Positions 1 to 64,000 of a stretch of DNA of 64,000 nucleotides are shown here, in pieces (position 1 is the first letter of the stretch; each line of letters starts with the position of its first letter). The notes below the pieces were generated by a model that did not search any database, was not told where the DNA came from, and saw only the letters and a program-made list of their open reading frames with translations. The translations under genes and the position numbers were made by a program. Origin of the DNA: Desulfobotulus mexicanus (lineage in GTDB: Bacteria > Desulfobacterota > Desulfobacteria > Desulfobacterales > ASO4-4). The DNA lies in NCBI RefSeq assembly GCF_006175995.1, contig NZ_VDMB01000008.1, positions 1 to 64,000 of the forward strand, in the 5' to 3' direction.

Positions 1-843
1 GCCAACTGCAAACTCAATTCGGCCAAACCTTGAGTTTTTGCCATCATCGCAATATGCCAGAAAATCATGCTGATAACCTGCTGTATCCGATCGGATGCGA
101 ACTGTTTCCACACTATCTGGCAGAAGCCTTAAGGCATCTTTGAGAACCCTATCCTGTTGAAAACCTGCAGAAACATTGCCATCACGGAACTCAGAATAAA
201 GTAAAAGCTTATGTTCAGCCCAAAATACATTGAAAGGCTGGTAAGCCTTAAACCCCTTGTAACAGTAAAGAGCTTCAGCCTTAAGCGTTTCAATTAAAGT
301 GGCATCCATATCCAAAGTGGCTATTTTTTTCTCGCACTGCTTTTGAATAAAGGCAATGATATCTTTGTTTATCAGGATCAGGTCTCTCAAATTAGAGCTT
401 GTTTCCGGTATTTTCGATTCCCCCATACGAGACTTATAAGTATTTGCAAATTCAGATAAATATCTGTGTATACTTGCTGGAGATGGCGTTACTCTTTTCC
501 GTTCTTTACGCCAGCGAGTCTTTAAACGTCGGCGTTCTGAGCGGGGCACCCCGTGATTCTGCATTTTTTCTAAAATACACCGAAATCCCTCATCCTCTTC
601 CAGGATTCTCATATCTTCGACGCTTTCACCACCAGCAAGATTCAGCATCATAAGTGAAATAATCACTTCGCTGTCTGTAAAACCCTGCTTTTTATTGGCT
701 CCGATCTTCATATGTTTTTCAATAGAATCCCGCAGACCCATGGCATGTATCAGATCCAGATAAAGCGGAAGACCTCCCAGTGCTGTTAATCCTACGCCTC
801 TTTTTTCTTCTTCGTACTTGAATGGAAGGATGCCTTGTGTCAT
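1..843 (-). CDS. IS1380-like DDE transposase, C-terminus cut by window edge
   Basis: The reading frame is open from an ATG at 843 down to base 1 (281 codons, no stop), so the C-terminal part lies outside the window. The segment TLDMDATLIETLK fits the first catalytic Asp region of IS1380-family transposases, and RIRSDTAGYQHDF fits the region around the second Asp; the third acidic residue would be off the edge. An N-terminal block (LTALGGLPLYLDLIHAMGL, then GESVEDM) matches the usual start of this family. It would catalyse cut-and-paste movement of its own element. No frameshift or stop is seen in the visible part, so it may be intact. Family assignment is from motif memory, and a related IS4-superfamily group is the alternative. 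Confidence 0.8.
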   Translation of the reverse strand, partial: MTQGILPFKYEEEKRGVGLTALGGLPLYLDLIHAMGLRDSIEKHMKIGANKKQGFTDSEVIISLMMLNLAGGESVEDMRILEEDEGFRCILEKMQNHGVPRSERRRLKTRWRKERKRVTPSPASIHRYLSEFANTYKSRMGESKIPETSSNLRDLILINKDIIAFIQKQCEKKIATLDMDATLIETLKAEALYCYKGFKAYQPFNVFWAEHKLLLYSEFRDGNVSAGFQQDRVLKDALRLLPDSVETVRIRSDTAGYQHDFLAYCDDGKNSRFGRIEFAVG

Positions 844-930
844 AATTTTTAAAATCCCCGTTGGTGATAGTTTTTGTTCGCAACAAATACTCTATCATAC
901 TGTTTTTACAGTAACAACGGGGATTTTTAT
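1..930 (-). mobile_element. Right part of an insertion sequence next to radA
   Basis: The transposase frame plus roughly 90 bases upstream of its start. Just before the start codon lie two perfect 13-base inverted arms, AAAATCCCCGTTG at 851-863 and CAACGGGGATTTT at 915-927, separated by 51 bases. They could be part of the element's end or a hairpin in the transposase mRNA leader. The exact outer end and any target duplication cannot be fixed because the other end is outside the window. The radA stop codon is only about 50 bases further on, so the element inserted just downstream of radA without disrupting it. Confidence 0.6.
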
Positions 931-977
931 TTTTTTGATGAAAGATCGGGGACAGAAAAACAAGATGAAACTTTTTT

Positions 978-2330
978 TCAAAACAGCCTTTCCATGGCCT
1001 CTTCCACCGTCTTTACCCCTTCCAGCACCATACCCTCAGGTGCCTGCAAACGCCGGGCAGAAGAGACCGGAACCAGACAGCGGGAAAAACCCATCTTCAA
1101 AGCTTCACCCATGCGGGTCTCCAGATGACTCACGGCCCTCACCTCACCGGTAAGCCCCACCTCCCCCAGAACCACGGTTTTTCCGTCCACTGGCCTGTCC
1201 AGAAAACTCGATGCTAAAGCCGCCACCACACCCATATCCACAGCAGGCTCATCCACCCTTACCCCACCTGCCACATTCATAAAAATATCATGTCCGGCAA
1301 GATTCAGACCCACTTTTTTTTCAAGCACCGCTGCCAGCAGCGCCACCCGATTACTGTCAAGGCCTGCAATGGTACGGCGGGGGGAACCACCTCCAGCACC
1401 AGTCACCAGTGCCTGCAGCTCCACCAGAATGGGTCTTGAGCCTTCCATGCTGGTTGTGACCACGGAACCGGCGGCAGCTTCCGGTCTTTCCGCAAGAAAA
1501 ACCGCCGAAGGATTGCCCACTTCCCGCAGCCCCACATCCTGCATTTCAAAAACCCCGATTTCATTGGTGGACCCGAATCGGTTTTTAACTGCCCTGAGTA
1601 TGCGGAACACATGATTGCGATCCCCTTCAAAATACAGCACAGTATCCACCATATGTTCCAGCAGGCGGGGCCCGGCAATGGCACCATCCTTGGTGACATG
1701 ACCCACCAACAGGGTGGGAATCCCACTTTTTTTTGCAAAAAGCATAAGTTTAAGGGTTGCTTCCCTGACCTGAGAAACGCTGCCTGGTGCCGAAGACAGG
1801 TCTGGGCTGAACATGGTCTGGATGGAGTCTATGACCAGCACATCGGGTTTACCTGCTTCCGCCAGATGCAGAACCCTTTCCACATCCGTTTCCGCAGCCA
1901 CAAGAATCCCCGGCTTCACAGCCCCCAGGCGCTGGGAACGCAGACGGATCTGCCGGATGGACTCTTCACCGGAAACATAAAGAACCTCCCTGCCCTGTTC
2001 CGCAAGCCCCGCAAGGGTCTGCAGCATGAGGGTTGACTTTCCTATACCCGGATCTCCGCCGATGAGCACAAGGCTTCCGGAAACAAGCCCTCCTCCCAGC
2101 ACCCGGTCCAGCTCAGCGATACCTGTTTCCGTACGATTTTCCGCATCCAGAGGGATGCTGTCCATGGGATAGACCTGAGGTTCATTGCCCTTGCGCACCG
2201 CTGCCAGAACCTCCCGCTCCTCCAGAAAACTGTCCCAGGCATCACATTCAGGGCAACGCCCCATCCACCTCGGAGCCCTGTGTCCGCAGGACTGGCAGAC
2301 AAAAATACTCTTCTGATTTTTCTTCACCAT
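978..2330 (-). CDS. radA: DNA repair protein RadA (Sms)
   Basis: A 450-aa protein of normal length for RadA, a RecA-like branch-migration helicase that helps process recombination intermediates. The N-terminal C4 zinc finger is visible (Cys12, Cys15, Cys26, Cys29), followed by a Walker A motif GGDPGIGKST at residues 91-100, a Walker B-like VLVIDSI near 165-170, and the RadA signature KNRFG at 249-253. The last 150 residues form the Lon-protease-like domain without the proteolytic residues. It is divergent from the PHP phosphatase gene with about 85 bases between starts, and an IS element sits just past its stop. No partner gene is in the same operon. Confidence 0.97.
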   Translation of the reverse strand: MVKKNQKSIFVCQSCGHRAPRWMGRCPECDAWDSFLEEREVLAAVRKGNEPQVYPMDSIPLDAENRTETGIAELDRVLGGGLVSGSLVLIGGDPGIGKSTLMLQTLAGLAEQGREVLYVSGEESIRQIRLRSQRLGAVKPGILVAAETDVERVLHLAEAGKPDVLVIDSIQTMFSPDLSSAPGSVSQVREATLKLMLFAKKSGIPTLLVGHVTKDGAIAGPRLLEHMVDTVLYFEGDRNHVFRILRAVKNRFGSTNEIGVFEMQDVGLREVGNPSAVFLAERPEAAAGSVVTTSMEGSRPILVELQALVTGAGGGSPRRTIAGLDSNRVALLAAVLEKKVGLNLAGHDIFMNVAGGVRVDEPAVDMGVVAALASSFLDRPVDGKTVVLGEVGLTGEVRAVSHLETRMGEALKMGFSRCLVPVSSARRLQAPEGMVLEGVKTVEEAMERLF

Positions 2331-2414
2331 TTGACCCCCGAAGCCAATCAGGATAGTGTTCTCTGCGGATTCGGCCTGATCCGTTCCGCCTTAAACCGTA
2401 GAAAGGATAAGTCC

Positions 2415-3218
2415 ATGCTTGACTACCATGTCCATACCCCCCTGTGCAAGCACGCCACGGGCAGGCCTGCTGCCATGGTTCAGGCCGCCTTTGATGCAGG
2501 ACTAAAAGAAATCGCCTTTCTCGATCACCTGACCCTGCCCCCACTGCCCACGAACCACAGCATGGCTGCCAAAGATATACCCTTTTATCTGAACTGCATC
2601 CGGGAACTGGCCGTTGCATGGGAGGGGAAAATCCGGGTGCTGGCCGGTCTTGAGATTGATTATCATCTGGAAAGCCTTGAAGAAATACTCCGTATTACCC
2701 AAAGCTATGATCTGGACATGGTGGCAGGTTCCGTTCACTTTGTTCAGGGATACAACATTGCCAGCCGAAGCCGGAGGAACTCATGGTCCCACCTGCCCCC
2801 TCTGCCCCTCTTCCATACCTATATCGATGCCATGGAAGCCATGGTGGAGGCGGATTTCTGCGATATTATCTGCCATCTTGATCTTATGGACAAATTCGCT
2901 CCGTCCCTGAGTCCTGAGGAGAGAAAAGAAACGGACAACCGGATGGAAAAACTGCTGGATGCCGTATCCCAAAAAAAACTTGTGGTGGAAATCAACGGCT
3001 CAGGCCTGGATCAGCCCATGGGAAGGCCCTATCCTTCGGACTTTCTACTGAGTGCCTGCAAAGCAAGAAATATCCCCGTCACCCTGGCCTCGGATGCCCA
3101 CAGCCCTGATTCAGTGGGAAAGCATGCGGAAACACTCTTAGGCCATATCCGTGCCGCAGGATACAACAGCGTCACAGGCTTCTACAGACGCGAACCCCGG
3201 ACAATGTCCATAACGTAA
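2415..3218 (+). CDS. Histidinol-phosphatase of the PHP family (HisJ/HisK type)
   Basis: A 267-aa PHP-domain metallo-phosphatase, probably hydrolysing histidinol phosphate in histidine synthesis. Metal-binding residues are visible: the HVH pair at residues 5-7, a following CKHA, the DH of AFLDHL, GLEIDY, GSVHF, and near the C-terminus SDAHSPDSVG. The ATG at 2415 was chosen because AAAGGA lies just upstream and the protein then begins directly with the PHP motif; the frame is open further upstream to 2280, but that would overlap the radA start. It begins a + strand run with the lytic transglycosylase, a small membrane protein and the cobaltochelatase. No other his gene is nearby, so the substrate is inferred from the family. 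Confidence 0.85.
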   Translation: MLDYHVHTPLCKHATGRPAAMVQAAFDAGLKEIAFLDHLTLPPLPTNHSMAAKDIPFYLNCIRELAVAWEGKIRVLAGLEIDYHLESLEEILRITQSYDLDMVAGSVHFVQGYNIASRSRRNSWSHLPPLPLFHTYIDAMEAMVEADFCDIICHLDLMDKFAPSLSPEERKETDNRMEKLLDAVSQKKLVVEINGSGLDQPMGRPYPSDFLLSACKARNIPVTLASDAHSPDSVGKHAETLLGHIRAAGYNSVTGFYRREPRTMSIT

Positions 3219-3257
3219 CTACGATAAAGACCCGATAATAAACTCAAAGGAGAACCC

Positions 3258-4142
3258 ATGTTCATACGATACATCCTTTTTCTTATGATGGCCCTGGCCC
3301 TTATGTTACCCGGCCAGAGGCTTTACGCTGAAAAATCCACCACCCTGCCTGCACCGCAGGATATTGAATTTATCCCGGTTCTGGACAGCCTCCTCAAAGA
3401 AGGCGTGGATGCTGCCCGGCTTGAAGCCCTCTTCTCCCATCCGGATATGCGCTTCAACCCGAATATACCTGCCCTTTTTTTCACGGTTCAGGACAGCCAG
3501 CTGGACTATGGACAGTTTTCAAGACCAGAATCGATCAGCCGTGCAAAACACTATATAAAAGAGCATAAAAAAACCCTTAAAAAAGCCGAAAAAGAATCCG
3601 GCGTTCCACCGGAAATCCTCACAGCCCTGCTGCTGGTGGAAACCAGACTCGGCACCTTCATGGGAAGAAATGCGGCAATCGCAAACCTTGCCAGCATAGC
3701 AGCCATGACTGATCCGGAAGTTCAGGAAAAAATCCGTAAGCATGTGGGGGATAAAAGCCGTTATCCGGACAAAGAAGCCTTCAGAAAAAGGGCAGAAAAC
3801 CGGGCGGCATGGGCACAGAAGGAATTGGCCCCCCTGCTGCGCTACGCAGAGGCCAAGGACGTGCATCCCGCTGAAATCAAAGGCTCCTATGCCGGAGCCG
3901 TGGGGATATGCCAGTTCATGCCCTCCAATATCGAAGCCTACGCCGCAGACGGGGACGGGGACGGAATAATACGACTGAGTACCCATGAGGATGCCATATT
4001 CAGTGCTGCCCGCTATCTGAAGGAGCATGGGTGGAAACGGGGAATGAATATCCAGGAGCAGGAAAGGATACTCCTAACCTACAACCGCAGCAGACCCTAT
4101 GCCCGTGCCATTCTGGATGTGGCTGAAAAACTCAGGGATTAA
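3258..4142 (+). CDS. Periplasmic lytic murein transglycosylase, MltB-like
   Basis: A 294-aa exported protein with a signal peptide (hydrophobic stretch within residues 4-20, then Ala-Glu). It resembles the MltB/Slt35 family, which cleaves peptidoglycan glycan strands with formation of 1,6-anhydro ends. The catalytic Glu is expected in LLLVETRLG, and the family motif AGAVGICQFMPSN follows. ADGDGDGIIRL looks like the single EF-hand-type metal site of Slt35. It has no lipobox, so it is probably soluble in the periplasm. A good AAAGGAG site precedes the ATG. It sits 39 bases after the phosphatase and 17 before the small membrane protein, suggesting one transcript. Confidence 0.9.
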   Translation: MFIRYILFLMMALALMLPGQRLYAEKSTTLPAPQDIEFIPVLDSLLKEGVDAARLEALFSHPDMRFNPNIPALFFTVQDSQLDYGQFSRPESISRAKHYIKEHKKTLKKAEKESGVPPEILTALLLVETRLGTFMGRNAAIANLASIAAMTDPEVQEKIRKHVGDKSRYPDKEAFRKRAENRAAWAQKELAPLLRYAEAKDVHPAEIKGSYAGAVGICQFMPSNIEAYAADGDGDGIIRLSTHEDAIFSAARYLKEHGWKRGMNIQEQERILLTYNRSRPYARAILDVAEKLRD

Positions 4143-4159
4143 AGAAAGGATAAATATAG

Positions 4160-4372
4160 ATGGAAACCGTTCTTGTGTGGGCAGGCCTTGGCTTTCTCTT
4201 TCTTCTACTCACCAATCTGGCTTTTTTTGATGTTCTACGAAGGGATTTCGGATCCAGGGGTAAAAAAGTATTCTGGGGTTTTGTGGCCCTCATCCCCTTT
4301 ATCGGCTGCCTGATCTACGCCATCATAGGCATACATATGGGCAGACGCATTCCAGAAGAACCCGAAGCATAA
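4160..4372 (+). CDS. Small two-helix membrane protein, PLDc_N domain
   Basis: A 70-aa protein with two predicted membrane helices (about residues 4-22 and 36-57). The sequence between and after them, FDVLRRDFGSRGKKVFW and LIPFIGCLIYAIIG, is the pattern of the PLDc_N family, the membrane-anchoring segment found at the N-terminus of cardiolipin synthases. Here it stands alone with a short charged tail, as is common. Its role is unknown; no catalytic HKD motif is present. It is tightly spaced between the lytic transglycosylase and cbiK genes and is probably co-transcribed with them. Confidence 0.8.
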   Translation: METVLVWAGLGFLFLLLTNLAFFDVLRRDFGSRGKKVFWGFVALIPFIGCLIYAIIGIHMGRRIPEEPEA

Positions 4373-4385
4373 GAAGGAAAAAAAC

Positions 4386-5132
4386 ATGGATCGTATACCG
4401 GTTATTCTCACGGCCTTCGGCACCCGCGAAAACACCAGCAGGGTAAGGGATTTCATGGAAGCGCATTTCAGCAAGAACTTTCCGGACTGCAACTTCCACT
4501 GGGCCTTTGCCGCCAGAAGTGTGCAGAAAAATAAAAATCCGGACACACCCCCTTCGCCGGAAGAGGTACTGCAGTACCTTGCGGATCAGGGACACGAAAG
4601 GACAGTTCTTCAATCCCTGCACGTTGTCTGTGCGGCAGAATTTCACAAACTGATTCCCATCTGCAAAAAAGCCACCCTTGAAACTCACCTTAGCCTCCCT
4701 CTTCTGGCATCCATGGAAGACTGCAGGGCTGCTGCCCTTGCCATGGACGGAATTTCCGGACTCCCAGAGGATACGGCAGCGGTACTGGCCCTGCACGGCT
4801 CTTCCCACCCCGGTGGTGCCCTCTTTCATCTCATGGGAAAAACCTTCAGGGAGGTGTGGGGGAATCGGGCCTTTTACGGCATGATTGAAGGGGAACCCGG
4901 AGGGACTGCAACGGCAGCGGTCATAAAAAAAGCAGGTTTTTCCAAAGCAGTGGTATTTCCCTTTACACTTGTTACGGGAAGACATTTCAAAGAAGATCTT
5001 ACAGGAGAGAAAAATTCCTGGCATACCGCATTCATGGAGGCCGGAGTCAGACCGGATTTCCATGCCGAGGGTATCGGCATGAACCCGGCCATTGCGGATA
5101 TCTTCTGTGCTCACTTGCGCCATGTTCTGTAA
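4386..5132 (+). CDS. cbiK: Sirohydrochlorin cobaltochelatase, CbiK type
   Basis: A 248-aa single-chain class II chelatase that inserts Co2+ (or Fe2+) into sirohydrochlorin on the anaerobic B12 or siroheme route. Family motifs are visible: LTAFGTREN at the N-terminus, QSLHVVCAAEFH containing a likely metal-binding His, LHGSSHPGG with the second His pair, and GRHFKEDLTGE followed by SW. There is no signal peptide, so it is the cytoplasmic form. CbiK-type enzymes are common in sulfate reducers, which need siroheme for sulfite reductase. It ends 21 bases from the convergent DUF3141 gene. Whether cobalt or iron is preferred cannot be read from the sequence. Confidence 0.9.
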   Translation: MDRIPVILTAFGTRENTSRVRDFMEAHFSKNFPDCNFHWAFAARSVQKNKNPDTPPSPEEVLQYLADQGHERTVLQSLHVVCAAEFHKLIPICKKATLETHLSLPLLASMEDCRAAALAMDGISGLPEDTAAVLALHGSSHPGGALFHLMGKTFREVWGNRAFYGMIEGEPGGTATAAVIKKAGFSKAVVFPFTLVTGRHFKEDLTGEKNSWHTAFMEAGVRPDFHAEGIGMNPAIADIFCAHLRHVL

Positions 5133-5153
5133 AAAAACGCCGCATGAAGCAAA

Positions 5154-7322
5154 TCAGACTTCCAAAATTTCCATGATCCGGTTTAAAAGTTTTTCTTCAT
5201 CAGGGTCCACCACCAGATCGGAAAGGGCAAGACACTGGGCCATTTCCACAACACTGAAGCGATCCGCAGGGTCTTCCAGAAGAATGGGCAAGGCCTCCAT
5301 GGCAGCGGCAGGATACAACTCCAGAATTCGGGACTGCTCCCGGACCAGCTGACGAATACGGGCATCCGGGAGGTTACCGGTCTTGGGATGATTACGAATC
5401 AGCTCCAGAAGTACGGTTATCTCTTCCTGATACACCACACCATCGGCACCGGCTACAGCCACCAGCACACGTACCAGTGCTTCGGCAAAGCCTCCCTTTG
5501 TAATTTTTTCCCGCCATAGCACATCTTCTGCAGAACGCCATGCCGCCTCATGGGGCTTGCCCTCCGCCACGGTCGAAGGGAGGTTCAGCTGAGATTCTGA
5601 AACCATCCGCACAAAGGGATTGCTGTAAATCATGGTAAAAAGCTGTTCCTCGGCAGCATCCTTCATGCGGGTTCCTGCTTCCATGAAAGAAGCCATTAGA
5701 TCCATCCCAACACTTTCCGTCTGGCGGAAAATGTTATCCGGTGGAGCAGGAGCCCTGTGGCTTCGTATCACTCGCGCAGCCAGCTTTACGGGCAGCATCG
5801 CAGGATTGATATCCGCCAGCACCATGCGCAAAAACCTCTGGGGATGATGCTGCCGCATAAAAGCCGCAGACTGGGGAGTCACCATGCTGCGTATCCAGGG
5901 CTGAAAAAAACTCCGGTAACAAAGATCATTGATCCTGGAGATTTCCGCCACAGGATAAAAATCCAGCTCATCCTCCACGCCGTCATCCAGATTTTCAATG
6001 TCTTCAAAGGCCCTCGACTCAAAACGCACCCTGTAGGCCTTCTCTGAATACCTGGGGTCCCCCTTCTCAATAACCATCTCATAAAGGCCGGGAGCCAGAT
6101 AATCCACCATGTCTATACTGCCGATGATTTCCGTGTGTTCTTTTTTGGCAACCCTGTCCGACACAAAAAGACCAATATGCCCAACATTCTCATGAACCAT
6201 ATAGATGATGACCTGTTGTTGCCTTTTCACCTCATCCAGAGTCCCCCAGACCTTCAGAATCCAATTCAAAGCCTGCTGGGGCGGGGTGACATTATCTCCA
6301 TCCGAGGAAAAAAGAACTATTGGGTCCTCAAGCTCCCGCAGATTAATACGCTTTCCTTCCTGAAAACTCACCTCTCCCATCTCAAGTTTATTTTCAATGA
6401 AAAGATGCTGAATCATAAAACGGATTTCTTCTGCGGTCATCAGGTAATAACTGCTCCACCAGCGGGAAAAATCCCGGAACCTCTCAGATTCCGTATCCAC
6501 ATTGGCATATAGATTATAAGGGCTTCTGCAATAGGCCTCCGCAGGATCCAGAGCTTCATGACCTGAAGCCAGATTGGCACCATCAAAAAATCCAGCCCCG
6601 AGATCACTGGCCAGCTCCACCCCCCATACACCACCGGTCAGACCTGCCTTATACCGCACCACATGGCGACCCCGTACCCCGGCCCAGTAAGAAATGGGAG
6701 ATCCGTTAAGTACAAGGGGACCGGCGAGGCTGGGCTTATCAGCACTCATCAGGGCAACAGCCCAACCTGCCTGACTGTTACCGATGATGCTGGGCTTACC
6801 ACTATCCGGATGCAAACGGGCCACCTCTTCAATGAAGCAGATCTCAGCATTTTTAACATCTTCCAGTGTCTGGCCGGGCACAGGCTCAGGAAAAAACAAA
6901 ATGTAATAAACAGGATGTCCCTTTTCCAGGGCAATGCCGATTTCAGATGCACGCTTGGAGCCGGCAATACCCGGTGCATTGCCGGAACGTGGATCAATAA
7001 CCACTACAGGTCTGCGGTCATGATCAAAGGAGTCTATCTTCTTTTTCTTTACCCTGCCCTTCTGCCGCCTGTCCCTCATGCGCACCAAAGCATAATTCAC
7101 AGGCCTTTCAAAGGTTCTCCCATCCAGTACAATTTCATAAGGGAAATAGAGCACCGGAGGCTGACCGTCGGCAAGATACTGAAAAAAATCATTGCCGTGG
7201 TTACGCAGAACATCCCAGTAAAGGATCTGCCGCTGGGATGCATCCACAAGGTAGTCCACCCAGTCCAGACCGCTGCCCGCAAGGGGGAGCATGTCCGCAA
7301 TTCTTGAAAGATCCGATCTCAT
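5154..7322 (-). CDS. DUF3141 alpha/beta hydrolase with a TerB-like C-terminal domain
   Basis: A 722-aa protein of the DUF3141 family, distantly related to polyhydroxyalkanoate synthases. A nucleophile elbow GNSQAGWA places the Ser at residue 183; a likely acid is in FSSDGDNVTPPQQA and a His in VHENVGHIGLF. The last ~110 residues (VRVLVAVAGADGVVYQEE and DPDEEKLLNRIMEIL) look like a TerB/tellurite-resistance-type helical domain. The ATG at 7322 is preferred because GAGGA precedes it; an in-frame start at 7364 has no obvious ribosome site. The substrate is unknown: the family name describes a fold, not a reaction. It lies 90 bases downstream of nadK on the same strand. Confidence 0.85.
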   Translation of the reverse strand: MRSDLSRIADMLPLAGSGLDWVDYLVDASQRQILYWDVLRNHGNDFFQYLADGQPPVLYFPYEIVLDGRTFERPVNYALVRMRDRRQKGRVKKKKIDSFDHDRRPVVVIDPRSGNAPGIAGSKRASEIGIALEKGHPVYYILFFPEPVPGQTLEDVKNAEICFIEEVARLHPDSGKPSIIGNSQAGWAVALMSADKPSLAGPLVLNGSPISYWAGVRGRHVVRYKAGLTGGVWGVELASDLGAGFFDGANLASGHEALDPAEAYCRSPYNLYANVDTESERFRDFSRWWSSYYLMTAEEIRFMIQHLFIENKLEMGEVSFQEGKRINLRELEDPIVLFSSDGDNVTPPQQALNWILKVWGTLDEVKRQQQVIIYMVHENVGHIGLFVSDRVAKKEHTEIIGSIDMVDYLAPGLYEMVIEKGDPRYSEKAYRVRFESRAFEDIENLDDGVEDELDFYPVAEISRINDLCYRSFFQPWIRSMVTPQSAAFMRQHHPQRFLRMVLADINPAMLPVKLAARVIRSHRAPAPPDNIFRQTESVGMDLMASFMEAGTRMKDAAEEQLFTMIYSNPFVRMVSESQLNLPSTVAEGKPHEAAWRSAEDVLWREKITKGGFAEALVRVLVAVAGADGVVYQEEITVLLELIRNHPKTGNLPDARIRQLVREQSRILELYPAAAMEALPILLEDPADRFSVVEMAQCLALSDLVVDPDEEKLLNRIMEILEV

Positions 7323-7372
7323 GGTATCCTCAGATTCAGGTAAAAGGTTTAGGGAACAAAGCAAAAAGTCCT

Positions 7373-7392
7373 GTAAATGCTCAGCACACTTT
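7373..7392 (+). repeat. Possible solo end of the MITE-like repeat
   Basis: Twenty bases between the DUF3141 gene and nadK match the terminal inverted repeat of the MITE-like elements seen at 13533, 60993 and 62162 at 16 of 20 positions, sharing the core CTCAGCACA and the outer GTAA. No second end or internal module is recognisable here. It may be a decayed remnant or a chance match. Confidence 0.35.
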
Positions 7393-7412
7393 TCTTAGGG
7401 AAAAGATCATGT

Positions 7413-8261
7413 TTAAATCCTTTCCCCGCTCCAGCGCAGTTTGGCCTTGAGCACATCAAAATAACGCTGCCCCGGCAGGGTAATCAGACGCAGAGGCGTA
7501 TTTGCACGCTCAACGCAAAGACTATCACCATGCTGCAGGTCATGTCCGGACTGACCGTCACAGGTCAGCATTATGTTCTCAGAAGAACGGGAGTCCAGAC
7601 GAATGGTAATCCTTGCCGCCTCAGGAAGGATCAGGGGCCGGTTAGTGAGGGTAAAGGGGCAGATGGGTGTCAGCAGTATCGCCTCCAGAAAAGGATGGAC
7701 CACAGGGCCACCTGCAGCCATGGAATAGGCCGTAGAACCCGTAGGGGTAGCCACAATCAGCCCGTCACCAGTATATGTGGTGAGATAACGCCCGTCAATT
7801 TCCGTACGTACCCTTGCCAGACGTGCCATGGCGCTCTTTGCTATTACCACATCATTCAGCACCCTTTCCTCCAGAAGAATCTCGTCCCCCCTGTGCAGAC
7901 TTACCTTGAGACACATCCTCTCCTCTGCGGTATAAAAACCCTGAAGCACTGCATCGGCAATTTCATAAAGCCGGTCCTCGGGTACTTCCGCAAGAAAGCC
8001 CACCTCACCGAACTTAACCCCCAGGAGAGGAACCCCCAGATTACCAACCCAGCGGGCTGCGGAGAGAAAGGTACCATCTCCTCCCAGAACAAAAACCACC
8101 TCCACGCCCTTTACTGCCTTGCAACATGCAACAGGCCCATATCCGGATGCCAGCGCACGAACAACCTCAAGCCCTCTGTTTACCAGCCAAACGCTGAAAG
8201 CATCGGCAGTTCTCTGGGCCTGCTCATCATCTTTAACCATCAATCCAACGGTACGAGCCAT
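7413..8261 (-). CDS. nadK: NAD kinase
   Basis: A 282-aa NAD(+) kinase that phosphorylates NAD to NADP using ATP or polyphosphate in the cytosol. The glycine-rich GGDGTF motif is at residues 60-65 and the second conserved region is TPTGSTAYSMAAGGP, followed by the usual ILLTPICPFTLTNRP. Length matches the family. AAGGGG precedes the ATG. It is divergent from livK, with 185 bases between the starts that hold a likely livK promoter. The DUF3141 gene follows downstream on the same strand and may be co-transcribed. Confidence 0.97.
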   Translation of the reverse strand: MARTVGLMVKDDEQAQRTADAFSVWLVNRGLEVVRALASGYGPVACCKAVKGVEVVFVLGGDGTFLSAARWVGNLGVPLLGVKFGEVGFLAEVPEDRLYEIADAVLQGFYTAEERMCLKVSLHRGDEILLEERVLNDVVIAKSAMARLARVRTEIDGRYLTTYTGDGLIVATPTGSTAYSMAAGGPVVHPFLEAILLTPICPFTLTNRPLILPEAARITIRLDSRSSENIMLTCDGQSGHDLQHGDSLCVERANTPLRLITLPGQRYFDVLKAKLRWSGERI

Positions 8262-8361
8262 GGACGCCCCTTCTATATTGTAAGCTCTTGCAGCATAACG
8301 GGTTCAGGACGCTGCGTAAAGGTATTTCCCCTAAGATCTTACAATGAAAATCCCTTTCTTC

Positions 8362-8390
8362 TTGACGCCCCACCTTCACTTAACTATTTA
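8362..8390 (+). promoter_or_regulatory. Sigma70-like promoter for livK
   Basis: TTGACG at 8362-8367 and TATTTA at 8385-8390 are separated by 17 bases, in the gap between the divergent nadK and livK genes and 56 bases before the livK start. The spacing and -35 are good and the -10 is fair; TATATC a few bases on is an alternative -10. Confidence 0.5.
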
Positions 8391-8446
8391 TATCTTTTAT
8401 TCGTATTTTTATTTTCAACTCCCACTCCATAACATGAGGTAAAAAC

Positions 8447-9580
8447 ATGAAATCTTTTATCCGGCTTTCCCTTAGCATGGCCCTGATTCTTCTGGCCACC
8501 TCCTTTCTTTTTTCCTGTGGCAAAAAATCCGAGGAAGAGGTCATCAAAATCGGTTATGGCGGTGCCCTTTCCGGAGATCTCGCCTCCTATGGCATCCCCA
8601 GCAAAAGGGCTGCAGAAATGGTAATCAACAAAAAAAATGCCGAAGGCGGTCTTCTCGGAAAACAGATTATCCTCTTGGCCGAAGATGATGTATGCCGTCC
8701 TGAGGTTGCCACCAACACGGCAACCAAACTTGCCACTGAAGGCGTTGTTGCAGTTATCGGACACATCTGCTCCGGTGCCACCATCTCTGCCTTAGGTATT
8801 TACAACAACACCAATACGGTATGCATCTCCCCCTCCGCCACCAGCCCGACAATTACCCAGAGCGGTGAATACCCCGTATTCTTCAGAACCATTGCCCCGG
8901 ATGACGCCCAGGCAAAACTGCAGGTGGACTTTGCCCTGAAACAACTGAATCTTAAAAAAATCGCTATCCTCCATGACCGCGGAGATTATGGCCGGGGCCT
9001 TGCGGAATTTGCAAAAAAATACATTGAAGAAGCTGAAGAAGCCGAAGTGGTTCTCTATGAAGGCGTTACCGTAGGTGCCGTGGATTATACTGCTGTGGTG
9101 CAGAACATCCGCAGATCCCAGGCCGACGCTGTCATCTTTGGCGGCTACCATCCTGAAGCTTCCAAAATCCTGATGCAGATGCGCAACAACAACATGGATA
9201 CCATTTTCATTTCCGCAGACGGCATCAAGGCAGATACCTTCATTCGCATTGCCGGTGAATACGCAGAAGGTGTTTATGCAACAGGTCCTGTGGATGTTTC
9301 AACCAACCCCCTTGCCACAGAAGCCCACAAACAGCATGTGGAAATCTACGGTGATGAGCCGGGGAACTTCTTCCTCAATGCCTATGCCGCCACCATGGCC
9401 CTGATCAATGCCATTGAAAAAGCAGGTTCCACGGACTCCGCAGCCATCATGAATGCCCTGCGTACGGAATATATTGACACCCCCCTTGGCAGCATAAGCT
9501 TTGACAAAAAAGGCGATGCCATTGGGGTGGGCTTCTCCATGTATCAGGTTCAGGACGGTATTTTTGTAGAACTGCCATAA
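8447..9580 (+). CDS. livK: Branched-chain amino-acid ABC transporter, substrate-binding lipoprotein
   Basis: A 377-aa periplasmic binding protein of the LivJ/LivK type that delivers Leu, Ile or Val (or a related ligand) to the LivHM permease. The N-terminus is a lipoprotein signal with lipobox LFSC, Cys24 being the lipidated residue. IKIGYGGALSGDLASYG is the usual start of the mature type I periplasmic-binding fold, and AVIGHICSGATISA is the ligand-binding hinge region. The gene ends in a strong hairpin terminator, so livHMGF about 240 bases downstream is probably expressed separately or at a lower level. The exact ligand cannot be read from the sequence. Confidence 0.92.
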   Translation: MKSFIRLSLSMALILLATSFLFSCGKKSEEEVIKIGYGGALSGDLASYGIPSKRAAEMVINKKNAEGGLLGKQIILLAEDDVCRPEVATNTATKLATEGVVAVIGHICSGATISALGIYNNTNTVCISPSATSPTITQSGEYPVFFRTIAPDDAQAKLQVDFALKQLNLKKIAILHDRGDYGRGLAEFAKKYIEEAEEAEVVLYEGVTVGAVDYTAVVQNIRRSQADAVIFGGYHPEASKILMQMRNNNMDTIFISADGIKADTFIRIAGEYAEGVYATGPVDVSTNPLATEAHKQHVEIYGDEPGNFFLNAYAATMALINAIEKAGSTDSAAIMNALRTEYIDTPLGSISFDKKGDAIGVGFSMYQVQDGIFVELP

Positions 9581-9608
9581 AACACAATTGAAGCATCATA
9601 TCCTTTCA

Positions 9609-9639
9609 GGCTGGCTGCTGCGGCAGCCGGCCCTTTTTT
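9609..9639 (+). terminator. Intrinsic terminator after livK
   Basis: GGCTGGCTGC (9609-9618) pairs with GCAGCCGGCC (9623-9632) around a four-base loop, with one G-T pair, followed by CTTTTTT. It lies 28 bases after the livK stop and separates it from livH. Confidence 0.85.
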
Positions 9640-9713
9640 AAGAAACTGATTACATGGCTGAAAACGACCATTCTGCTCCAAGTCTGAAACTTAATAATTT
9701 TTTTTATACGGAC

Positions 9714-9740
9714 TTGCTCCTGAGTGAAAAATATTATAAT
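9714..9740 (+). promoter_or_regulatory. Possible promoter for livHMGF
   Basis: A perfect TATAAT at 9735-9740 lies 80 bases before livH. TTGCTC at 9714-9719 could act as -35, but the spacing is only 15 bases. A promoter here is expected because a terminator follows livK. The gap is AT-rich and holds nothing else recognisable. Confidence 0.45.
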
Positions 9741-9819
9741 ACAGCCTCTTGTTAAAAGGTCTGACCATCAGGCAAAAAACTGTGCTCCATACATTTTTTA
9801 AAAACTGGAAGCCCATACC

Positions 9820-10722
9820 ATGGAACAATTTCTCGAATACTTTCTCAGCGGACTCACCCGGGGCAGCATCTATGCCCTGATTGCACTGGGATACACGATG
9901 GTTTACGGTATCATCGGGCTTATCAACTTTGCCCATGGTGAAATCTACATGATAGGGGCCTTTACCGCCCTGATCGTGGCAACAGCCCTCACCTTTCTGG
10001 GGTTCCCCCCTCTGGCCATCCTGCTGCTGGCCGCCCTGGCCTCTGTCATCTGGGCCTCCGCCTATGGTTTTACCATTGAAAAAGTGGCTTACAAGCCCTT
10101 AAGGGGTGCCCAACGCCTTTCCCCGCTTATCAGTGCCATCGGTATGTCCATCTTTCTGCAAAACTATGTGATGCTGGCACAAACCTCTGACTTCCTGCGA
10201 TTTCCTTCCCTGGTTCCTGACTTTCAGTGGCTGGCTCCATGGTCCCATATCATGAGTTCATCCCGCTTCATTATTCTGGCAACGACCGCCCTGGCCATGA
10301 TTTTCCTTACCATCCTCATCAAATACACACGTACGGGAAAAGCCATGCGCGCCACATCCCAGGACCGGGAGATGGCCCTTCTGGTGGGCGTGAACGTGGA
10401 CCGTGTCATCTCCAGCACCTTCATCATCGGCTCAGCCCTTGCGGCCATAGGCGGACTTCTCATTGCATCCCATGTGGGCCAGATCAATTATTATGTGGGC
10501 TTCATTGCAGGACTCAAAGCCTTTACCGCAGCCGTACTCGGTGGCATCGGCTCCATTCCCGGTGCGGTGCTGGGCGGCCTGATTCTGGGATGGACGGAAA
10601 GCTTTGCAACGGGTTATATTTCATCCGAATATGAGGATGTCTTTGCCTTCGGCCTTCTGGTTCTGATCCTAATTCTGCGACCATCTGGGATTCTTGGTAA
10701 AAACAGTACCCAGAAAGTGTAA
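9820..10722 (+). CDS. livH: Branched-chain amino-acid ABC transporter permease LivH
   Basis: A 300-aa inner-membrane permease with about eight hydrophobic helices. The N-terminal FLSGLTRGSIYALIALGYTM and the following GLINFAHGEIYMIG are the LivH signature. The EAA-like loop that contacts the ATPases is near TGKAMRATSQDREMALLVG. With LivM it forms the transport channel. It begins the livHMGF run; livM follows after 49 bases. Confidence 0.95.
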   Translation: MEQFLEYFLSGLTRGSIYALIALGYTMVYGIIGLINFAHGEIYMIGAFTALIVATALTFLGFPPLAILLLAALASVIWASAYGFTIEKVAYKPLRGAQRLSPLISAIGMSIFLQNYVMLAQTSDFLRFPSLVPDFQWLAPWSHIMSSSRFIILATTALAMIFLTILIKYTRTGKAMRATSQDREMALLVGVNVDRVISSTFIIGSALAAIGGLLIASHVGQINYYVGFIAGLKAFTAAVLGGIGSIPGAVLGGLILGWTESFATGYISSEYEDVFAFGLLVLILILRPSGILGKNSTQKV

Positions 10723-10771
10723 TGCCCGGAGCAGACAAAAAACTCAAAGTCCTGCACCTTAAGAGGTTGTC

Positions 10772-11992
10772 ATGTTCAGTCTTCAGGAAATAAAAAAATC
10801 AAGTATCGCGGCCATCTGGTTCATGTTCCTGACCTTTCCCATTATGGTCATCCGCGTCAATCCTCTGCAGAGAACCATAGAATGGCGCTGGGATAATATG
10901 CTATATGTTGGCATAGGTATTTTTGCCCTCTCTTTCCTGTGGCGGGAAATGCTCCGCAGAAAGGAAATGGGCTTAAAGAAAAAAATGCAGGAAGATGGCA
11001 ATGAAAAACCGGGCTTCCTGCAGAAATCCGCCGAAAATCCCAAACTCATCATCCCGGCCCTGGGACTTGTCATGGGGATTGCCCTGCTTTTTCCCCATCT
11101 GGTGAACCCCTATCAGATCAGCATCATGACCCTGGCCCTCATCTATGTGGTTTTAGGTCTGGGACTCAACATTGTTGTGGGACAAGCGGGCCTGCTCAAC
11201 CTCGGATATGTGGCCTTCTTTGCCGTGGGAGCCTACACCTATGCCCTGCTGAACAAGCATTTCGGCCTCGGATTCTGGACCTGCCTGCCCATCGGTGCAG
11301 GCTTGGCAGCCCTCTTCGGCATTCTTCTGGCCCTTCCCATATTGCGCCTCCGGGGGGATTACCTGGCCATTGTAACCTTGGGTTTTGGTGAAATAACCCG
11401 CATTGTTCTGGAAAACTGGGGAAAATTCTCCGGCGGCCCCATTGGTATCCGAGGCATTCCAAGGCCGGAATTCTTTGGCATGAGCTTTTCCCTCAGTGAA
11501 GCCATAGTCTATATTTATTACCTGATGATTGCTGCGGTCATCCTCACCATTTTTGTCATCAACCGCCTGCAAAGCTCCCGGCTGGGAAGAGCATGGGTGG
11601 CTCTCAGGGAAGATGAAATAGCCTGTCAGGCCATGGGCATAGACAAGGCTAAAGTCAAACTTTCAGCCTTTGCCCTGGGTGCCACATGGGCAGGCATGGC
11701 AGGAGTCATTTTTGCGGGATACACCACCTACATCAATCCCAAAAGCTTTACCTTCATGGAGTCTGTCATCATCCTCTCCATTGTAGTGCTGGGAGGCATG
11801 GGCTCCATACTCGGGGTGGTACTCGGTGGCCTGATCATGATTCTTCTGCCGGAATACTTAAGGGAAGTCGGACATTACCGCATGCTGATCTTTGGCGCAG
11901 CCATGATTACCATGATGGTCTTCCGGCCCCAGGGCCTTATCCAGAGCAAGCGCAAAGCCTATAAATTTCAAGAAGACAAAGGGGCGGCCTAA
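10772..11992 (+). CDS. livM: Branched-chain amino-acid ABC transporter permease LivM
   Basis: A 406-aa inner-membrane permease partnering LivH. The family pattern LGLGLNIVVGQAGLLNLGY is followed by VGAYTYALL, and the cytoplasmic coupling loop GRAWVALREDEIACQAMG lies around residue 275. It is longer than many LivM proteins because of an N-terminal extension with two hydrophobic segments and a charged loop before the conserved core (about residues 1-105). livG starts 4 bases after the stop, indicating tight coupling. Confidence 0.94.
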   Translation: MFSLQEIKKSSIAAIWFMFLTFPIMVIRVNPLQRTIEWRWDNMLYVGIGIFALSFLWREMLRRKEMGLKKKMQEDGNEKPGFLQKSAENPKLIIPALGLVMGIALLFPHLVNPYQISIMTLALIYVVLGLGLNIVVGQAGLLNLGYVAFFAVGAYTYALLNKHFGLGFWTCLPIGAGLAALFGILLALPILRLRGDYLAIVTLGFGEITRIVLENWGKFSGGPIGIRGIPRPEFFGMSFSLSEAIVYIYYLMIAAVILTIFVINRLQSSRLGRAWVALREDEIACQAMGIDKAKVKLSAFALGATWAGMAGVIFAGYTTYINPKSFTFMESVIILSIVVLGGMGSILGVVLGGLIMILLPEYLREVGHYRMLIFGAAMITMMVFRPQGLIQSKRKAYKFQEDKGAA

Positions 11993-11996
11993 AACC

Positions 11997-12791
11997 ATGG
12001 AACCCATTCTGAAAGTCCAAAATCTCACCATGGATTTCGGTGGCCTTCGTGCCCTGAACCGGGTGAGCCTGGATATCCGGGAAGGTGAAATTGTGGCCCT
12101 CATTGGTCCCAACGGAGCCGGAAAGACCACTTTTTTTAACTGCATTACAGGGATCTACAAACCCACAGGCGGCGATGTTACCATACACCCGCCGGGCAAA
12201 AAAAACCTCCGCATCAACGGCATGAAACCCAACCTTGTTACAGGAAACGGGCTGGCCCGCACCTTTCAGAACATCCGCCTTTTTCCCAATATGACGGTGC
12301 TGGAAAATGTCATGATCGGTCGCCATGTCCGTACGAAAGCCGGTGTGCTGGGTGCCGTCTTCCGTCCGCCTTCCGTTAAAAAAGAAGAACGGGAAACCGT
12401 GGAGCACTGCTACAGGCTTCTGAAAAAGGTCAATCTGGCTGGAGAGGTCAATGAGCTGGCAAAAAATCTTTCCTACGGTGCCCAAAGACGCCTTGAAATT
12501 GCAAGGGCCATGGCCACCGACCCCTTTCTCCTGCTCCTCGATGAGCCTGCTGCGGGCATGAATGCCTATGAAACCATTGAACTTGATCAACTCATACGAA
12601 AAATCCGGGATGAGGATAAAATCAGTATCCTGCTCATTGAACATGACATGAAACTGGTCATGAACATTTCAGAGCGTATTTTTGTCATGGACTACGGATC
12701 AAAGATCGCCCAGGGAACCCCGATGGAAATCAAACAGAACCCCCTTGTGATCAAAGCCTATCTCGGAGAGGATGCCGATGCTGACCATTGA
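11997..12791 (+). CDS. livG: Branched-chain amino-acid ABC transporter ATPase LivG
   Basis: A 264-aa ABC ATPase. Walker A is GPNGAGKTT at residues 37-45, the signature region reads LSYGAQRRLEIARAMA, and Walker B is LLLLDEPAAGMN. The LSYG(A/Q) form instead of LSGGQ is normal for LivG, as is the insertion with TFQNIRLFPNMTVLENV. It drives transport by LivHM together with LivF. Its 3' end overlaps the likely livF start by 14 bases, as expected for translational coupling. Confidence 0.96.
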   Translation: MEPILKVQNLTMDFGGLRALNRVSLDIREGEIVALIGPNGAGKTTFFNCITGIYKPTGGDVTIHPPGKKNLRINGMKPNLVTGNGLARTFQNIRLFPNMTVLENVMIGRHVRTKAGVLGAVFRPPSVKKEERETVEHCYRLLKKVNLAGEVNELAKNLSYGAQRRLEIARAMATDPFLLLLDEPAAGMNAYETIELDQLIRKIRDEDKISILLIEHDMKLVMNISERIFVMDYGSKIAQGTPMEIKQNPLVIKAYLGEDADADH

Positions 12792-13482
12792 ATCCATCAA
12801 CACCTATTATGGCAACATCAGGGCTTTAAAGAATATCTCCATCGAAATTGCCGAAGGGGAGATTGTGGCCCTAATTGGTGCCAACGGTGCCGGTAAAACC
12901 ACCACCCTGAAATCCATATCCGGTATCACCCCGCCCAGAAACGGCCGCATCAGCTTCATGGGTAAAGACATACAGAATGCACCTCCTGAAAAAATTGTGG
13001 CCATGGGGCTATGCCATGTCCCTGAAGGCCGCCATATCTTTCCTCAGCTTTCTGTTATGGAAAACCTTGAGATGGGAGCATTTCTCCGCAGGGACAAAGC
13101 AGAGATTAAAAAAGATCTGGACTATATCATGTCCCTTTTTCCCATACTGGCCCAGCGCCGCAAACAGGCAGGCGGCACCCTCTCCGGCGGTGAACAGCAA
13201 ATGCTGGCCATATCCCGAGCCCTCATGGGCCGACCCAAGCTCCTTCTTCTGGACGAACCCTCTCTGGGCCTTGCCCCCCTCATCATCCGGCAGATTTTTG
13301 AGATTATTGAACAAATCAACCGCAGCGGTACAACGATCTTCCTAATTGAGCAGAATGCCAACCTCGCCCTGAAAAGCTCCCACAGGGGTTATGTCATGGA
13401 AAACGGTGAAATTACCCTTACGGATACAGCAGACAACCTCCTGCGCAATGATGAAGTCAAAAGAGCCTATCTGGGGATTTAA
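12778..13482 (+). CDS. livF: Branched-chain amino-acid ABC transporter ATPase LivF
   Basis: A 234-aa ABC ATPase, second of the LivGF pair. Walker A is GANGAGKTT at about residues 34-42, the signature is LSGGEQQMLAISRALM, and Walker B is LLLLDEPSLGLAP. The characteristic LivF motif VPEGRHIFPQLSVMENL is present. Two in-frame ATGs lie at 12772 and 12778; the second is chosen because GGAGAGG is about six bases upstream of it, whereas it abuts the first. The gene ends the liv operon and is followed by a long non-coding stretch. Confidence 0.95.
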   Translation: MLTIESINTYYGNIRALKNISIEIAEGEIVALIGANGAGKTTTLKSISGITPPRNGRISFMGKDIQNAPPEKIVAMGLCHVPEGRHIFPQLSVMENLEMGAFLRRDKAEIKKDLDYIMSLFPILAQRRKQAGGTLSGGEQQMLAISRALMGRPKLLLLDEPSLGLAPLIIRQIFEIIEQINRSGTTIFLIEQNANLALKSSHRGYVMENGEITLTDTADNLLRNDEVKRAYLGI

Positions 13483-13532
13483 AGGGATAAAAAATAAGAG
13501 CCTGAAATTTAAAAGAATAACCTGCCAGCATT

Positions 13533-13858
13533 GTAATTATTCAGCACATTTTTTTATGCAAAATTATGCATTAATTTCAAAGCACTGGTTCCAGCAAAAG
13601 ACAATCGGGCTGTTTGTGAGTGACATTGCAATCGTTTCGGATCAGAGCTTTGCAGGCCTGTGCGAAAGAAGCGGCAAACTGTCAGAGCCGCCAAAAGGCA
13701 GCGTGCTTAAGCCTGCCATGGTAATCAAAAAGCTTATCCTGCCTGTGGCGGGGAGTTTTTGCCGCTTCCGCACAGGATAAGAAGCTTCCGAACAAGATTG
13801 CGTCACGAACAAATGGTCCGGTTGTCTATGCACCTAATTAATTGTGCTGAGCAGCACC
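13533..13858. repeat. MITE-like element, copy A (about 326 bp)
   Basis: It starts GTAATTATTCAGCACA and ends with the inverted core TGTGCTGA at 13843-13850, with the outermost eight bases diverged. The left third shares GGTTCCAGCAAAAGACAATC with copy B (60993), and the middle shares GTGACATTGCAATCGTTT and ATCAGAGCTTTGCAGGCC with copy C (62162). Its interior adds a large imperfect inverted repeat (13657-13680 against 13754-13776) and smaller nested stems. No protein is recognisable in it. The layout fits a non-autonomous element moved by a transposase encoded elsewhere. Confidence 0.75.
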
Positions 13859-14054
13859 CCACGCTGTGTTACGGCGTTTTGTCATAAAGTAACTTTTGAA
13901 GTTACTCAGAAGTTACCCAGCATTTACCATATTATAAGTACATCCCCTTCCTTTAACAGAAGAGCCCTTAGGATCCGGATTTATTTCCACAAAGACCTGG
14001 AATATTGACCTTCTTTCAAGAGATAAGATTGTGAGTTTTGCCGATCAAACAAAA

Positions 14055-14086
14055 AAGGTGCTCTTTCCATCATGGAAAGGCACCTT
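14055..14086. terminator. Bidirectional-type hairpin between livF and rplQ
   Basis: AAGGTGCTCTTTCC pairs with GGAAAGGCACCTT with one bulged base and a four-base loop, and it is flanked by an A-run on its left. It lies between convergent operons and could stop transcripts coming from the rplQ side; its T-tract on the livF side is weak. Confidence 0.55.
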
Positions 14087-14173
14087 CGCTGCATACCATA
14101 CAAGCACATAAAAAAAATATCCTGCCAGCCTTAAAGACTGCATGATACAATCACAAAATAAAGAAAACCCATG

Positions 14174-14203
14174 AAAAAAAGGCCGGAAAAACCGGCCTTT
14201 TTT
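14174..14203 (-). terminator. Intrinsic terminator after rplQ
   Basis: A perfect A-rich/GC stem: AAAAAAAGGCCGG, a five-base loop, then CCGGCCTTTTTT on the + strand, so it works in both directions. It starts about 10 bases beyond the rplQ stop and ends the long ribosomal transcription unit. Confidence 0.92.
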
Positions 14204-14212
14204 CAACCAGCA

Positions 14213-14602
14213 TCAGGCTTCTGCCGCTTCTGCAGCAGCAACAGGTGCCGGATCAACAAACTCAATCAGGGCCATGGGTGCAGCATCACCTGCCCGGTAA
14301 CCCAACTTGATAATACGGGTATAGCCACCCGCACGATGGCCAAAGCGATCCTGTGCTTCGGCAAAGAGCTGATGAACTACACTTTTTTCCCGAATAACGG
14401 AAAGAGCCTGACGTCTTGCGTGCAGATCCCCCCGTTTAGCCAGGGTTACCATCTTGTCCACCCAACGACGCAATTCCTTGGCCTTCACATCCGTTGTACG
14501 AATACGACCGTGCTTGATCATGGACGTAACCATGTTACGGAACATGGCATCCCGATGGCTGGATGTGCGATTGAGTTTTACGCCTGCTTTTCTGTGTCGC
14601 AT
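14213..14602 (-). CDS. rplQ: 50S ribosomal protein L17
   Basis: A 129-aa L17, last gene of the alpha operon (rpsM-rpsK-rpsD-rpoA-rplQ). The family start [20 protein letters not shown] is complete, and the core carries [20 protein letters not shown]. The tail [11 protein letters not shown] is an Ala-rich extension typical of proteobacterial L17s. It follows rpoA by 11 bases and is closed by a strong terminator. Confidence 0.97.
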
Positions 14603-14613
14603 GCTCCGCTCTC

Positions 14614-15642
14614 CTACTCGTCGTCTTCCTCAGTCGCTTCTTCTTCAAAGGGTACAAATCCCTCAAGCTTCATGCCAAGGGACAATCCCATATCCGTAAG
14701 GACTTCCTTGATTTCATTCAAAGATTTGCGACCGAAATTTTTGGTCTTGAGCATCTCATTTTCACTCTTTTGCACCAGCTGCCAGATCTTAAGAATCTTT
14801 GCATTTTTCAGACAATTGGCACTCCGGACAGAGAGTTCAAGCTCATCTACATTCCTGTAAAGATGTTCATTGAATTCACGGCTGCCACTTTCTTCTTCCT
14901 CAACAAAGGAAACTTCCGGTACAACCTCTTCATCAAAATTAATAAATACTGACAACTGCTCCTTGAGAATTTTGGCAGCATAGGCCACGGCATCCTCCGG
15001 AGAAACACTGCGGTCAGTCCAGACCTCCAGGGTCAACTTATCATAATCCGTCTTTTGTCCAACCCGTGCATTCCCAACGGTATAACGAACCCGCTGTATG
15101 GGAGAAAACACGGAATCAATGGCCAGTGTTCCCACAGGCGCTTCGGGATCCTTATTGTAAGATGCAAGGGCAAAACCCTTTCCCAGCCTTACCGTCATTT
15201 CCATTTGCAGACGACCACCCGTATTCAGGGTAGCGATATAGTGATCGGGATTCAGGACAGTAACCCTGCCATTGTCCGATATAATATCTGCGGCGGTAAT
15301 GCGTTTTCCCTCAGACACATCAATACGTATGGTCTGAGGATCAGGATCTTCCGTAAGAAGACGAACTTCCTTGAGGTTAAAAATAATTTCACTGACATCT
15401 TCCAACACATGGGGAATCGTCGTGAACTCGTGCATCACATCTTCGAACTTAACGGACACAATGGCAGCACCATGGAGGGAAGAAAGTATCGTCCTGCGCA
15501 GAGCATTACCAATGGTTGTCCCAAAACCTCGTTCCAGGGGCTCGAATACAAATTTACCGTATTCTTCTGTTGTCTCCACCTGGATTTTATCGGGCCTGAT
15601 CATGTCCGTCCAGTTAACATACATAAGTTCGTTCGATGACAT
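14614..15642 (-). CDS. rpoA: RNA polymerase alpha subunit
   Basis: A 342-aa alpha subunit of normal length. The N-terminal domain (to about residue 235) dimerises and nucleates core assembly; it shows [20 protein letters not shown]. After an acidic linker the C-terminal domain carries [16 protein letters not shown] and [12 protein letters not shown], the helix-hairpin-helix surface that touches UP-element DNA and activators. It sits between rpsD and rplQ, the conserved alpha-operon position. Confidence 0.98.
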
Positions 15643-15736
15643 ATGGCCTTATCTCCAATCGGTTCAGAGGATGCCCGATCCGGTTCGGGAAGCAACAGCC
15701 CTACCCGCCCGGTCATGTGACCGAGGATGACGGGGC

Positions 15737-16363
15737 CTACTTGGAGTACAATTCAACAATGAGCTGCTCCTGAATTGGCAGTGTAATATCTTCACGTACA
15801 GGTGCAGATTTTACAGTCCCTTTAAATCCATCCTTATCCAGTTCCAGCCACTGGGGAACACCACGACGCACCACAGCATCCATGGCATCACTTACAGCCT
15901 GAACCTTCCGGCTTTTTTCACGAATTTCAATCACATCACCAGCCTTAACCACATAGGAAGGGATATTCACCCGAATACCGTTCACTATAAAATGGTTATG
16001 ACGGACAAAATGACGGCCCTGGGTTCGGGAATTCACAAAACCCATGCGATAAACCACGTTATCCAAGCGGGATTCCAGATGCATCAGGAGATTAACACCG
16101 GTTATTCCCTTTTTCTGTTCCGCTTTGCTGAAAGTAAGCCGGAACTGTTTTTCAGAAAGACCGTACAAACGCTTGACTTTCTGTTTTTCACGAAGCTGTA
16201 TACCATAATCCGAAACCTTGCTCCGACGCTGGCCGTGCTGACCAGGAGCATAAGGTCTGCGGTCAAAGCTGCATTTGTCCGAAAAGCAGCGATCACCCTT
16301 AAGAAATAATTTCATGTTTTCACGTCTGCACATACGGCAAACGGAACCGCGGTATCTGGACAA
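15737..16363 (-). CDS. rpsD: 30S ribosomal protein S4, probable TTG start
   Basis: S4 nucleates 30S assembly by binding 16S rRNA. A TTG at 16363 is chosen as start because AAGGAGG lies directly upstream and the product (208 aa, starting SRYRGSVCRMC) then has the usual S4 length. An in-frame TTG at 16378 would put the ribosome site inside the coding region. Four cysteines (about residues 9, 12, 26 and 31) form a zinc-type knuckle, the C+ version of S4. The S4 RNA-binding domain with ESRLDNVVYRMGF follows. The gene lies between rpsK and rpoA. Confidence 0.93.
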   Translation of the reverse strand: MSRYRGSVCRMCRRENMKLFLKGDRCFSDKCSFDRRPYAPGQHGQRRSKVSDYGIQLREKQKVKRLYGLSEKQFRLTFSKAEQKKGITGVNLLMHLESRLDNVVYRMGFVNSRTQGRHFVRHNHFIVNGIRVNIPSYVVKAGDVIEIREKSRKVQAVSDAMDAVVRRGVPQWLELDKDGFKGTVKSAPVREDITLPIQEQLIVELYSK

Positions 16364-16441
16364 AGTCTCCTCCTTCAAACACTCAGCACTACGCTACTAT
16401 GGATTACCGATGCCCCGCCTATGGCCGGACCGGGGTTCAAT

Positions 16442-16834
16442 TTACACCCGGCGACGCTTGGGGGGACGGCAGCCGTTATGGGGTACCGGAGTGACATCTT
16501 TAATCATGGTCACTGTAAAACCCGTTCCCTGTATGGCACGCAGAGCGGATTCACGACCCGATCCGGGGCCTTTTACATAGACTTCAACATTACGCATGCC
16601 GTGTTCCTGGGCTTTTTTGGATGCATCTTCTGCTGCCATCTGGGCAGCAAAAGGTGTACTCTTTCTTGAGCCTTTAAACCCCATGGCTCCGGAAGAGGAC
16701 CAGGCAACCACACCACCGGCTGTATCGGAGATGGTTACAATGGTGTTGTTAAACGTGGACTGAATATGCACAACACCTGTCGATATATTCTTTTTAACCT
16801 TTTTGGTTTTTTTAGCAGAACGTGCTTTGGCCAT
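16442..16834 (-). CDS. rpsK: 30S ribosomal protein S11
   Basis: A 130-aa S11, part of the 30S platform. The conserved core [18 protein letters not shown] and the C-terminal [13 protein letters not shown] are intact. The N-terminus is a short Lys-rich tail ([14 protein letters not shown]). It lies 20 bases after rpsM and 78 bases before the rpsD start in the alpha operon. Confidence 0.97.
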
Positions 16835-16854
16835 AATCTAATCCTGTCTCCTGC

Positions 16855-17223
16855 TTACTTTTTCTTCTTGACGGCCGCTCTTCTCGGTCCTTTACGCGTC
16901 CGCGCATTGGTCCGGGTCCGCTGACCATTAACAGGCAGTCCCCTGCGATGCCGCAGGCCCCTGTAACACCCCAGATCCATCAGCCGCTTGACGTTCATGG
17001 AAACTTCAGAACGAAGTTCTCCTTCCACCTTGAACTCCCCGTCAATTGCCTTACGGATACCATTGATCTCGTCATCCGTCAGAGCATCAACCTTGGTGGC
17101 GCCATCAAGACCCAGCCCACCTACAATTCTCGATGCACTGGTTCTGCCGATACCATAAATATACGTTAAAGCGATATCCACACGCTTTTTTCTGGGAAGA
17201 TCCACACCTGCAATTCGAGCCAA
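16855..17223 (-). CDS. rpsM: 30S ribosomal protein S13
   Basis: A 122-aa S13, the 30S head protein that contacts tRNA and the 50S subunit. It starts [20 protein letters not shown] and shows IYGIGRTSA and the C-terminal [19 protein letters not shown]. Length is standard. It follows rpmJ by 11 bases and opens the alpha-operon gene set. Confidence 0.97.
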
Positions 17224-17234
17224 AGTATCCCCCT

Positions 17235-17348
17235 TTACCCTTGCCGCTGTTTATGCCGCTTGATTTCACAAATAACACGTACCACACCCTTGCGCTTCAC
17301 GACTTTGCATTTCGTGCAAATCTTTTTAACTGAAGCCCTGACTTTCAT
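17235..17348 (-). CDS. rpmJ: 50S ribosomal protein L36
   Basis: A 37-aa protein translated by eye from 17348 to the TAA at 17235. It starts [15 protein letters not shown] and ends IKRHKQRQG. The zinc ligands are Cys11, Cys14, Cys27 and His32, the C+ type of L36. It lies between infA and rpsM, a conserved spot in many bacteria. Confidence 0.95.
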
Positions 17349-17377
17349 GGGAAGCTCCTCATTTCTTAAACCGAATC

Positions 17378-17596
17378 CTACTTGGACCGGTAGGTGATCC
17401 GTCCCCGGGTCAAATCATATGGGGACAACTCAACCGTCACCTTATCTCCGGGCAGAATCTTGATAAAATGCATACGCATTTTCCCGGAAATATGCGCCAA
17501 AATTTCATGCCCGTTTTCGAGGCGCACGCGAAACATCGCATTAGGCAAGGTTTCAACTACTTCGCCCTGCACCTTGATTGCATCTTCCTTGGCCAT
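17378..17596 (-). CDS. infA: Translation initiation factor IF-1
   Basis: A 72-aa S1/OB-fold protein starting [18 protein letters not shown] with the conserved [13 protein letters not shown] and [13 protein letters not shown]-1 blocks the A site of the 30S subunit during initiation. The ATG at 17596 has AGGAGG just upstream; an upstream in-frame TTG at 17617 would add seven residues not seen in the family. It lies 121 bases after secY with no adk or map between, and 29 bases before rpmJ. Confidence 0.96.
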
Positions 17597-17717
17597 TGAT
17601 CCTCCTGGGTACCCCAAAGGGTGTACCCGTATAATTCAAAGACCCGGAAATATAACACCACAGGATGCCCGAGTCTATACTTATTTCCCGGTCCGCAAAG
17701 GGACCGGGAAAAACTGA

Positions 17718-19037
17718 TCATCCGCGGCGTCCCCGAATCCTTCCTGTTTTCTTATTCAAAAACCCTTCATAGTTCCTTGTCAGCATGTGGGATTCCATTT
17801 GAGATACGGTATCCAGAGAAACCGCCACAACGATGAGCAAAGCAGTACCCCCGAAATAAAAGGGCACATTGAACTGAGTAATGAGTATGGAAGGCAGGAC
17901 GCATACAGCTGACACATAGGTTGCCCCACTGAGGGTCAGGCGTGTCAGCACCTTATCAATAAAATCTGAAGTCCGTTTACCAGGTCGAATTCCGGGAATA
18001 TATCCGCCATTTTTTCTCATGTTCTCTGCCACATCCACAGGATTAAATACAATGGCTGTATAAAAAAAGCAGAAGAAAAAAATAAAAACGACAAATATAG
18101 TCTCATAAAGAAAACCACCAGGGTGCATGGCATCCATAACTCCCCTCATCATGGGAAGATCAATGAAGCTTGCTATGGTTGCCGGAAACATAATTATGGA
18201 AGATGCAAAAATTGGTGGAATAACTCCTGAAGTATTAACCTTCAATGGCAGATGAGATGTCTGTCCGCCGTACATCTTATTCCCGACAACCCGTTTTGCA
18301 TAATGTACCGGGATGCGGCGCTGTCCCTGTTCCACAAAAACAATAAATGCAACCACACCAATCATCATGATTACAAGGAATACCACCAGAAAAATACCCA
18401 TCTCACCAGTTTTGAGAAGGCGGAAGGTATTTCCCATGGCAGATGGCAAGCCTGCCACAATTCCAGCAAAAATCACCAGAGAGATTCCGTTTCCAATACC
18501 CCTTTCAGTAACCTGCTCACCCAGCCACATGATAAATGCAGTCCCGGATGTCAGGGTAATCACCGTCATGATACGAAAGCCCCAGCCAGGCTCCAGCACA
18601 ACGGCACCACCACCCGGTGCCATCATACTCTCAAGGCCTATGCTGATACCAAGTCCCTGAATAATACTAAGGACAATCGTTCCGTAACGGGTGTACTGAG
18701 TAATCTTGCGACGGCCCTGCTCACCTTCTTTTTTAAGACGCTCCAGGTGGGGAACGGCTACGGTAAGCAGCTGAATAATGATGGAGGCACTTATATAGGG
18801 CATGATTCCGAGGGCAAAGACCGACAGTTGTTCCAAGGCCCCACCGGAAAACATGTCAAACATGGCAAAAAGGGTTCCCTGTGTCCGGGCAAAAATAGCC
18901 CCCAGAGCCTCCCTGTCGATGCCAGGAGTAGGCACATGAACCCCGATACGGTAAACCACCAGCATCATCAGGGTAAACAAGACCCGCCGTTTTAACTCTG
19001 GTACCCTGAAAATATTCTGAAAGCCACTACCCACCAT
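17718..19037 (-). CDS. secY: Preprotein translocase subunit SecY
   Basis: A 439-aa channel protein with ten predicted membrane helices. It starts near [20 protein letters not shown] and contains [15 protein letters not shown] and the plug-region [13 protein letters not shown]. The C-terminal cytoplasmic loop [10 protein letters not shown] appears here as [12 protein letters not shown]. SecY forms the protein-conducting pore with SecE (encoded at 40856-41248). It follows rplO by 7 bases, as in most spc operons. Confidence 0.98.
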
Positions 19038-19044
19038 AAGTCAA

Positions 19045-19485
19045 TTACCCTTCGACTTTGCCACCAGCTGCTTCAATTTTTGCCTTAGCAGCCTGGCTGA
19101 TCCGGGATACCTGTACAGTCAGAGGCACTGAGACTTCTCCCATTGCAAGGAGCTTAACACCGTCTTTTACCTGCCTGACCACACCTGCCTGAAGAAGTGT
19201 CGCTTCATCCACAAGGGAGTTAGCTTCAAATCTGGACAGGTCCGAAAGATTAACAACGGCAAACTGAGTTTTAAAAATACTTGTGAAGCCGCGCTTGGGA
19301 AGTCGGCGGTGCAAAGGCATCTGCCCACCTTCAAAACCGGCACGGACTTTACCGCCGGAACGGGAATTCTGTCCGTTGTAACCACGGCCAGCAGTCGTAC
19401 CATTCCCGGAAGCGACACCACGTCCCTTGCGCTTACGTTTACGGGTCGAGCCCTCTGCCGGAGAAAGTTCATAGAGTTTAACCAT
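19045..19485 (-). CDS. rplO: 50S ribosomal protein L15
   Basis: A 146-aa L15 with the family pattern ELSPAEGSTRKRKRKGRG near the start, then SGNGTTAGRGYNGQNSRSG and GFEGGQMPLHRRLPKRGF. It binds 23S rRNA late in 50S assembly. It lies between rpmD (1 base away) and secY. Confidence 0.97.
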   Translation of the reverse strand: MVKLYELSPAEGSTRKRKRKGRGVASGNGTTAGRGYNGQNSRSGGKVRAGFEGGQMPLHRRLPKRGFTSIFKTQFAVVNLSDLSRFEANSLVDEATLLQAGVVRQVKDGVKLLAMGEVSVPLTVQVSRISQAAKAKIEAAGGKVEG

Positions 19486-19486
19486 C

Positions 19487-19669
19487 TTATACCTCCTCCA
19501 CTTTCACCATATGGGCAATTTTGGTAATCATACCCTGTATGGCAGGATTGGCATCAAGGGTTACCATTTTATGCATCTTGGTCAACCCCAGAGCCCGCAG
19601 CACTTTCCGCTGCTTTTCAGGTTTACCCACCATACTCCGTACCAACTGAATATTGAGCTTGGTTCCCAT
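19487..19669 (-). CDS. rpmD: 50S ribosomal protein L30
   Basis: A 60-aa L30 of standard length, with QLVRSMVGKPEKQRKVLRAL and LGLTKMHKMVTL. It is a small surface protein of the large subunit. It sits 14 bases after rpsE and immediately before rplO. Confidence 0.95.
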   Translation of the reverse strand: MGTKLNIQLVRSMVGKPEKQRKVLRALGLTKMHKMVTLDANPAIQGMITKIAHMVKVEEV

Positions 19670-19683
19670 TACGATATTCCCCT

Positions 19684-20181
19684 TTACAGATCTTCGATCC
19701 GCAGACCGCGCCGTCTGGCAATCTGGGCCGGGCTTTCCAGTCTGCTCAGCCCCTCAATGGTTGCTTTGACCATGTTATGGGGGTTGTTGGACCCAAGGCA
19801 TTTCGTCAGAATGTCCTTTACACCGACAGCCTCAAGTACGGCACGCACAGCACCGCCGGCAATCAGCCCAGTACCCTGAGAAGCTGGCTTGAGCAGTACC
19901 TTGCCAGCACCGAATCTCCCGGTAACTTGAAAAGGAAGAGAGCCTTCCGCAGTGAGTTGAATTTTTACCATATTCTTCTTGGCCTGCTCAACACCTTTAC
20001 GGATGGCTTCAGGAACTTCCCCAGCCTTACCAAGGCCCCAGCCAACCTTACCTTCACCGTCACCAACAACGACAATGGCGCTGAAACTGAACCGACGACC
20101 ACCCTTGACTACCTTGGCAACGCGGTTGATATACACAACCTTGTCGATGTACTGTTTTTCACCCGTGTCTTTTTTAAACAA
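19684..20181 (-). CDS. rpsE: 30S ribosomal protein S5
   Basis: A 165-aa S5 involved in decoding accuracy at the mRNA entry site. The N-terminal double-stranded-RNA-binding part has [18 protein letters not shown] and [17 protein letters not shown]; the C-terminal part has [20 protein letters not shown]. The gene lies 17 bases after rplR. Confidence 0.97.
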
Positions 20182-20198
20182 GGCACAGCCTCCTTACC

Positions 20199-20564
20199 TT
20201 AAAATTCCAGGCCCGCTTCTCTGGCACCGTCGGCCATGGCTTTAACCCGGCCATGATAAATAAAACCATTGCGGTCAAAGACCACCTGGGTCACGCCACC
20301 GGCCACGGCACGCTCTGCCAGTTTCTTACCGATTACTTTTGCCTGTTCCAACTTGGCACCAGCTTCTTCGGTTTCCATTATGTCCTTTTCAACACTGGAA
20401 GCAGAAAACAGAGTACGCCCTTCAATATCATCAATGACCTGAGCATAAATATGCCTGGCACTTCTGAAAACACAAAGTCTCGGGCGCGCAGCAGTTCCCC
20501 GTATCTTTTTACGGATACGGGTCTTTCTTTTCAGCCGCGTCGCATTTTTGGAATTGCAGCTCAT
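20199..20564 (-). CDS. rplR: 50S ribosomal protein L18
   Basis: A 121-aa L18, a 5S rRNA-binding protein. Conserved parts include [20 protein letters not shown] and the C-terminal [20 protein letters not shown] followed by AREAGLEF. It is placed between rplF and rpsE as in the standard spc operon, with 68 bases separating it from rplF. Confidence 0.97.
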
Positions 20565-20632
20565 TCCCTTAAATCCTCATTGGTTTCGAAACGTCCCACT
20601 ATGGCCCCTTTGGGCCTGGGCCCGATCCTTTT

Positions 20633-21169
20633 TTACTTAGCGGCCTTACCAGCCTTACGAATTATATGTTCATCCGCATACTTGATGCCCTTACCCTTAT
20701 AGGGTTCAGGAGGACGAACGGACCGGATCTCCGCAGCGACCTGTCCAACTTTCTGCTTGTCAACACCGGATATCGTAATATCATTGTTCTTTGCCACAGC
20801 CAGACTTATTCCTTCCGGGACAGGATAGTCCACAGGGTTGGAATAGCCCACATGCAGAGTAAGAACATCAGTTTTAAGCTCGGCTCTGTAACCAATACCA
20901 TTGATTTGAAGAACCTTATTAAAACCTTCACTGACACCGGTAACCATATTAGCCACCAGCGCCCGGGTCATACCTTGAAAAGCAACGGCCTGCCTGTCTT
21001 CCGTCAGGGGCTTCACATGCATTACATTTTCAAGCAACTCAAGGTCCACAGACGGATGAATTTCACGCTGCAGTTTTCCCAGAGGGCCATCAACGCTCAG
21101 CACACGATCGGCATAACGGACAGTAACCTTGGCCGGAACCTGGATTGGTTTTTTTCCAATTCTTGACAT
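20633..21169 (-). CDS. rplF: 50S ribosomal protein L6
   Basis: A 178-aa L6 located near the sarcin-ricin loop and factor-binding site. It starts SRIGKKPIQVPAKV at the ATG at 21169, preceded by GAGGAGA; the frame extends 17 codons upstream but this would overlap rpsH and exceed the family length. The C-terminal signature RPPEPYKGKGIKYADEHI is present. Confidence 0.96.
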   Translation of the reverse strand: MSRIGKKPIQVPAKVTVRYADRVLSVDGPLGKLQREIHPSVDLELLENVMHVKPLTEDRQAVAFQGMTRALVANMVTGVSEGFNKVLQINGIGYRAELKTDVLTLHVGYSNPVDYPVPEGISLAVAKNNDITISGVDKQKVGQVAAEIRSVRPPEPYKGKGIKYADEHIIRKAGKAAK

Positions 21170-21185
21170 GATCTCTCCTCGACTC

Positions 21186-21587
21186 CTACCAGACGTTACA
21201 GAGCACTTCTCCACCGACATTCTCAGTCTTGGCCTGCTTGTCGGTGAGAATCCCCTTGGAGGTGGAAAGAATCGCTATGCCAAGTCCATTAAGAACGGGC
21301 TTTATCTCACCAGTCTTTGCATAGGTCCGACAACTGGGCTTGCTCACGCGGTCAATGCCATAAATCACATGCTTCTGGCCCTCTGAATACTTCAGATACA
21401 CCCGAAGAATGCCCTGTTTGCCATCATCAACTTTTTTGAAATTTTTGACGTAACCCTGCTCCTTGAGAACCCTTGCAAGTTCCACTTTAATTGTAGAGCT
21501 GGGCATATCCACACTGGCGAATTTTGCTTTCCCGCCATTTCTTATACGGGTCAGCATATCCGCGATGGGATCTATGATTGCTGCCAT
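21186..21587 (-). CDS. rpsH: 30S ribosomal protein S8
   Basis: A 133-aa S8, which binds the central domain of 16S rRNA and in E. coli represses its own operon. It shows DPIADMLTRIRNGGKAKF at the N-terminus and the C-terminal LNGLGIAILSTSKGILTDKQ, then GGEVLCNVW. The gene lies between rpsN and rplF. Confidence 0.97.
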   Translation of the reverse strand: MAAIIDPIADMLTRIRNGGKAKFASVDMPSSTIKVELARVLKEQGYVKNFKKVDDGKQGILRVYLKYSEGQKHVIYGIDRVSKPSCRTYAKTGEIKPVLNGLGIAILSTSKGILTDKQAKTENVGGEVLCNVW

Positions 21588-21634
21588 TTATTTCTCTCCA
21601 TTATCGTCCCTTGATTCCATTCCAGATCCCGCTT

Positions 21635-21820
21635 TTACCAGCTGGACTTGGTTACCCCGGGCAACAAACCTTCGGATGCCATCTTTCTAAAACAGATACG
21701 GCATAAACCAAACTTCCGAAGAAAAGCTCTGGGGCGGCCACAGACAGGACAGCGGTTATACGCTCGTACCTGGAACTTGGGCTTACGATTTGCTTTTGCG
21801 ATCAAAGATTTCTTGGCCAC
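21635..21820 (-). CDS. rpsN: 30S ribosomal protein S14, zinc (type Z) form, GTG start
   Basis: A 61-aa short S14 starting [15 protein letters not shown] and ending [14 protein letters not shown]. Four cysteines in CPVCGRP and CRICF bind zinc, so this is the short zinc-dependent type rather than the ~100-aa zinc-free type. The GTG start at 21820 has AGGAGG six bases upstream. It lies 37 bases after rplE. Confidence 0.95.
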
Positions 21821-21857
21821 TTTTTTCCTCCTAAATTCCCTTCCGAAATAATTCTCA

Positions 21858-22397
21858 TCAGTTCCGGAAAGGCATCCCCATGAGCCGGAGCAACTCCTTG
21901 GCTTCCGCATTTGTTTTAGCGGATGTCACAATGCAGACATTAAGCCCCTTGACCTTATCTATCTTATCATAGTCAATCTCAGGGAAAATGATCTGCTCCC
22001 GAATACCAAGGGTATAATTGCCGTTACCATCAAAGGCTTTACCCGAAACCCCTTTAAAATCCCGAACACGGGGCAAAGCGGCATTGAGAAGACGCGTCAG
22101 AAAATCATACATCCGCTGCTGACGAAGGGTTACCGTACAGCCAATGGGCATTCCCTCGCGAAGTTTAAACGCAGCAATGGACTTTTTTGCCCGTGTAATA
22201 ACAGGCTTCTGACCAGCAATCTTACCAAGTTCATCGGCAGCAGCATCCAGGATTTTGCTGTTATGGATAGCTTCACCAAGACCCATATTAAGGACAACCT
22301 TCTCAATCCGGGGAACCTGCATGGGATTCCTGTACTGAAAGGCTTCCATGAGCTGGGGAACCACTTCCCCCTGATACTTACTCTTTAAATACGACAT
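21858..22397 (-). CDS. rplE: 50S ribosomal protein L5
   Basis: A 179-aa L5, which binds 5S rRNA and contacts P-site tRNA. It contains [39 protein letters not shown] and the C-terminal [19 protein letters not shown]. The ATG at 22397 has GGAGG at good spacing; an upstream in-frame start at 22412 lacks one. It follows rplX by 39 bases. Confidence 0.96.
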
Positions 22398-22436
22398 TCG
22401 ATCCTCCGGCACGATCCTGAACCATCCGCCCGGTAA

Positions 22437-22763
22437 TTAAGCGTCAATGTTTTCATTGCATTTTCTGCATACACGCACTTTTTTTCCGTTTTCCAGTTCC
22501 TGCATCCGGATGCGTGATGCCTTCATGCAGTGATTGCACATCAGCATTATATTGGACAGATGAATCGGGGCCTCCTGTTCGATGATCCCGCCCTGCCGAT
22601 TTTTCATATCCGGCTTCACATGGCGTTTCACCTTATTGATGTTCTCAACAATTACCCGGTTATCTTTACGGATCACCTTGAGAACCTTGCCGATCTTTCC
22701 TTCATCCTTACCGGCAATAACCTTGACCTTGTCTTCTTTTTTAATACTCGTCTTTACCGTCAT
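22437..22763 (-). CDS. rplX: 50S ribosomal protein L24, zinc-ribbon form
   Basis: A 108-aa L24 that initiates 50S assembly. The KOW segment is KVKVIAGKDEGKIGKVLKV. The C-terminal half has CNHC and CRKC pairs that probably bind zinc, a form seen in many bacteria but not in E. coli. The ATG at 22763 is used here; a GTG three bases upstream is at least as well spaced from AAGGAG and could be the real start. Confidence 0.93.
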   Translation of the reverse strand: MTVKTSIKKEDKVKVIAGKDEGKIGKVLKVIRKDNRVIVENINKVKRHVKPDMKNRQGGIIEQEAPIHLSNIMLMCNHCMKASRIRMQELENGKKVRVCRKCNENIDA

Positions 22764-22794
22764 CACGTACTCGTTTCTCCTTGTGGGCTGCCGG

Positions 22795-23163
22795 TTAGAG
22801 GACCTCTGGCGCCAGGGAGACAATCTTCATGAAACGCTTTGCACGCAACTCCCGTGCAACAGGTCCGAAGATACGGGTGCCGATGGGTTCTCTGTTGTTG
22901 TTAATCAAGACAGCGGAATTGTCATCAAAGCGGATTTTGGAACCATCCGGACGTGAAATCTCCTTGGATGTTCTTACAATCACTGCTTTCTGCACATCCC
23001 CTTTTTTAACTTTGGAATTGGGGATCGCTTCTTTGACAGACACCACAATAACGTCACCGATGCCGGCGTAACGCCGCTTAGATCCTCCCAGAACCTTGAT
23101 GCAATAAACTTCCTTGGCTCCGGAATTATCTGCCACCGTAAGTCTGCTTTCAGCCTGAATCAT
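22795..23163 (-). CDS. rplN: 50S ribosomal protein L14
   Basis: A 122-aa L14, a very conserved protein on the subunit interface. It starts [19 protein letters not shown] and has the signature [20 protein letters not shown] and the C-terminal [14 protein letters not shown]. It is positioned between rpsQ and rplX with short gaps. Confidence 0.98.
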
Positions 23164-23180
23164 GGCGATCTTTCCTTATA

Positions 23181-23438
23181 TCAAGCCGTTTTTTCAACGA
23201 TTTTACTGACACGCCAGTGTTTACTTTTGCTTAGGGGACGGCTTTCCGTGATAATCACACGATCCCCTATCTTACAGGCGTTTTCCTCGTCATGGGCCGC
23301 ATACTTCTTATGCGTTTTCACATACTTTTTGTACAGCTTGTGCTTGATCACCCGCTCTACCCGGACAACAACGGTTTTATCCATTTTGTCCGAAACAACG
23401 GTTGCAAGCTGCTGCCGCTTCATTCCACGCTCATTCAT
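23181..23438 (-). CDS. rpsQ: 30S ribosomal protein S17
   Basis: An 85-aa OB-fold protein binding helix 11 of 16S rRNA. Conserved blocks are [20 protein letters not shown] and [20 protein letters not shown]. Its ATG overlaps the rpmC stop by one base (TAATG), suggesting translational coupling. Confidence 0.97.
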
Positions 23439-23641
23439 TATGCATCCTGCCCCTTGGATTTCCGTTGCTGGATCACTGTCATGACACGGGCCACCTTCTT
23501 TTTAATCAGTTTAAGGGAGGCTGTGTTATCGAGCTGTGCCGTCGCATGACGGAAACGCAGGTTCATATGTTCCTGCCTGAAATCCTTCAATCTGGCTTCA
23601 AGCTCATTCATGTCAAGCGATCTCAATTCATTTGATTTCAT
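23438..23641 (-). CDS. rpmC: 50S ribosomal protein L29
   Basis: A 67-aa L29 at the polypeptide exit tunnel, with [20 protein letters not shown] and the C-terminal [16 protein letters not shown]. The ATG at 23641 overlaps the rplP stop as ATGA, which supports this start over a TTG six bases upstream. Its stop overlaps the rpsQ start by one base. Confidence 0.95.
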
Positions 23642-24054
23642 TGCCAATCGCCTCTTTCTACGAACCGGGTTTTTACCGGAAGTTTGTAGGAAGCCAGGCG
23701 CAAGGCCTCCATGGCCTTCTCCCGGGATACACCTTCCATCTCATAAAGAATCCGTCCGGGCTTAATTACGGCCACCCAACTGTCATGGGGACCCTTACCC
23801 TTACCCATACGAACCTCTGCGGGTTTTTTAGTAATGGGTTTATCCGGAAAAATCCTAATCCACATTTTACCGCCACGCCGGACATGGCGAGTCATGGCAA
23901 TACGCGCAGACTCAATCTGACGGGAGTTGATATAGCCGCACTCAAGGGCCTGAAGACCAAACTCACCGAAACTCAAAGTAGCCCCGCGCTGGGCTGTGCC
24001 CTTCATTCTGCCACGCTGCTGTTTCCGGAACTTAAATCTCTTGGGACTCAGCAT
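23638..24054 (-). CDS. rplP: 50S ribosomal protein L16
   Basis: A 138-aa L16, which helps shape the A site and peptidyl-transferase centre. It begins [19 protein letters not shown] and carries [20 protein letters not shown] and [13 protein letters not shown]. It overlaps rpmC by 4 bases (ATGA) and follows rpsC by 23 bases. Confidence 0.98.
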
Positions 24055-24077
24055 GTCTCATAAACTCCTGAAGCGAC

Positions 24078-24734
24078 CTACCGGGCGGCAGCCGCCTGAA
24101 CTTTGTCCTTGCTCAGAACTTCGCCTTTAAAGATGAAAACCTTCACACCAATCTGTCCATAGGTCGTCTTGGCTTCGGCGAAACCGTAGTCAATGTCCGC
24201 CCGGAGAGTATGCAGAGGAATACGTCCCTCTTTATACCACTCTGTCCGGGCCATTTCCGCGCCACCAAGACGGCCGGAGCAGATAATCTTCACACCTTCT
24301 GCGCCAAAACGCATGGCTGAAGAAACACCTTTTTTCATGGCACGACGGAAAGCCACACGACGCTCCAGCTGCTGCGCCACGTTTTCAGCCACCAGCTGGG
24401 CATCCAGCTCCGGCCTGCGCACTTCCTGAATATCAATCATAACTTCCTGGGAAACAACCTTCGCCAGCTCCTGCTTGAGCTGAGCAATTTCTGCTCCCTT
24501 TTTCCCGATAACAATGCCGGGACGTGCCGTAAAAATCCTCAGGCGCACACGTTTATTGGATCGTTCAATTTCAATCTTTGATACGCCTGCATGACCCAGG
24601 CGTTTTTTCAAGAACCTGCGGATTTTAAAATCTTCATAAATAAAATCAGCATAGCTTTTCTTGGCATACCAGCGGGAATCCCAGGTTTTAATGATCCCCA
24701 ATCTCAGTCCTGTCGGATTAACTTTCTGACCCAA
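24078..24734 (-). CDS. rpsC: 30S ribosomal protein S3, probable TTG start
   Basis: A 218-aa S3 at the mRNA entry channel. The natural start [19 protein letters not shown] follows a TTG at 24734 with AAGGAGG just upstream; an in-frame upstream codon at 24767 would overlap rplV and add residues not found in S3. The KH domain has [20 protein letters not shown] and the C-terminal part [17 protein letters not shown]. It follows rplV by 13 bases. Confidence 0.95.
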
Positions 24735-24747
24735 CCTCTCCTCCTTC

Positions 24748-25083
24748 CTAGGCCGTCTTCTCGGCAACGATGACCGTAATGTGACTGGTCCGTTTCAGAA
24801 TCCGGGAACCCCTTCCGCGGGCACGGGGACGGAATCTTTTGAGGGATGGTCCCTGGTCTACGAAAATATTTTTTATAAAAAGGGAGTCGACGTCGATTTC
24901 CTGCTGATCCGCATTGGCAACAGCAGATTTGAGCGTTTTCCCCAAGATCCCAGCAGCTTTCTGGGGCATAAACTGCAACACATTGATCCCCGCATCCACC
25001 GGTTTACCTTTAACTGCATCGATGATCATGCGTACCTTCTGGGGAGAGATGCGTACATATCGGGTAACTGCCTTAACCTCCAT
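24748..25083 (-). CDS. rplV: 50S ribosomal protein L22
   Basis: A 111-aa L22 whose beta-hairpin lines the exit tunnel. It begins [18 protein letters not shown] and ends with [20 protein letters not shown]. The ATG at 25083 is preferred because AAAGGA is eight bases upstream and the family starts there; an in-frame ATG at 25092 would add three residues. The hairpin tip looks wild type for macrolide sensitivity. Confidence 0.94.
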
Positions 25084-25095
25084 CTCCGTCATCCT

Positions 25096-25377
25096 TTACT
25101 TCTTCATTTTGGATTTTTTATCCGCAGCATGACCATAGTAAGTCCGCGTCGGCGAGAATTCGCCCAACTTGTGCCCTACCATGTTCTCGGAAACAAAAAC
25201 CGGGATGAATTTCTTACCATTATGAACAGCCAGTGTCAGGCCGACCATTTCGGGAAGAATAGTAGAGCGCCTGGACCAGGTTTTAATAACCTTGTTATTC
25301 CTGGTTTCCTGCGCAGTAACAATTTTCTTGAAAAGACTCTGGTCCACATACGGACCCTTTTTCAGCGACCGAGGCAT
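25096..25377 (-). CDS. rpsS: 30S ribosomal protein S19
   Basis: A 93-aa S19 of the 30S head, starting [18 protein letters not shown] with the signature [20 protein letters not shown]. The ATG at 25377 is chosen from family length; the frame extends ten codons upstream to 25407, but that does not match S19. It lies 45 bases after rplB. Confidence 0.96.
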
Positions 25378-25422
25378 GAAAAAAATCTCCCTGTGCACCG
25401 GTTTCATACCGGTGTTAGACGG

Positions 25423-26247
25423 TTATTTGGAGCGCCGTCGTACAATGTACTTGTCGGTGGCTTTATTTTTCCTGGTTCTGTAACCCTTGGTGGGCTTACC
25501 CCAGGGAGTACATGGATGACGTCCACCGGAAGAACGGCCCTCACCACCACCCATGGGATGATCCACAGGGTTCATGGCTACACCACGCACACTTGGACGA
25601 ACACCCATCCAGCGCTTACGTCCGGCTTTACCCAGAGAAAGATTGGCATGATCCTTGTTACCCAGCTCACCTATAGTGGCTTTGCAACGCAGAAGAATCA
25701 TACGGACTTCACCGGAGGGAAGTTTAACCAGTGCATAGCCATCTTCCTTGGCCATAAGTTGGGCAGAAGCACCGGCAGACCGGACAATCTGTCCGCCCTT
25801 GCCAATTTTCAGCTCAATATTATGGATATGGGTACCCAGAGGAATATTAGCCAGAGGCAGTGTATTACCTGGACGGATATCTGCCGTTTCTCCGGACTGT
25901 ACCGTATCACCGACCTTCAGATTAAACGGGGCCAGTATATAACGTTTTTCACCATCTGCATAGTGCAGGAGTGCAATACGGGCTGTACGATTGGGATCAT
26001 ACTCAATGGCCGCTACCTTGGCCGGAATATTTTCCTTGTCCCGCTTGAAATCCACAATACGATAATGACGTCTGTGTCCACCACCCCGGTGCCGGCAGGT
26101 TATACGTCCGTTGACGTTCCGGCCACCGCTCTTACTAAGGGGGCGCAGCAGACTTTTTTCAGGCGTGCTTTTTGTAATCTCGTCAAACGCAGAGTACTCC
26201 TGTGCTCTGCGACCCGCCGATGTAGGCTTTACTTTCTTAATTGCCAT
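25423..26247 (-). CDS. rplB: 50S ribosomal protein L2
   Basis: A 274-aa L2, required for subunit joining and peptidyl transfer. The N-terminal RNA-binding part has [20 protein letters not shown] and the C-terminal signature [20 protein letters not shown] contains the conserved functional His. Length is standard. It follows rplW by 14 bases. Confidence 0.98.
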
Positions 26248-26261
26248 TGGATGCCCTCTGC

Positions 26262-26549
26262 TTATACGCCGTCAAAAAATTCGATTTTCTCCCCAGGCAT
26301 TAACGTGGCAATCGCTTTTTTCCAATCTTTCCGCTTGCCGACAATCCTGCCCCGCTGCTTCACCTTTCCTTTTACATTCTGGGTGTGCACAGACAGAATT
26401 TTAACGTTAAAAACCGATTCGATAGCTTTTTTCACTTCGATACGGTTTGCCTTGGGAGCCACCTCGAAGGTAACCTTATTGCCTTCTTCAAGAAGGATAT
26501 TGGTTTTTTCCGTGTTCAGGGGACGAATAAGAATATCATGGTAATTCAT
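26262..26549 (-). CDS. rplW: 50S ribosomal protein L23
   Basis: A 95-aa L23, docking site for trigger factor and SRP at the tunnel exit. It shows [20 protein letters not shown] and VEKAIESVF-like [17 protein letters not shown]. Its ATG overlaps the rplD stop by 4 bases, so translation is probably coupled. Confidence 0.96.
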
Positions 26550-27169
26550 GATGCAAACCTCCCTTCAATACTCTGAACCGAAGACGGCACAAGCAGAAGA
26601 TCATCGTAGCGGAGAATATCATAAACATTGAGACCTTCTGCTTTCAACACCTTAACGCCGGGAATATTCCGGGCGGAAAGCTCAAGATTCCGATTTTCTT
26701 CACCGATGACAATGAGCGTTTTCCGGGTGTTCAGAACCTGCATGATACCAACGAAATTTTTTGTTTTAATTCCGTCGAGACTCAGGTCTTCCAGCACCTT
26801 GATGTTCTCATTTTTCAGCTTGCTGCTAAGCGCCATTTTCAACGCCAGCTGCCGAACCTTCTTGGGGAGACTGTACGCATAGGAGCGAGGGTGGGGTCCG
26901 AACACAACCCCGCCGCCCCTTAAGAGCGGAGACTTAATATCTCCGCGCCGCGCACGGCCGGTTCCTTTCTGACGGAACAGTTTCCGGGTAGAACCCTTAA
27001 TATCGGACCGGTTTTTTACGCACGCAGTCCCTGCCCGCCTTTTAGCCAGCTGCATCTTAACTACCTCGTGCAGCACAGCAGGCTTCACTTCCACATTAAA
27101 GACGCTGTCTGAAAGCTCCAACTGGGAAACTTTCTCGCCTTCTTTATTCCAAACATCAACGACAGCCAT
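26546..27169 (-). CDS. rplD: 50S ribosomal protein L4
   Basis: A 207-aa L4. The exit-tunnel loop is visible as [20 protein letters not shown] followed by [15 protein letters not shown]. In E. coli L4 also represses the S10 operon; no matching leader could be recognised here. It lies 52 bases after rplC and overlaps rplW by 4 bases. Confidence 0.97.
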
Positions 27170-27221
27170 GGTGTTTCCTCATCATATCCAAACGCCGCAG
27201 TCCCGACGCACCGGACGGAAG

Positions 27222-27854
27222 CTATTTCTGGTATTTCCGCTTCTTGATCTCGAGGATTCCGGTTTTGTGACCGGGGACTGCGCCCTTGATCAGGAGGAGA
27301 TTTTCCTCGGGGCGGATATCTACTATCTGAAGGTTTCTGGCCGTTTTACGATCCACACCCATATGACCGGGCATTTTTTTACCCTTTACAACACGGGAAG
27401 GCCAGGCAGAACACCCCACAGAGCCAGGGGCACGAACGTTATGGGAACCATGGGTGACTGGCCCGCGGTGAAAACCATGACGTTTTACTGTACCGGCAAA
27501 ACCTTTACCCTGAGTGGTTCCAACCACATCCACAAGATCTCCAACTTTAAAGAGATCCACGGTAACTTCCTGACCCAGCGTGAACAGGGAAGGATCTTCC
27601 ACTGCAAACTCCTTTACCACGGAGAAGCACTGAACTCCGGCCTTGGCAAAATGGCCCTTCATGGGCTTGTTTACTCGCTGTTCTTTTTTCGGACCAAAAG
27701 CTACCTGCAACGCATTGTAGCCATCGGTTTCTACTGTTTTAATCTGGGTAACAACACAGGGACCGGCCTGGACGACGGTAACGGGAATACTGTTCCCATC
27801 CTGGTTAAAGATCCTTGTCATCCCCAGCTTTTTTGCGATCAGTCCTTTGCACAT
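27222..27854 (-). CDS. rplC: 50S ribosomal protein L3
   Basis: A 210-aa L3, an early 50S assembly protein near the peptidyl-transferase centre. It starts [19 protein letters not shown] and contains [19 protein letters not shown] and [20 protein letters not shown]. The ATG at 27854 matches the family start; a TTG six bases upstream is in frame. It follows rpsJ by 15 bases. Confidence 0.96.
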
Positions 27855-27869
27855 GATCAAAGCTTCCTC

Positions 27870-28178
27870 TTACAGTTTGATCTCCACGTCTACACCGGGA
27901 GACAGGTCCAACTTCATCAAGGCATCGACCGTCTGCTGGGTCGGCTCCAGAATGTCAAGCATACGCTTGTGCGTCCGGATTTCAAACTGCTCCCGGGACT
28001 TTTTGTTGACATGGGGAGACCGGAGAACACAAAACTTGTTTATGCTCGTCGGAAGCGGAATCGGACCGACTATCTTGGCACCGGTCTTTTTGGCGGTATC
28101 CACGATATCCAGCGCAGACTGATCCAGCAGCTTGTGATCGTAGGCCCGCAGCCTGATTCTGATTTTCGCGTTCATCAT
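27870..28178 (-). CDS. rpsJ: 30S ribosomal protein S10 (NusE)
   Basis: A 102-aa S10 that also acts as NusE, linking NusG at RNA polymerase to the ribosome. It shows [38 protein letters not shown] and the C-terminal [14 protein letters not shown]. Two adjacent ATG codons exist at the start and no strong Shine-Dalgarno was seen. It is the first S10-cluster gene, 193 bases after rpsG, where fusA and tuf usually lie. Confidence 0.96.
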
Positions 28179-28371
28179 AGTATCAAATTTTCCATTAGTT
28201 TCTCTGTTAGCCTCATACCGGCACCCTTACAGCAGCTCCACCTGCTTCTTTTCCTGATACACTCCGGAGCCTGCCAGTGCTATGCCTGCGGATTGAATTC
28301 TTATCTTTCTCGCCGGTCTGTTATGTCCTGATTCTTTCCAGAATCCCGGCTTTTCCGCTTAAGACCGTCGG

Positions 28372-28842
28372 CTACCAACGATAATGGGCAAATGCCTTGT
28401 TGGCTTCAGCCATACGGTGGGTATCTTCACGCTTTTTCACGGAAGCCCCACGCTTGTTGGCAGCATCGAGAAACTCCGCCGCCAGCCGGCTGGCCATGGT
28501 CTTTTCACCCCGTGCACGGGCATAAGTGATAAGCCACCGAATGGCAAGGGCCGTTCGTCTTTTTGGCCTCACATCCGTAGGCACCTGATAGGAGGCGCCG
28601 CCCACACGCCGGGACTTAACCTCCAGCATGGGCTTGACATTCTCCAGAGCCTTTTCAAAGGTTTCAAGCGGAGCTTCTCCGTTTTTTTCAGCCAGAATAT
28701 CAAAGGCATCATAGAGGATGGATTCGGCGGTACTCTTCTTGCCATCCCGCATCAGCTTGTTAATGAACTGACTCATAAGGACGCTTCCGTACTTTGCGTC
28801 CGGGATCATTTTCCGCTCCGGAACTTCTCTTCTTCTGGGCAT
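28372..28842 (-). CDS. rpsG: 30S ribosomal protein S7
   Basis: A 156-aa S7, the primary head-assembly protein. It starts [19 protein letters not shown] and has [20 protein letters not shown] and the C-terminal [20 protein letters not shown]. It follows rpsL by 23 bases. Downstream there is no fusA; the next gene is rpsJ. Confidence 0.98.
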
Positions 28843-28865
28843 TCCCTATACTCTCTCTTTTCTCA

Positions 28866-29237
28866 TCACTTGGGTTTCTTAGCACCGTAAAGGGACCGGC
28901 TCTTCTTCCGATCCGCAACACCCAGGGTGTCCAGTGCCCCACGAACGATGGAATAGCGCACACCCGGAAGGTCTTTTACACGGCCACCTGCCACAAGCAC
29001 AACGGAGTGTTCCTGAAGGTTGTGACCAATACCAGGAATATAGGCTGAAACCTCTACTCCCGTGGTCAACCGGACCCTTGCCACTTTACGAAGGGCCGAG
29101 TTAGGCTTCTTCGGTGTTGTGGTGTAGACGCGGGTACAAACACCCCGCTTCTGCGGCCCCCCCTTCAACGCCGGCGTACTGACCTTACTGACCATACGCT
29201 TGCGTCCTTTCCGGACGAGCTGGTTAATGGTTGGCAT
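28866..29237 (-). CDS. rpsL: 30S ribosomal protein S12
   Basis: A 123-aa S12 that monitors decoding. [19 protein letters not shown] and [12 protein letters not shown] carry the Lys residues whose mutation gives streptomycin resistance; both look wild type. It starts [15 protein letters not shown] promoter-like TTGACA/TATAAA pair lies in the 87-base gap after rpoC, so the gene can be started independently. Confidence 0.98.
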
Positions 29238-29293
29238 CTTTTTGTTCTCTCCTTTCCAATGGACCCGAATACCATTACGACAAAATGTTTATT

Positions 29294-29320
29294 TTTATAC
29301 AGACATATCCGACTTGTCAA
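29294..29320 (-). promoter_or_regulatory. Likely promoter for rpsL-rpsG and the ribosomal cluster
   Basis: On the minus strand a perfect TTGACA (29315-29320) precedes TATAAA (29294-29299). The spacing as drawn is 15 bases, or 17 if the -10 is read two bases further on as TAAAAA. It lies in the short gap between the rpoC stop and rpsL, an expected place for a strong ribosomal-protein promoter. Confidence 0.55.
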
Positions 29321-29324
29321 TAAA

Positions 29325-32300
29325 CTATTCTTCTTCTACTGTAGCAATAATGTCTTCAAGGACCTTTATCTCCAGCCCCCGATACTCGTCAATCCCTGTA
29401 CCTGCAGGGATAAGGCGACCCATTATCACATTTTCCTTTAAGCCACGGAGGTCATCAATTTTAGCCCGAATTGCTGCTTCAGTAAGAACTTTTGTGGTTT
29501 CCTGGAAAGAAGCGGCAGAAATAAAACTCTCTGTGGCAAGGGAGGCCTTGGTAATACCCAGAATCAAGGGTTCACCCTGAGCCGGACTCCCCCCCTTGGC
29601 AACAACCTCCCGGTTAACCCGCTCAAAGACCTTCCGGTCAATACTTTCCTCCAGAATAAAATCCGTATCTCCGACCTCCACAATTTTAACCATGCGCATC
29701 ATCTGACGCACTATGACTTCAATATGCTTATCATGAATACGTACACCCTGAAGACGGTAAACCTCCTGAACCTCGTCCACAACATAGGCGGCCAGAGCAA
29801 TCTCACCTTTAATATTGAGAATATCCTGGGGGTTGACGGAACCTCCGCACAACTGTTCACCAGCGCGCACATAATCACCGTCATATACGTTAAGATGCTT
29901 GCCTCTGGGAATCAGGTACTCACATTTTTCACCTACATCCACGGGCTTAATGGTTACTTTCTGCTTACCTTTTGTTCCCTTGGAAATAGCTACATATCCG
30001 TCTATCTCACTAAGAACAGCGGTCTCCTTGGGTTTTCTTACCTCAAAGAGTTCTGCTACACGGGGAAGACCACCTGTAATGTCCTTGGTTTTCGTGGTGG
30101 CACGGGGGAGCTTGGCCAGAATATCACCGGCACGGACCTCATCTCCTTCCTCCACCATAAGAACCGCACCCACAGGAAGAAAATATCTGGCCATGCCGGA
30201 ACCTGTGGACAAAACAGCCGTTTTCCCGCTCTCATCCCGTATGGAAATACGTGGACGGATATCAGCAAGCTTGGATTCCATAATTGTCCGGCTGGCCTTA
30301 CCCGTTACGGGGTCCACCTGCTCCTGCATGGTTTTACCCGAGTAGATATCCGAATACTTGACCACACCATCCACTTCCGTGATGATGGGGGTTGTGAAAG
30401 GGTCCCATACAGCCAGCAGCTCACCGGATTTTATCCTCTGACCATCCTCCACCTTAACCGTAGCGCCATAAATCACCCGGTGACGCTCCAGCTCACGACC
30501 CGTATCCCCCATAATGGCAAATTCACCACCACGACGGTTCATGACCACAGTATTTCCCTCGGCATTGGTTACCACCTGAATACCGTCAAAGCGGACAGTT
30601 CCTTCCATCCGGGCCTTAAGGTCAGCCTGCTCCACGCGCCTCGAAGCCGTTCCGCCGATATGGAAGGTACGCATGGTCAGCTGGGTTCCAGGCTCACCTA
30701 TGCTCTGGGCAGCAATAATTCCAACGGCCTGCCCCACTTCCACGGGAAGGCCATAAGCCAGATCCCTACCATAGCAGCGGGCACAGACCCCCCTTTCCGC
30801 TCTGCAGGTAAGCACAGAACGGATTTTAACAGCATTAATACCTGCATTCTCTATTATTTCAAGAACTTTTTCATCAATTTCAACATTGGCAGGCACAATG
30901 GATTCATCGGTAAAGGGATCCAGAATATCCTCAAGGGTCACACGACCAAGAACCCTCTCCCCAAGACGCTGAATGATTTCCCCCCCCTCCGTCAGAGCAT
31001 GCACCTCAATACCGCTCACTGAGCCGCAATCCGTCTCAGTCACAGCACAATCCTGAGCCACATCAGCAAGACGACGGGTCAGATACCCGGAGTTTGCCGT
31101 CTTAAGAGCTGTATCCGCAAGACCTTTACGGGCACCATGGGTAGAGATGAAATACTGAAGAACCGTAAGACCTTCACGAAAGTTGGCCGTAATGGGAGTC
31201 TCAATAATCTCACCGGAAGGCTTGGCCATGAGGCCACGCATACCAGCAAGCTGTCTCATCTGATCCTTGGAACCACGGGCACCGGAGTCGGCCATCATAA
31301 AGATGGCGTTCATGCGGTCTACTGCCCCTTCTTCCGCATGTTCATGGCGCTTGGTTTTTTTCATGCCATCCATCATGGAATTGGCAATGTCATCGGTTCC
31401 TCTGGCCCAGATATCCACAACTTTGTTATATTTTTCACCCTGAGTAATAAGACCCTCGGTGTACTGACGGTTAATCTCAGCAACCTTATCTTCAGCATCC
31501 TTGAGAATATCCCACTTATTATCCGGAATAATCATATCATCGATACCAACGGAAAGACCGCCTTTTGTGGAGATACTGTAGCCAAGATCCTTCAGACGAT
31601 CCGCTAGAATAACTGTTCCCTTGGGTCCGAGGTTTCTATAGGCATAATCCACAAGCTTCCGGATAGTTCCCTTGTCCATGACTTTGTTAACAACGGAAAA
31701 TGGTATCTCCATCTGCCTGTCGACAACTTCAAAAAAGTGATACTGCCCGCCGTCTTCCATAAGGGGAGACAGGCTACCGGGTTCCATGGCAAAAAGCTGC
31801 TGTACGGCAGGCCCCTTTATCCCGAAAACACGGGAAAATTCCTTGGGATCCAGAAAGCCAATGTAGGCGTTGTGATAAACATCGGCACTCTTGGAATACT
31901 GCTGAGCTACTTCCGTGAAACGTGCACCCGATGCAAGGGCCTTTTGCACCAGATCCAGGTCTTCTTGACTGGTTACCATGATATGATTGAAACTGGAAAC
32001 CATGGCATCGGGAATCAGCTCCCAAAGCAGAACGCGACCCGTGGTGGTATCCACCCGGCTGCCATCCTTCATACGCACAACAATGGAGGCATGCATGGAA
32101 ATTTCGCCAGCATCATAGGCCTGCCTGACTTCCATCACATTGGCAAAACGGGTTCCTTCACCCTTCACCCCTTCAATTTTCTGGGTCAGATAGTAAAGGC
32201 CCAGAACAATGTCCTGGGTAGGAATAATGATGGGCTCACCATTGGCGGGACTTAAAATATTATTACTGGCCAGCATCAGCACCCGGGCCTCAATATGGGC

Positions 32301-33728
32301 CTCTACGGAAAGGGGCAGATGCACAGCCATCTGGTCACCGTCAAAGTCGGCATTAAAGGCAGTACATACCAAAGGATGCAGACGGATGGCCTTCCCTTCT
32401 ATGAGGACAGGCTCAAAGGCCTGAAGACCAAGCCTGTGGAGAGTCGGAGCACGGTTCAGCATCACAGGATACTCTTTGACCACTTCATCAAGGGTATCCC
32501 AGACTTCCGGCGTCTCCCGCTCCACCATCTTCTTGGCGCTCTTGACCGTGGAAACCAGACCTTTCTGTTCCAGATGATGATAAATAAAGGGCTTGAAAAG
32601 CTCCAGGGCCATTTTTTTAGGAATACCACACTGATGCAGACGAAGGTTCGGTCCGACCACAATAACGGAACGGCCGGAATAATCCACACGCTTACCAAGA
32701 AGGTTCTGACGAAAACGCCCCTGCTTTCCCTTCAAGGTATCAGAAAGGGATTTCAATGGCCTTTTATTGGTACCCGTGACCACGCGACCATGACGACCGT
32801 TATCAAAAAGCACATCCACGGATTCCTGAAGCATCCGCTTTTCATTGCGAACGATAATATCCGGGGCTTTCAAGTCCATCAGCCGCTTGAGACGGTTGTT
32901 CCGGTTGATGACCCTCCGGTACAGGTCGTTCAGGTCTGAAGTAGCAAAACGACCACCTTCCAGGGGCACAAGAGGCCTCAGATCCGGAGGCAGAACCGGC
33001 ACTGTTTCCAGAATCATCCAGACCGGGCTTACGCCTGAATTCCGGAAAGCATCCACAATGCGCAGCCGCTTGGATAATTTCTGACGCTTTGCAACGGAAG
33101 TGGTTGCTGAAATATCCTCCCGGAGCTGATGATAAATAGTTTCCATGTCCATGGTTTCCAGCAGTCGCTGGATGGACTCTGCGCCAATTCCCGCCTCAAA
33201 AGCCCCTTCACCATAAAGATCCAGTGCCTCATAATATTTTTCATCGGAAAGCAGCTGAAGTCTTGAAAGTCCTGTCTCCTTGGGATCAACCACCACATAG
33301 GAATCAAAATAGAGAACCTTTTCAAGATTCTTCAGGGTTATATCCAGAAGGTTACCAATCTTGCTGGGCAGACTCTTCAAAAACCAGATATGCGCCACAG
33401 GACAGGCCAGCTCAATGTGTGCCATACGGTCCCTGCGTACCTTGGACTGAATGACTTCAACACCACATTTTTCACAGACCACGCCCCTGTGCTTCATCCG
33501 CTTATATTTACCGCAGTTACACTCATAGTCTTTGGTGGGTCCAAAGATCTTGGCGCAGAAGAGGCCATCCCTCTCAGGCTTGAAAGTCCGGTAATTGATG
33601 GTTTCCGGCTTGGTAATCTCACCAAAGGACCAGTCTCGGATCGTCTGGGAAGAAGCTAGGGAAATCTGAACTCCCGAATATTTTCTCGGGTCCATCGGCT
33701 TGGCAAAAAAATCATACAGAGTTTCCAA
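29325..33728 (-). CDS. rpoC: RNA polymerase beta' subunit with an inserted parvulin-like domain
   Basis: A 1467-aa beta' subunit. The N-terminal zinc finger ([20 protein letters not shown]), the catalytic NADFDGD loop (residues 459-465 with the chosen start), bridge helix and trigger loop ([19 protein letters not shown]) followed by a large E. coli-like insertion are all present. Between LLWELIP and PFSVVNK, where E. coli has two or three residues, there is an extra block of about 100 residues (574-674; bases 31707-32009) that reads like a PpiC/parvulin domain. The TTG at 33728 is chosen because AAGGAGG precedes it and residue numbering then matches E. coli; an in-frame GTG at 33749 overlaps the end of rpoB. 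Confidence 0.95.
31707..32009 (-). other. Parvulin-like (PpiC rotamase) domain inside rpoC
   Basis: In-frame segment of rpoC coding for about 101 residues. Parvulin-like landmarks in order: HIMVTSQED (first-strand His), [12 protein letters not shown] (the F-x-E-x-A-x-x-Y-S helix), [20 protein letters not shown] (the helix/PGxxS turn) and [13 protein letters not shown] (the final G-x-Y-H-x-x-x-V-x-D-R strand). The catalytic Cys/Asp position appears to be replaced by Lys/Ser, so isomerase activity is doubtful. Reading frame and flanking conserved beta' sequence are uninterrupted, so it is a real part of the protein rather than an assembly artefact. Confidence 0.8.
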
Positions 33729-33741
33729 GTATCCCTCCTCC

Positions 33742-36700
33742 TTATTCACCTTCGATCAGGTTGACATCAAGACCCAGCGCCTGCAATTCTTTAATAAGTA
33801 CCCGGAAAGATTCCGGCAGGCCGGGTTCCAGAACGTTCTGACCCTTGACTATTTTTTCATACATGCGTGTTCGTCCTGCCATATCATCGGACTTGACCGT
33901 GATAAATTCCTGCAGTGCATGGGCGGCACCATAGGCTTCCATGGCCCAGACTTCCATCTCCCCAAGACGCTGCCCACCAAACTGGGCCTTACCGCCCAGA
34001 GGCTGCTGGGTCACCAGAGAATAGGGGCCGATGGAACGGGCATGGAGTTTATCATCAACCAGATGGTGCAGTTTAAGCATATACATGGTTCCTACGGTAA
34101 TGGGACCGTCAAAGGCCTCACCCGTAAGACCATCATAGAGGGTTGCCTGACCCGAAACACTGACTCCGGCCTCTTCCAGCAACGCCTTGATTTCAGACTC
34201 CTGAGCACCGTCAAAAACCGGAGTTGCCATATGCACGCCCCTTCTGTAGCGGCCTGCAAGGGCTATCAGATTTTGATCATCGGACTCATTAATACTTTCT
34301 TCCATCTCAGCCTGGGATTTAAAAATACGACCCATTTTATCACGCAGGGCGTCGCTGTCCTTTTTACGTATCATTTCATCCAACTGCTGCCCCAGACAAC
34401 GGGCCGCCCTGCCCAGATGAATTTCCAGAATCTGTCCGACGTTCATACGGGAAGGCACACCCAAAGGATTAAGAACCATATCCACGAAGCTGCCGTCTTC
34501 AAAGTATGGGAGATCTTCCACCGGCAGAATACGGGAAACAACACCCTTGTTACCGTGACGTCCTGCCATTTTGTCCCCAACAGAAAGGATACGCTTGATG
34601 GCCACATAAATTTTGATCATTTTAATCACGCCGGGGGGCAGATCATCACCCTTTTCATAGCGACTTACCTGCTCTTCAAAAACCTGGCGGGAATTATCTA
34701 TCTCACTGCGCCAAAGATCTATCACCCCATGTACACGTTCGGTGACTGCGGCATCTTCAAGGATAAGCCCTTCTAACTGAGAAACGGAAAGTCCTTCAAG
34801 GGCAGAAGCATCCACAACCGTACCAGCTGACAGCAGGGTCTTTTTCGCCTTACGCAGATCACTCTGAACAGTCTGGCCCATGAGAAGGCCAAGAATTCTC
34901 TGCAATGCCGCTTCTTCAATGATGGCAATACGCTCGTCCCTGTCTTTTTCATACTGACGGATTTCTTCATCCTCAATACTTCTGGTACGTTCATCCTTAT
35001 CCACGCCTCGGCGGGAAAAGACCTTTGCATCAATAACAATACCTTCAACGCCGGGAGGTACCCGCAGGGAGGTATCTTTCACGTCACCGGCTTTTTCACC
35101 GAAAATAGCCCGAAGAAGCTTTTCCTCAGGAGAAAGCTGAGTTTCACCCTTGGGGGTTATTTTACCCACAAGAATATCTCCGGGAACTACTTCAGCTCCA
35201 AGACGAATAATTCCTGAATCATCCAGATCTTTCAATGCCTCTTCACCGACATTGGGAATATCCCGGGTAATTTCTTCCTTACCAAGCTTGGTATCCCTGG
35301 CTACAACCTCAAATTCCTCAATATGGACGGAAGTGAAAACACCATCCTGCACCAAACGTTCACTGAGAAGAATAGAGTCCTCGAAGTTGTATCCGCCCCA
35401 GGGCATGAAAGCCACGGTGACATTTTTACCCAAAGCCAGCTCACCCTGCTCTGTGGAGGGACCATCAGCCAGCACCTGACCCTTAACAACCCTTTGACCC
35501 ATTTGAACAATGGGACGGTGATTAAAGCAGGTGTTCTGATTGGAACGGGTAAATTTAGAAAGGGCATAAATACTTACCTGATTGTCGAGGGATTCCCCCT
35601 CTTTCAGTTCATGTCGAACCACAATGCGGGAAGCATCCACGTTCACAACCACGCCATCCCGTCTGCAGACAATGGCGACCCCGGAATCTCTGGCCACAAC
35701 ACCCTCTATACCGGTTCCCACAAGGGGTGCTTCCGTCCGGGTCAGGGGAACAGCCTGACGCTGCATGTTGGAACCCATGAGTGCCCTGTTGGCATCATCA
35801 TTTTCAAGGAAGGGAATCAAAGAGGCAGACACACTCACCAGCTGATTGGGTGAAATATCCATCATCTCTACTTCACCGGCGGGAACCATCTGAAATTCAC
35901 CGGCAATACGGGCAGTCACAAGGGGATTCACATACCGCCCATCATCACCCACAACGGCATTGGCCTGGGCAATGGGGTGATCTTTTTCCTCAAAGGCGGA
36001 CAGCATGCGAACATCCGTTGAAACCAGCCCTTCCCGAACCATACGATAAGGCGTTTCAATGAATCCAAAATCATTGACCCTTGCATAGGTACACAGAGAT
36101 ACAATCAGACCGATGTTGGGACCTTCCGGTGTCTCAATGGGACAGATCCTGCCGTAATGGGAAGGATGCACGTCACGGACTTCAAAGCCTGCACGTTCAC
36201 GGGTCAGACCACCGGGTCCCAGGGCGGAAAGACGACGTTTATGAGTTGTTTCAGAAAGGGGATTGGTCTGATCCATGAACTGGGAAAGCTGACTGGTCCC
36301 GAAAAATTCCTTAACCACTGCAGAAACGGGCTTGGGATTCACCAGATCATGGGGCATGAGGGTATCAACTTCCTGCATGCTCATACGCTCCTTGATGGCG
36401 CGCTCCATACGCACAAGACCAATGCGATACTGGTTTTCCAAAAGCTCGCCAACGGCACGCACGCGGCGGTTACCAAGGTGATCGATATCATCCACCACGC
36501 CCTGGGTATCCCGCAGTTCCACCAGGGTTCTGGCGGTCAGCAGAATATCTTCCTTGCGAAGGGTGCGCACATCAATATGAGTATTTATACCAAGGCGATG
36601 ATTCATTTTCAGGCGGCCCACTCCCGAGAAATCATAATAAGCAGCCTTGAAAAAGAGATGATCTATAAACTCTAAAGCCACTTCTGGAGTGGCAGGATTA

Positions 36701-37842
36701 CCCGGTCTAAGCCTTCGGTATATTTCAACAAGGGCTTCTTCCCTGGATGTGGTTTTATCCGCCATCAGAGTTTTACGTATACAGTCAGCACTGTAGTTGG
36801 CATCCACAAAAAGAAGCTCAAAATCCCGCACACCACTTTCCTGCATGCGGGCAAGAATTTCTTCTTCAAGAATATCACCGGCTTTAACTATCAGATCCCC
36901 CGATTCAGGATCAAGAATATCTGCCGCAACACCCCGGTCAATCAGCTCTTCCGCATTTACCTTCAGCTCAGTAACACCAAGGTTTCTAAGCTGGCGTATG
37001 GCCCTTTTGGTGAAAAAACGGCCTTTACGGACAATAACTTCTGAAGTTTCAGGATCCAGGACATCTTCGCTGGCCCGCTGTCCTTTAAGGCTCTGTTCAT
37101 TAAAGGCCTTAAAATATTCTTCACCACGGACTTCAATACGCTCTTTCAGATAGAAATAAGCCAGAAGATCTTCGTTGGTATATCCAAAGGCCTTGAACAG
37201 GATGGTCACAGGGAATTTACGGCGGCGGTCGATCCGGATATATACAATATCTTTAGGATCAATTTCCATATCAATCCAGGACCCGCGCACAGGTATCACC
37301 CTGGCCGTGTAAATAATTTTTCCGCTGGAGTGGGTCTTTCCCTTGTCATGATCAAAGAAAACACCACTGGACCGATGAAGCTGGCTGACCACAACACGCT
37401 CGGTACCATTCACAATGAAAGTACCCCGGGGCGTCATCAGAGGCACGGTCCCAAAATAAATTTCCTGCTCTTTTATATCCCTTATGGTTACGGTACCCGC
37501 ATCTTTATCCACGTCATAGACGACAAGACGGACCCGGATACGCACAGAAATTTCATAGGTCATTCCACGATGGATACACTCGCTTACTGAGTGCTTCACC
37601 TCACCGAAATCATAGGACACGAACTCCAGTGATGCGGTTCCCGTGAAATCCTTGATTGGGAAAACAGATTTAAAGACCGCCTGCAGACCGATGTCCCGAC
37701 GTTGATCCGGCGTCACATCCATTTGAAGAAATCTCTCATAAGATTCCCGCTGCATCCCGATAAGATCCGGGATATCAATAATGGTGTGCTTTCCGCCGAA
37801 ACGCTTTCTCACACGCTTGTTGGCCAGAGGGCTTCCGGACAT
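33742..37842 (-). CDS. rpoB: RNA polymerase beta subunit
   Basis: A 1366-aa beta subunit. The rifampicin-binding region reads [20 protein letters not shown] followed by [19 protein letters not shown], wild type at the usual resistance sites. [17 protein letters not shown] and, near the C-terminus, [20 protein letters not shown] are intact. The ATG at 37842 with GGGGAGA upstream is preferred to an in-frame start at 37878. It lies 123 bases after rplL, with a long hairpin between them, and ends 13 bases before the likely rpoC start. Confidence 0.98.
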
Positions 37843-37869
37843 GGCTTCTCCCCGATTGCTTACGCAACA

Positions 37870-37912
37870 GCGGAACAAGTCCGCGAGCCAGGGCCCACGG
37901 ACTTAATTCCGC
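37870..37912 (-). promoter_or_regulatory. Hairpin between rplL and rpoB (attenuator or processing site)
   Basis: GCGGAA-TT-AAGTCCG pairs with CGGACTT-G-TTCCGC, giving a 13-pair stem with one small internal loop and a 14-base apical loop. No T-tract follows, so it is not a plain terminator. In E. coli an attenuator and an RNase III site sit at this same place and lower rpoBC expression relative to rplJL; a similar role here is inferred. Confidence 0.6.
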
Positions 37913-37965
37913 AACAGCGTTTATGTGAACGGATGGTGAAAACGACAGGACAAGACAGGAATCGA

Positions 37966-38346
37966 CTACTTAAGCTCAACCTTTGCACCAGCTTCTTCAA
38001 GCTGCGCCTTGAACTTATCTGCTTCTTCCTTGGCAATACCTTCTTTGACGGGAGCGGGCGCACCTTCAACAAGATCCTTGGCTTCTTTGAGACCAAGACC
38101 AGTAATGGCACGTACTTCCTTGATAACGTTAATCTTCTTGTCTCCTGCAGCCACAAGAATAACGTCAAATTCGGTTTTTTCTTCAGCGGGAGCAGCAGCA
38201 GCACCGGCAGGCATAGCAGCCATGGCAACGGGAGCAGCAGCAGATACACCGAATTTCTCTTCAAGTTCCTTAACAAGCTCGGAAAGCTCAAGAACTGTCA
38301 TGTTTGCAATAAAATCAATTACATCCTGTTTGGTAATTTCAGCCAT
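37966..38346 (-). CDS. rplL: 50S ribosomal protein L7/L12
   Basis: A 126-aa stalk protein that recruits translational GTPases. The N-terminal dimerisation part is [20 protein letters not shown], then an Ala-rich hinge, then the C-terminal domain with [20 protein letters not shown] and [15 protein letters not shown]. It follows rplJ by 77 bases and precedes the rplL-rpoB hairpin. Confidence 0.97.
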
Positions 38347-38423
38347 GGATCAAGCCTCCAAAAAACAAGCGTTTTTATAATAAATAAGGATAATAGTAAA
38401 CGATCTGCCTGCATGCCAAAGTA

Positions 38424-38945
38424 TCAGGCAGCTTCTTTCTGGTCTTTGATGGCCGTCAGGACATTCACAAGACCACTGGGAACAGCATTGATAACGCGGA
38501 CAAAACCGGTAGGTACTGCAATCATAGTAGAAAGTACCTGTGCCAGCAGCTCTTCACGGCTCGGAAGTTCAGACAGAGCTTTAAGATCAGCAAGTCCTAA
38601 GGGTTTTCCTTCGAGGACAGCAACCCTGATTTCCAACTTATCATTGGCTTCTGCAAACTTGGTAAGAACCTTTGCAGGAAGAACCGGATCCGTTGTGCTG
38701 AAGCAAATGGCACTTGGGCCTTTAAAGTGGTCCCGTATAACATCAACCCTGGTTCCTTCCGAGGCCCGCCTAAGAAGAGTATTCTTAACAACCTGAATTT
38801 CTGCACCAGCTTCCCGGAGTTCCCGTCTGAGACGGGAGAACTGTTCTACATTCAGTCCTTTATAATCCGCAACAATAGCAATCTGTGCACTGGCGAGACC
38901 TTCGTGCAATTTCTGCACAAGCGCTTCTTTTTCGGACAGCTTCAT
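38424..38945 (-). CDS. rplJ: 50S ribosomal protein L10
   Basis: A 173-aa L10, the base of the L12 stalk. It has KEALVQKLHEGLASAQIAIV, ADYKGLNVEQFSRLRRELR and VVKNTLLRRA. The C-terminal helix that binds L12 dimers is present. It is preceded by an RNA leader that resembles the L10 autoregulatory leader, so L10-L12 probably represses its own synthesis. Confidence 0.97.
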   Translation of the reverse strand: MKLSEKEALVQKLHEGLASAQIAIVADYKGLNVEQFSRLRRELREAGAEIQVVKNTLLRRASEGTRVDVIRDHFKGPSAICFSTTDPVLPAKVLTKFAEANDKLEIRVAVLEGKPLGLADLKALSELPSREELLAQVLSTMIAVPTGFVRVINAVPSGLVNVLTAIKDQKEAA

Positions 38946-38989
38946 TTCCTAACACCCCCTTTCTTTTTAAATTTGCATGGAGGTGCCGG

Positions 38990-39085
38990 CCAAACCCAAA
39001 CATCTTCTGTCTCGGTAGGTCGGCAGCGCCGTTTACACACTCCATGTGTACCTACTGTCTCTGACAGCACCGGTATTTCCGGTTT
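38990..39085 (-). ncRNA. L10 leader (autoregulatory mRNA element)
   Basis: Upstream of rplJ the minus strand reads GAGACAGTAGGT, a hairpin region, then ACCTACCGAGAC. The pairing of GTAGGT with ACCTAC next to a CGAGAC segment is the core shape of bacterial L10 leaders, which bind L10(L12)4. The position, just before rplJ in a 207-base gap after rplA, is the expected one. Exact ends were not determined. Confidence 0.65.
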
Positions 39086-39152
39086 ATGTGAAAAAGCAGG
39101 GAGGACATACAGCCTCCCCCCCATTTGCTTCACCTGAATTCAGACAGTTTTT

Positions 39153-39845
39153 TTACTTCAAAGTAAGGGTATCCACCTTCACACCCCTGCCCATGGTTGT
39201 TGAAACAGCCATGCCGCGAATATATGCACCCTTGGCAGCAGAAGGCTTTAGCTTCATAATGCTGTCCAGAAATGCCCGGATATTTTCTTCCAGCTTCTCA
39301 GGACCAAAGGACTTCTTACCCATGGGGGCATGAACAATTCCTGCTTTTTCTACCCTGAAATCGATCTTACCCGCCTTCAGTTCATCAACTGCCCGGGCAA
39401 CATCAAATGTTACAGTACCGGTTTTGGCGTTGGGCATCAGTCCTCTGGGACCAAGAAGCTTACCAATTCTACCCACAACACCCATGGTATCAGGCGTAGC
39501 TACGGCTTTATCAAAATCAAACCAGCCGCCCTGGATTTTTTCCACAAGATCTTCAAGACCTACATAGTCAGCGCCAGCTTCTTCAGCTTCCTTAGCTTTT
39601 TCGCCTCTGGCAAAAACCAGCACCCGAACTTCCTTGCCAAGACCATTAGGAAGAATGCAGGTACCGCGGACCATCTGATCCGCATGCCTGGGATCAACCC
39701 CAAGACGTACGGCAACATCCACACTCTCATCAAATTTCACATATGTGGTTTCAAGGGCAAGCTCTATGCCTTCCCGCAAACCTAATTTTGCCGTGAAATC
39801 ATGACCTTTGCCCGTTTCCAGATATTTCTTACCGCGCTTCGGCAT
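39153..39845 (-). CDS. rplA: 50S ribosomal protein L1
   Basis: A 230-aa L1 of the mobile stalk that helps release deacylated tRNA. It has [40 protein letters not shown] and [19 protein letters not shown]. In many bacteria L1 represses its own operon; no binding site was recognised here. It follows rplK by 18 bases. Confidence 0.98.
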
Positions 39846-39863
39846 TTTTTCCGACTCCTTATT

Positions 39864-40289
39864 TTACTGAACAATCTCGATACCGATGCTTCTGGCAGTA
39901 CCGGAAATGATCTTCACAGCGGTATCCAGGTCATAGGCGTTGAGATCCGGCATCTTGAGCCTGGCGATTTCTTCAACCTCATTCCGGCTGATTTTTGCCA
40001 CTTTGTTCAGCTTCGGATTGCTTGAACCCGAAGCAATTTTTGCGGCCTTTTTCAGGAGTACGGACGCAGGAGGCGTCTTGGTTATAAAGGTAAACGTACG
40101 ATCCTGATATACTGTAATCACAACAGGAATAATCATGCCCGCATCATTCTGCGTACGCGCATTGAAAGCTTTACAGAAATCCATTATATTAACGCCATGC
40201 TGCCCCAGAGCCGGACCGATGGGGGGAGAAGGGTTCGCTTTCCCCGCAGAAACCTGGAGCTTTATTTGCGCCATCACTTTTTTTGCCAT
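39864..40289 (-). CDS. rplK: 50S ribosomal protein L11
   Basis: A 141-aa L11 at the GTPase-associated centre, target of thiostrepton and needed for RelA activation. It shows [20 protein letters not shown] and [16 protein letters not shown], with the Pro-rich N-terminal region intact. It is placed between nusG and rplA. Confidence 0.98.
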
Positions 40290-40311
40290 CTTGGTCTGTA
40301 CTCCTTACACC

Positions 40312-40842
40312 TTAAAGCTTGGTAACCTGTACGAACTCCAGCTCAACGGGAGTCGATCGGCCAAAAATACTGACAAAGACCTTGATCTTCCCTTTTTCCG
40401 GATTGACTTCTTCAACCGTACCGTTAAAGTTTGTGAAGGGTCCGTCAATCACCCGAATTTCATCGCCGGGTTCAAAATGATATTTTGGCTGCGGCTTCTG
40501 CTTGCCCGCTTCCATCCGCCGAAGAATCTGATCCACTTCAGCATCTGTAATGGGTGCCGGCTTGTCTCTGCCACCAAGAAAACCTGTAACCTTAGCAGTA
40601 TCTTTAACAAGATGCCAGGTATGGTCTGTCAGAGCCATCTGCACCAAAATATAACCGGGGTAAAACTTCCGGGAAGATTCTTTTCGCTCCCCCTTTACCA
40701 ACTCCACCACTGTTTCCGTAGGAACGATGATCTCACCAAAGTAATCCTTCAGGGGGGAGCTTGCGATCCGTTCCTCCAGAGAGCGTTTCACCTTGCCCTC
40801 GAATCCCGAATACACATGTACAACATACCATCTTTTAACCAT
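40312..40842 (-). CDS. nusG: Transcription antitermination factor NusG
   Basis: A 176-aa NusG that binds the beta' clamp and increases elongation, also bridging to S10. The NGN domain starts [19 protein letters not shown] and has [20 protein letters not shown]; the C-terminal KOW domain has [20 protein letters not shown]. It follows secE by 13 bases, as in most bacteria. Confidence 0.98.
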
Positions 40843-40855
40843 ATCCCCCCCATAA

Positions 40856-41248
40856 TCACCAATTCAAAGCAAGCCGAACCAGACGGGTGAGAACAGCATC
40901 GGCAACCCCCAGAAAGAAAGACAATATAAGCACTAGAACAATCACAACCCCGGTAGAAGCCATTGCCTGTTGCCTGGATGGCCACACAACCTTTGAAAGC
41001 TCCGCACGGGCCTCCTGAAAAAACTCAAGCCCCTTAGTTACAGCCGTTTTCTTGTCAGGCTTTGCAACCGAGCGGCTTCCCTGAGGTGTTTTGGATGCTT
41101 TGTCTGCCTGAGATATACTGATCTCACCAGATTTGTGGGGTTTTACATTTTCAGATGGGGACTCAGCATTTTCATCCTGACCAGCCTTTAACTTCAGCTT
41201 TTTTTTCTGAACCTGCTTATCTGTTTTCTTTTTTAATAAGCGTCCCAT
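40856..41248 (-). CDS. secE: Preprotein translocase subunit SecE
   Basis: A 130-aa SecE. The C-terminal conserved part FFQEARAELSKVVWPSRQQA is followed by a single membrane helix (VVIVLVLILSFFLGVADAVL). The first ~70 residues are a long, charged, Lys-rich and low-complexity extension not seen in minimal SecE. It clamps SecY from the side. It lies between tRNA-Trp and nusG, the standard place. Confidence 0.95.
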   Translation of the reverse strand: MGRLLKKKTDKQVQKKKLKLKAGQDENAESPSENVKPHKSGEISISQADKASKTPQGSRSVAKPDKKTAVTKGLEFFQEARAELSKVVWPSRQQAMASTGVVIVLVLILSFFLGVADAVLTRLVRLALNW

Positions 41249-41301
41249 AACACCCTGCCCCGTTTTCAGCTATGATCAAACCAAGCTTCATGTTTTTGAT
41301 T

Positions 41302-41377
41302 TGGCAGGCCAGGAGGGACTCGAACCCCCAGCCTACGGATTTGGAGTCCGCCGCTCTACCATTGGAGCTACTGGCCT
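41302..41377 (-). tRNA. tRNA-Trp (CCA)
   Basis: A 76-base tRNA on the minus strand with acceptor AGGCCAG/CTGGCCT, D-loop, anticodon loop ACTCCAAAT with anticodon CCA, and TTCGAGT in the T loop. The 3' CCA is encoded. It lies between rpmG and secE, a position conserved in many proteobacteria. Confidence 0.97.
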
Positions 41378-41441
41378 GCATAAAAGACCTGCCGACCGAC
41401 AAAATCTGCCGACAGGTCTTTACTATCATCAAAAAAGAGCG

Positions 41442-41591
41442 CTACTTGGTTTCTCTGTGCTTGGTGTGATGCTTGCAGAATCTGCAATATTTACTGAACT
41501 CCAGCTTATCCGGAGTGGTCCGCTTATTCTTGGTCGTAGTATAGTTGCGCTGCTTACACTCTGTGCAGTTCAGCGTTACAATAACTCTCAC
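41442..41591 (-). CDS. rpmG: 50S ribosomal protein L33, GTG start
   Basis: A 49-aa protein translated by eye: it starts [20 protein letters not shown] and ends with [14 protein letters not shown]. The CTEC and CRFC pairs make it the zinc-binding (C+) form of L33. The GTG at 41591 has AAGGAG six bases upstream. It lies 15 bases after tuf and before tRNA-Trp. Confidence 0.95.
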
Positions 41592-41606
41592 CGGACTCTC
41601 CTTGGA

Positions 41607-42800
41607 TTAGGCAACAATTTCAGAAACAACACCCGCACCAACGGTACGGCCACCTTCACGAATAGCAAAACGAAGTTCTTTTTCCATGGCGATGGGGGCA
41701 ATTAGCTCGGCAGTAATGGTAACATTATCACCGGGCATAATCATCTCAACACCTTCCGGCAGATTCATAATGCCGGTAATATCCGTAGTACGGAAGAAGA
41801 ACTGGGGACGATATCCGCTGAAGAACGGAGTATGACGACCACCTTCGTCCTTAGAGAGAATATAGACTTCCGCCTGAAACTTGGTGTGGGGAGTGATGGT
41901 GCCAGGCTTGGATACTACCTGACCACGCTCTACCTCGTCACGCTTGGTACCGCGGAGAAGGAGACCTACGTTATCGCCGGCACGACCTTCATCCAGAAGC
42001 TTGCGGAACATCTCAACACCGGTACATACGGTCTTGATAGTCGCACGGATACCAACAATTTCAACGTTTTCACCGGGCTTGACAATACCACGCTCAATGC
42101 GACCAGTAACAACAGTACCTCGACCGGAGATGGAGAAGACGTCTTCCACAGGCATCAGGAAGGTTTTGTCCACATCACGCTCAGGCTCAGGAATATAATT
42201 GTCAACGGCATCCAGAAGAGCCCAGATACACTTGCAGTCTTCCGAATCAGGATCATCGGACTCCAGTGCCTTCAACGCTGAACCACGAACTATAGGAGTA
42301 TCACTTCCGGGAAAATCATACTTATCCAGAAGCTCCTGAAGCTCCATCTCAACAAGCTCTATAAGCTCTTCGTCGTCCACCATGTCACACTTGTTCAGGA
42401 AAACAACAATACGGGGAACACCTACCTGACGCGCAAGAAGAATATGCTCACGGGTCTGGGGCATAGGACCATCACTGGCTGAAACCACAAGGATGGCACC
42501 ATCCATCTGGGCTGCACCAGTAATCATGTTTTTAATGTAGTCCGCATGACCCGGGCAATCCACATGGGCATAATGACGCTTTACAGACTCATACTCAACA
42601 TGGGAGGTTGAGATGGTAATACCGCGCTCACGCTCTTCCGGAGCCTTATCGATATTATCATAATCCACTTTCTGTCCAAGACCTTTTGCTGCACAGGTCT
42701 TGGTGATCGCTGCCGTCAGGGTAGTCTTGCCGTGGTCGATATGCCCAATGGTCCCGACGTTCACATGCGGCTTCGTGCGCTCAAATTTTGCCTTAGCCAT
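41607..42800 (-). CDS. tuf: Elongation factor Tu
   Basis: A 397-aa EF-Tu that delivers aminoacyl-tRNA to the ribosome. The G-domain motifs are [10 protein letters not shown] (P-loop), DCPGHADY and NKCDMVDD; the effector region [18 protein letters not shown] is intact. AGGAGG precedes the ATG. It follows four tRNA genes, the same arrangement as the E. coli tufB transcript. Only one tuf copy is in this window; none is next to rpsG. Confidence 0.98.
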
Positions 42801-42913
42801 TGATTCGCCTCCTAAAAAAACCTGCTTGATCGTTTTCTCCGAAGGATTGCGTCCGCCTCTTCACACGACGTCGGACCCACTCGAAAAACCTCAAATAAAA
42901 AATAAGCAACAAA

Positions 42914-42990
42914 TGGAGCCCATGACCAGAATCGAACTGGTGAACCTCATCCTTACCAAGGATGCGCTCTACCGGCTGAGCTACATGGGC
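42914..42990 (-). tRNA. tRNA-Thr (GGT)
   Basis: A 77-base tRNA with acceptor GCCCATG/CATGGGC, anticodon arm ATCCTTGGTAAGGAT with anticodon GGT, T loop TTCGATT, and encoded CCA. It is the last tRNA before tuf. Confidence 0.96.
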
Positions 42991-43038
42991 ACACTTATTG
43001 CCTTCAAAACATCAGGTAAAAAACCTGACGAATTTAAC

Positions 43039-43114
43039 TGGAGCGGGAGACGAGGTTCGAACTCGCGACGTTCAGCTTGGAAGGCTGATGCTCTACCAAC
43101 TGAGCTACTCCCGC
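43039..43114 (-). tRNA. tRNA-Gly (TCC)
   Basis: A 76-base tRNA with acceptor GCGGGAG/CTCCCGC, anticodon arm CAGCCTTCCAAGCTG with anticodon TCC, T loop TTCGAAC, and encoded CCA. Third in the four-tRNA array upstream of tuf. Confidence 0.96.
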
Positions 43115-43225
43115 CAGAAGGTTCTTATGAAGAACCACTCTTTTGTTTTGCAGGCAGCCATGTAGTACAATTGCGATTTCATTGCAAGCATTTTTGCAAA
43201 AAAATCTTCTACAAGACCGTTAAGA

Positions 43226-43310
43226 TGGTGGTGGGGGGAGGATTTGAACCTCCGAAGGCTTGGCCGGCAGATTTACAGTCTGCTCCCTTTGACCACTCGG
43301 GAACCCCACC
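43226..43310 (-). tRNA. tRNA-Tyr (GTA)
   Basis: An 85-base class II tRNA with acceptor GGTGGGG/CCCCACC, anticodon loop ACTGTAAAT with anticodon GTA, a long variable arm, T loop TTCAAAT, discriminator A and encoded CCA. Second in the four-tRNA array. Confidence 0.97.
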
Positions 43311-43319
43311 GTCTTTTTT

Positions 43320-43396
43320 TGGAGCCAACGAAGGGATTCGAACCCCCGACCCGCTGATTACAAGTCAGCCGCTCTGGCCAGCTGAGCTACGTTGGC
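43320..43396 (-). tRNA. tRNA-Thr (TGT)
   Basis: A 77-base tRNA with acceptor GCCAACG/CGTTGGC, anticodon arm GCTGACTTGTAATCAGC with anticodon TGT, T loop TTCGAAT and encoded CCA. It is the first gene of the tRNA-tuf transcript. Confidence 0.96.
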
Positions 43397-44003
43397 CCTC
43401 AAAGACAACTCCTTCTTCTAAACGAATCCAACCATGCTTGACAAGCTTTTTTTTAAAAAAATTTTAAAACCCCCCCCTCATACAATCATGCTATCAATTA
43501 TATTTATAAATTTAAAAACTTTCTCTGTCACCCTACAATGAGCGAAGCAACACTACCCAAGACATATGAAAATTAACTGAGGGTTAAACCAGTACCTGCC
43601 ACAGAAAGCACAATTCATCATTGACACAGGCAAGCACCTTGCGTTACTTTTTTAATGTATGCTGAATACTATAAATGAAATCTAAAACAAACCGTCCGTT
43701 ACGGAACAGACTTTCAGCGCAAATCCTACCTTTTTGATTCAATACATTAACAGTTAAAATACTGACTTTTATATTATGAGCAAAGCAAATTCACATTACC
43801 GACAGAGATACCAAATGTTTTTAATACAGAAACAGAGCAAAGCCTCTTTCCTGCATTAAATTATAATACACGTTTACTCATAAATTTTTACATTCTCAAA
43901 CAACCACAGCTAAACATCTTGATAGATTAACAACATCGGCTACTTCTTACAAAATCATCAAGCCGGCAATGCTGCAAAAATTCTTATACGAGGTCCTTTC
44001 AGC
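43397..44003. other. AT-rich non-coding stretch between the tRNA-tuf operon and the MltD gene
   Basis: About 600 bases between divergent transcription units. No credible protein or RNA gene is seen. On the minus strand TTGTCA (43439-43444) is a weak -35 candidate for the tRNA operon. On the + strand TTGACA (43621-43626) and TATAAT (43862-43867) are isolated promoter-like hexamers with no convincing partner. The stretch is clearly more AT-rich than its surroundings. Confidence 0.6.
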
Positions 44004-45770
44004 ATGAAACGTCTAATCCTTTGCCTCTTCTGCTCCAGCCTGTTTTTTTCCGGTTGTGCATCTTTGCATCAAGCACAGGACACCAGCAACGGAAAGCTCA
44101 AACAGAGCCATAAACCACATGAAGCTACTCAAAAGCATGTCACGACAAAGAAAAAAACACATATCCCGCCATCCACCAACCTCACCCGCACCGCCTCCCC
44201 GGACCTGAAGGGCACAACAACATCATTTGATCAGGCTCTGGACTTTTATGATACTGCCAATGAATTCTGGAAAGCCGGAGAATATGATGCCGCCCTTGAA
44301 TCTCTGGACCAGGCCTATGCCATAATAATCAGAACTGAAAGCCTGACCCCCGAGGATCTGCAACAAAGAGATGATATTCGGCTGACCATTGCCCGCCGTA
44401 TCCAGGAGGTTTACTTTTCACAGACCATGGGAATTAAAGGCAAGCAAAGTGCCATACAGATTCCTGACAACATCTATGTTCAGCGGGAAATAGATCGCTT
44501 CACCGGACAGGAAAGAGCTTTTTTTGCACGATCCTACCGCCGCTCAGGGATCTATATGGATATGATACTTGAAAAAATACATGCGGCTGGCCTTCCCGAA
44601 GAACTGGCATGGCTGCCGCTGATTGAATCAGGATTTCAGGTAAAGGCTCTTTCCAGCGCACGGGCACTTGGGCTCTGGCAGTTCATCCCCTCCACAGGTG
44701 TCCGCTTTGGTCTAAAAAGAGACCTCCTCATAGACGAAAGAATGGATCCTGAAAAGGCAACGGATGCGGCCATTGCCTATCTCACGGAACTCCATCGACT
44801 CTTTGGCGACTGGCCCACCGTACTCGCTGCATACAACTGCGGGGAAGGCAGAGTGCTCAGAACCATTCGAAGCCAGAATGTCAACTATCTGGATAACTTC
44901 TGGGACCTTTACACCAAGCTGCCCAGAGAAACGGCACAATACGTTCCACGCTTCCTTGCCACAGTACATATTATCCAGAATATGGAAAAATACGGTTTCG
45001 ACCCCAATGACCTGGATACACCACCTTCCTTTGAAACCGTATCCGTAGAGCGTCAGGTCTCACTGCAGGCCATTGCATCTGCAACGGGCATACCTTTGAA
45101 AGACCTGAAAAATCTGAACCCGGAACTCCGCTACGATCTGCTACCCAACACAAACTATACTTTAAAAATACCACAAGGCTATACAGACCATTTCCTGGCT
45201 TCCATTGAATCCATTGATGAAGACACTCCACCCCAGAGAGCATATCTTCATCACCGGGTGAAACCCGGGGAGGCCCTGTCAACCATTGCAGCACGCTACA
45301 AGGTATCCGTACGTCATCTGATGCAGGAGAACAATATCAGAAGGGCCAACCTGATCCAGGCCGGACAGGTTATCAAGATACCCGCCAGTTCTTCACTGGC
45401 CCAGACACCTTCTTCCAGACAAAACATCACACCCTCAACCCAACAGCGCCAGACCCTGACCTACACGGTTCAACGAGGAGACACGCTCTGGCACATCTCC
45501 AGAAGATTCAACCTGTCGGCAAATGATATTATAGCCGCAAACCAGCTTCCAGACTCAAATCTCCAAATAGGCCAGCGCCTGCGGATTCCCGGTGCTGCAC
45601 AGCAGGTAAAAACCATTAACTCCCAGCGTCAGGCATACAGGGTACAGGCCGGAGATTCTCCTTTTACCATTGCCATGAAGCACAATATGCCCCTGCAGCG
45701 CTTTCTTCAGATTAACAACCTGAACAGACAGAGCACCATCTATCCGGGCCAGCAGCTTTTTATAGAATAA
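44004..45770 (+). CDS. mltD: Membrane-bound lytic transglycosylase D-like lipoprotein with LysM repeats
   Basis: A 588-aa outer-membrane-type lipoprotein. Signal peptide with lipobox FSGC, then a low-complexity linker and a short helical region. The SLT domain shows AWLPLIESGFQVKALSSARA (catalytic Glu in LIESGF), GLWQFIPSTG and AAYNCGEGRV. Three LysM peptidoglycan-binding repeats follow, beginning near YLHHRVKPGEALSTIAA, LTYTVQRGDTLWHISRR and QAYRVQAGDSPFTIAM. It cuts glycan strands for remodelling. It is transcribed alone, ahead of tRNA-Arg. Confidence 0.92.
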   Translation: MKRLILCLFCSSLFFSGCASLHQAQDTSNGKLKQSHKPHEATQKHVTTKKKTHIPPSTNLTRTASPDLKGTTTSFDQALDFYDTANEFWKAGEYDAALESLDQAYAIIIRTESLTPEDLQQRDDIRLTIARRIQEVYFSQTMGIKGKQSAIQIPDNIYVQREIDRFTGQERAFFARSYRRSGIYMDMILEKIHAAGLPEELAWLPLIESGFQVKALSSARALGLWQFIPSTGVRFGLKRDLLIDERMDPEKATDAAIAYLTELHRLFGDWPTVLAAYNCGEGRVLRTIRSQNVNYLDNFWDLYTKLPRETAQYVPRFLATVHIIQNMEKYGFDPNDLDTPPSFETVSVERQVSLQAIASATGIPLKDLKNLNPELRYDLLPNTNYTLKIPQGYTDHFLASIESIDEDTPPQRAYLHHRVKPGEALSTIAARYKVSVRHLMQENNIRRANLIQAGQVIKIPASSSLAQTPSSRQNITPSTQQRQTLTYTVQRGDTLWHISRRFNLSANDIIAANQLPDSNLQIGQRLRIPGAAQQVKTINSQRQAYRVQAGDSPFTIAMKHNMPLQRFLQINNLNRQSTIYPGQQLFIE

Positions 45771-45803
45771 AACAAAACCCTAACCCACGGGCTGCCATTT
45801 TTC

Positions 45804-45832
45804 TTGCGGAATGAATAAAAAGTCTGTATAAG
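45804..45832 (+). promoter_or_regulatory. Promoter of tRNA-Arg
   Basis: TTGCGG (45804-45809) and TATAAG (45827-45832) are 17 bases apart and end 19 bases before the tRNA, so the transcript would start just ahead of it. Confidence 0.65.
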
Positions 45833-45851
45833 CTCCAAGGTTTTTTGACGT

Positions 45852-45926
45852 GCCCCCGTAGCTCAGTGGATAGAGCATAGGATTCCTAATCCTTGAGCGC
45901 AGGTTCGATTCCTGCCGGGGGCACCA
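45852..45926 (+). tRNA. tRNA-Arg (CCT)
   Basis: A 75-base tRNA with acceptor GCCCCCG/CGGGGGC, anticodon loop ATTCCTAAT with anticodon CCT, T loop TTCGATT, discriminator A and encoded CCA. It has its own promoter-like sequence and lies between mltD and the U32 gene. Confidence 0.97.
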
Positions 45927-46036
45927 TCTTTCCATAAAAACCCAGCGGCAACCCTAAGACCGGGGAGCCATATTATCCCCATCCCCTGGCCCGGATAATC
46001 TGTGCCTTCAAAGTCTTACAGGAAAAAACATCCCCC

Positions 46037-47296
46037 ATGAGCAAGCACATCCATAGATCAAAGCTTCCTGTTGAACTGCTTGCGCCTGCTGGAAACATGG
46101 AAAAACTTGAGATTGCCCTGACCTACGGAGCGGATGCAGTTTATCTCGGAGGACAAAATTTCTCCTTAAGAAATTTCTCCGGCAACTTCTCCATGCCTGA
46201 AATTAAAGAAGCGGTTCGTCTGGCCCACAGCCTTGAGGCAAAAGTCTATGTTGCATGCAACATCTTCCCCAGAAGCCATGAGCTCCCGGAACTGAAAAGC
46301 TACCTCAAAGATCTCTCTGCCTGCGGACCGGACGCACTTATTGTGGGAGACCCCGGAGTCCTTATGCTGGCAAAGGAAACCGTTCCCCACATCCCACTCC
46401 ACCTGAGTACCCAGGCCAACACCACAAATGTGGCAGCCCTGAAGTTCTGGGCAAACCAGGGTATCCGACGGATCAATGCAGCAAGGGAACTTCCCCTGGA
46501 AGAAATTCAGATCCTATGCCAGGAGAACCTGGAAGTGGAATGCTTTGTCCATGGAGCAATGTGCATTGCCTATTCAGGCCGTTGTCTCCTGAGCAGCTGC
46601 ATGACAGGCAGAGACAGCAACCGTGGTCACTGTGCCCATCCATGCCGCTGGAGTTATACCGTAGTTGAGGCTAAAAGACCCGGCCATTATTTCCCTCTGC
46701 AGGAAGACCAGAGGGGCAGCTATATTTTTAATTCCAAAGACCTGTGCATGATCTCTCACCTCCCGGAAATGATTGCCGCTGGTATCTCCTCCTTCAAGAT
46801 AGAAGGCAGAATGAAAAGCATTCATTATCTGGCTGCAACCGTAGGCGCTTACAGGGAAGCCCTGGATCTTTTTTTTAAAAATCCAGTAGCATACAAAGAA
46901 GATCCTGCCTGGTACCAGCGCCTTAACAGTCTCCACCATCGGGGCTATGGTACAGGCTTCTACCTGAAAAATCCCAAAGACATAAACCCTGATGCCGAAA
47001 ATATTGAAGGGAAAGGCCCCAAAGCCCTTTTTGTAGGCAAAATCCTTTCCAATGGACTGTCCGGCCTACATAATATTATCTGCCGGAACCGTTTTGTGGC
47101 AGGAGATGTTGTCGAAGTTCTCCACCCAGACGCACCTCCCTCCATGGACCGCATTCTCACCATAGAAGAAGCAGGCACCCCGATCTCCGTTGCACGCCCC
47201 AATACAAAGCTTCAGGTGACCCTTGAAAATAATCATACGGCCTTAAGCCTGATCCGAATTCCCGAAGAACCCTTGCCAAAAGCCTCTGTATACTGA
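46037..47296 (+). CDS. trhP: U32 family protein, TrhP/YegQ-like tRNA hydroxylation factor
   Basis: A 419-aa member of the so-called peptidase U32 family. ELLAPAGNMEKLEIALTYGADAVY is its typical N-terminal half-barrel start (split here: ELLAPAGNMEKLE and YGADAVYLG). The signature FVHGAMCIAYSGRCLLS and the following CAHPCRW carry the cysteines thought to hold a metal cluster. Length and order match E. coli YegQ/TrhP, which takes part in prephenate-dependent hydroxylation of wobble uridine in tRNA, rather than the longer RlhA. Its position next to a tRNA gene may be chance. Collagenase activity once claimed for the family is doubtful. Confidence 0.85.
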   Translation: MSKHIHRSKLPVELLAPAGNMEKLEIALTYGADAVYLGGQNFSLRNFSGNFSMPEIKEAVRLAHSLEAKVYVACNIFPRSHELPELKSYLKDLSACGPDALIVGDPGVLMLAKETVPHIPLHLSTQANTTNVAALKFWANQGIRRINAARELPLEEIQILCQENLEVECFVHGAMCIAYSGRCLLSSCMTGRDSNRGHCAHPCRWSYTVVEAKRPGHYFPLQEDQRGSYIFNSKDLCMISHLPEMIAAGISSFKIEGRMKSIHYLAATVGAYREALDLFFKNPVAYKEDPAWYQRLNSLHHRGYGTGFYLKNPKDINPDAENIEGKGPKALFVGKILSNGLSGLHNIICRNRFVAGDVVEVLHPDAPPSMDRILTIEEAGTPISVARPNTKLQVTLENNHTALSLIRIPEEPLPKASVY

Positions 47297-47536
47297 TATA
47301 CTTTTCTGCAATGAATCAAACAGATGTTCTCCTTGCCTTAGAAATCTGATCTTTATTAGATTTTCGGATTAACTTAAAAATGGGAAACCGGAATATTTTT
47401 AAAGGAATTTAAGGATAGTATCCCAAAATCCCTTTACAGATATTTCATCATCCCCACCCCAGCCCCGTACCCTGAATCCCCGTGCCCATGATGCCGGGGA
47501 CCAAAAACCTGGATCCGCTATACCCGGAGGCGCACC

Positions 47537-50500
47537 ATGATCTTTGAAGATGACGAAACCTTGCGCATGTATGTGGAAGAATCCCTGGAACACCTTTCAG
47601 ATATCGAAAATGATCTCCTGGCCATTGAAGCCCAGGGGGCCGACATTGATGAGGATCTGGTCAACAACGTCTTCCGGGCGGCACACTCCATAAAAGGTGG
47701 CGCTGGATTCATGGGCCTTGGAACCATTAAAGATCTTTCCCACAACCTTGAAAGCATTCTGGGACTGGTGCGCAGCCATGAGATGGTTCCCACACCTGAA
47801 ATCATTTCCGTTCTCTTACAGGCCTTTGACCGACTGAGGGAACTGATACAGGATGTGGATAACAGCAACAAGGTAAATATAGACACTCTTCTTCAGGCCC
47901 TGATAGCCATCACCGAAGGTTCTCTTCCTGAAGCGGAGAAAAAAACCGTGAGTGAAAAAGTATTCATACAGCACCCCCTGGGACAGGCGCGCATGGAAGC
48001 CTCCCGCTTTGATCTGGATCAGGCCTTCAAGCACGGAAAATTCCTCTATCTTCTGGAATTTGACATGCTTCAGGACATCCAGAAAAAAAACAAATCCCCT
48101 CTGGATGTCATTACTTCTCTTCTCAACAGCGGTATCATACTGGATTCTAAGATTGACTTTGAAGCCGTGGGTACGCTGGAAGATGAGTTTCCAAGAAGAA
48201 TTCCCTTTCTCATACTTTTCGCCTCCATTATAGAACCTGATATGGCCTCCATTCTGGTGGACCTGGATCCTGAATACGTTCACCATATTCCACCGGAAAC
48301 AACCATGGAAAGTGCCGGACCGGAATCACCGGTTTCCGCAAGCAGCCCCGTACCTCCCAAGGCACCTCCGGAAAAACCCATGATGAAAACCGCCGAACAA
48401 GCGGCTCCTGTAATACCTGTACCTGAACCATATGAACCAGAACCGAAACAGTCCGCTCCCATATTGAAATCGGAACCTGTAGTAAGTGCCCCTGCTGCTG
48501 CCCCGCCGCCTCCACAGGAGACGGCCTATGCTTCCACAGCCGGGGCCTGGTCTTCCGGAAACATGGAAGATCAGGATGAGGAAACAGCGGACAGTATAAA
48601 TAAAAATGACAAGCAGAAAAGCCAGGCTTCCCTGAGGGTGAATGTCAATCTGCTGGATACCCTCATGACCCTTGCCGGAGAGCTGGTTCTGAGCCGCAAC
48701 CAGCTCACCCAGGGCATTGCCACCAGCAGCTCCCAGGCCATTGAAGCAGCAGGCCAGCGCATTGACATGATCACCTCCGAGCTTCAGGAAGCCATCATGC
48801 GGACCCGCATGCAGCCCATTGCCAATGTTTTCAATAAATTCACCCGTATTGTAAGGGACCTCTCCAAATCCCTCCACAAGGAAATCAACCTGAAAATTGA
48901 AGGCAAGGAAGTTGAGCTGGACAAAACCATAATCGAAGCCATTAATGATCCTTTGACCCATCTGGTGAGAAACTCCGTAGATCATGGCATTGAAACACCG
49001 GATATCCGCCAGCGCAGCGGCAAGCCCAGAGCCGGAACCATCCGGCTCAAGGCCTTCCATGAAGCAGGTCAGGTCAACATAGAAATTGAAGATGACGGCA
49101 AGGGACTTGACCCCGAAGCCATTTCAAAATCCGCCTTTTCCAAGGGCCTGATTTCTGAACAGGACATGCAGACCCTGTCTGCCAAAGAAAAAATCAATCT
49201 TATTTTTCTTCCCGGTTTTTCCACAGCCCAGCAGGTAACGGACGTATCGGGTCGCGGAGTGGGTATGGATGTGGTTAAAACCAACCTGGATCGCCTTGGC
49301 GGCATTGTGGATATTGATTCCAAGGTTGGTTCCGGAACCATAATCCGCATTAAACTGCCCCTGACCCTGGCCATTATTCCCAGCCAGATCATTTCCGTGG
49401 GCAAGGAGCGCTACGCCATTCCCCAGGTAAACCTCAATGAGCTGCTGCGTATACCCGCAGCCCAGGTCAAGGAACGCATAGAAAAAGTGGGAAAAGCAGC
49501 CGTTGTACGCCTCAGAGGAACCCTTCTCCCACTTCTGGATCTGTCCGATGTGCTTGGCATTCAAAAAACATTCATTGACCCGGAAACCGGGGAAGAAAAA
49601 GAAGACAGAAGGGTCAACATTGCTGACCGCAGATCCGCACAGCTGGATTCAGGTAATGAAAAAACACCAAAAAAAGGCGACGCAGCACCAAGAAAACAGG
49701 AAGACCGGAGGTTCAGAGCCGACAGCGCCATTAATATAGCCGTAGTTTCCACAGGAACCTTCCGCTATGGCCTTGTGGTGGACCAGCTCAGGGATTCCGA
49801 AGAAATTGTTGTCAAGCCCCTTGGCCGTCATCTGAAGGATTGCAAAGGTTATGCCGGTGCCACCATCATGGGGGATGGACGCGTTGCCCTGATCCTTGAT
49901 GTGGCATCCCTTGCGGAAATGGCAGACCTTTCCTCCAGTGGCGCTTCCAAAACCCTTGCCCATGCTGAAAAAGAACTCCTCGAAAATACCCAGAAGCAGG
50001 AAGACAAAGCATCCCTCCTCCTTTTCCGCAATACAGAAAAGGAGCAGTTCAGTGTTCCCCTCAACCTTGTGGAACGCATTGAACGTATTAAATCCACGGA
50101 TATTGAATACGTCGGTGGTAAACGGGTTGTACAGTACAGGGGCGGGTCCCTGCCCCTTCATGAGCTGGGAGAAGTGGCAAATATCCAGCCCCTTCCCGAA
50201 AGGGAACAGGTAGAAGTCATAGTCTTTAAATTCACAGGCAAGGAAATCGGCCTGATGGTCAGCCCGCCCGTGGACGCCGTGGAAGCCACCCTGAATGTGG
50301 ATGCCAGCACGCTGAAGCAACCGGGTATCATGGGCTCCATGATCATAGGCGGGCGTACCACCCTTATGGTGGATATATTTGGTGTGGTAAAAACCCTCAA
50401 CCCGGAATGGTTTACGGGACTTTCCGCCACAGCACCAGTTCTGAACAGCGAAGGAATTGTACAGGGAGGGTCCAAGATTCTCTTTGCCGAAGATTCCGCA

Positions 50501-50842
50501 TTTTTCAGAAATCAGGTTACAAGTTTCCTGACAGAAGACGGATATGAGGTTCTTGTTGCTGAAGACGGGGTAGAAGCCTTCTCCCTTCTGGAAACCCATG
50601 GGGATGAAATTGCCCTTGTCCTCACGGACCTTGAAATGCCCAACATGGATGGCTTTGAACTGACCCGTAAAATAAAGGGGGATTCCCGTTTTTCCCATCT
50701 TACGGTCATTGCCCTGACCTCCCTTGCCGGTGAAGAGGATATTATAAAAGGACAGGCCGCGGGTATTGATGACTACCAGATCAAACTGGACCGGGAAAAA
50801 CTGCTGATATCCATACGGGATACCATGGCAAGTATTGTATGA
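47537..50842 (+). CDS. cheA: Hybrid chemotaxis histidine kinase CheA with C-terminal receiver
   Basis: An 1101-aa kinase. Domains in order: HPt with AAHSIKGGAGFM (phospho-His at residue 50); a less familiar domain at about 143-245; a Pro-rich linker (255-335); dimerisation helix from about 365; HATPase with LTHLVRNSVDHG (473-484) and IEDDGKGLDP, and TDVSGRGVGMDVV; a CheW-like domain starting IIPSQIISVGKERYAIP; a second CheW-like part (LLLFRNTEKEQFSVPLNLVE); and a receiver ending with VLTDLEMPNMDGFELTRKIK. CGGAGG precedes the ATG. It autophosphorylates in a receptor array and heads the operon with cheW, cheB, cheR and the HEAT-REC gene. Confidence 0.95.
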   Translation: MIFEDDETLRMYVEESLEHLSDIENDLLAIEAQGADIDEDLVNNVFRAAHSIKGGAGFMGLGTIKDLSHNLESILGLVRSHEMVPTPEIISVLLQAFDRLRELIQDVDNSNKVNIDTLLQALIAITEGSLPEAEKKTVSEKVFIQHPLGQARMEASRFDLDQAFKHGKFLYLLEFDMLQDIQKKNKSPLDVITSLLNSGIILDSKIDFEAVGTLEDEFPRRIPFLILFASIIEPDMASILVDLDPEYVHHIPPETTMESAGPESPVSASSPVPPKAPPEKPMMKTAEQAAPVIPVPEPYEPEPKQSAPILKSEPVVSAPAAAPPPPQETAYASTAGAWSSGNMEDQDEETADSINKNDKQKSQASLRVNVNLLDTLMTLAGELVLSRNQLTQGIATSSSQAIEAAGQRIDMITSELQEAIMRTRMQPIANVFNKFTRIVRDLSKSLHKEINLKIEGKEVELDKTIIEAINDPLTHLVRNSVDHGIETPDIRQRSGKPRAGTIRLKAFHEAGQVNIEIEDDGKGLDPEAISKSAFSKGLISEQDMQTLSAKEKINLIFLPGFSTAQQVTDVSGRGVGMDVVKTNLDRLGGIVDIDSKVGSGTIIRIKLPLTLAIIPSQIISVGKERYAIPQVNLNELLRIPAAQVKERIEKVGKAAVVRLRGTLLPLLDLSDVLGIQKTFIDPETGEEKEDRRVNIADRRSAQLDSGNEKTPKKGDAAPRKQEDRRFRADSAINIAVVSTGTFRYGLVVDQLRDSEEIVVKPLGRHLKDCKGYAGATIMGDGRVALILDVASLAEMADLSSSGASKTLAHAEKELLENTQKQEDKASLLLFRNTEKEQFSVPLNLVERIERIKSTDIEYVGGKRVVQYRGGSLPLHELGEVANIQPLPEREQVEVIVFKFTGKEIGLMVSPPVDAVEATLNVDASTLKQPGIMGSMIIGGRTTLMVDIFGVVKTLNPEWFTGLSATAPVLNSEGIVQGGSKILFAEDSAFFRNQVTSFLTEDGYEVLVAEDGVEAFSLLETHGDEIALVLTDLEMPNMDGFELTRKIKGDSRFSHLTVIALTSLAGEEDIIKGQAAGIDDYQIKLDREKLLISIRDTMASIV

Positions 50843-50916
50843 ACCTTGTGTGTGGGTGAAAAGGAGAACCTGATCACCCCACATTCCCATCCGGTCCCAT
50901 TGTGAGGAAAACACCC

Positions 50917-51372
50917 ATGAAAAAACAAACGGAAAAAAATAACCAGGAAGACCGCTTACTTGAGCTGGCAACCTTTTATATCGGAGATGCCCTCTGTGGT
51001 ATTGATATTCTGAGAATCCAGGAAATCAACAAACTTACGGAAGTCACCACCGTGCCCCAGGCTGCGGACTATGTTCAGGGTGTACTGAATCTCAGGGGGC
51101 GCATTGTCACCATCATTGATCTGGGTATAAAACTTGGACTTTCTTCTGTTGAGCCGGGCAAAGACAACCGCAATATCATAGTTGATTTTAAAGATGAACA
51201 GGTAGGGCTTCTCGTGGACAGCATCAGTGATGTTCTGCTGGCAGAATCTTCCCGCATCGAACCGCCACCTTCCAACATCGGCGGCGTACAGGGACGTTTT
51301 TTCCATGGAGTCTTTAAAACCGAAAAAAAACTCATAGGGCTTCTGGATATCAACACCGTACTGGAAGAATAG
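50917..51372 (+). CDS. cheW: Chemotaxis coupling protein CheW
   Basis: A 151-aa CheW that links receptors to CheA. It has ATFYIGDALCGIDILRIQEI, VQGVLNLRGRIVTIIDLG and LLVDSISDVLLAESSRIEPP. The ATG at 50917 is preferred (GAGGA upstream); an in-frame GTG at 50902 would overlap that site. It follows cheA by 74 bases. Confidence 0.93.
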   Translation: MKKQTEKNNQEDRLLELATFYIGDALCGIDILRIQEINKLTEVTTVPQAADYVQGVLNLRGRIVTIIDLGIKLGLSSVEPGKDNRNIIVDFKDEQVGLLVDSISDVLLAESSRIEPPPSNIGGVQGRFFHGVFKTEKKLIGLLDINTVLEE

Positions 51373-51450
51373 GGAGTCATCATTTCTCCAGAGAGGCTGA
51401 ACAGACAATCCTCAGCTACCCTTTGACCTCTTATCAGGGAACGTTTATCC

Positions 51451-52581
51451 GTGAGCCAGCTACGTATTCTTGTTGTTGATGATACCATTGTATACCGGAA
51501 AATAGTCAGTGATATCCTTTCCACCATTCCCGGTGTACAGGTGGTGGGCAGTGCCAATAATGGTAAAGTTGCCCTTTCCCGTATATCTGCCCTGAAACCG
51601 GATCTTATTACCCTGGACGTTGAAATGCCCGAGATGAACGGGCTTGAAGTCCTGGAAGAACTGCACAGAATAGCCCCAGAAGTCGGCGTGGTCATGCTCA
51701 GTACCCTCACCACCCGTGGGAGCGATATCACCATCCGTGCCCTGGAACTGGGGGCCTTTGATTTTGTTCCCAAGCCCCAAAGCGGTTCCATGGCAGAAAA
51801 TCTGGCAGCGGTACGCAGCATCCTTGTTCCCATCATACAGACCTTCCAGAGAAGGAAAGACATACGGGAGCGCCTCCGTGGGATGCCCTCACCCCCTGTC
51901 CGGAAAACATTTCTGTCAGGAACAGCCCCAGCTCCCTCTGCCAGCAGCACTGCCGCAAGTGATATCGGTCAGCGCATGCAGAAACTGGCTGCACGCAGAT
52001 CCAGATCTGAAATTGTTGCCATCGGCATTTCCACTGGTGGCCCCAATGCCCTGGCCCGCATGATGCCCATGCTTCCCGGTGAGATTGGAGTACCAATTCT
52101 CATTGTCCAGCATATGCCGCCAATTTTTACGGCATCCCTTGCCAAAAGCCTCAATGCCAAATGTGCCATACAGGTTAAGGAAGCAGAGCAGGGAGAGATT
52201 ATAAAGAGCAATATCGCCTACATTGCTCCAGGTGGAAAGCAGATGAAAGTGGTGGCTGCCGGAGATGGTAAAAACCGGGTAATCAAAATTACCGATGACC
52301 CTCCGGAAAACAGCTGCCGTCCCTCTGCGGATTATCTCTTCCGTTCCGTTGCCAGTCATTATGTGGGCCGGGCTACCGGTGTCATAATGACAGGTATGGG
52401 TTCCGACGGTTCTGCAGGCTTAAGGGAAATGAAAAACTCAGGAGCCCACATCATTGCCCAGGATGAAGCCAGCTGTACCGTTTTTGGGATGCCCAAAGAA
52501 CCCATTGAATCCGGCATTACGGATATTGTGGTTTCCCTGAACGATATTGCTTCAGCCATTCTGAAAACCGTTCGCCCTTAA
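51451..52581 (+). CDS. cheB: Chemotaxis methylesterase/response regulator CheB, GTG start
   Basis: A 376-aa CheB. The N-terminal receiver has RILVVDDTIVYRKIV and LITLDVEMPEMNG (phospho-Asp at residue 56). The esterase domain has the Ser motif GISTGGPNALARMMP, the His motif ILIVQHMPPIF and the Asp motif IMTGMGSDGSAGL, a complete catalytic triad. It removes methyl groups from, or deamidates, receptor glutamates. The GTG at 51451 is the only start consistent with the receiver. Confidence 0.95.
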   Translation: MSQLRILVVDDTIVYRKIVSDILSTIPGVQVVGSANNGKVALSRISALKPDLITLDVEMPEMNGLEVLEELHRIAPEVGVVMLSTLTTRGSDITIRALELGAFDFVPKPQSGSMAENLAAVRSILVPIIQTFQRRKDIRERLRGMPSPPVRKTFLSGTAPAPSASSTAASDIGQRMQKLAARRSRSEIVAIGISTGGPNALARMMPMLPGEIGVPILIVQHMPPIFTASLAKSLNAKCAIQVKEAEQGEIIKSNIAYIAPGGKQMKVVAAGDGKNRVIKITDDPPENSCRPSADYLFRSVASHYVGRATGVIMTGMGSDGSAGLREMKNSGAHIIAQDEASCTVFGMPKEPIESGITDIVVSLNDIASAILKTVRP

Positions 52582-52594
52582 AATCCGGTGGCCC

Positions 52595-53446
52595 ATGATA
52601 AAAATTACTCCCCAAGAATTTGCTCTCTTTTCCAAGTATATCCTTGATATTTCAGGCATTGCCCTTGCTGCTGGAAAAGAGTATCTGGTGGAAACCCGAC
52701 TGCATCCTCTGCTGGAAGAACTCGGAGCGAGCTCCTATACGGATCTTTACCAGAAAATCCAGAGGGATTTTAAAAAAGATCTTGAAAAACGGGTCATTGA
52801 TGCCATCTCCACCAATGAAACTTATTTTTTTAGGGACAAACACCCCTTTGAGCTGCTCCAGCATAAAATCATTCCGGATCTTGTAGACAAACGAAGCCAG
52901 AAGGGTAAAAAAATAGTTGGTAAAATTCCCATACGCATCTGGAGTGCGGCCAGCTCCACAGGCCAGGAAATTTATTCCATTGCCATGTCCCTGAAGGAAC
53001 TTGGCCTCGACCTTAAAAATTATGATATCCGTCTCGTGGGAACAGACATATCCGACGCTGCCGTTGCCCAGGCCAGCTACGGACGTTATAATAAATTTGA
53101 AGCAGCCCGGGGCCTCACCCCCCAAAGACTCCAGCGCTACTTTAATAAAGACGGCGATAACTGGCGTATCAAAGATGAAATCCGGGCCATGGCTTCTTTT
53201 AAAAAAATGAACCTCATGAAACCTTTCACAGGCATTGGAAAATTTGATATTATTTTCTGCAGAAATGTTGCCATCTACTTCACACCCCAGGACCGCAAAC
53301 AGCTCTACCAAAAAATTGCCAGCGCTTTGGAGCCTGACGGATACCTTCTCATAGGCTCCACGGAATCCTTAAGCAATGAAACGGCTCTTTTTGAACCAAA
53401 AAAATACCTGAACTCCATTTTTTATCAGTTCAGAGGCCAGTCATAA
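52595..53446 (+). CDS. cheR: Chemotaxis protein methyltransferase CheR
   Basis: A 283-aa SAM-dependent methyltransferase acting on receptor glutamates. The small N-terminal domain is followed by STNETYFFRDKHPFELL, the SAM-binding IRIWSAASSTGQEIYSIAM, VGTDISDAAVAQASYGRY and FDIIFCRNVAIYF. It lies 13 bases after cheB and 11 before the HEAT-REC gene. Confidence 0.95.
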   Translation: MIKITPQEFALFSKYILDISGIALAAGKEYLVETRLHPLLEELGASSYTDLYQKIQRDFKKDLEKRVIDAISTNETYFFRDKHPFELLQHKIIPDLVDKRSQKGKKIVGKIPIRIWSAASSTGQEIYSIAMSLKELGLDLKNYDIRLVGTDISDAAVAQASYGRYNKFEAARGLTPQRLQRYFNKDGDNWRIKDEIRAMASFKKMNLMKPFTGIGKFDIIFCRNVAIYFTPQDRKQLYQKIASALEPDGYLLIGSTESLSNETALFEPKKYLNSIFYQFRGQS

Positions 53447-53457
53447 GGAAATAATCC

Positions 53458-55119
53458 ATGACAAAAATAAGTATTTCCGAATTTATCGATGAACTGAAGT
53501 TCTGCATATCAGAAAAAGATATGGTAAAGGCAAAAGCCCTGCTTCAGTTTCTTCCGAAAATAGATCCAAAAAACCAGATTCGAACCCTTTATGAAATCAG
53601 TAAAGCAGAAGATCGCGTTGTACATCCGGCCTTATGCTATATGCTGGAGCTGCCCATTAGCGACCCGGGAGTAAAAAACAGGCTACATGATCTGCTGCTG
53701 GACAAGTCATGTGCCTGCCAGGACCTGCTCCTGGAGGAGCTTAAGGCAGACACCCTTGACAAACGCCTGCCCCTTATCCGCATTACAGGAGAACTTCAGG
53801 TTAAAGAAGCCATTCCCCTTCTTTCGGATTACCTTTCCCGCAAATCGGATGCTGACTTTCTGCGTGAGACCATAAAAGCCTTAAGTCTCATGGCCTCGCA
53901 GACCTGCATCCGGGCCATTGCAGATTTTATTTTTTACGGGGATGAGGAGCTCAAGCAGGAAGCAATATTCGCCCTTGCTGAAATCGGCGGGCCCACAGCC
54001 ATACACCTTCTGGCAGAAGCCATTCGTGGAGACAACCGTACTGATCAGCTGATTATCGAAGCCTTGGGAGAAATACAGGATCAGGCGGCACTTCAGCGGC
54101 TCACCCAGCTACTTAACTCACACTATGTGGATGTCCGCAACTGGACCATAGACAAGCTGATTTCCATTGGAGACAAAGCCGTACCCGTTGTGGTGGAAAA
54201 TCTGAAAGAATCAGACGATGATGCCCTTGTACATACCCTCAATGTCCTTGGCAACATCGGTGACAAAAGTGCCATTCCCGCGATTCAGAAAATTCTGTTC
54301 AGAAGACCCGAAAACGCAAACGTACGCTTTGCCGCCTATGAAGCCATGGAAAGACTGCCTGCTGCCAAAGCCGCCATCAGCCTTGCCACAGGTCTTGAAG
54401 ACCCTGAAGAACAGGTACGCCTTGCCGCTGCAAGGGCTGTGGATAAAAACCTCTCTCCCATACTGGCAGCAGGCCTCAAGAACATGATCGCCCCCGGCAA
54501 TGAAAATGCCAACCAGATTGTAGCCACCCTCATTGATGCAGGTGCGGATAAAACCTTTGAAAGTCTCATTCAGGAAGAGTCTTTCAGCAATATGGCCATT
54601 TCCCACCTTGCAGGCAAAGCTCATCCGGATATCAGAAAGCATTATCTGGTCCTCATGCAGAGCCAGGGCCACCATGAACTGGCGGAAAAAGTTCTTGCTG
54701 CCGTGGCTCCGGAAAAAGAGACCAGGGGACTCACAATATTTGTTGTGGACGATTCCAAGATGATGCTGCGGATCTACAAGAGCAAGCTCCACGCCATGGG
54801 GCATACGCCAGTACTTTTCGATTTCCCCTCCAGAGCCATCGAAGCTGCCCTTGAAAATAAACCGGACCTTGTCATTACCGACCTTAACATGCCGGACATC
54901 AACGGTATTCAGCTTACAAAGCAGCTGCGACGCAAATACACTCCGGCCAGCCTGCCCATCATCATGATTACTACCCAGAGTGACTTTGTGGGACAGCACT
55001 CCGGTCAGCCCAACGCCCGCATAGATACGGAAAGCATGCAAAGTATCGGTATTTCCATGGTTATGAACAAGCCCTTTGATGATGCAGATCTTGCGGCAAA
55101 CATAAAGAAACTGACCTGA
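53458..55119 (+). CDS. HEAT-repeat protein with a C-terminal receiver domain
   Basis: A 553-aa fusion. About residues 70-400 are helical HEAT-like repeats (for example KQEAIFALAEIGGPTAIHLL, IIEALGEIQDQAALQRL, VHTLNVLGNIGDKSAIPAI). The final ~130 residues are a CheY-like receiver: IFVVDDSKMMLRIYKSKL, LVITDLNMPDINGIQL and the Lys of MVMNKPFDD. There is no output or DNA-binding domain. As last gene of the che operon it may act as the phosphate acceptor for the hybrid CheA, with the HEAT part as a protein-binding scaffold; this is inference. Confidence 0.85.
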   Translation: MTKISISEFIDELKFCISEKDMVKAKALLQFLPKIDPKNQIRTLYEISKAEDRVVHPALCYMLELPISDPGVKNRLHDLLLDKSCACQDLLLEELKADTLDKRLPLIRITGELQVKEAIPLLSDYLSRKSDADFLRETIKALSLMASQTCIRAIADFIFYGDEELKQEAIFALAEIGGPTAIHLLAEAIRGDNRTDQLIIEALGEIQDQAALQRLTQLLNSHYVDVRNWTIDKLISIGDKAVPVVVENLKESDDDALVHTLNVLGNIGDKSAIPAIQKILFRRPENANVRFAAYEAMERLPAAKAAISLATGLEDPEEQVRLAAARAVDKNLSPILAAGLKNMIAPGNENANQIVATLIDAGADKTFESLIQEESFSNMAISHLAGKAHPDIRKHYLVLMQSQGHHELAEKVLAAVAPEKETRGLTIFVVDDSKMMLRIYKSKLHAMGHTPVLFDFPSRAIEAALENKPDLVITDLNMPDINGIQLTKQLRRKYTPASLPIIMITTQSDFVGQHSGQPNARIDTESMQSIGISMVMNKPFDDADLAANIKKLT

Positions 55120-55140
55120 TACCCTCACCCTTTTAAAAAA

Positions 55141-55181
55141 AACGGGGCCCGGCGATCTTCTGTCCGGGGCCCGTTTCATTT
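55141..55181 (+). terminator. Intrinsic terminator of the chemosensory operon
   Basis: ACGGGGCCCGG pairs with CCGGGGCCCGT with a single G-G mismatch around an 11-base loop, followed by TTTCATTTT. It begins about 20 bases after the HEAT-REC stop and ends just before the class A PBP gene. Confidence 0.75.
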
Positions 55182-55196
55182 TCCGGAACCTGTGAT

Positions 55197-57083
55197 ATGA
55201 AACGTTTCCTGCTGATCTGGTGCTTTCCGGGTCTTCTTACGGGTATCCTACTGGGCCTTATCATTGGAACCATGCAGGATCTACCCCAGATCACTGCCCT
55301 TGAAGAATACCGGCCTTCTGCCCTTACCCGTGTTTTTTCCAGTGATGGTATACTGCTGGCCCAGTTTTATGCTGAAAACCGCATGCCCGTTGCTTCAGAC
55401 CAGATACCGGATATTTTAAAACAGGCACTTATTGCAACGGAAGACAGAAATTTTTATTCCCACCACGGCATGGACCCAAAGGGAATTTTACGGGCTGTTG
55501 TAAGAAATCTGCAATCCGGCGGCTACTCCGAAGGAGCCAGCACCCTCACCCAGCAGCTGGCAAAAACCCTCTTTTTAAGTCCGGATAAAACCCTCATGAG
55601 AAAGATTCGGGAAGCCTTTCTTGCCCTGCAGATAGAACGCAGATATACTAAAGAAGAAATTCTCACCCTTTATCTCAATCAGATCTATCTGGGCAGCGGC
55701 AGCTATGGAGTGGAAGCCGCTACCAGAAGATACTTTGGAAAGTCTGTGGATGACATCTCCCTTGCCGAAGCAGCCCTGATTGCAGGACTACCCAAGGCTC
55801 CCTCCCGTTTTTCCCCAAGGTCCAGCATGGAAAGGGCAACAGGCAGGCGCAATACAGTTCTTCATCAAATGCATACAACGGGTATTATCTCATCGGATCA
55901 ACTGAAAGCAGCTCTGGAAGAAGCAGTTATCCTCACCACAGGCCACGCTCCCTCCTCCAGAAAAGCACCCTGGTTCATCGAACAGGTACGTATGGAACTG
56001 GAAGAAGCCTTAACTCCTGATATTTTGTACAAGTCAGGTCTTAATGTATACACAAGCCTTAACAGCCGGGTTCAGGATCTTGCTGAAAAAGCGGTACAAA
56101 CCCATATGGCTGCCCTTGAAACCCGTATGCTGGATCAGAAAATAACAGCTTTTCCCCAGTCTGCGGTACTTGCACTGGATATCCATACAGGTGGCGTTCT
56201 GGCCCAGGTCGGTGGAAGAAACTATGCCCAAAGCCCCTTTGACCGCTCAACCCAGGCCAGACGGCAGCCCGGATCCGCCTTTAAGCCCCTGATTTTTGCT
56301 CTGGCCATTGAAAAGGGAGCGGAACAGGATCAAAATATCAGCGATACTCCCGTAGTTTTTCCCCAAAGCCGGGGCCAGAACTGGATACCCCAGAATTTTT
56401 CCAGAAATTTTATGGGAAACATATCCCTTAGAACATCACTGGCCCTTTCAAGAAATATTCCCCCCATACGGCTTACTGACCAGCTGGGACCTGAAAATGT
56501 AGTTGCCTTTGCCAAAAGTCTTGGGATCCAAAGCCCACTTCAAGCCAATCTCTCTTTAGCACTGGGGACATCGGAAGTAACCCTTGAAGAGCTTACCGCT
56601 GCCTATGCGGTTTTCCCTGCTGGTGGCATGCATAATCAACCATGGCGCATCAGGAAAGTGGAAGATGCCAGCGGCAGGATCATTTATACCTCACCCCGAA
56701 AAAGCAGCTCCGTTATGCATCCGGAAAGTGCGGCCATCATAACGGACATGCTTCAGGCCGTAATAGCTGAGGGTACAGGACGCAGGGCAAAGGCTTCGGA
56801 CCGTGCCCTTGGAGGTAAAACAGGCACCACAGACAATTTCAGGGACGGACTTTTCATCGGATTTTCACCTGCCATGGCCATCGGTGTCTGGACAGGCTGT
56901 GACAGAAATGAAAGCCTTGGGAACATGGAGACCGGCGCGCGTACGGCCCTTCCCATCTGGAAGGACATCATGGTTGAAACAGGCCCTGCTGCAAGACCCG
57001 AATACTTCTCCATTCCTGCCGGAACGGAACGCAGGCAAATGGAATCGGGTAATATGGGGCTTTTCCGAAAACAATCCAGATAA
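55197..57083 (+). CDS. Class A penicillin-binding protein (PBP1A family)
   Basis: A 628-aa bifunctional peptidoglycan synthase anchored by one N-terminal helix (about residues 4-27). The glycosyltransferase domain shows ATEDRNFYSHHGMD (catalytic Glu) and EGASTLTQQLAKTLF. The transpeptidase domain has the active Ser in RQPGSAFKPLIF (SxxK), the SxN motif in ALSRNIPP, and the KTG motif in LGGKTGTTDNFRDG. It polymerises and cross-links glycan in the periplasm. It is short for PBP1A and lacks the extra OB-type insertion, so PBP1C- or PBP2A-like naming is also possible. Confidence 0.92.
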   Translation: MKRFLLIWCFPGLLTGILLGLIIGTMQDLPQITALEEYRPSALTRVFSSDGILLAQFYAENRMPVASDQIPDILKQALIATEDRNFYSHHGMDPKGILRAVVRNLQSGGYSEGASTLTQQLAKTLFLSPDKTLMRKIREAFLALQIERRYTKEEILTLYLNQIYLGSGSYGVEAATRRYFGKSVDDISLAEAALIAGLPKAPSRFSPRSSMERATGRRNTVLHQMHTTGIISSDQLKAALEEAVILTTGHAPSSRKAPWFIEQVRMELEEALTPDILYKSGLNVYTSLNSRVQDLAEKAVQTHMAALETRMLDQKITAFPQSAVLALDIHTGGVLAQVGGRNYAQSPFDRSTQARRQPGSAFKPLIFALAIEKGAEQDQNISDTPVVFPQSRGQNWIPQNFSRNFMGNISLRTSLALSRNIPPIRLTDQLGPENVVAFAKSLGIQSPLQANLSLALGTSEVTLEELTAAYAVFPAGGMHNQPWRIRKVEDASGRIIYTSPRKSSSVMHPESAAIITDMLQAVIAEGTGRRAKASDRALGGKTGTTDNFRDGLFIGFSPAMAIGVWTGCDRNESLGNMETGARTALPIWKDIMVETGPAARPEYFSIPAGTERRQMESGNMGLFRKQSR

Positions 57084-57165
57084 ATCAAAAAGGCACTTGC
57101 TGCAGCCATAAAAAAGGCGTAAAGGGAGTTCTTTTATCTTCAATCTTTTAAGTGGAGAAACGCCA

Positions 57166-57630
57166 ATGGTAAGGCACGCAACCATTAAAGATATCCAGAC
57201 CATCTACAGACTGCTGCAGTTTTTCGGAAACAGAGGAGAGATGATTCCAAGGCCCCTAAGTGCCCTTTACGACCATGTCCGTGATTTTGTGGTTTATATT
57301 TCCCCTGAAACGGGTTTGGTGGCAGGTTGCTGTGCTTTGCAGTTCTGCTGGGAGGATCTTGCGGAAATCAGATCCCTTGCCGTGGATGTAGCCCATCAGG
57401 GCAAGGGAGTAGGAAGAATGTTGGTGGAAACACTGGTGGAAGAAGCCAGATCCTTTGGTATCACCCAGCTTTTCACCCTAACCTACCAGCCTGTCTTCTT
57501 CGGAAAGCTGGACTTTAACCGCATCGACAGGGCAGATCTTCCCCTGAAAATATGGTCGGATTGTGTTCATTGCGTAAAATTTCCTGACTGCGATGAAATA
57601 GCCATGATGCGGGAACTCTCCTACGCATAA
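57166..57630 (+). CDS. N-acetyltransferase, short ArgA-like (N-acetylglutamate synthase)
   Basis: A 154-aa GNAT protein. The acetyl-CoA-binding motif is DVAHQGKGVGRMLVE, preceded by FCWEDLAEIRSLAV, with ALTYQPxFF-like TLTYQPVFFGKLDF and a tail KIWSDCVHCVKFPDCDEIAM with four cysteines. This pattern matches the short, stand-alone N-acetylglutamate synthases of deltaproteobacteria, which make the first arginine intermediate. No other arg genes are near, so activity is inferred. Its end overlaps the convergent unknown gene by 10 bases. Confidence 0.82.
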   Translation: MVRHATIKDIQTIYRLLQFFGNRGEMIPRPLSALYDHVRDFVVYISPETGLVAGCCALQFCWEDLAEIRSLAVDVAHQGKGVGRMLVETLVEEARSFGITQLFTLTYQPVFFGKLDFNRIDRADLPLKIWSDCVHCVKFPDCDEIAMMRELSYA

Positions 57631-58682
57631 ATAAGATTCACCGGCATGGGAGGGTACATCCAGGCATCCACCATGGGAAGAATCCGCTGGGAACCGACGG
57701 TCACCCAATAAGGGTCCGGATTGATTTCCCGCAATTTGCCATCTTCCGGTGGCTTGGCGTGCTGGGTGCGGGAGTAGAGAACCTGCAGAACAAACACAGC
57801 ATTTTTCCCCTCCCTTGCCACGGCATAGTGCTTGCGGAAAGTGGAGACAGACATGTGGTTTTCATCAGCGAGGGTACGGGTTTCCTCATCGGAAAAACGG
57901 ACCAGTGTTGCTTTGCTCACTCCCCGCTCCGAAAGCCGTATCAGGGAGCGGGACTCACTGCTACCTGCATAGACTGTGGAAATACAAGAAAGACGGCGCA
58001 GATACTGAGCCGCAACAATGGCTGCAGTACGCCTTCCCCCTGCCATCACCGGCTGGGCATAGTATTCAAAAAACTTTTTCTGCACATCTTCAGCATATTT
58101 ATCCCCTTTTTCATAAAGGTCCTTGGAAATATACCTGAGCCGACGTGCCATATCCTCTGCCGCATCGGCAATGGGCCAGTCAATGCGTACGTGAAAATGG
58201 GAGAGATTGTAACGGTCTCTGCCACGACTCATGGGATCCCTTTGAATCAAAAGGGCATAATCCACAGGCAGAAGCTCACGCAGCACATCATTAAACAGAG
58301 AAGACTCAAGATACTTCTGACTACGGTCAAATTCATTGGCCAAAGAGAGGGTTCTTGTCCTGAGCAGATTGGACTTGGTGGTTTTATTATCATCAAAAAA
58401 ACGGATATATTTTTTATGGACAGCGGGAATGGTATCTTCCACAAATATCACAAGAAAAGCATTCTGGGCTTCATACTCAAGGCTGGGAATTCTGGCTTTG
58501 GGCTTTAGCTCCCGACGCTCCACAAAGGGGTAGGGAACCTTCCTTGCCTTGAAGTTGTTATAGGAATCCACCAGAGCATACCGCACCATCTGATAATCCA
58601 GATGATCCCGCAGCAGCTCGTAATATGATCTCCGAAGCCGGTTGGCCATACTCAAATGATCCCGATACGTCCAGAAGCTCAA
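57621..58682 (-). CDS. Conserved protein of unknown function, 353 aa
   Basis: I do not recognise this family. The protein has no signal peptide and no membrane helix. It looks soluble and mostly helical with basic patches; notable stretches are SYYELLRDHLDYQMVRYALV, HFHVRIDWPIADAAEDMA, and a region resembling a DNA- or RNA-contact helix, KNAVFVLQVLYSRTQ. Codon use and reading frame look like the neighbours, and there is one clean frame over 1 kb, so it is likely a real gene. It is convergent with the ArgA-like gene and lies downstream of pgk on the same strand, 62 bases away. Confidence 0.8.
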   Translation of the reverse strand: MSFWTYRDHLSMANRLRRSYYELLRDHLDYQMVRYALVDSYNNFKARKVPYPFVERRELKPKARIPSLEYEAQNAFLVIFVEDTIPAVHKKYIRFFDDNKTTKSNLLRTRTLSLANEFDRSQKYLESSLFNDVLRELLPVDYALLIQRDPMSRGRDRYNLSHFHVRIDWPIADAAEDMARRLRYISKDLYEKGDKYAEDVQKKFFEYYAQPVMAGGRRTAAIVAAQYLRRLSCISTVYAGSSESRSLIRLSERGVSKATLVRFSDEETRTLADENHMSVSTFRKHYAVAREGKNAVFVLQVLYSRTQHAKPPEDGKLREINPDPYWVTVGSQRILPMVDAWMYPPMPVNLIYA

Positions 58683-58744
58683 GCCATTCTCCTCCCTGAT
58701 ACACGCCAGAAAAAATTATATGAAAATACCAGCTGCGACGATTA

Positions 58745-59923
58745 TCATGATGTCAGCGCATCCACGGCAGGCAGGGATTCACCCTCCAGCAGCTTCAAAA
58801 AAGCACCTCCACCTGTGGAAATATACCCCATAGCCGATGCCACCCCTGCCTTATGAATGGCCGTATCCGTATCACCGCCCCCCACAATGGTCAGTCCGTG
58901 GCAGGCAGCCACATGTCGGGCCAGCCCCATGGTCCCGCCACTGAAGGGCTCCATTTCAAAAACCCCCATGGGACCATTCCATACCACTGTTTTGGCATTG
59001 GCAAGGGCGGCTGCATAAAGGCGTACCGTAGCAGGACCACAGTCAGCAACTTTCCAGCCTTCGGGAATTTCCTGTACAGGCACCACCACACCAACGGCAT
59101 CCTCTGTAATTTCTTTTGTTACCACTGCATCCACAGGAAGATAAAAGCGGACACCCCTTTTTCTGGCTTCAGCCATGACAGCCTCAGCCGTTTGAAGCAT
59201 CTCATCCTCAACCAGAGAATCTCCCACAAAAAGGCCGGAAGCCTTTAAAAAGGTATTGGCCATGGCCCCGCCAATTAGAACCTTATCCACCCTGTGCAGA
59301 AGATTTTCCAAAGCTTTGAGCTTACTGGAAATTTTAGCTCCCCCCACAATGGCCACCAGGGGGCGGGCAGGTGCTCCCATGGCAGAATCAAAATACCTCA
59401 GCTCATCCATGAGAAGATGGCCTGCAGCCTTTTCCTTTACAAAGGCGCATATGGCATGAACAGAGGCGTGTTTTCTGTGGGATACGGCAAAGGCATTGTT
59501 AATGTAAACATCGCAGAGATCCGCAAGCTTACTGGCAAAACCTTCATCATTGGCCTGTTCTTCGGGATAAAAACGCAGATTTTCGAGCATGAGAATTTCA
59601 CCGGAAGCAAGACCAGCTACAGCTGCTTTAACATCAGGCCCTACAGAATCCCCGATCATGGTCACTGGCCTGCCAAGAAGTTCCGCAAGATGTTCCGCCG
59701 CAGGCTTAAGGCTCAGGCCCGGCACAATCTGTCCCTTGGGTCTTCCGAGGTGGGATGCCACAATGACCTTTGCTCCGGAATCCGCTGCAAAGCGGATACT
59801 TTCCATCCCCCGCCGGATACGGGTATCTTCAGCAATATTCCCGTTTCTGTCCATGGGCACATTGAAATCCACACGTATCAGCACCCGTTTTCCCGCCAGC
59901 GGCAGATCCACAATCCCCTTCAC
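58745..59923 (-). CDS. pgk: Phosphoglycerate kinase, probable GTG start
   Basis: A 392-aa glycolytic enzyme moving phosphate between 1,3-bisphosphoglycerate and ADP. The signature LIRVDFNVPMD is at about residues 15-25; SHLGRPKG, the hinge and FEMEPFSGGT and GGGDTDTAI near the C-terminus are intact. A GTG at 59923 gives KGIVDLPLAGKRV as start, the usual PGK N-terminus, with a G-rich ribosome site; an ATG at 59947 would include this site in the coding region. It follows the small Cys protein by 37 bases. Confidence 0.95.
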   Translation of the reverse strand: MKGIVDLPLAGKRVLIRVDFNVPMDRNGNIAEDTRIRRGMESIRFAADSGAKVIVASHLGRPKGQIVPGLSLKPAAEHLAELLGRPVTMIGDSVGPDVKAAVAGLASGEILMLENLRFYPEEQANDEGFASKLADLCDVYINNAFAVSHRKHASVHAICAFVKEKAAGHLLMDELRYFDSAMGAPARPLVAIVGGAKISSKLKALENLLHRVDKVLIGGAMANTFLKASGLFVGDSLVEDEMLQTAEAVMAEARKRGVRFYLPVDAVVTKEITEDAVGVVVPVQEIPEGWKVADCGPATVRLYAAALANAKTVVWNGPMGVFEMEPFSGGTMGLARHVAACHGLTIVGGGDTDTAIHKAGVASAMGYISTGGGAFLKLLEGESLPAVDALTS

Positions 59924-59960
59924 AAGCCTTCCCCCCCTGTTTATCATTCTTTATAAATGC

Positions 59961-60230
59961 TCAATCCGCATTTCTGCCTTTATTCTGATGCAGTGTCTTA
60001 CGCCTGGACCATCTGCTAAAAAAACCCAGATGCCCGGAAGCATAAGCCCTGTCAAGCTTTTCTTCTTCGGCCTTCCAGCCCTTTTTCCCCTGCAGGGCCG
60101 CCCGTAGACAGGCTGTTTTATTTTCACAGGTCAGACACATCTCAGGACTCTCCCTTAAGCCCTCTTCGCCCATGGGAAATACTCTGTCCAGCTCACCAAA
60201 ACAATCGGGTTTTTGATCTTCACAGGTCAT
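59961..60230 (-). CDS. Small cysteine-containing protein, unknown
   Basis: An 89-aa protein. Five cysteines lie in the first 45 residues (TCEDQKPDCFG, MCLTCENKTAC), a spacing that suggests an iron-sulfur or zinc site. The middle VFPMGEEGLRESPEM looks conserved in style with small deltaproteobacterial proteins I have no firm name for. The ATG at 60230 overlaps the radC stop as ATGA, so translation is probably coupled to radC; an in-frame ATG at 60242 is possible. Confidence 0.7.
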   Translation of the reverse strand: MTCEDQKPDCFGELDRVFPMGEEGLRESPEMCLTCENKTACLRAALQGKKGWKAEEEKLDRAYASGHLGFFSRWSRRKTLHQNKGRNAD

Positions 60231-60970
60231 CTTGGTGCCCACTCCTGCATGAATCTGGATTCAGCCTCCCGAACCTCTTCATAGATCGCCCTTATCACTC
60301 CATGTTCTGCAAAACTGTAGTACCTGTTATTTCCGATGATCAGGTGTTCATGCACCGTCACATTCACAGGCGCAAGGGTCTGCACCAGACGTCTTGTGAT
60401 GGCGTAATCTTCTCTGGAAGGCTCAGTATCTCCTGATGGATGATTGTGGACCAAAATTACGGAAGCAGCCTGATGGGCCAGCACCGAACGCAGAACCTCC
60501 CTGGGATAAACAGGACTGGCCGAAAGACTGCCCTGAAAGAGTTTTTCTGTATCCAGCAGGCGGTTTTTCACATCAAGAAAAAGCACCATAAAAACTTCCC
60601 TGCTGCTTTCCCGCAGCTCAATGTAAAGATAATCCAGCACAGCCTGAGGTGTACCAAGAATTTCCTTACCCTGAATACGCTGCTTCAGAAAACGGTCCGC
60701 AGCGGCCTTCACCAGCTTAATGGGAATGGCATTGGTTTCCCCTATACCTTTGACGACACAGAGTTCGGCAAAGCCCGCCTCAAAAACAGCAGGAAGGGTT
60801 TTAAACTGGTTAAGAAGTTCCCATGCCATGCCCTTACAGTCTTTTCGGGGCGTTGCCAGAGTCAGCAGCAGTTCCAGCACTTCATGATCCTGAAAACCAG
60901 CGAGACCGGATTCCCGGAAACGCTCACGAAGCCTTCTTCTATGCCCCTCCTGAGTGGATTTTTCATCCAT
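60227..60970 (-). CDS. radC: RadC-family JAB1/MPN domain protein
   Basis: A 247-aa protein with helix-hairpin-helix-like N-terminal half (VVKGIGETNAIPIKLVKAA) and the C-terminal MPN+ metal site VILVHNHPSGDTEPSREDY. Length is normal. RadC was named for a presumed DNA repair role that has not been confirmed in E. coli; a metallo-hydrolase or nuclease-like role is possible. It lies between MITE-like copy B and the small Cys gene, with which it overlaps by 4 bases. Confidence 0.93.
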   Translation of the reverse strand: MDEKSTQEGHRRRLRERFRESGLAGFQDHEVLELLLTLATPRKDCKGMAWELLNQFKTLPAVFEAGFAELCVVKGIGETNAIPIKLVKAAADRFLKQRIQGKEILGTPQAVLDYLYIELRESSREVFMVLFLDVKNRLLDTEKLFQGSLSASPVYPREVLRSVLAHQAASVILVHNHPSGDTEPSREDYAITRRLVQTLAPVNVTVHEHLIIGNNRYYSFAEHGVIRAIYEEVREAESRFMQEWAPR

Positions 60971-60992
60971 ACCCCGCCTTTCAAGTCCAGAC

Positions 60993-61099
60993 GTAATTGT
61001 TCAGCACATTTTTTCATGCAAGATTTTGCATTAATTGCAAAACATTGGTTCCAGCAAAAGACAATCGGGCTATTAAGGAAAATTATGCTGAATAATTAC
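60993..61099. repeat. MITE-like element, copy B (107 bp)
   Basis: It starts GTAATTGTTCAGCACA and ends with the matching inverted sequence TATGCTGAATAATTAC; 18 of about 21 terminal bases pair. The inside shares GGTTCCAGCAAAAGACAATC with copy A. It fills the gap between the gpsA stop (3 bases away) and the radC start, and contains no gene. It is the shortest and cleanest copy. Confidence 0.8.
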
Positions 61100-61101
61100 T
61101 C

Positions 61102-62136
61102 TCAGACAAGATCATGGAATTCCTGTTTCAGGGTCCGGTTCATCAGGCGCTCTCCGGCTTCACGGGGTGTGCTGCCCTCATAAAGCACACGATACACCTC
61201 ATTGCATATGGGCAGCTCCACACCAAGCTTTGCCGAAAGATTATACACGGAACGGGCGGACTTCACTCCTTCCGCCACCATGCGCATTTCTTTGAGGATC
61301 TCATCCAGAGACTTTCCCTCCCCCAGAAGCTGACCTAAGGTGTGGTTACGGCTTAATGCTCCGGTACAGGTAAGCATAAGATCACCTACACCGGAAAGAC
61401 CGGAAAAGGTATGGGGATTGGCACCCATGGCCACACCCAGCCGACGGATTTCCGCCAGCCCACGGGTAATAAGAGCTGCCCGTGTATTCAGCCCCAGCCC
61501 CATGCCATCGGCAACACCTGCGGCAATGGCAATGACATTTTTCATGGCCCCGCCCACCTCAACGCCCATAACATCATCGCTCGTATAAACCCGAAAAACG
61601 GGGCTTGCAAATATTTTCTGAACTTTGCTGACATTGTTGGCATCTTTGGAAGCCACAGTCACCACAGTGGGACGTTTTTCACCCACTTCCCGGGCAAAAC
61701 TTGGACCGGACAGGACAGCCAGCTGCTCTTCGGGAATATGCAGAATCTCTTCTTTGAGAATCCCCGTCATGGTTTTATGTGTGACATTTTCAATGCCTTT
61801 GGAAGCCGTCACAAGGATGGCTTTTTCTGAAATCATTGATGCTGCCCTGCGTGCCGTCTCCCGCATCACATGGGAAGGCACCACAAAAAGCACCAGATCC
61901 TTATCCTTCAGGGCCTCTTCCATATCACTTGTGGCCACAAGGTTTTCCGGCAGCATAATCCCCGGAAGATAGGTTCTGTTTTCCCTGTGTTCCGCAATTT
62001 CCATGGCCACATCCGGCTCATAAACCCACAGCCTGACAGGATAACCCTTCTCCGCCAAAAGCATGGCCAGAGCCGTTCCCCAGCTGCCACCTCCCAGAAC
62101 CCCTATGTGAAAATCTGCTGTTTTCCCATGCGGCAT
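61102..62136 (-). CDS. gpsA: Glycerol-3-phosphate dehydrogenase [NAD(P)+]
   Basis: A 344-aa enzyme making sn-glycerol 3-phosphate for phospholipids. The nucleotide-binding loop is IGVLGGGSWGTALA (Gly15-Gly20), the conserved VTASKGIE and GGAMKNVIAIAAGVADGMGLG include the catalytic Lys, and TFSGLSGVGDLMLTC follows. It is bracketed by MITE-like copies B (just past the stop) and C (26 bases upstream of the start). Confidence 0.97.
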   Translation of the reverse strand: MPHGKTADFHIGVLGGGSWGTALAMLLAEKGYPVRLWVYEPDVAMEIAEHRENRTYLPGIMLPENLVATSDMEEALKDKDLVLFVVPSHVMRETARRAASMISEKAILVTASKGIENVTHKTMTGILKEEILHIPEEQLAVLSGPSFAREVGEKRPTVVTVASKDANNVSKVQKIFASPVFRVYTSDDVMGVEVGGAMKNVIAIAAGVADGMGLGLNTRAALITRGLAEIRRLGVAMGANPHTFSGLSGVGDLMLTCTGALSRNHTLGQLLGEGKSLDEILKEMRMVAEGVKSARSVYNLSAKLGVELPICNEVYRVLYEGSTPREAGERLMNRTLKQEFHDLV

Positions 62137-62161
62137 AAGTCCACCCTTAGATAGTTTTTCT

Positions 62162-62340
62162 GTAAGTATTCAGCACAGTTTATTCCGAACTGCCAATGCT
62201 GTAATTGCAGCAGCTTCGTACTGCTACAAGGCTCCGTGGCTATTTGCAAGTGACATTGCAATCGTTTGGGATCAGAGCTTTGCAGGCCTGTGCATCTGCC
62301 TTGCAGGTATGGTACCTGGAAAACTGTACTGAACTGTTAC
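62162..62340. repeat. MITE-like element, copy C (179 bp)
   Basis: It starts GTAAGTATTCAGCACAGTTT and ends AAACTGTACTGAACTGTTAC; 16 of 20 terminal bases pair as inverted repeats. The interior right half shares GTGACATTGCAATCGTTT and ATCAGAGCTTTGCAGGCC with copy A, while the left half is different from both A and B. It lies in the gap between gpsA and gyrA and has no coding content. Confidence 0.78.
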
Positions 62341-62405
62341 TTTTTTCTCAGGTTTACGGCATTAACAAACATGAGCAGGATTACTCCAAGCCATTAAAAC
62401 AGACC

Positions 62406-64000
62406 TTATTCATCCTGATCCAGATCCACAGGCGCACATTCCCCTCCATCCCCTTCTCCGTTCACGGTATCTCCATCCTCCTGCGCCTCCTCATCCAGCC
62501 TTGCGGCATCAATGAGTCTTTCCGCTTCTTCCAGCTGAATAAGCCGGACTCCCTGGGTTGCACGGCCAATGACGGAGATACTGCATGCAGCCATACGAAT
62601 CAGGCGGCCCTTATCGGAAACCAGCATAACATCATCGGATTCATCCGTGAGAACCATGGCCACGACCTTACCATTACGGCCATCGGTTCGGATACCGATA
62701 ACACCCTTACCACCACGGCGCTGCATGGGGAAGGCCTCCACCTCTGTTCTTTTACCATAGCCGTTTTCCGTAGCCGTAAACAGGGTGCTGCCATGGCCTG
62801 TAACCTCCATACCGACAATATAATCGTCTTCAGCCATACGCAGCCCCCGGACTCCCCGGGAAACCCGCCCCATGGGCCTTACATCAGATTCAGAAAAACG
62901 GATGGCCTGACCCTGGGCAGATGTCAGCAGAACTTCCTTGCTTCCATCGGTGATCCTTGCGGCAATGAGGGCATCCCCTTCCACAAGGTCAATTGCAATA
63001 ATCCCTCCGGCCCTGCGCCTGGAATAGGCCATGAGGTCAGTTTTCTTCACAAGCCCGTTCCGGGTGGTCATGAGGATGTATCTCCCCTCCTCAAATTCCG
63101 GCACAGCCAGAACCGTACTCAGTTTTTCATCCGGTGCCAGATCCAGAAAATTCACAATGGCTTTACCCCGGCTGGTCCTGCCGCCCTGGGGAAGTTCCCA
63201 GACCTTGGACCAGTAAACTTTGCCGAGGTTGGTGAAGAAAAGGAAGGTATGGTGGGTGGAAGCCACAAAAAGCTTTGTGACAAAATCCTCATCACGGGTG
63301 GTCATGGCCGTCTTACCTCTGCCGCCACGCCGCTGGCTCTGATACAGGGTAATGGGATTACGCTTGATATATCCGGTACGGGTCAGGGTAACCACCATGT
63401 CTTCTTCGGCAATGAGATCCTCCATGCCAATTTCTCTGGTGGATTCCACAATTTCCGAACGGCGGCTGTCTCCGAACTCTTCTTTGAGATTAACCAGTTC
63501 TTCTTTGATCAGATTCATGACAATGGTTTCACTGCCTAAAATTTCCTTGAACCAGGCAATGTCTTTCATAATCGAATCATATTCTTCAAGAATGCGGTCC
63601 CTCTCCAGGCCGGTCAGTCTTTGCAGCCGCATATCGAGAATAGCCTGAGACTGCAAAGCAGAAAGCCCGAAACGGGTCATCAGACCTTCTTTGGCCTCCA
63701 CCGGAGAAGAAGACTTACGGATCAGGGCCACCACTTCATCAATATTATCCAGAGCTATTTTAAGGCCCTCAAGGATATGAGCCCTTGCCTGGGCCTTTTT
63801 CAGATCATAGCGGGTACGACGTATAATTACTTCTTTTCTGTGGCGGATGAAGTGGATCAGCATTTCTTTCAGAGTAAGAACTTCAGGCCGGTTATTCACC
63901 ACCGCAAGGAAGATGATGCCAAAGCTGTTCTGAAGCTGGGTATGCTTGAAAAGCTGATTTAACACCACCTCGTGCATGGCATCCTTTTTCAGGCCTATGG
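62406..64000 (-). CDS. gyrA: DNA gyrase subunit A, N-terminal part outside window
   Basis: The frame is open from the window edge to the stop at 62406 (531 codons), giving the C-terminal two thirds. It begins in the core region KDAMHEVVLNQLFKHTQLQ, continues through the coiled coil, and then the C-terminal beta-pinwheel with repeated blades such as GVRGLRMAEDDYIVGM and KGVIGIRTDGRNGKV. The GyrA-box is likely QSQRRGGRGK. It ends with an acidic tail (DEEAQEDGDTVNGEGDGGE). The quinolone-resistance region lies outside the window. Confidence 0.96.
   Translation of the reverse strand, partial: IGLKKDAMHEVVLNQLFKHTQLQNSFGIIFLAVVNNRPEVLTLKEMLIHFIRHRKEVIIRRTRYDLKKAQARAHILEGLKIALDNIDEVVALIRKSSSPVEAKEGLMTRFGLSALQSQAILDMRLQRLTGLERDRILEEYDSIMKDIAWFKEILGSETIVMNLIKEELVNLKEEFGDSRRSEIVESTREIGMEDLIAEEDMVVTLTRTGYIKRNPITLYQSQRRGGRGKTAMTTRDEDFVTKLFVASTHHTFLFFTNLGKVYWSKVWELPQGGRTSRGKAIVNFLDLAPDEKLSTVLAVPEFEEGRYILMTTRNGLVKKTDLMAYSRRRAGGIIAIDLVEGDALIAARITDGSKEVLLTSAQGQAIRFSESDVRPMGRVSRGVRGLRMAEDDYIVGMEVTGHGSTLFTATENGYGKRTEVEAFPMQRRGGKGVIGIRTDGRNGKVVAMVLTDESDDVMLVSDKGRLIRMAACSISVIGRATQGVRLIQLEEAERLIDAARLDEEAQEDGDTVNGEGDGGECAPVDLDQDE

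Follow-up and report, generated by a model that had tools for sequence, protein, structure and literature searches.

IS66-type ends and a conserved hairpin core in a family of small mobile elements of Desulfobotulus

The palindromic repeats found in a 64-kb stretch of the Desulfobotulus mexicanus genome (hereafter the window) belong to a family of non-autonomous MITEs, that is, to a small non-coding transposon that is numerous in this genus of sulfate-reducing bacteria. Taken together, the results are best read as MITEs with IS66-type ends, the core of which is selected as a folded single strand that aids the spread of the elements. We give this overall reading a probability of about 0.6, and not more, because the aid to spreading is the weakest link of the explanation. 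An IS66 transposase would act in trans on the terminal GTAAC(T/C)nTTCAGC, leading to insertion with 8-bp target duplications; the core would be selected as a folded single strand, either RNA or ssDNA, within propagating element lineages, and it would help the element to spread or be tolerated, rather than serve the host at each insertion site.

In a preliminary description of the window, three elements (A, B and C) with a common 16-base end had been interpreted as a family of palindromic MITE-like repeats with shuffled internal modules. The end GTAANTATTCAGCACA has five matches in the window with at most two mismatches, against 0.10 expected, and none of 100 shuffled sequences reached five; four of the five are part of A, B or C (Table 1). 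The sharing of one end is far beyond chance, with the reservation that the left end of B is GTAATTGTTCAGCACA, one mismatch off. The fifth match, GTAAATGCTCAGCACA at 7373-7388, is an isolated end-like sequence around which no element was recognised by visual inspection. The right end of A, which had been placed at 13858, had to be moved 58 bp outward to GTTACTCAGAAGTTAC, and it is this true outer end that yields the exact target duplication. A is placed between an ORF ending at 13482 (forward strand) and an ORF ending at 14213 (reverse strand), and the ORFs across it are fortuitous extensions of 129 aa at most. The flanks of B (GTCCAGAC/TCTCAGAC) are identical at 5/8 positions and those of C (GTTTTTCT/TTTTTTCT) at 7/8, that is, both are imperfect duplications. 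A partial transposase gene at 1-843 (PF13701, DDE_Tnp_1_4), cut by the start of the window, is unrelated to the MITE.

Table 1. Features of the three elements in the window, and ends of three hairpin carriers outside Desulfobotulus found in the strict search
Feature	Position	Strand	Description
Element A	13533..13916	+	full-length L1-core-R1 with extended right end; ends and exact 8-bp duplication
A, left target duplication	13525..13532	.	CCAGCATT, exact 8-bp copy of the right one
A, right target duplication	13917..13924	.	CCAGCATT, exact 8-bp copy of the left one
A, structured hairpin core	13616..13806	+	covariance model R1, 211.1 bits, E 8.7e-59 (R1 built from 11 sequences, A's own core, as L013, absent and close relatives present)
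A, 58-bp right extension	13859..13916	+	read from the outer end GTAACTTCTGAGTAACTTC...; same extension in other copies
Element B	60993..61099	+	107-bp L1 arm-only derivative without core
Element C	62162..62340	+	179-bp L2R2 element, left half of the core kept
Carrier L292			ends GTAACTTCTCAATAAC; duplication CGTTAGCT
Carrier L282			ends CCAGGGCAATCACAAATAAC; duplication CTTTGCGC
Carrier L300			ends AGACCTTTGAAAAATAATG; duplication TATAACG

The genome-wide search for the 16-base end, which had been proposed as a check, revealed 31 exact matches in the D. mexicanus genome (19 forward, 12 reverse; none for the reversed control), and the variant end GTAACTGTTCAGCACA has 139 matches with up to two mismatches (control, 2). 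The end is abundant, and the case that had been named as fatal to the proposal, the existence of three copies alone, therefore does not apply. The core query gave 148 first-look candidates in the same genome, and all of the 40 that were scored match at 96-99% identity. An exact 25-mer of the core retrieved 107 genome stretches, which were all from Desulfobotulus alkaliphilus ASO4-4 among the matches listed (the scan may leave out the D. mexicanus genome), and the element is also present in a third Desulfobotulus genome, G002. Both ends of the elements carry the terminal inverted repeat GTAA(T/C)T(A/G)TTCAGCACA. Exact 8-bp duplications flank 17 of 64 paired-end candidates in D. mexicanus and 53 of 136 in D. 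alkaliphilus, compared with 0.38 and 0.57, respectively, when the flanks were reassigned, and other duplication lengths from 5 to 12 gave counts of 0-4. Elements are 107-520 bp long, typically 345-353 bp at full length, and have no coding capacity for a transposase of their own; one of 172 oriented elements lies within a long ORF. The number of copies, their palindromic structure and the 8-bp duplications of the target thus bear out the idea of a palindromic MITE family. Blastn yielded no match to the element in phages, and the loop pattern had no match in viral contigs. Carriage on plasmids was considered and rejected, as two Pseudoalteromonas records match solely the pyrimidine tract found 3' of the GC-rich copies of the hairpin. 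A literature search, which missed most subscription papers, found no earlier description of these elements, and the accessible portions of PMC9769881 and PMC3189936 contain no MITE assigned to IS66.

The apparent shuffling of modules mainly reflects two arm subfamilies around one common core, plus internal deletions. The arms that enclose this core are of two unrelated sequence types: of 64 elements in D. mexicanus, 40 are L2R2, 15 are L1R1, one is L1R2 and eight are others (four of these untyped on both sides and probably false), and the 136 elements of D. alkaliphilus comprise 102 L2R2, 16 L1R1, one L2R1 and 17 others. Both arms could be typed in 175 elements, only two of which are mixed; one of these, L170, may consist of mispaired ends. 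Several subfamilies had been proposed to be mobilised by one transposase; L1R1, L2R2 and the copies with extended ends indeed have the same kind of end, and a single mobilising enzyme would fit them. The shared internal modules are present as claimed, but what A and C have in common extends beyond 18 bases to the entire left half of the core. Recombination or replication slippage had been offered as the source of the mosaic, and free shuffling of modules is not seen in the arm counts; slippage is consistent with C, a decay product of the L2R2 type. Its deletion runs across the palindrome between 9-bp direct repeats: the sequence GGCCTGTGC occurs at both borders, in the core on one side and in the right arm on the other, and the existence of a 496-bp counterpart in D. 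alkaliphilus fits slippage across the palindrome. B is likewise a decay product, an arm-only derivative of the L1 type.

Shorter copies in general are internal deletions, and longer ones contain a nested palindrome, TCCGGCACTCAAG...CTTGAGTGCCGGA. This second palindrome of about 66 bp occupies two symmetrical positions of the core in L001, L006, L015, L225 and other copies, has no match within the window, and reaches about 310 bp, with further palindromes inside, in the D. alkaliphilus counterpart of C. One MITE copy on contig 1 of D. mexicanus is interrupted by an IS630-like transposase gene (DDE_3; L063:636-1673). The outer extension that starts with GTAACTTCTGAGTAACTTC occurs in A and in further copies. 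An extended end together with a duplication (at most one mismatch) was found for 1/5 matches in D. mexicanus loci and for 4/11 in D. alkaliphilus loci, counts in which some matches are two registers of a single copy. The duplication at the extended end is exact in A and L089 and in L191, L202 and L203 of D. alkaliphilus, and has one mismatch in L195; for the remaining extended matches of the same comparison no duplication was found.

A comparison of sites between the two species was possible for 22 of 60 D. mexicanus elements, both flanks of which could be matched in D. alkaliphilus stretches. It should be noted that this sample is tilted towards occupied sites, because the stretches had been picked for containing the core. 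Eighteen of the sites are occupied in D. alkaliphilus, three are empty-like, and L004 was assigned to neither group. The site of L036 is an exact empty site in D. alkaliphilus (flank gap -8), an insertion polymorphism between the species. Among the 18 occupied sites, 13 harbour the same subfamily and five a different one (B, L012, L059, L029 and L068). The site of B is occupied in D. alkaliphilus by an extended L2R2 element of 485 bp, and the imperfect duplication is the same in both species, which argues for one insertion event with contents that now differ. At L012 and L059 the target agrees between the species on the assessable side (the right flank of L059 is unaligned near the element), and the boundaries of L029 and L068 lie a few bases apart, so that independent insertions are possible. 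Subfamily replacement at a fixed site is thus clear at B, probable at L012 and L059 and ambiguous at L029 and L068. The left target of L059, an L1R1 element, shows a near-doubling (TTTTGATTTTTGATT) at a site where D. alkaliphilus has another element, and this could be the trace of an excision and re-insertion. C and the copies L003 and L022, which are 177-179 bp long, have counterparts of 472-496 bp in D. alkaliphilus.

Ends that start with GTAA and an 8-bp target duplication are the hallmark of IS66 elements, and the MITE has both. The end sequence and the length of the duplication point to an enzyme of the IS66 type, which very probably moves the family. The partner IS for which the preliminary description had suggested a search is missing from the genome itself: the D. 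mexicanus assembly, which is 98% complete, contains no match to the IS66 transposase (PF03050), and no partner IS was recognised in two other Desulfobotulus genomes, with no PF03050 match in G002 and two fragments of one gene, without such ends, in G001. The IS66-like gene of D. alkaliphilus (L256) was also rejected as a partner, having no matching ends. PF03050 matches are present in 59 of 146 relatives, and four of 30 fetched IS66 loci (L245, L247, L249 and L250), in genomes of the same order, combine matching ends with exact 8-bp duplications (ATAAAAAC, GGATTTTT, AAAACGCC and AAACAAGT, respectively). Their ends read GTAAC(C/T)A(T/C)TCAGC, no more than one or two bases away from GTAACTATTCAGCA, and L249 and L250 encode a 471-aa transposase with PF03050 and DUF6444. 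Only the terminal 13 bases or so match between the MITE and these elements, and no internal similarity is visible, for which reason an origin of the MITE as a deletion derivative of an IS66 was rejected. Three pairs of ends on contig 1, with spacings of 1.4-2.3 kb, were considered as autonomous copies and dismissed: two of them are separate MITEs that flank ordinary genes, and the third is an IS630-like (DDE_3) insertion within a MITE.

The whole element is one long imperfect palindrome, with a core hairpin of about 140-190 nt. Single-stranded DNA of A is predicted to form one long hairpin (-83.2 kcal/mol, z -7.5); the fold of positions 13533-13858 gives -135.3 kcal/mol (z -9.2), and one element folded as RNA gives -175.8 kcal/mol (z -11.9). 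When four copies of G079, which belongs to another family, are included, 11 of 51 pairs have changed on both sides; one outer helix (columns 6-10) is not preserved in that genome. In an alignment of 39 matches, which is fitted to the covariance model and takes in two weaker reverse-strand matches, 85.9% of the cells are paired (56.7 after shuffling, at most 46.8 after sliding), double-changed cells number 532 (160 and at most 126, respectively) and covariation is 0.606 (0.175 and at most 0.116). An unfitted check, a sequence-only MAFFT alignment of 20 hits analysed with RNAalifold, returned a 35-pair hairpin with compensatory changes in 27 pairs, and the stems thus have covariation support in fitted and unfitted tests alike. 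Unpaired columns are better conserved than paired ones (1.01 versus 1.50 bits), and the internal loops, including AAACTGTYTGAG opposite CGAGTTTTT, do not change between Desulfobotulus, other families and genomes beyond the order. The excess of G-U over A-C (138 versus 72) points to one particular strand, with the caveat that the fitting may favour G-U; these counts and the conservation values are model-fitted and comprise 69 of 78 rows, nine reverse-strand duplicates having been dropped. As judged from these comparisons of sequences, structural selection probably acts on the core.

The hairpin is not confined to the genus. With model R1 and an E-value of at most 0.01, the core was detected in 30 of 291 genomes of the order, three of them Desulfobotulus, which represent 15 families and 19 of 138 genera; these E-values are rough, with 25 of the 30 genomes below 1e-4 and about three false hits expected at 0.01 over 291. 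The refined model R2 (E-value of at most 0.001) detected it in 20 of 297 genomes of the phylum, 15 outside the order and, within it, D. mexicanus and four others. Copy numbers outside Desulfobotulus are to be read as "at least". No Rfam family matched any of 28 loci at the gathering score; among the sub-threshold matches, two microRNA models overlap hairpins (E 0.1 and 0.97, L271 and L277), and the other three lie off the hairpins.

The core is also far less variable than the arms. Arm and core-strand diversities are 0.136 versus 0.039 for L2R2 (17 copies chosen by their ends) and 0.162 versus 0.062 for L1R1 (10 copies) in D. mexicanus, and 0.118 versus 0.036 (56 copies) and 0.195 versus 0.034 (13 copies) for the same subfamilies in D. 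alkaliphilus. The core is thus 2.6-5.7 times less variable, a difference reached in 0, 1, 0 and 0 of 10000 column permutations in the four sets. D. alkaliphilus loci had been chosen by an exact core 25-mer and some D. mexicanus loci by core similarity, which makes these sets biased; core diversity was computed without the 25-mer, and the end-chosen D. mexicanus L2R2 set, like the L1 set, carries no bias for the core. Even the terminal 16 bases, at 0.10-0.20, exceed the core in variability, which is partly due to differences between the two ends of one element. For the ten copies of the same type that were sufficiently full, out of the 22 comparable sites, arm identity is 0.944 between orthologues and 0.886 between paralogues and is higher in 10/10 cases, and core identity is 0.961 in both comparisons and higher in 6/10. 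Differences between orthologues amount to 59/1052 in arms and 46/1191 in cores, a weak contrast (p 0.057). Resident cores thus drift almost like the arms, and a constraint on inserted copies is unsupported. We read this as a core that was constant in source elements amplified before the species split and has drifted after insertion; alternatively, exchange between source copies possibly keeps the cores alike.

The latter mechanism is part of a wider alternative, according to which these are ordinary MITEs with cores that are alike through recent descent from few sources or homogenising recombination, and the hairpin is a by-product of the palindrome. This would accommodate the intermingling of the cores of both subfamilies and of two species, orthologous cores that are no closer than paralogous ones, and the different subfamilies at one site in two species (B, probably L012 and L059). 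It is nevertheless unlikely, as the arms of the very same copies differ several times more than the core strands, and as hairpins from beyond the genus have stems altered on both sides but unaltered loops, a pattern that descent or conversion within one genome would not give. Base pairs of a by-product palindrome would persist for a time, but the same one-sided bulges would not. Selection on the folded strand could, in turn, act for the benefit of the host, the core being a cis element such as a terminator, an mRNA stabiliser or a processing site, and host cis roles have been proposed for REP and ERIC repeats. The intergenic placement, with the nearest ORF at a median distance of about 50 bp, the strong hairpin and two terminator-like patterns in and beside A, against 0.6 in shuffled sequences, are in line with this possibility; no sigma-70-like promoter was found at A. 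However, the elements show no preferred orientation to the flanking ORFs (43 of 96 codirectional cases, p 0.36), convergent and divergent contexts number 30 and 29, and the cores of inserted copies drift at nearly the rate of their arms. The absence of an orientation bias disfavours a cis role on neighbouring transcripts, and we regard a host-serving element as quite improbable.

Even less probable is a hairpin that is a mobile unit with an enzyme of its own, a Y1/RAYT transposase or an integron-like recombinase, and has been enclosed in MITEs secondarily. Y1/RAYT transposases act on ssDNA hairpins, and integron attC sites have paired core sites of the form GTTRRRY/RYYYAAC. The presence of the same hairpin within elements of unrelated ends and the four copies in alternating orientation at one locus (L271) would be expected for such a unit, but G101 and G103 contain the hairpin and have no Y1_Tnp match (G103 is 70% complete), and there is no demonstrated insertion of the hairpin without MITE ends. 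Since 254 of the 291 order genomes have a Y1_Tnp match, its co-occurrence with the hairpin says little. Among the functions considered, help in the spreading of the element takes the largest share, and we propose it tentatively.

After exclusion of 13 of 78 matches (two Desulfobotulus rows, nine reverse-strand duplicates and two partial ones), 65 hairpins outside Desulfobotulus were available for a search for ends. A loose, uncontrolled search detected inverted ends with a direct repeat in 11 of the 65 and none in 54, and a strict search detected inverted ends with a duplication in three of 59 hairpins, against a control mean of 0.05 (Table 1). L106 of G079 has GTAACTATTCAGCAGG and TTTAAAAT in the loose search and fell outside the strict set owing to a short flank. 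At 13 loci, distributed over 11 genomes, visual inspection showed an ATG-NN-TC-like outer part on either side and, inward of it, GTAAAAAG or GCAAAAAG. Some hairpins thus clearly sit in elements with different ends, but the carrier of most hairpins from other genera is putative. At L271:875-1974, four hairpins in alternating orientation lie within 1.1 kb in a BIME-like arrangement. GC-rich hairpins (L269, L272, L274, L281, L297-L299, L302, L315 and others) have a pyrimidine tract after them, together with a short hairpin, TTTCTTTTGGTTNNTTTTCTTTGG..CAAAGAAAA, an arrangement that might allow triplex formation; its motif differs from that of the triplex repeats in the accessible text of PMC4666352. 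A more speculative extension of the preferred reading is that MITEs with differing ends across Desulfobacterota share, as their conserved core, a hitherto undescribed hairpin family characterised by one-sided bulges and the loop AAACTGTYTGAG/CGAGTTTTT; this hairpin would constitute a portable folded RNA or ssDNA "spreading module" exchanged among unrelated families of transposons.

The common view is that a MITE depends on its ends alone. An interior that is better conserved than the ends, with a fold that is kept across families and in elements with differing ends, suggests that the interior of a MITE can matter, and the role of MITE interiors becomes directly testable. The hairpin is, in addition, a candidate for cataloguing as a new structured RNA or ssDNA family, and the occupied, empty and swapped orthologous sites in two Desulfobotulus species provide material for the study of repeat turnover.

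Among known systems, the IS66 family of the single-transposase type (DDE_Tnp_IS66, PF03050), which we presume to be akin to the ISBst12 group, has similar ends and 8-bp duplications in L245, L247, L249 and L250, but the MITE has no internal homology to it past the ends, and IS66 is absent from the D. mexicanus genome. REP, REPIN and BIME palindromes, as far as the accessible parts of PMC3733652 and PMC3116915 describe them, are likewise intergenic imperfect palindromes, sometimes in alternating orientation, as at L271; however, REPs are given there as 20-40 bp long (PMC3733652), whereas the hairpin of the present family is about 140-190 nt long and is located inside elements with 8-bp duplications. 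The multicopy nucleotide sequences of Geobacter are, according to the description in the accessible part of PMC2700814, also multicopy intergenic palindromic families of related bacteria. The closest general likeness is to the MITEs of bacterial insertion sequences, which are equally short and non-coding, have inverted ends, target duplications and high copy numbers and include many internal deletions; the present family differs from them in that its interior is better conserved than its ends and arms, and in that the same structure recurs in elements with other ends.
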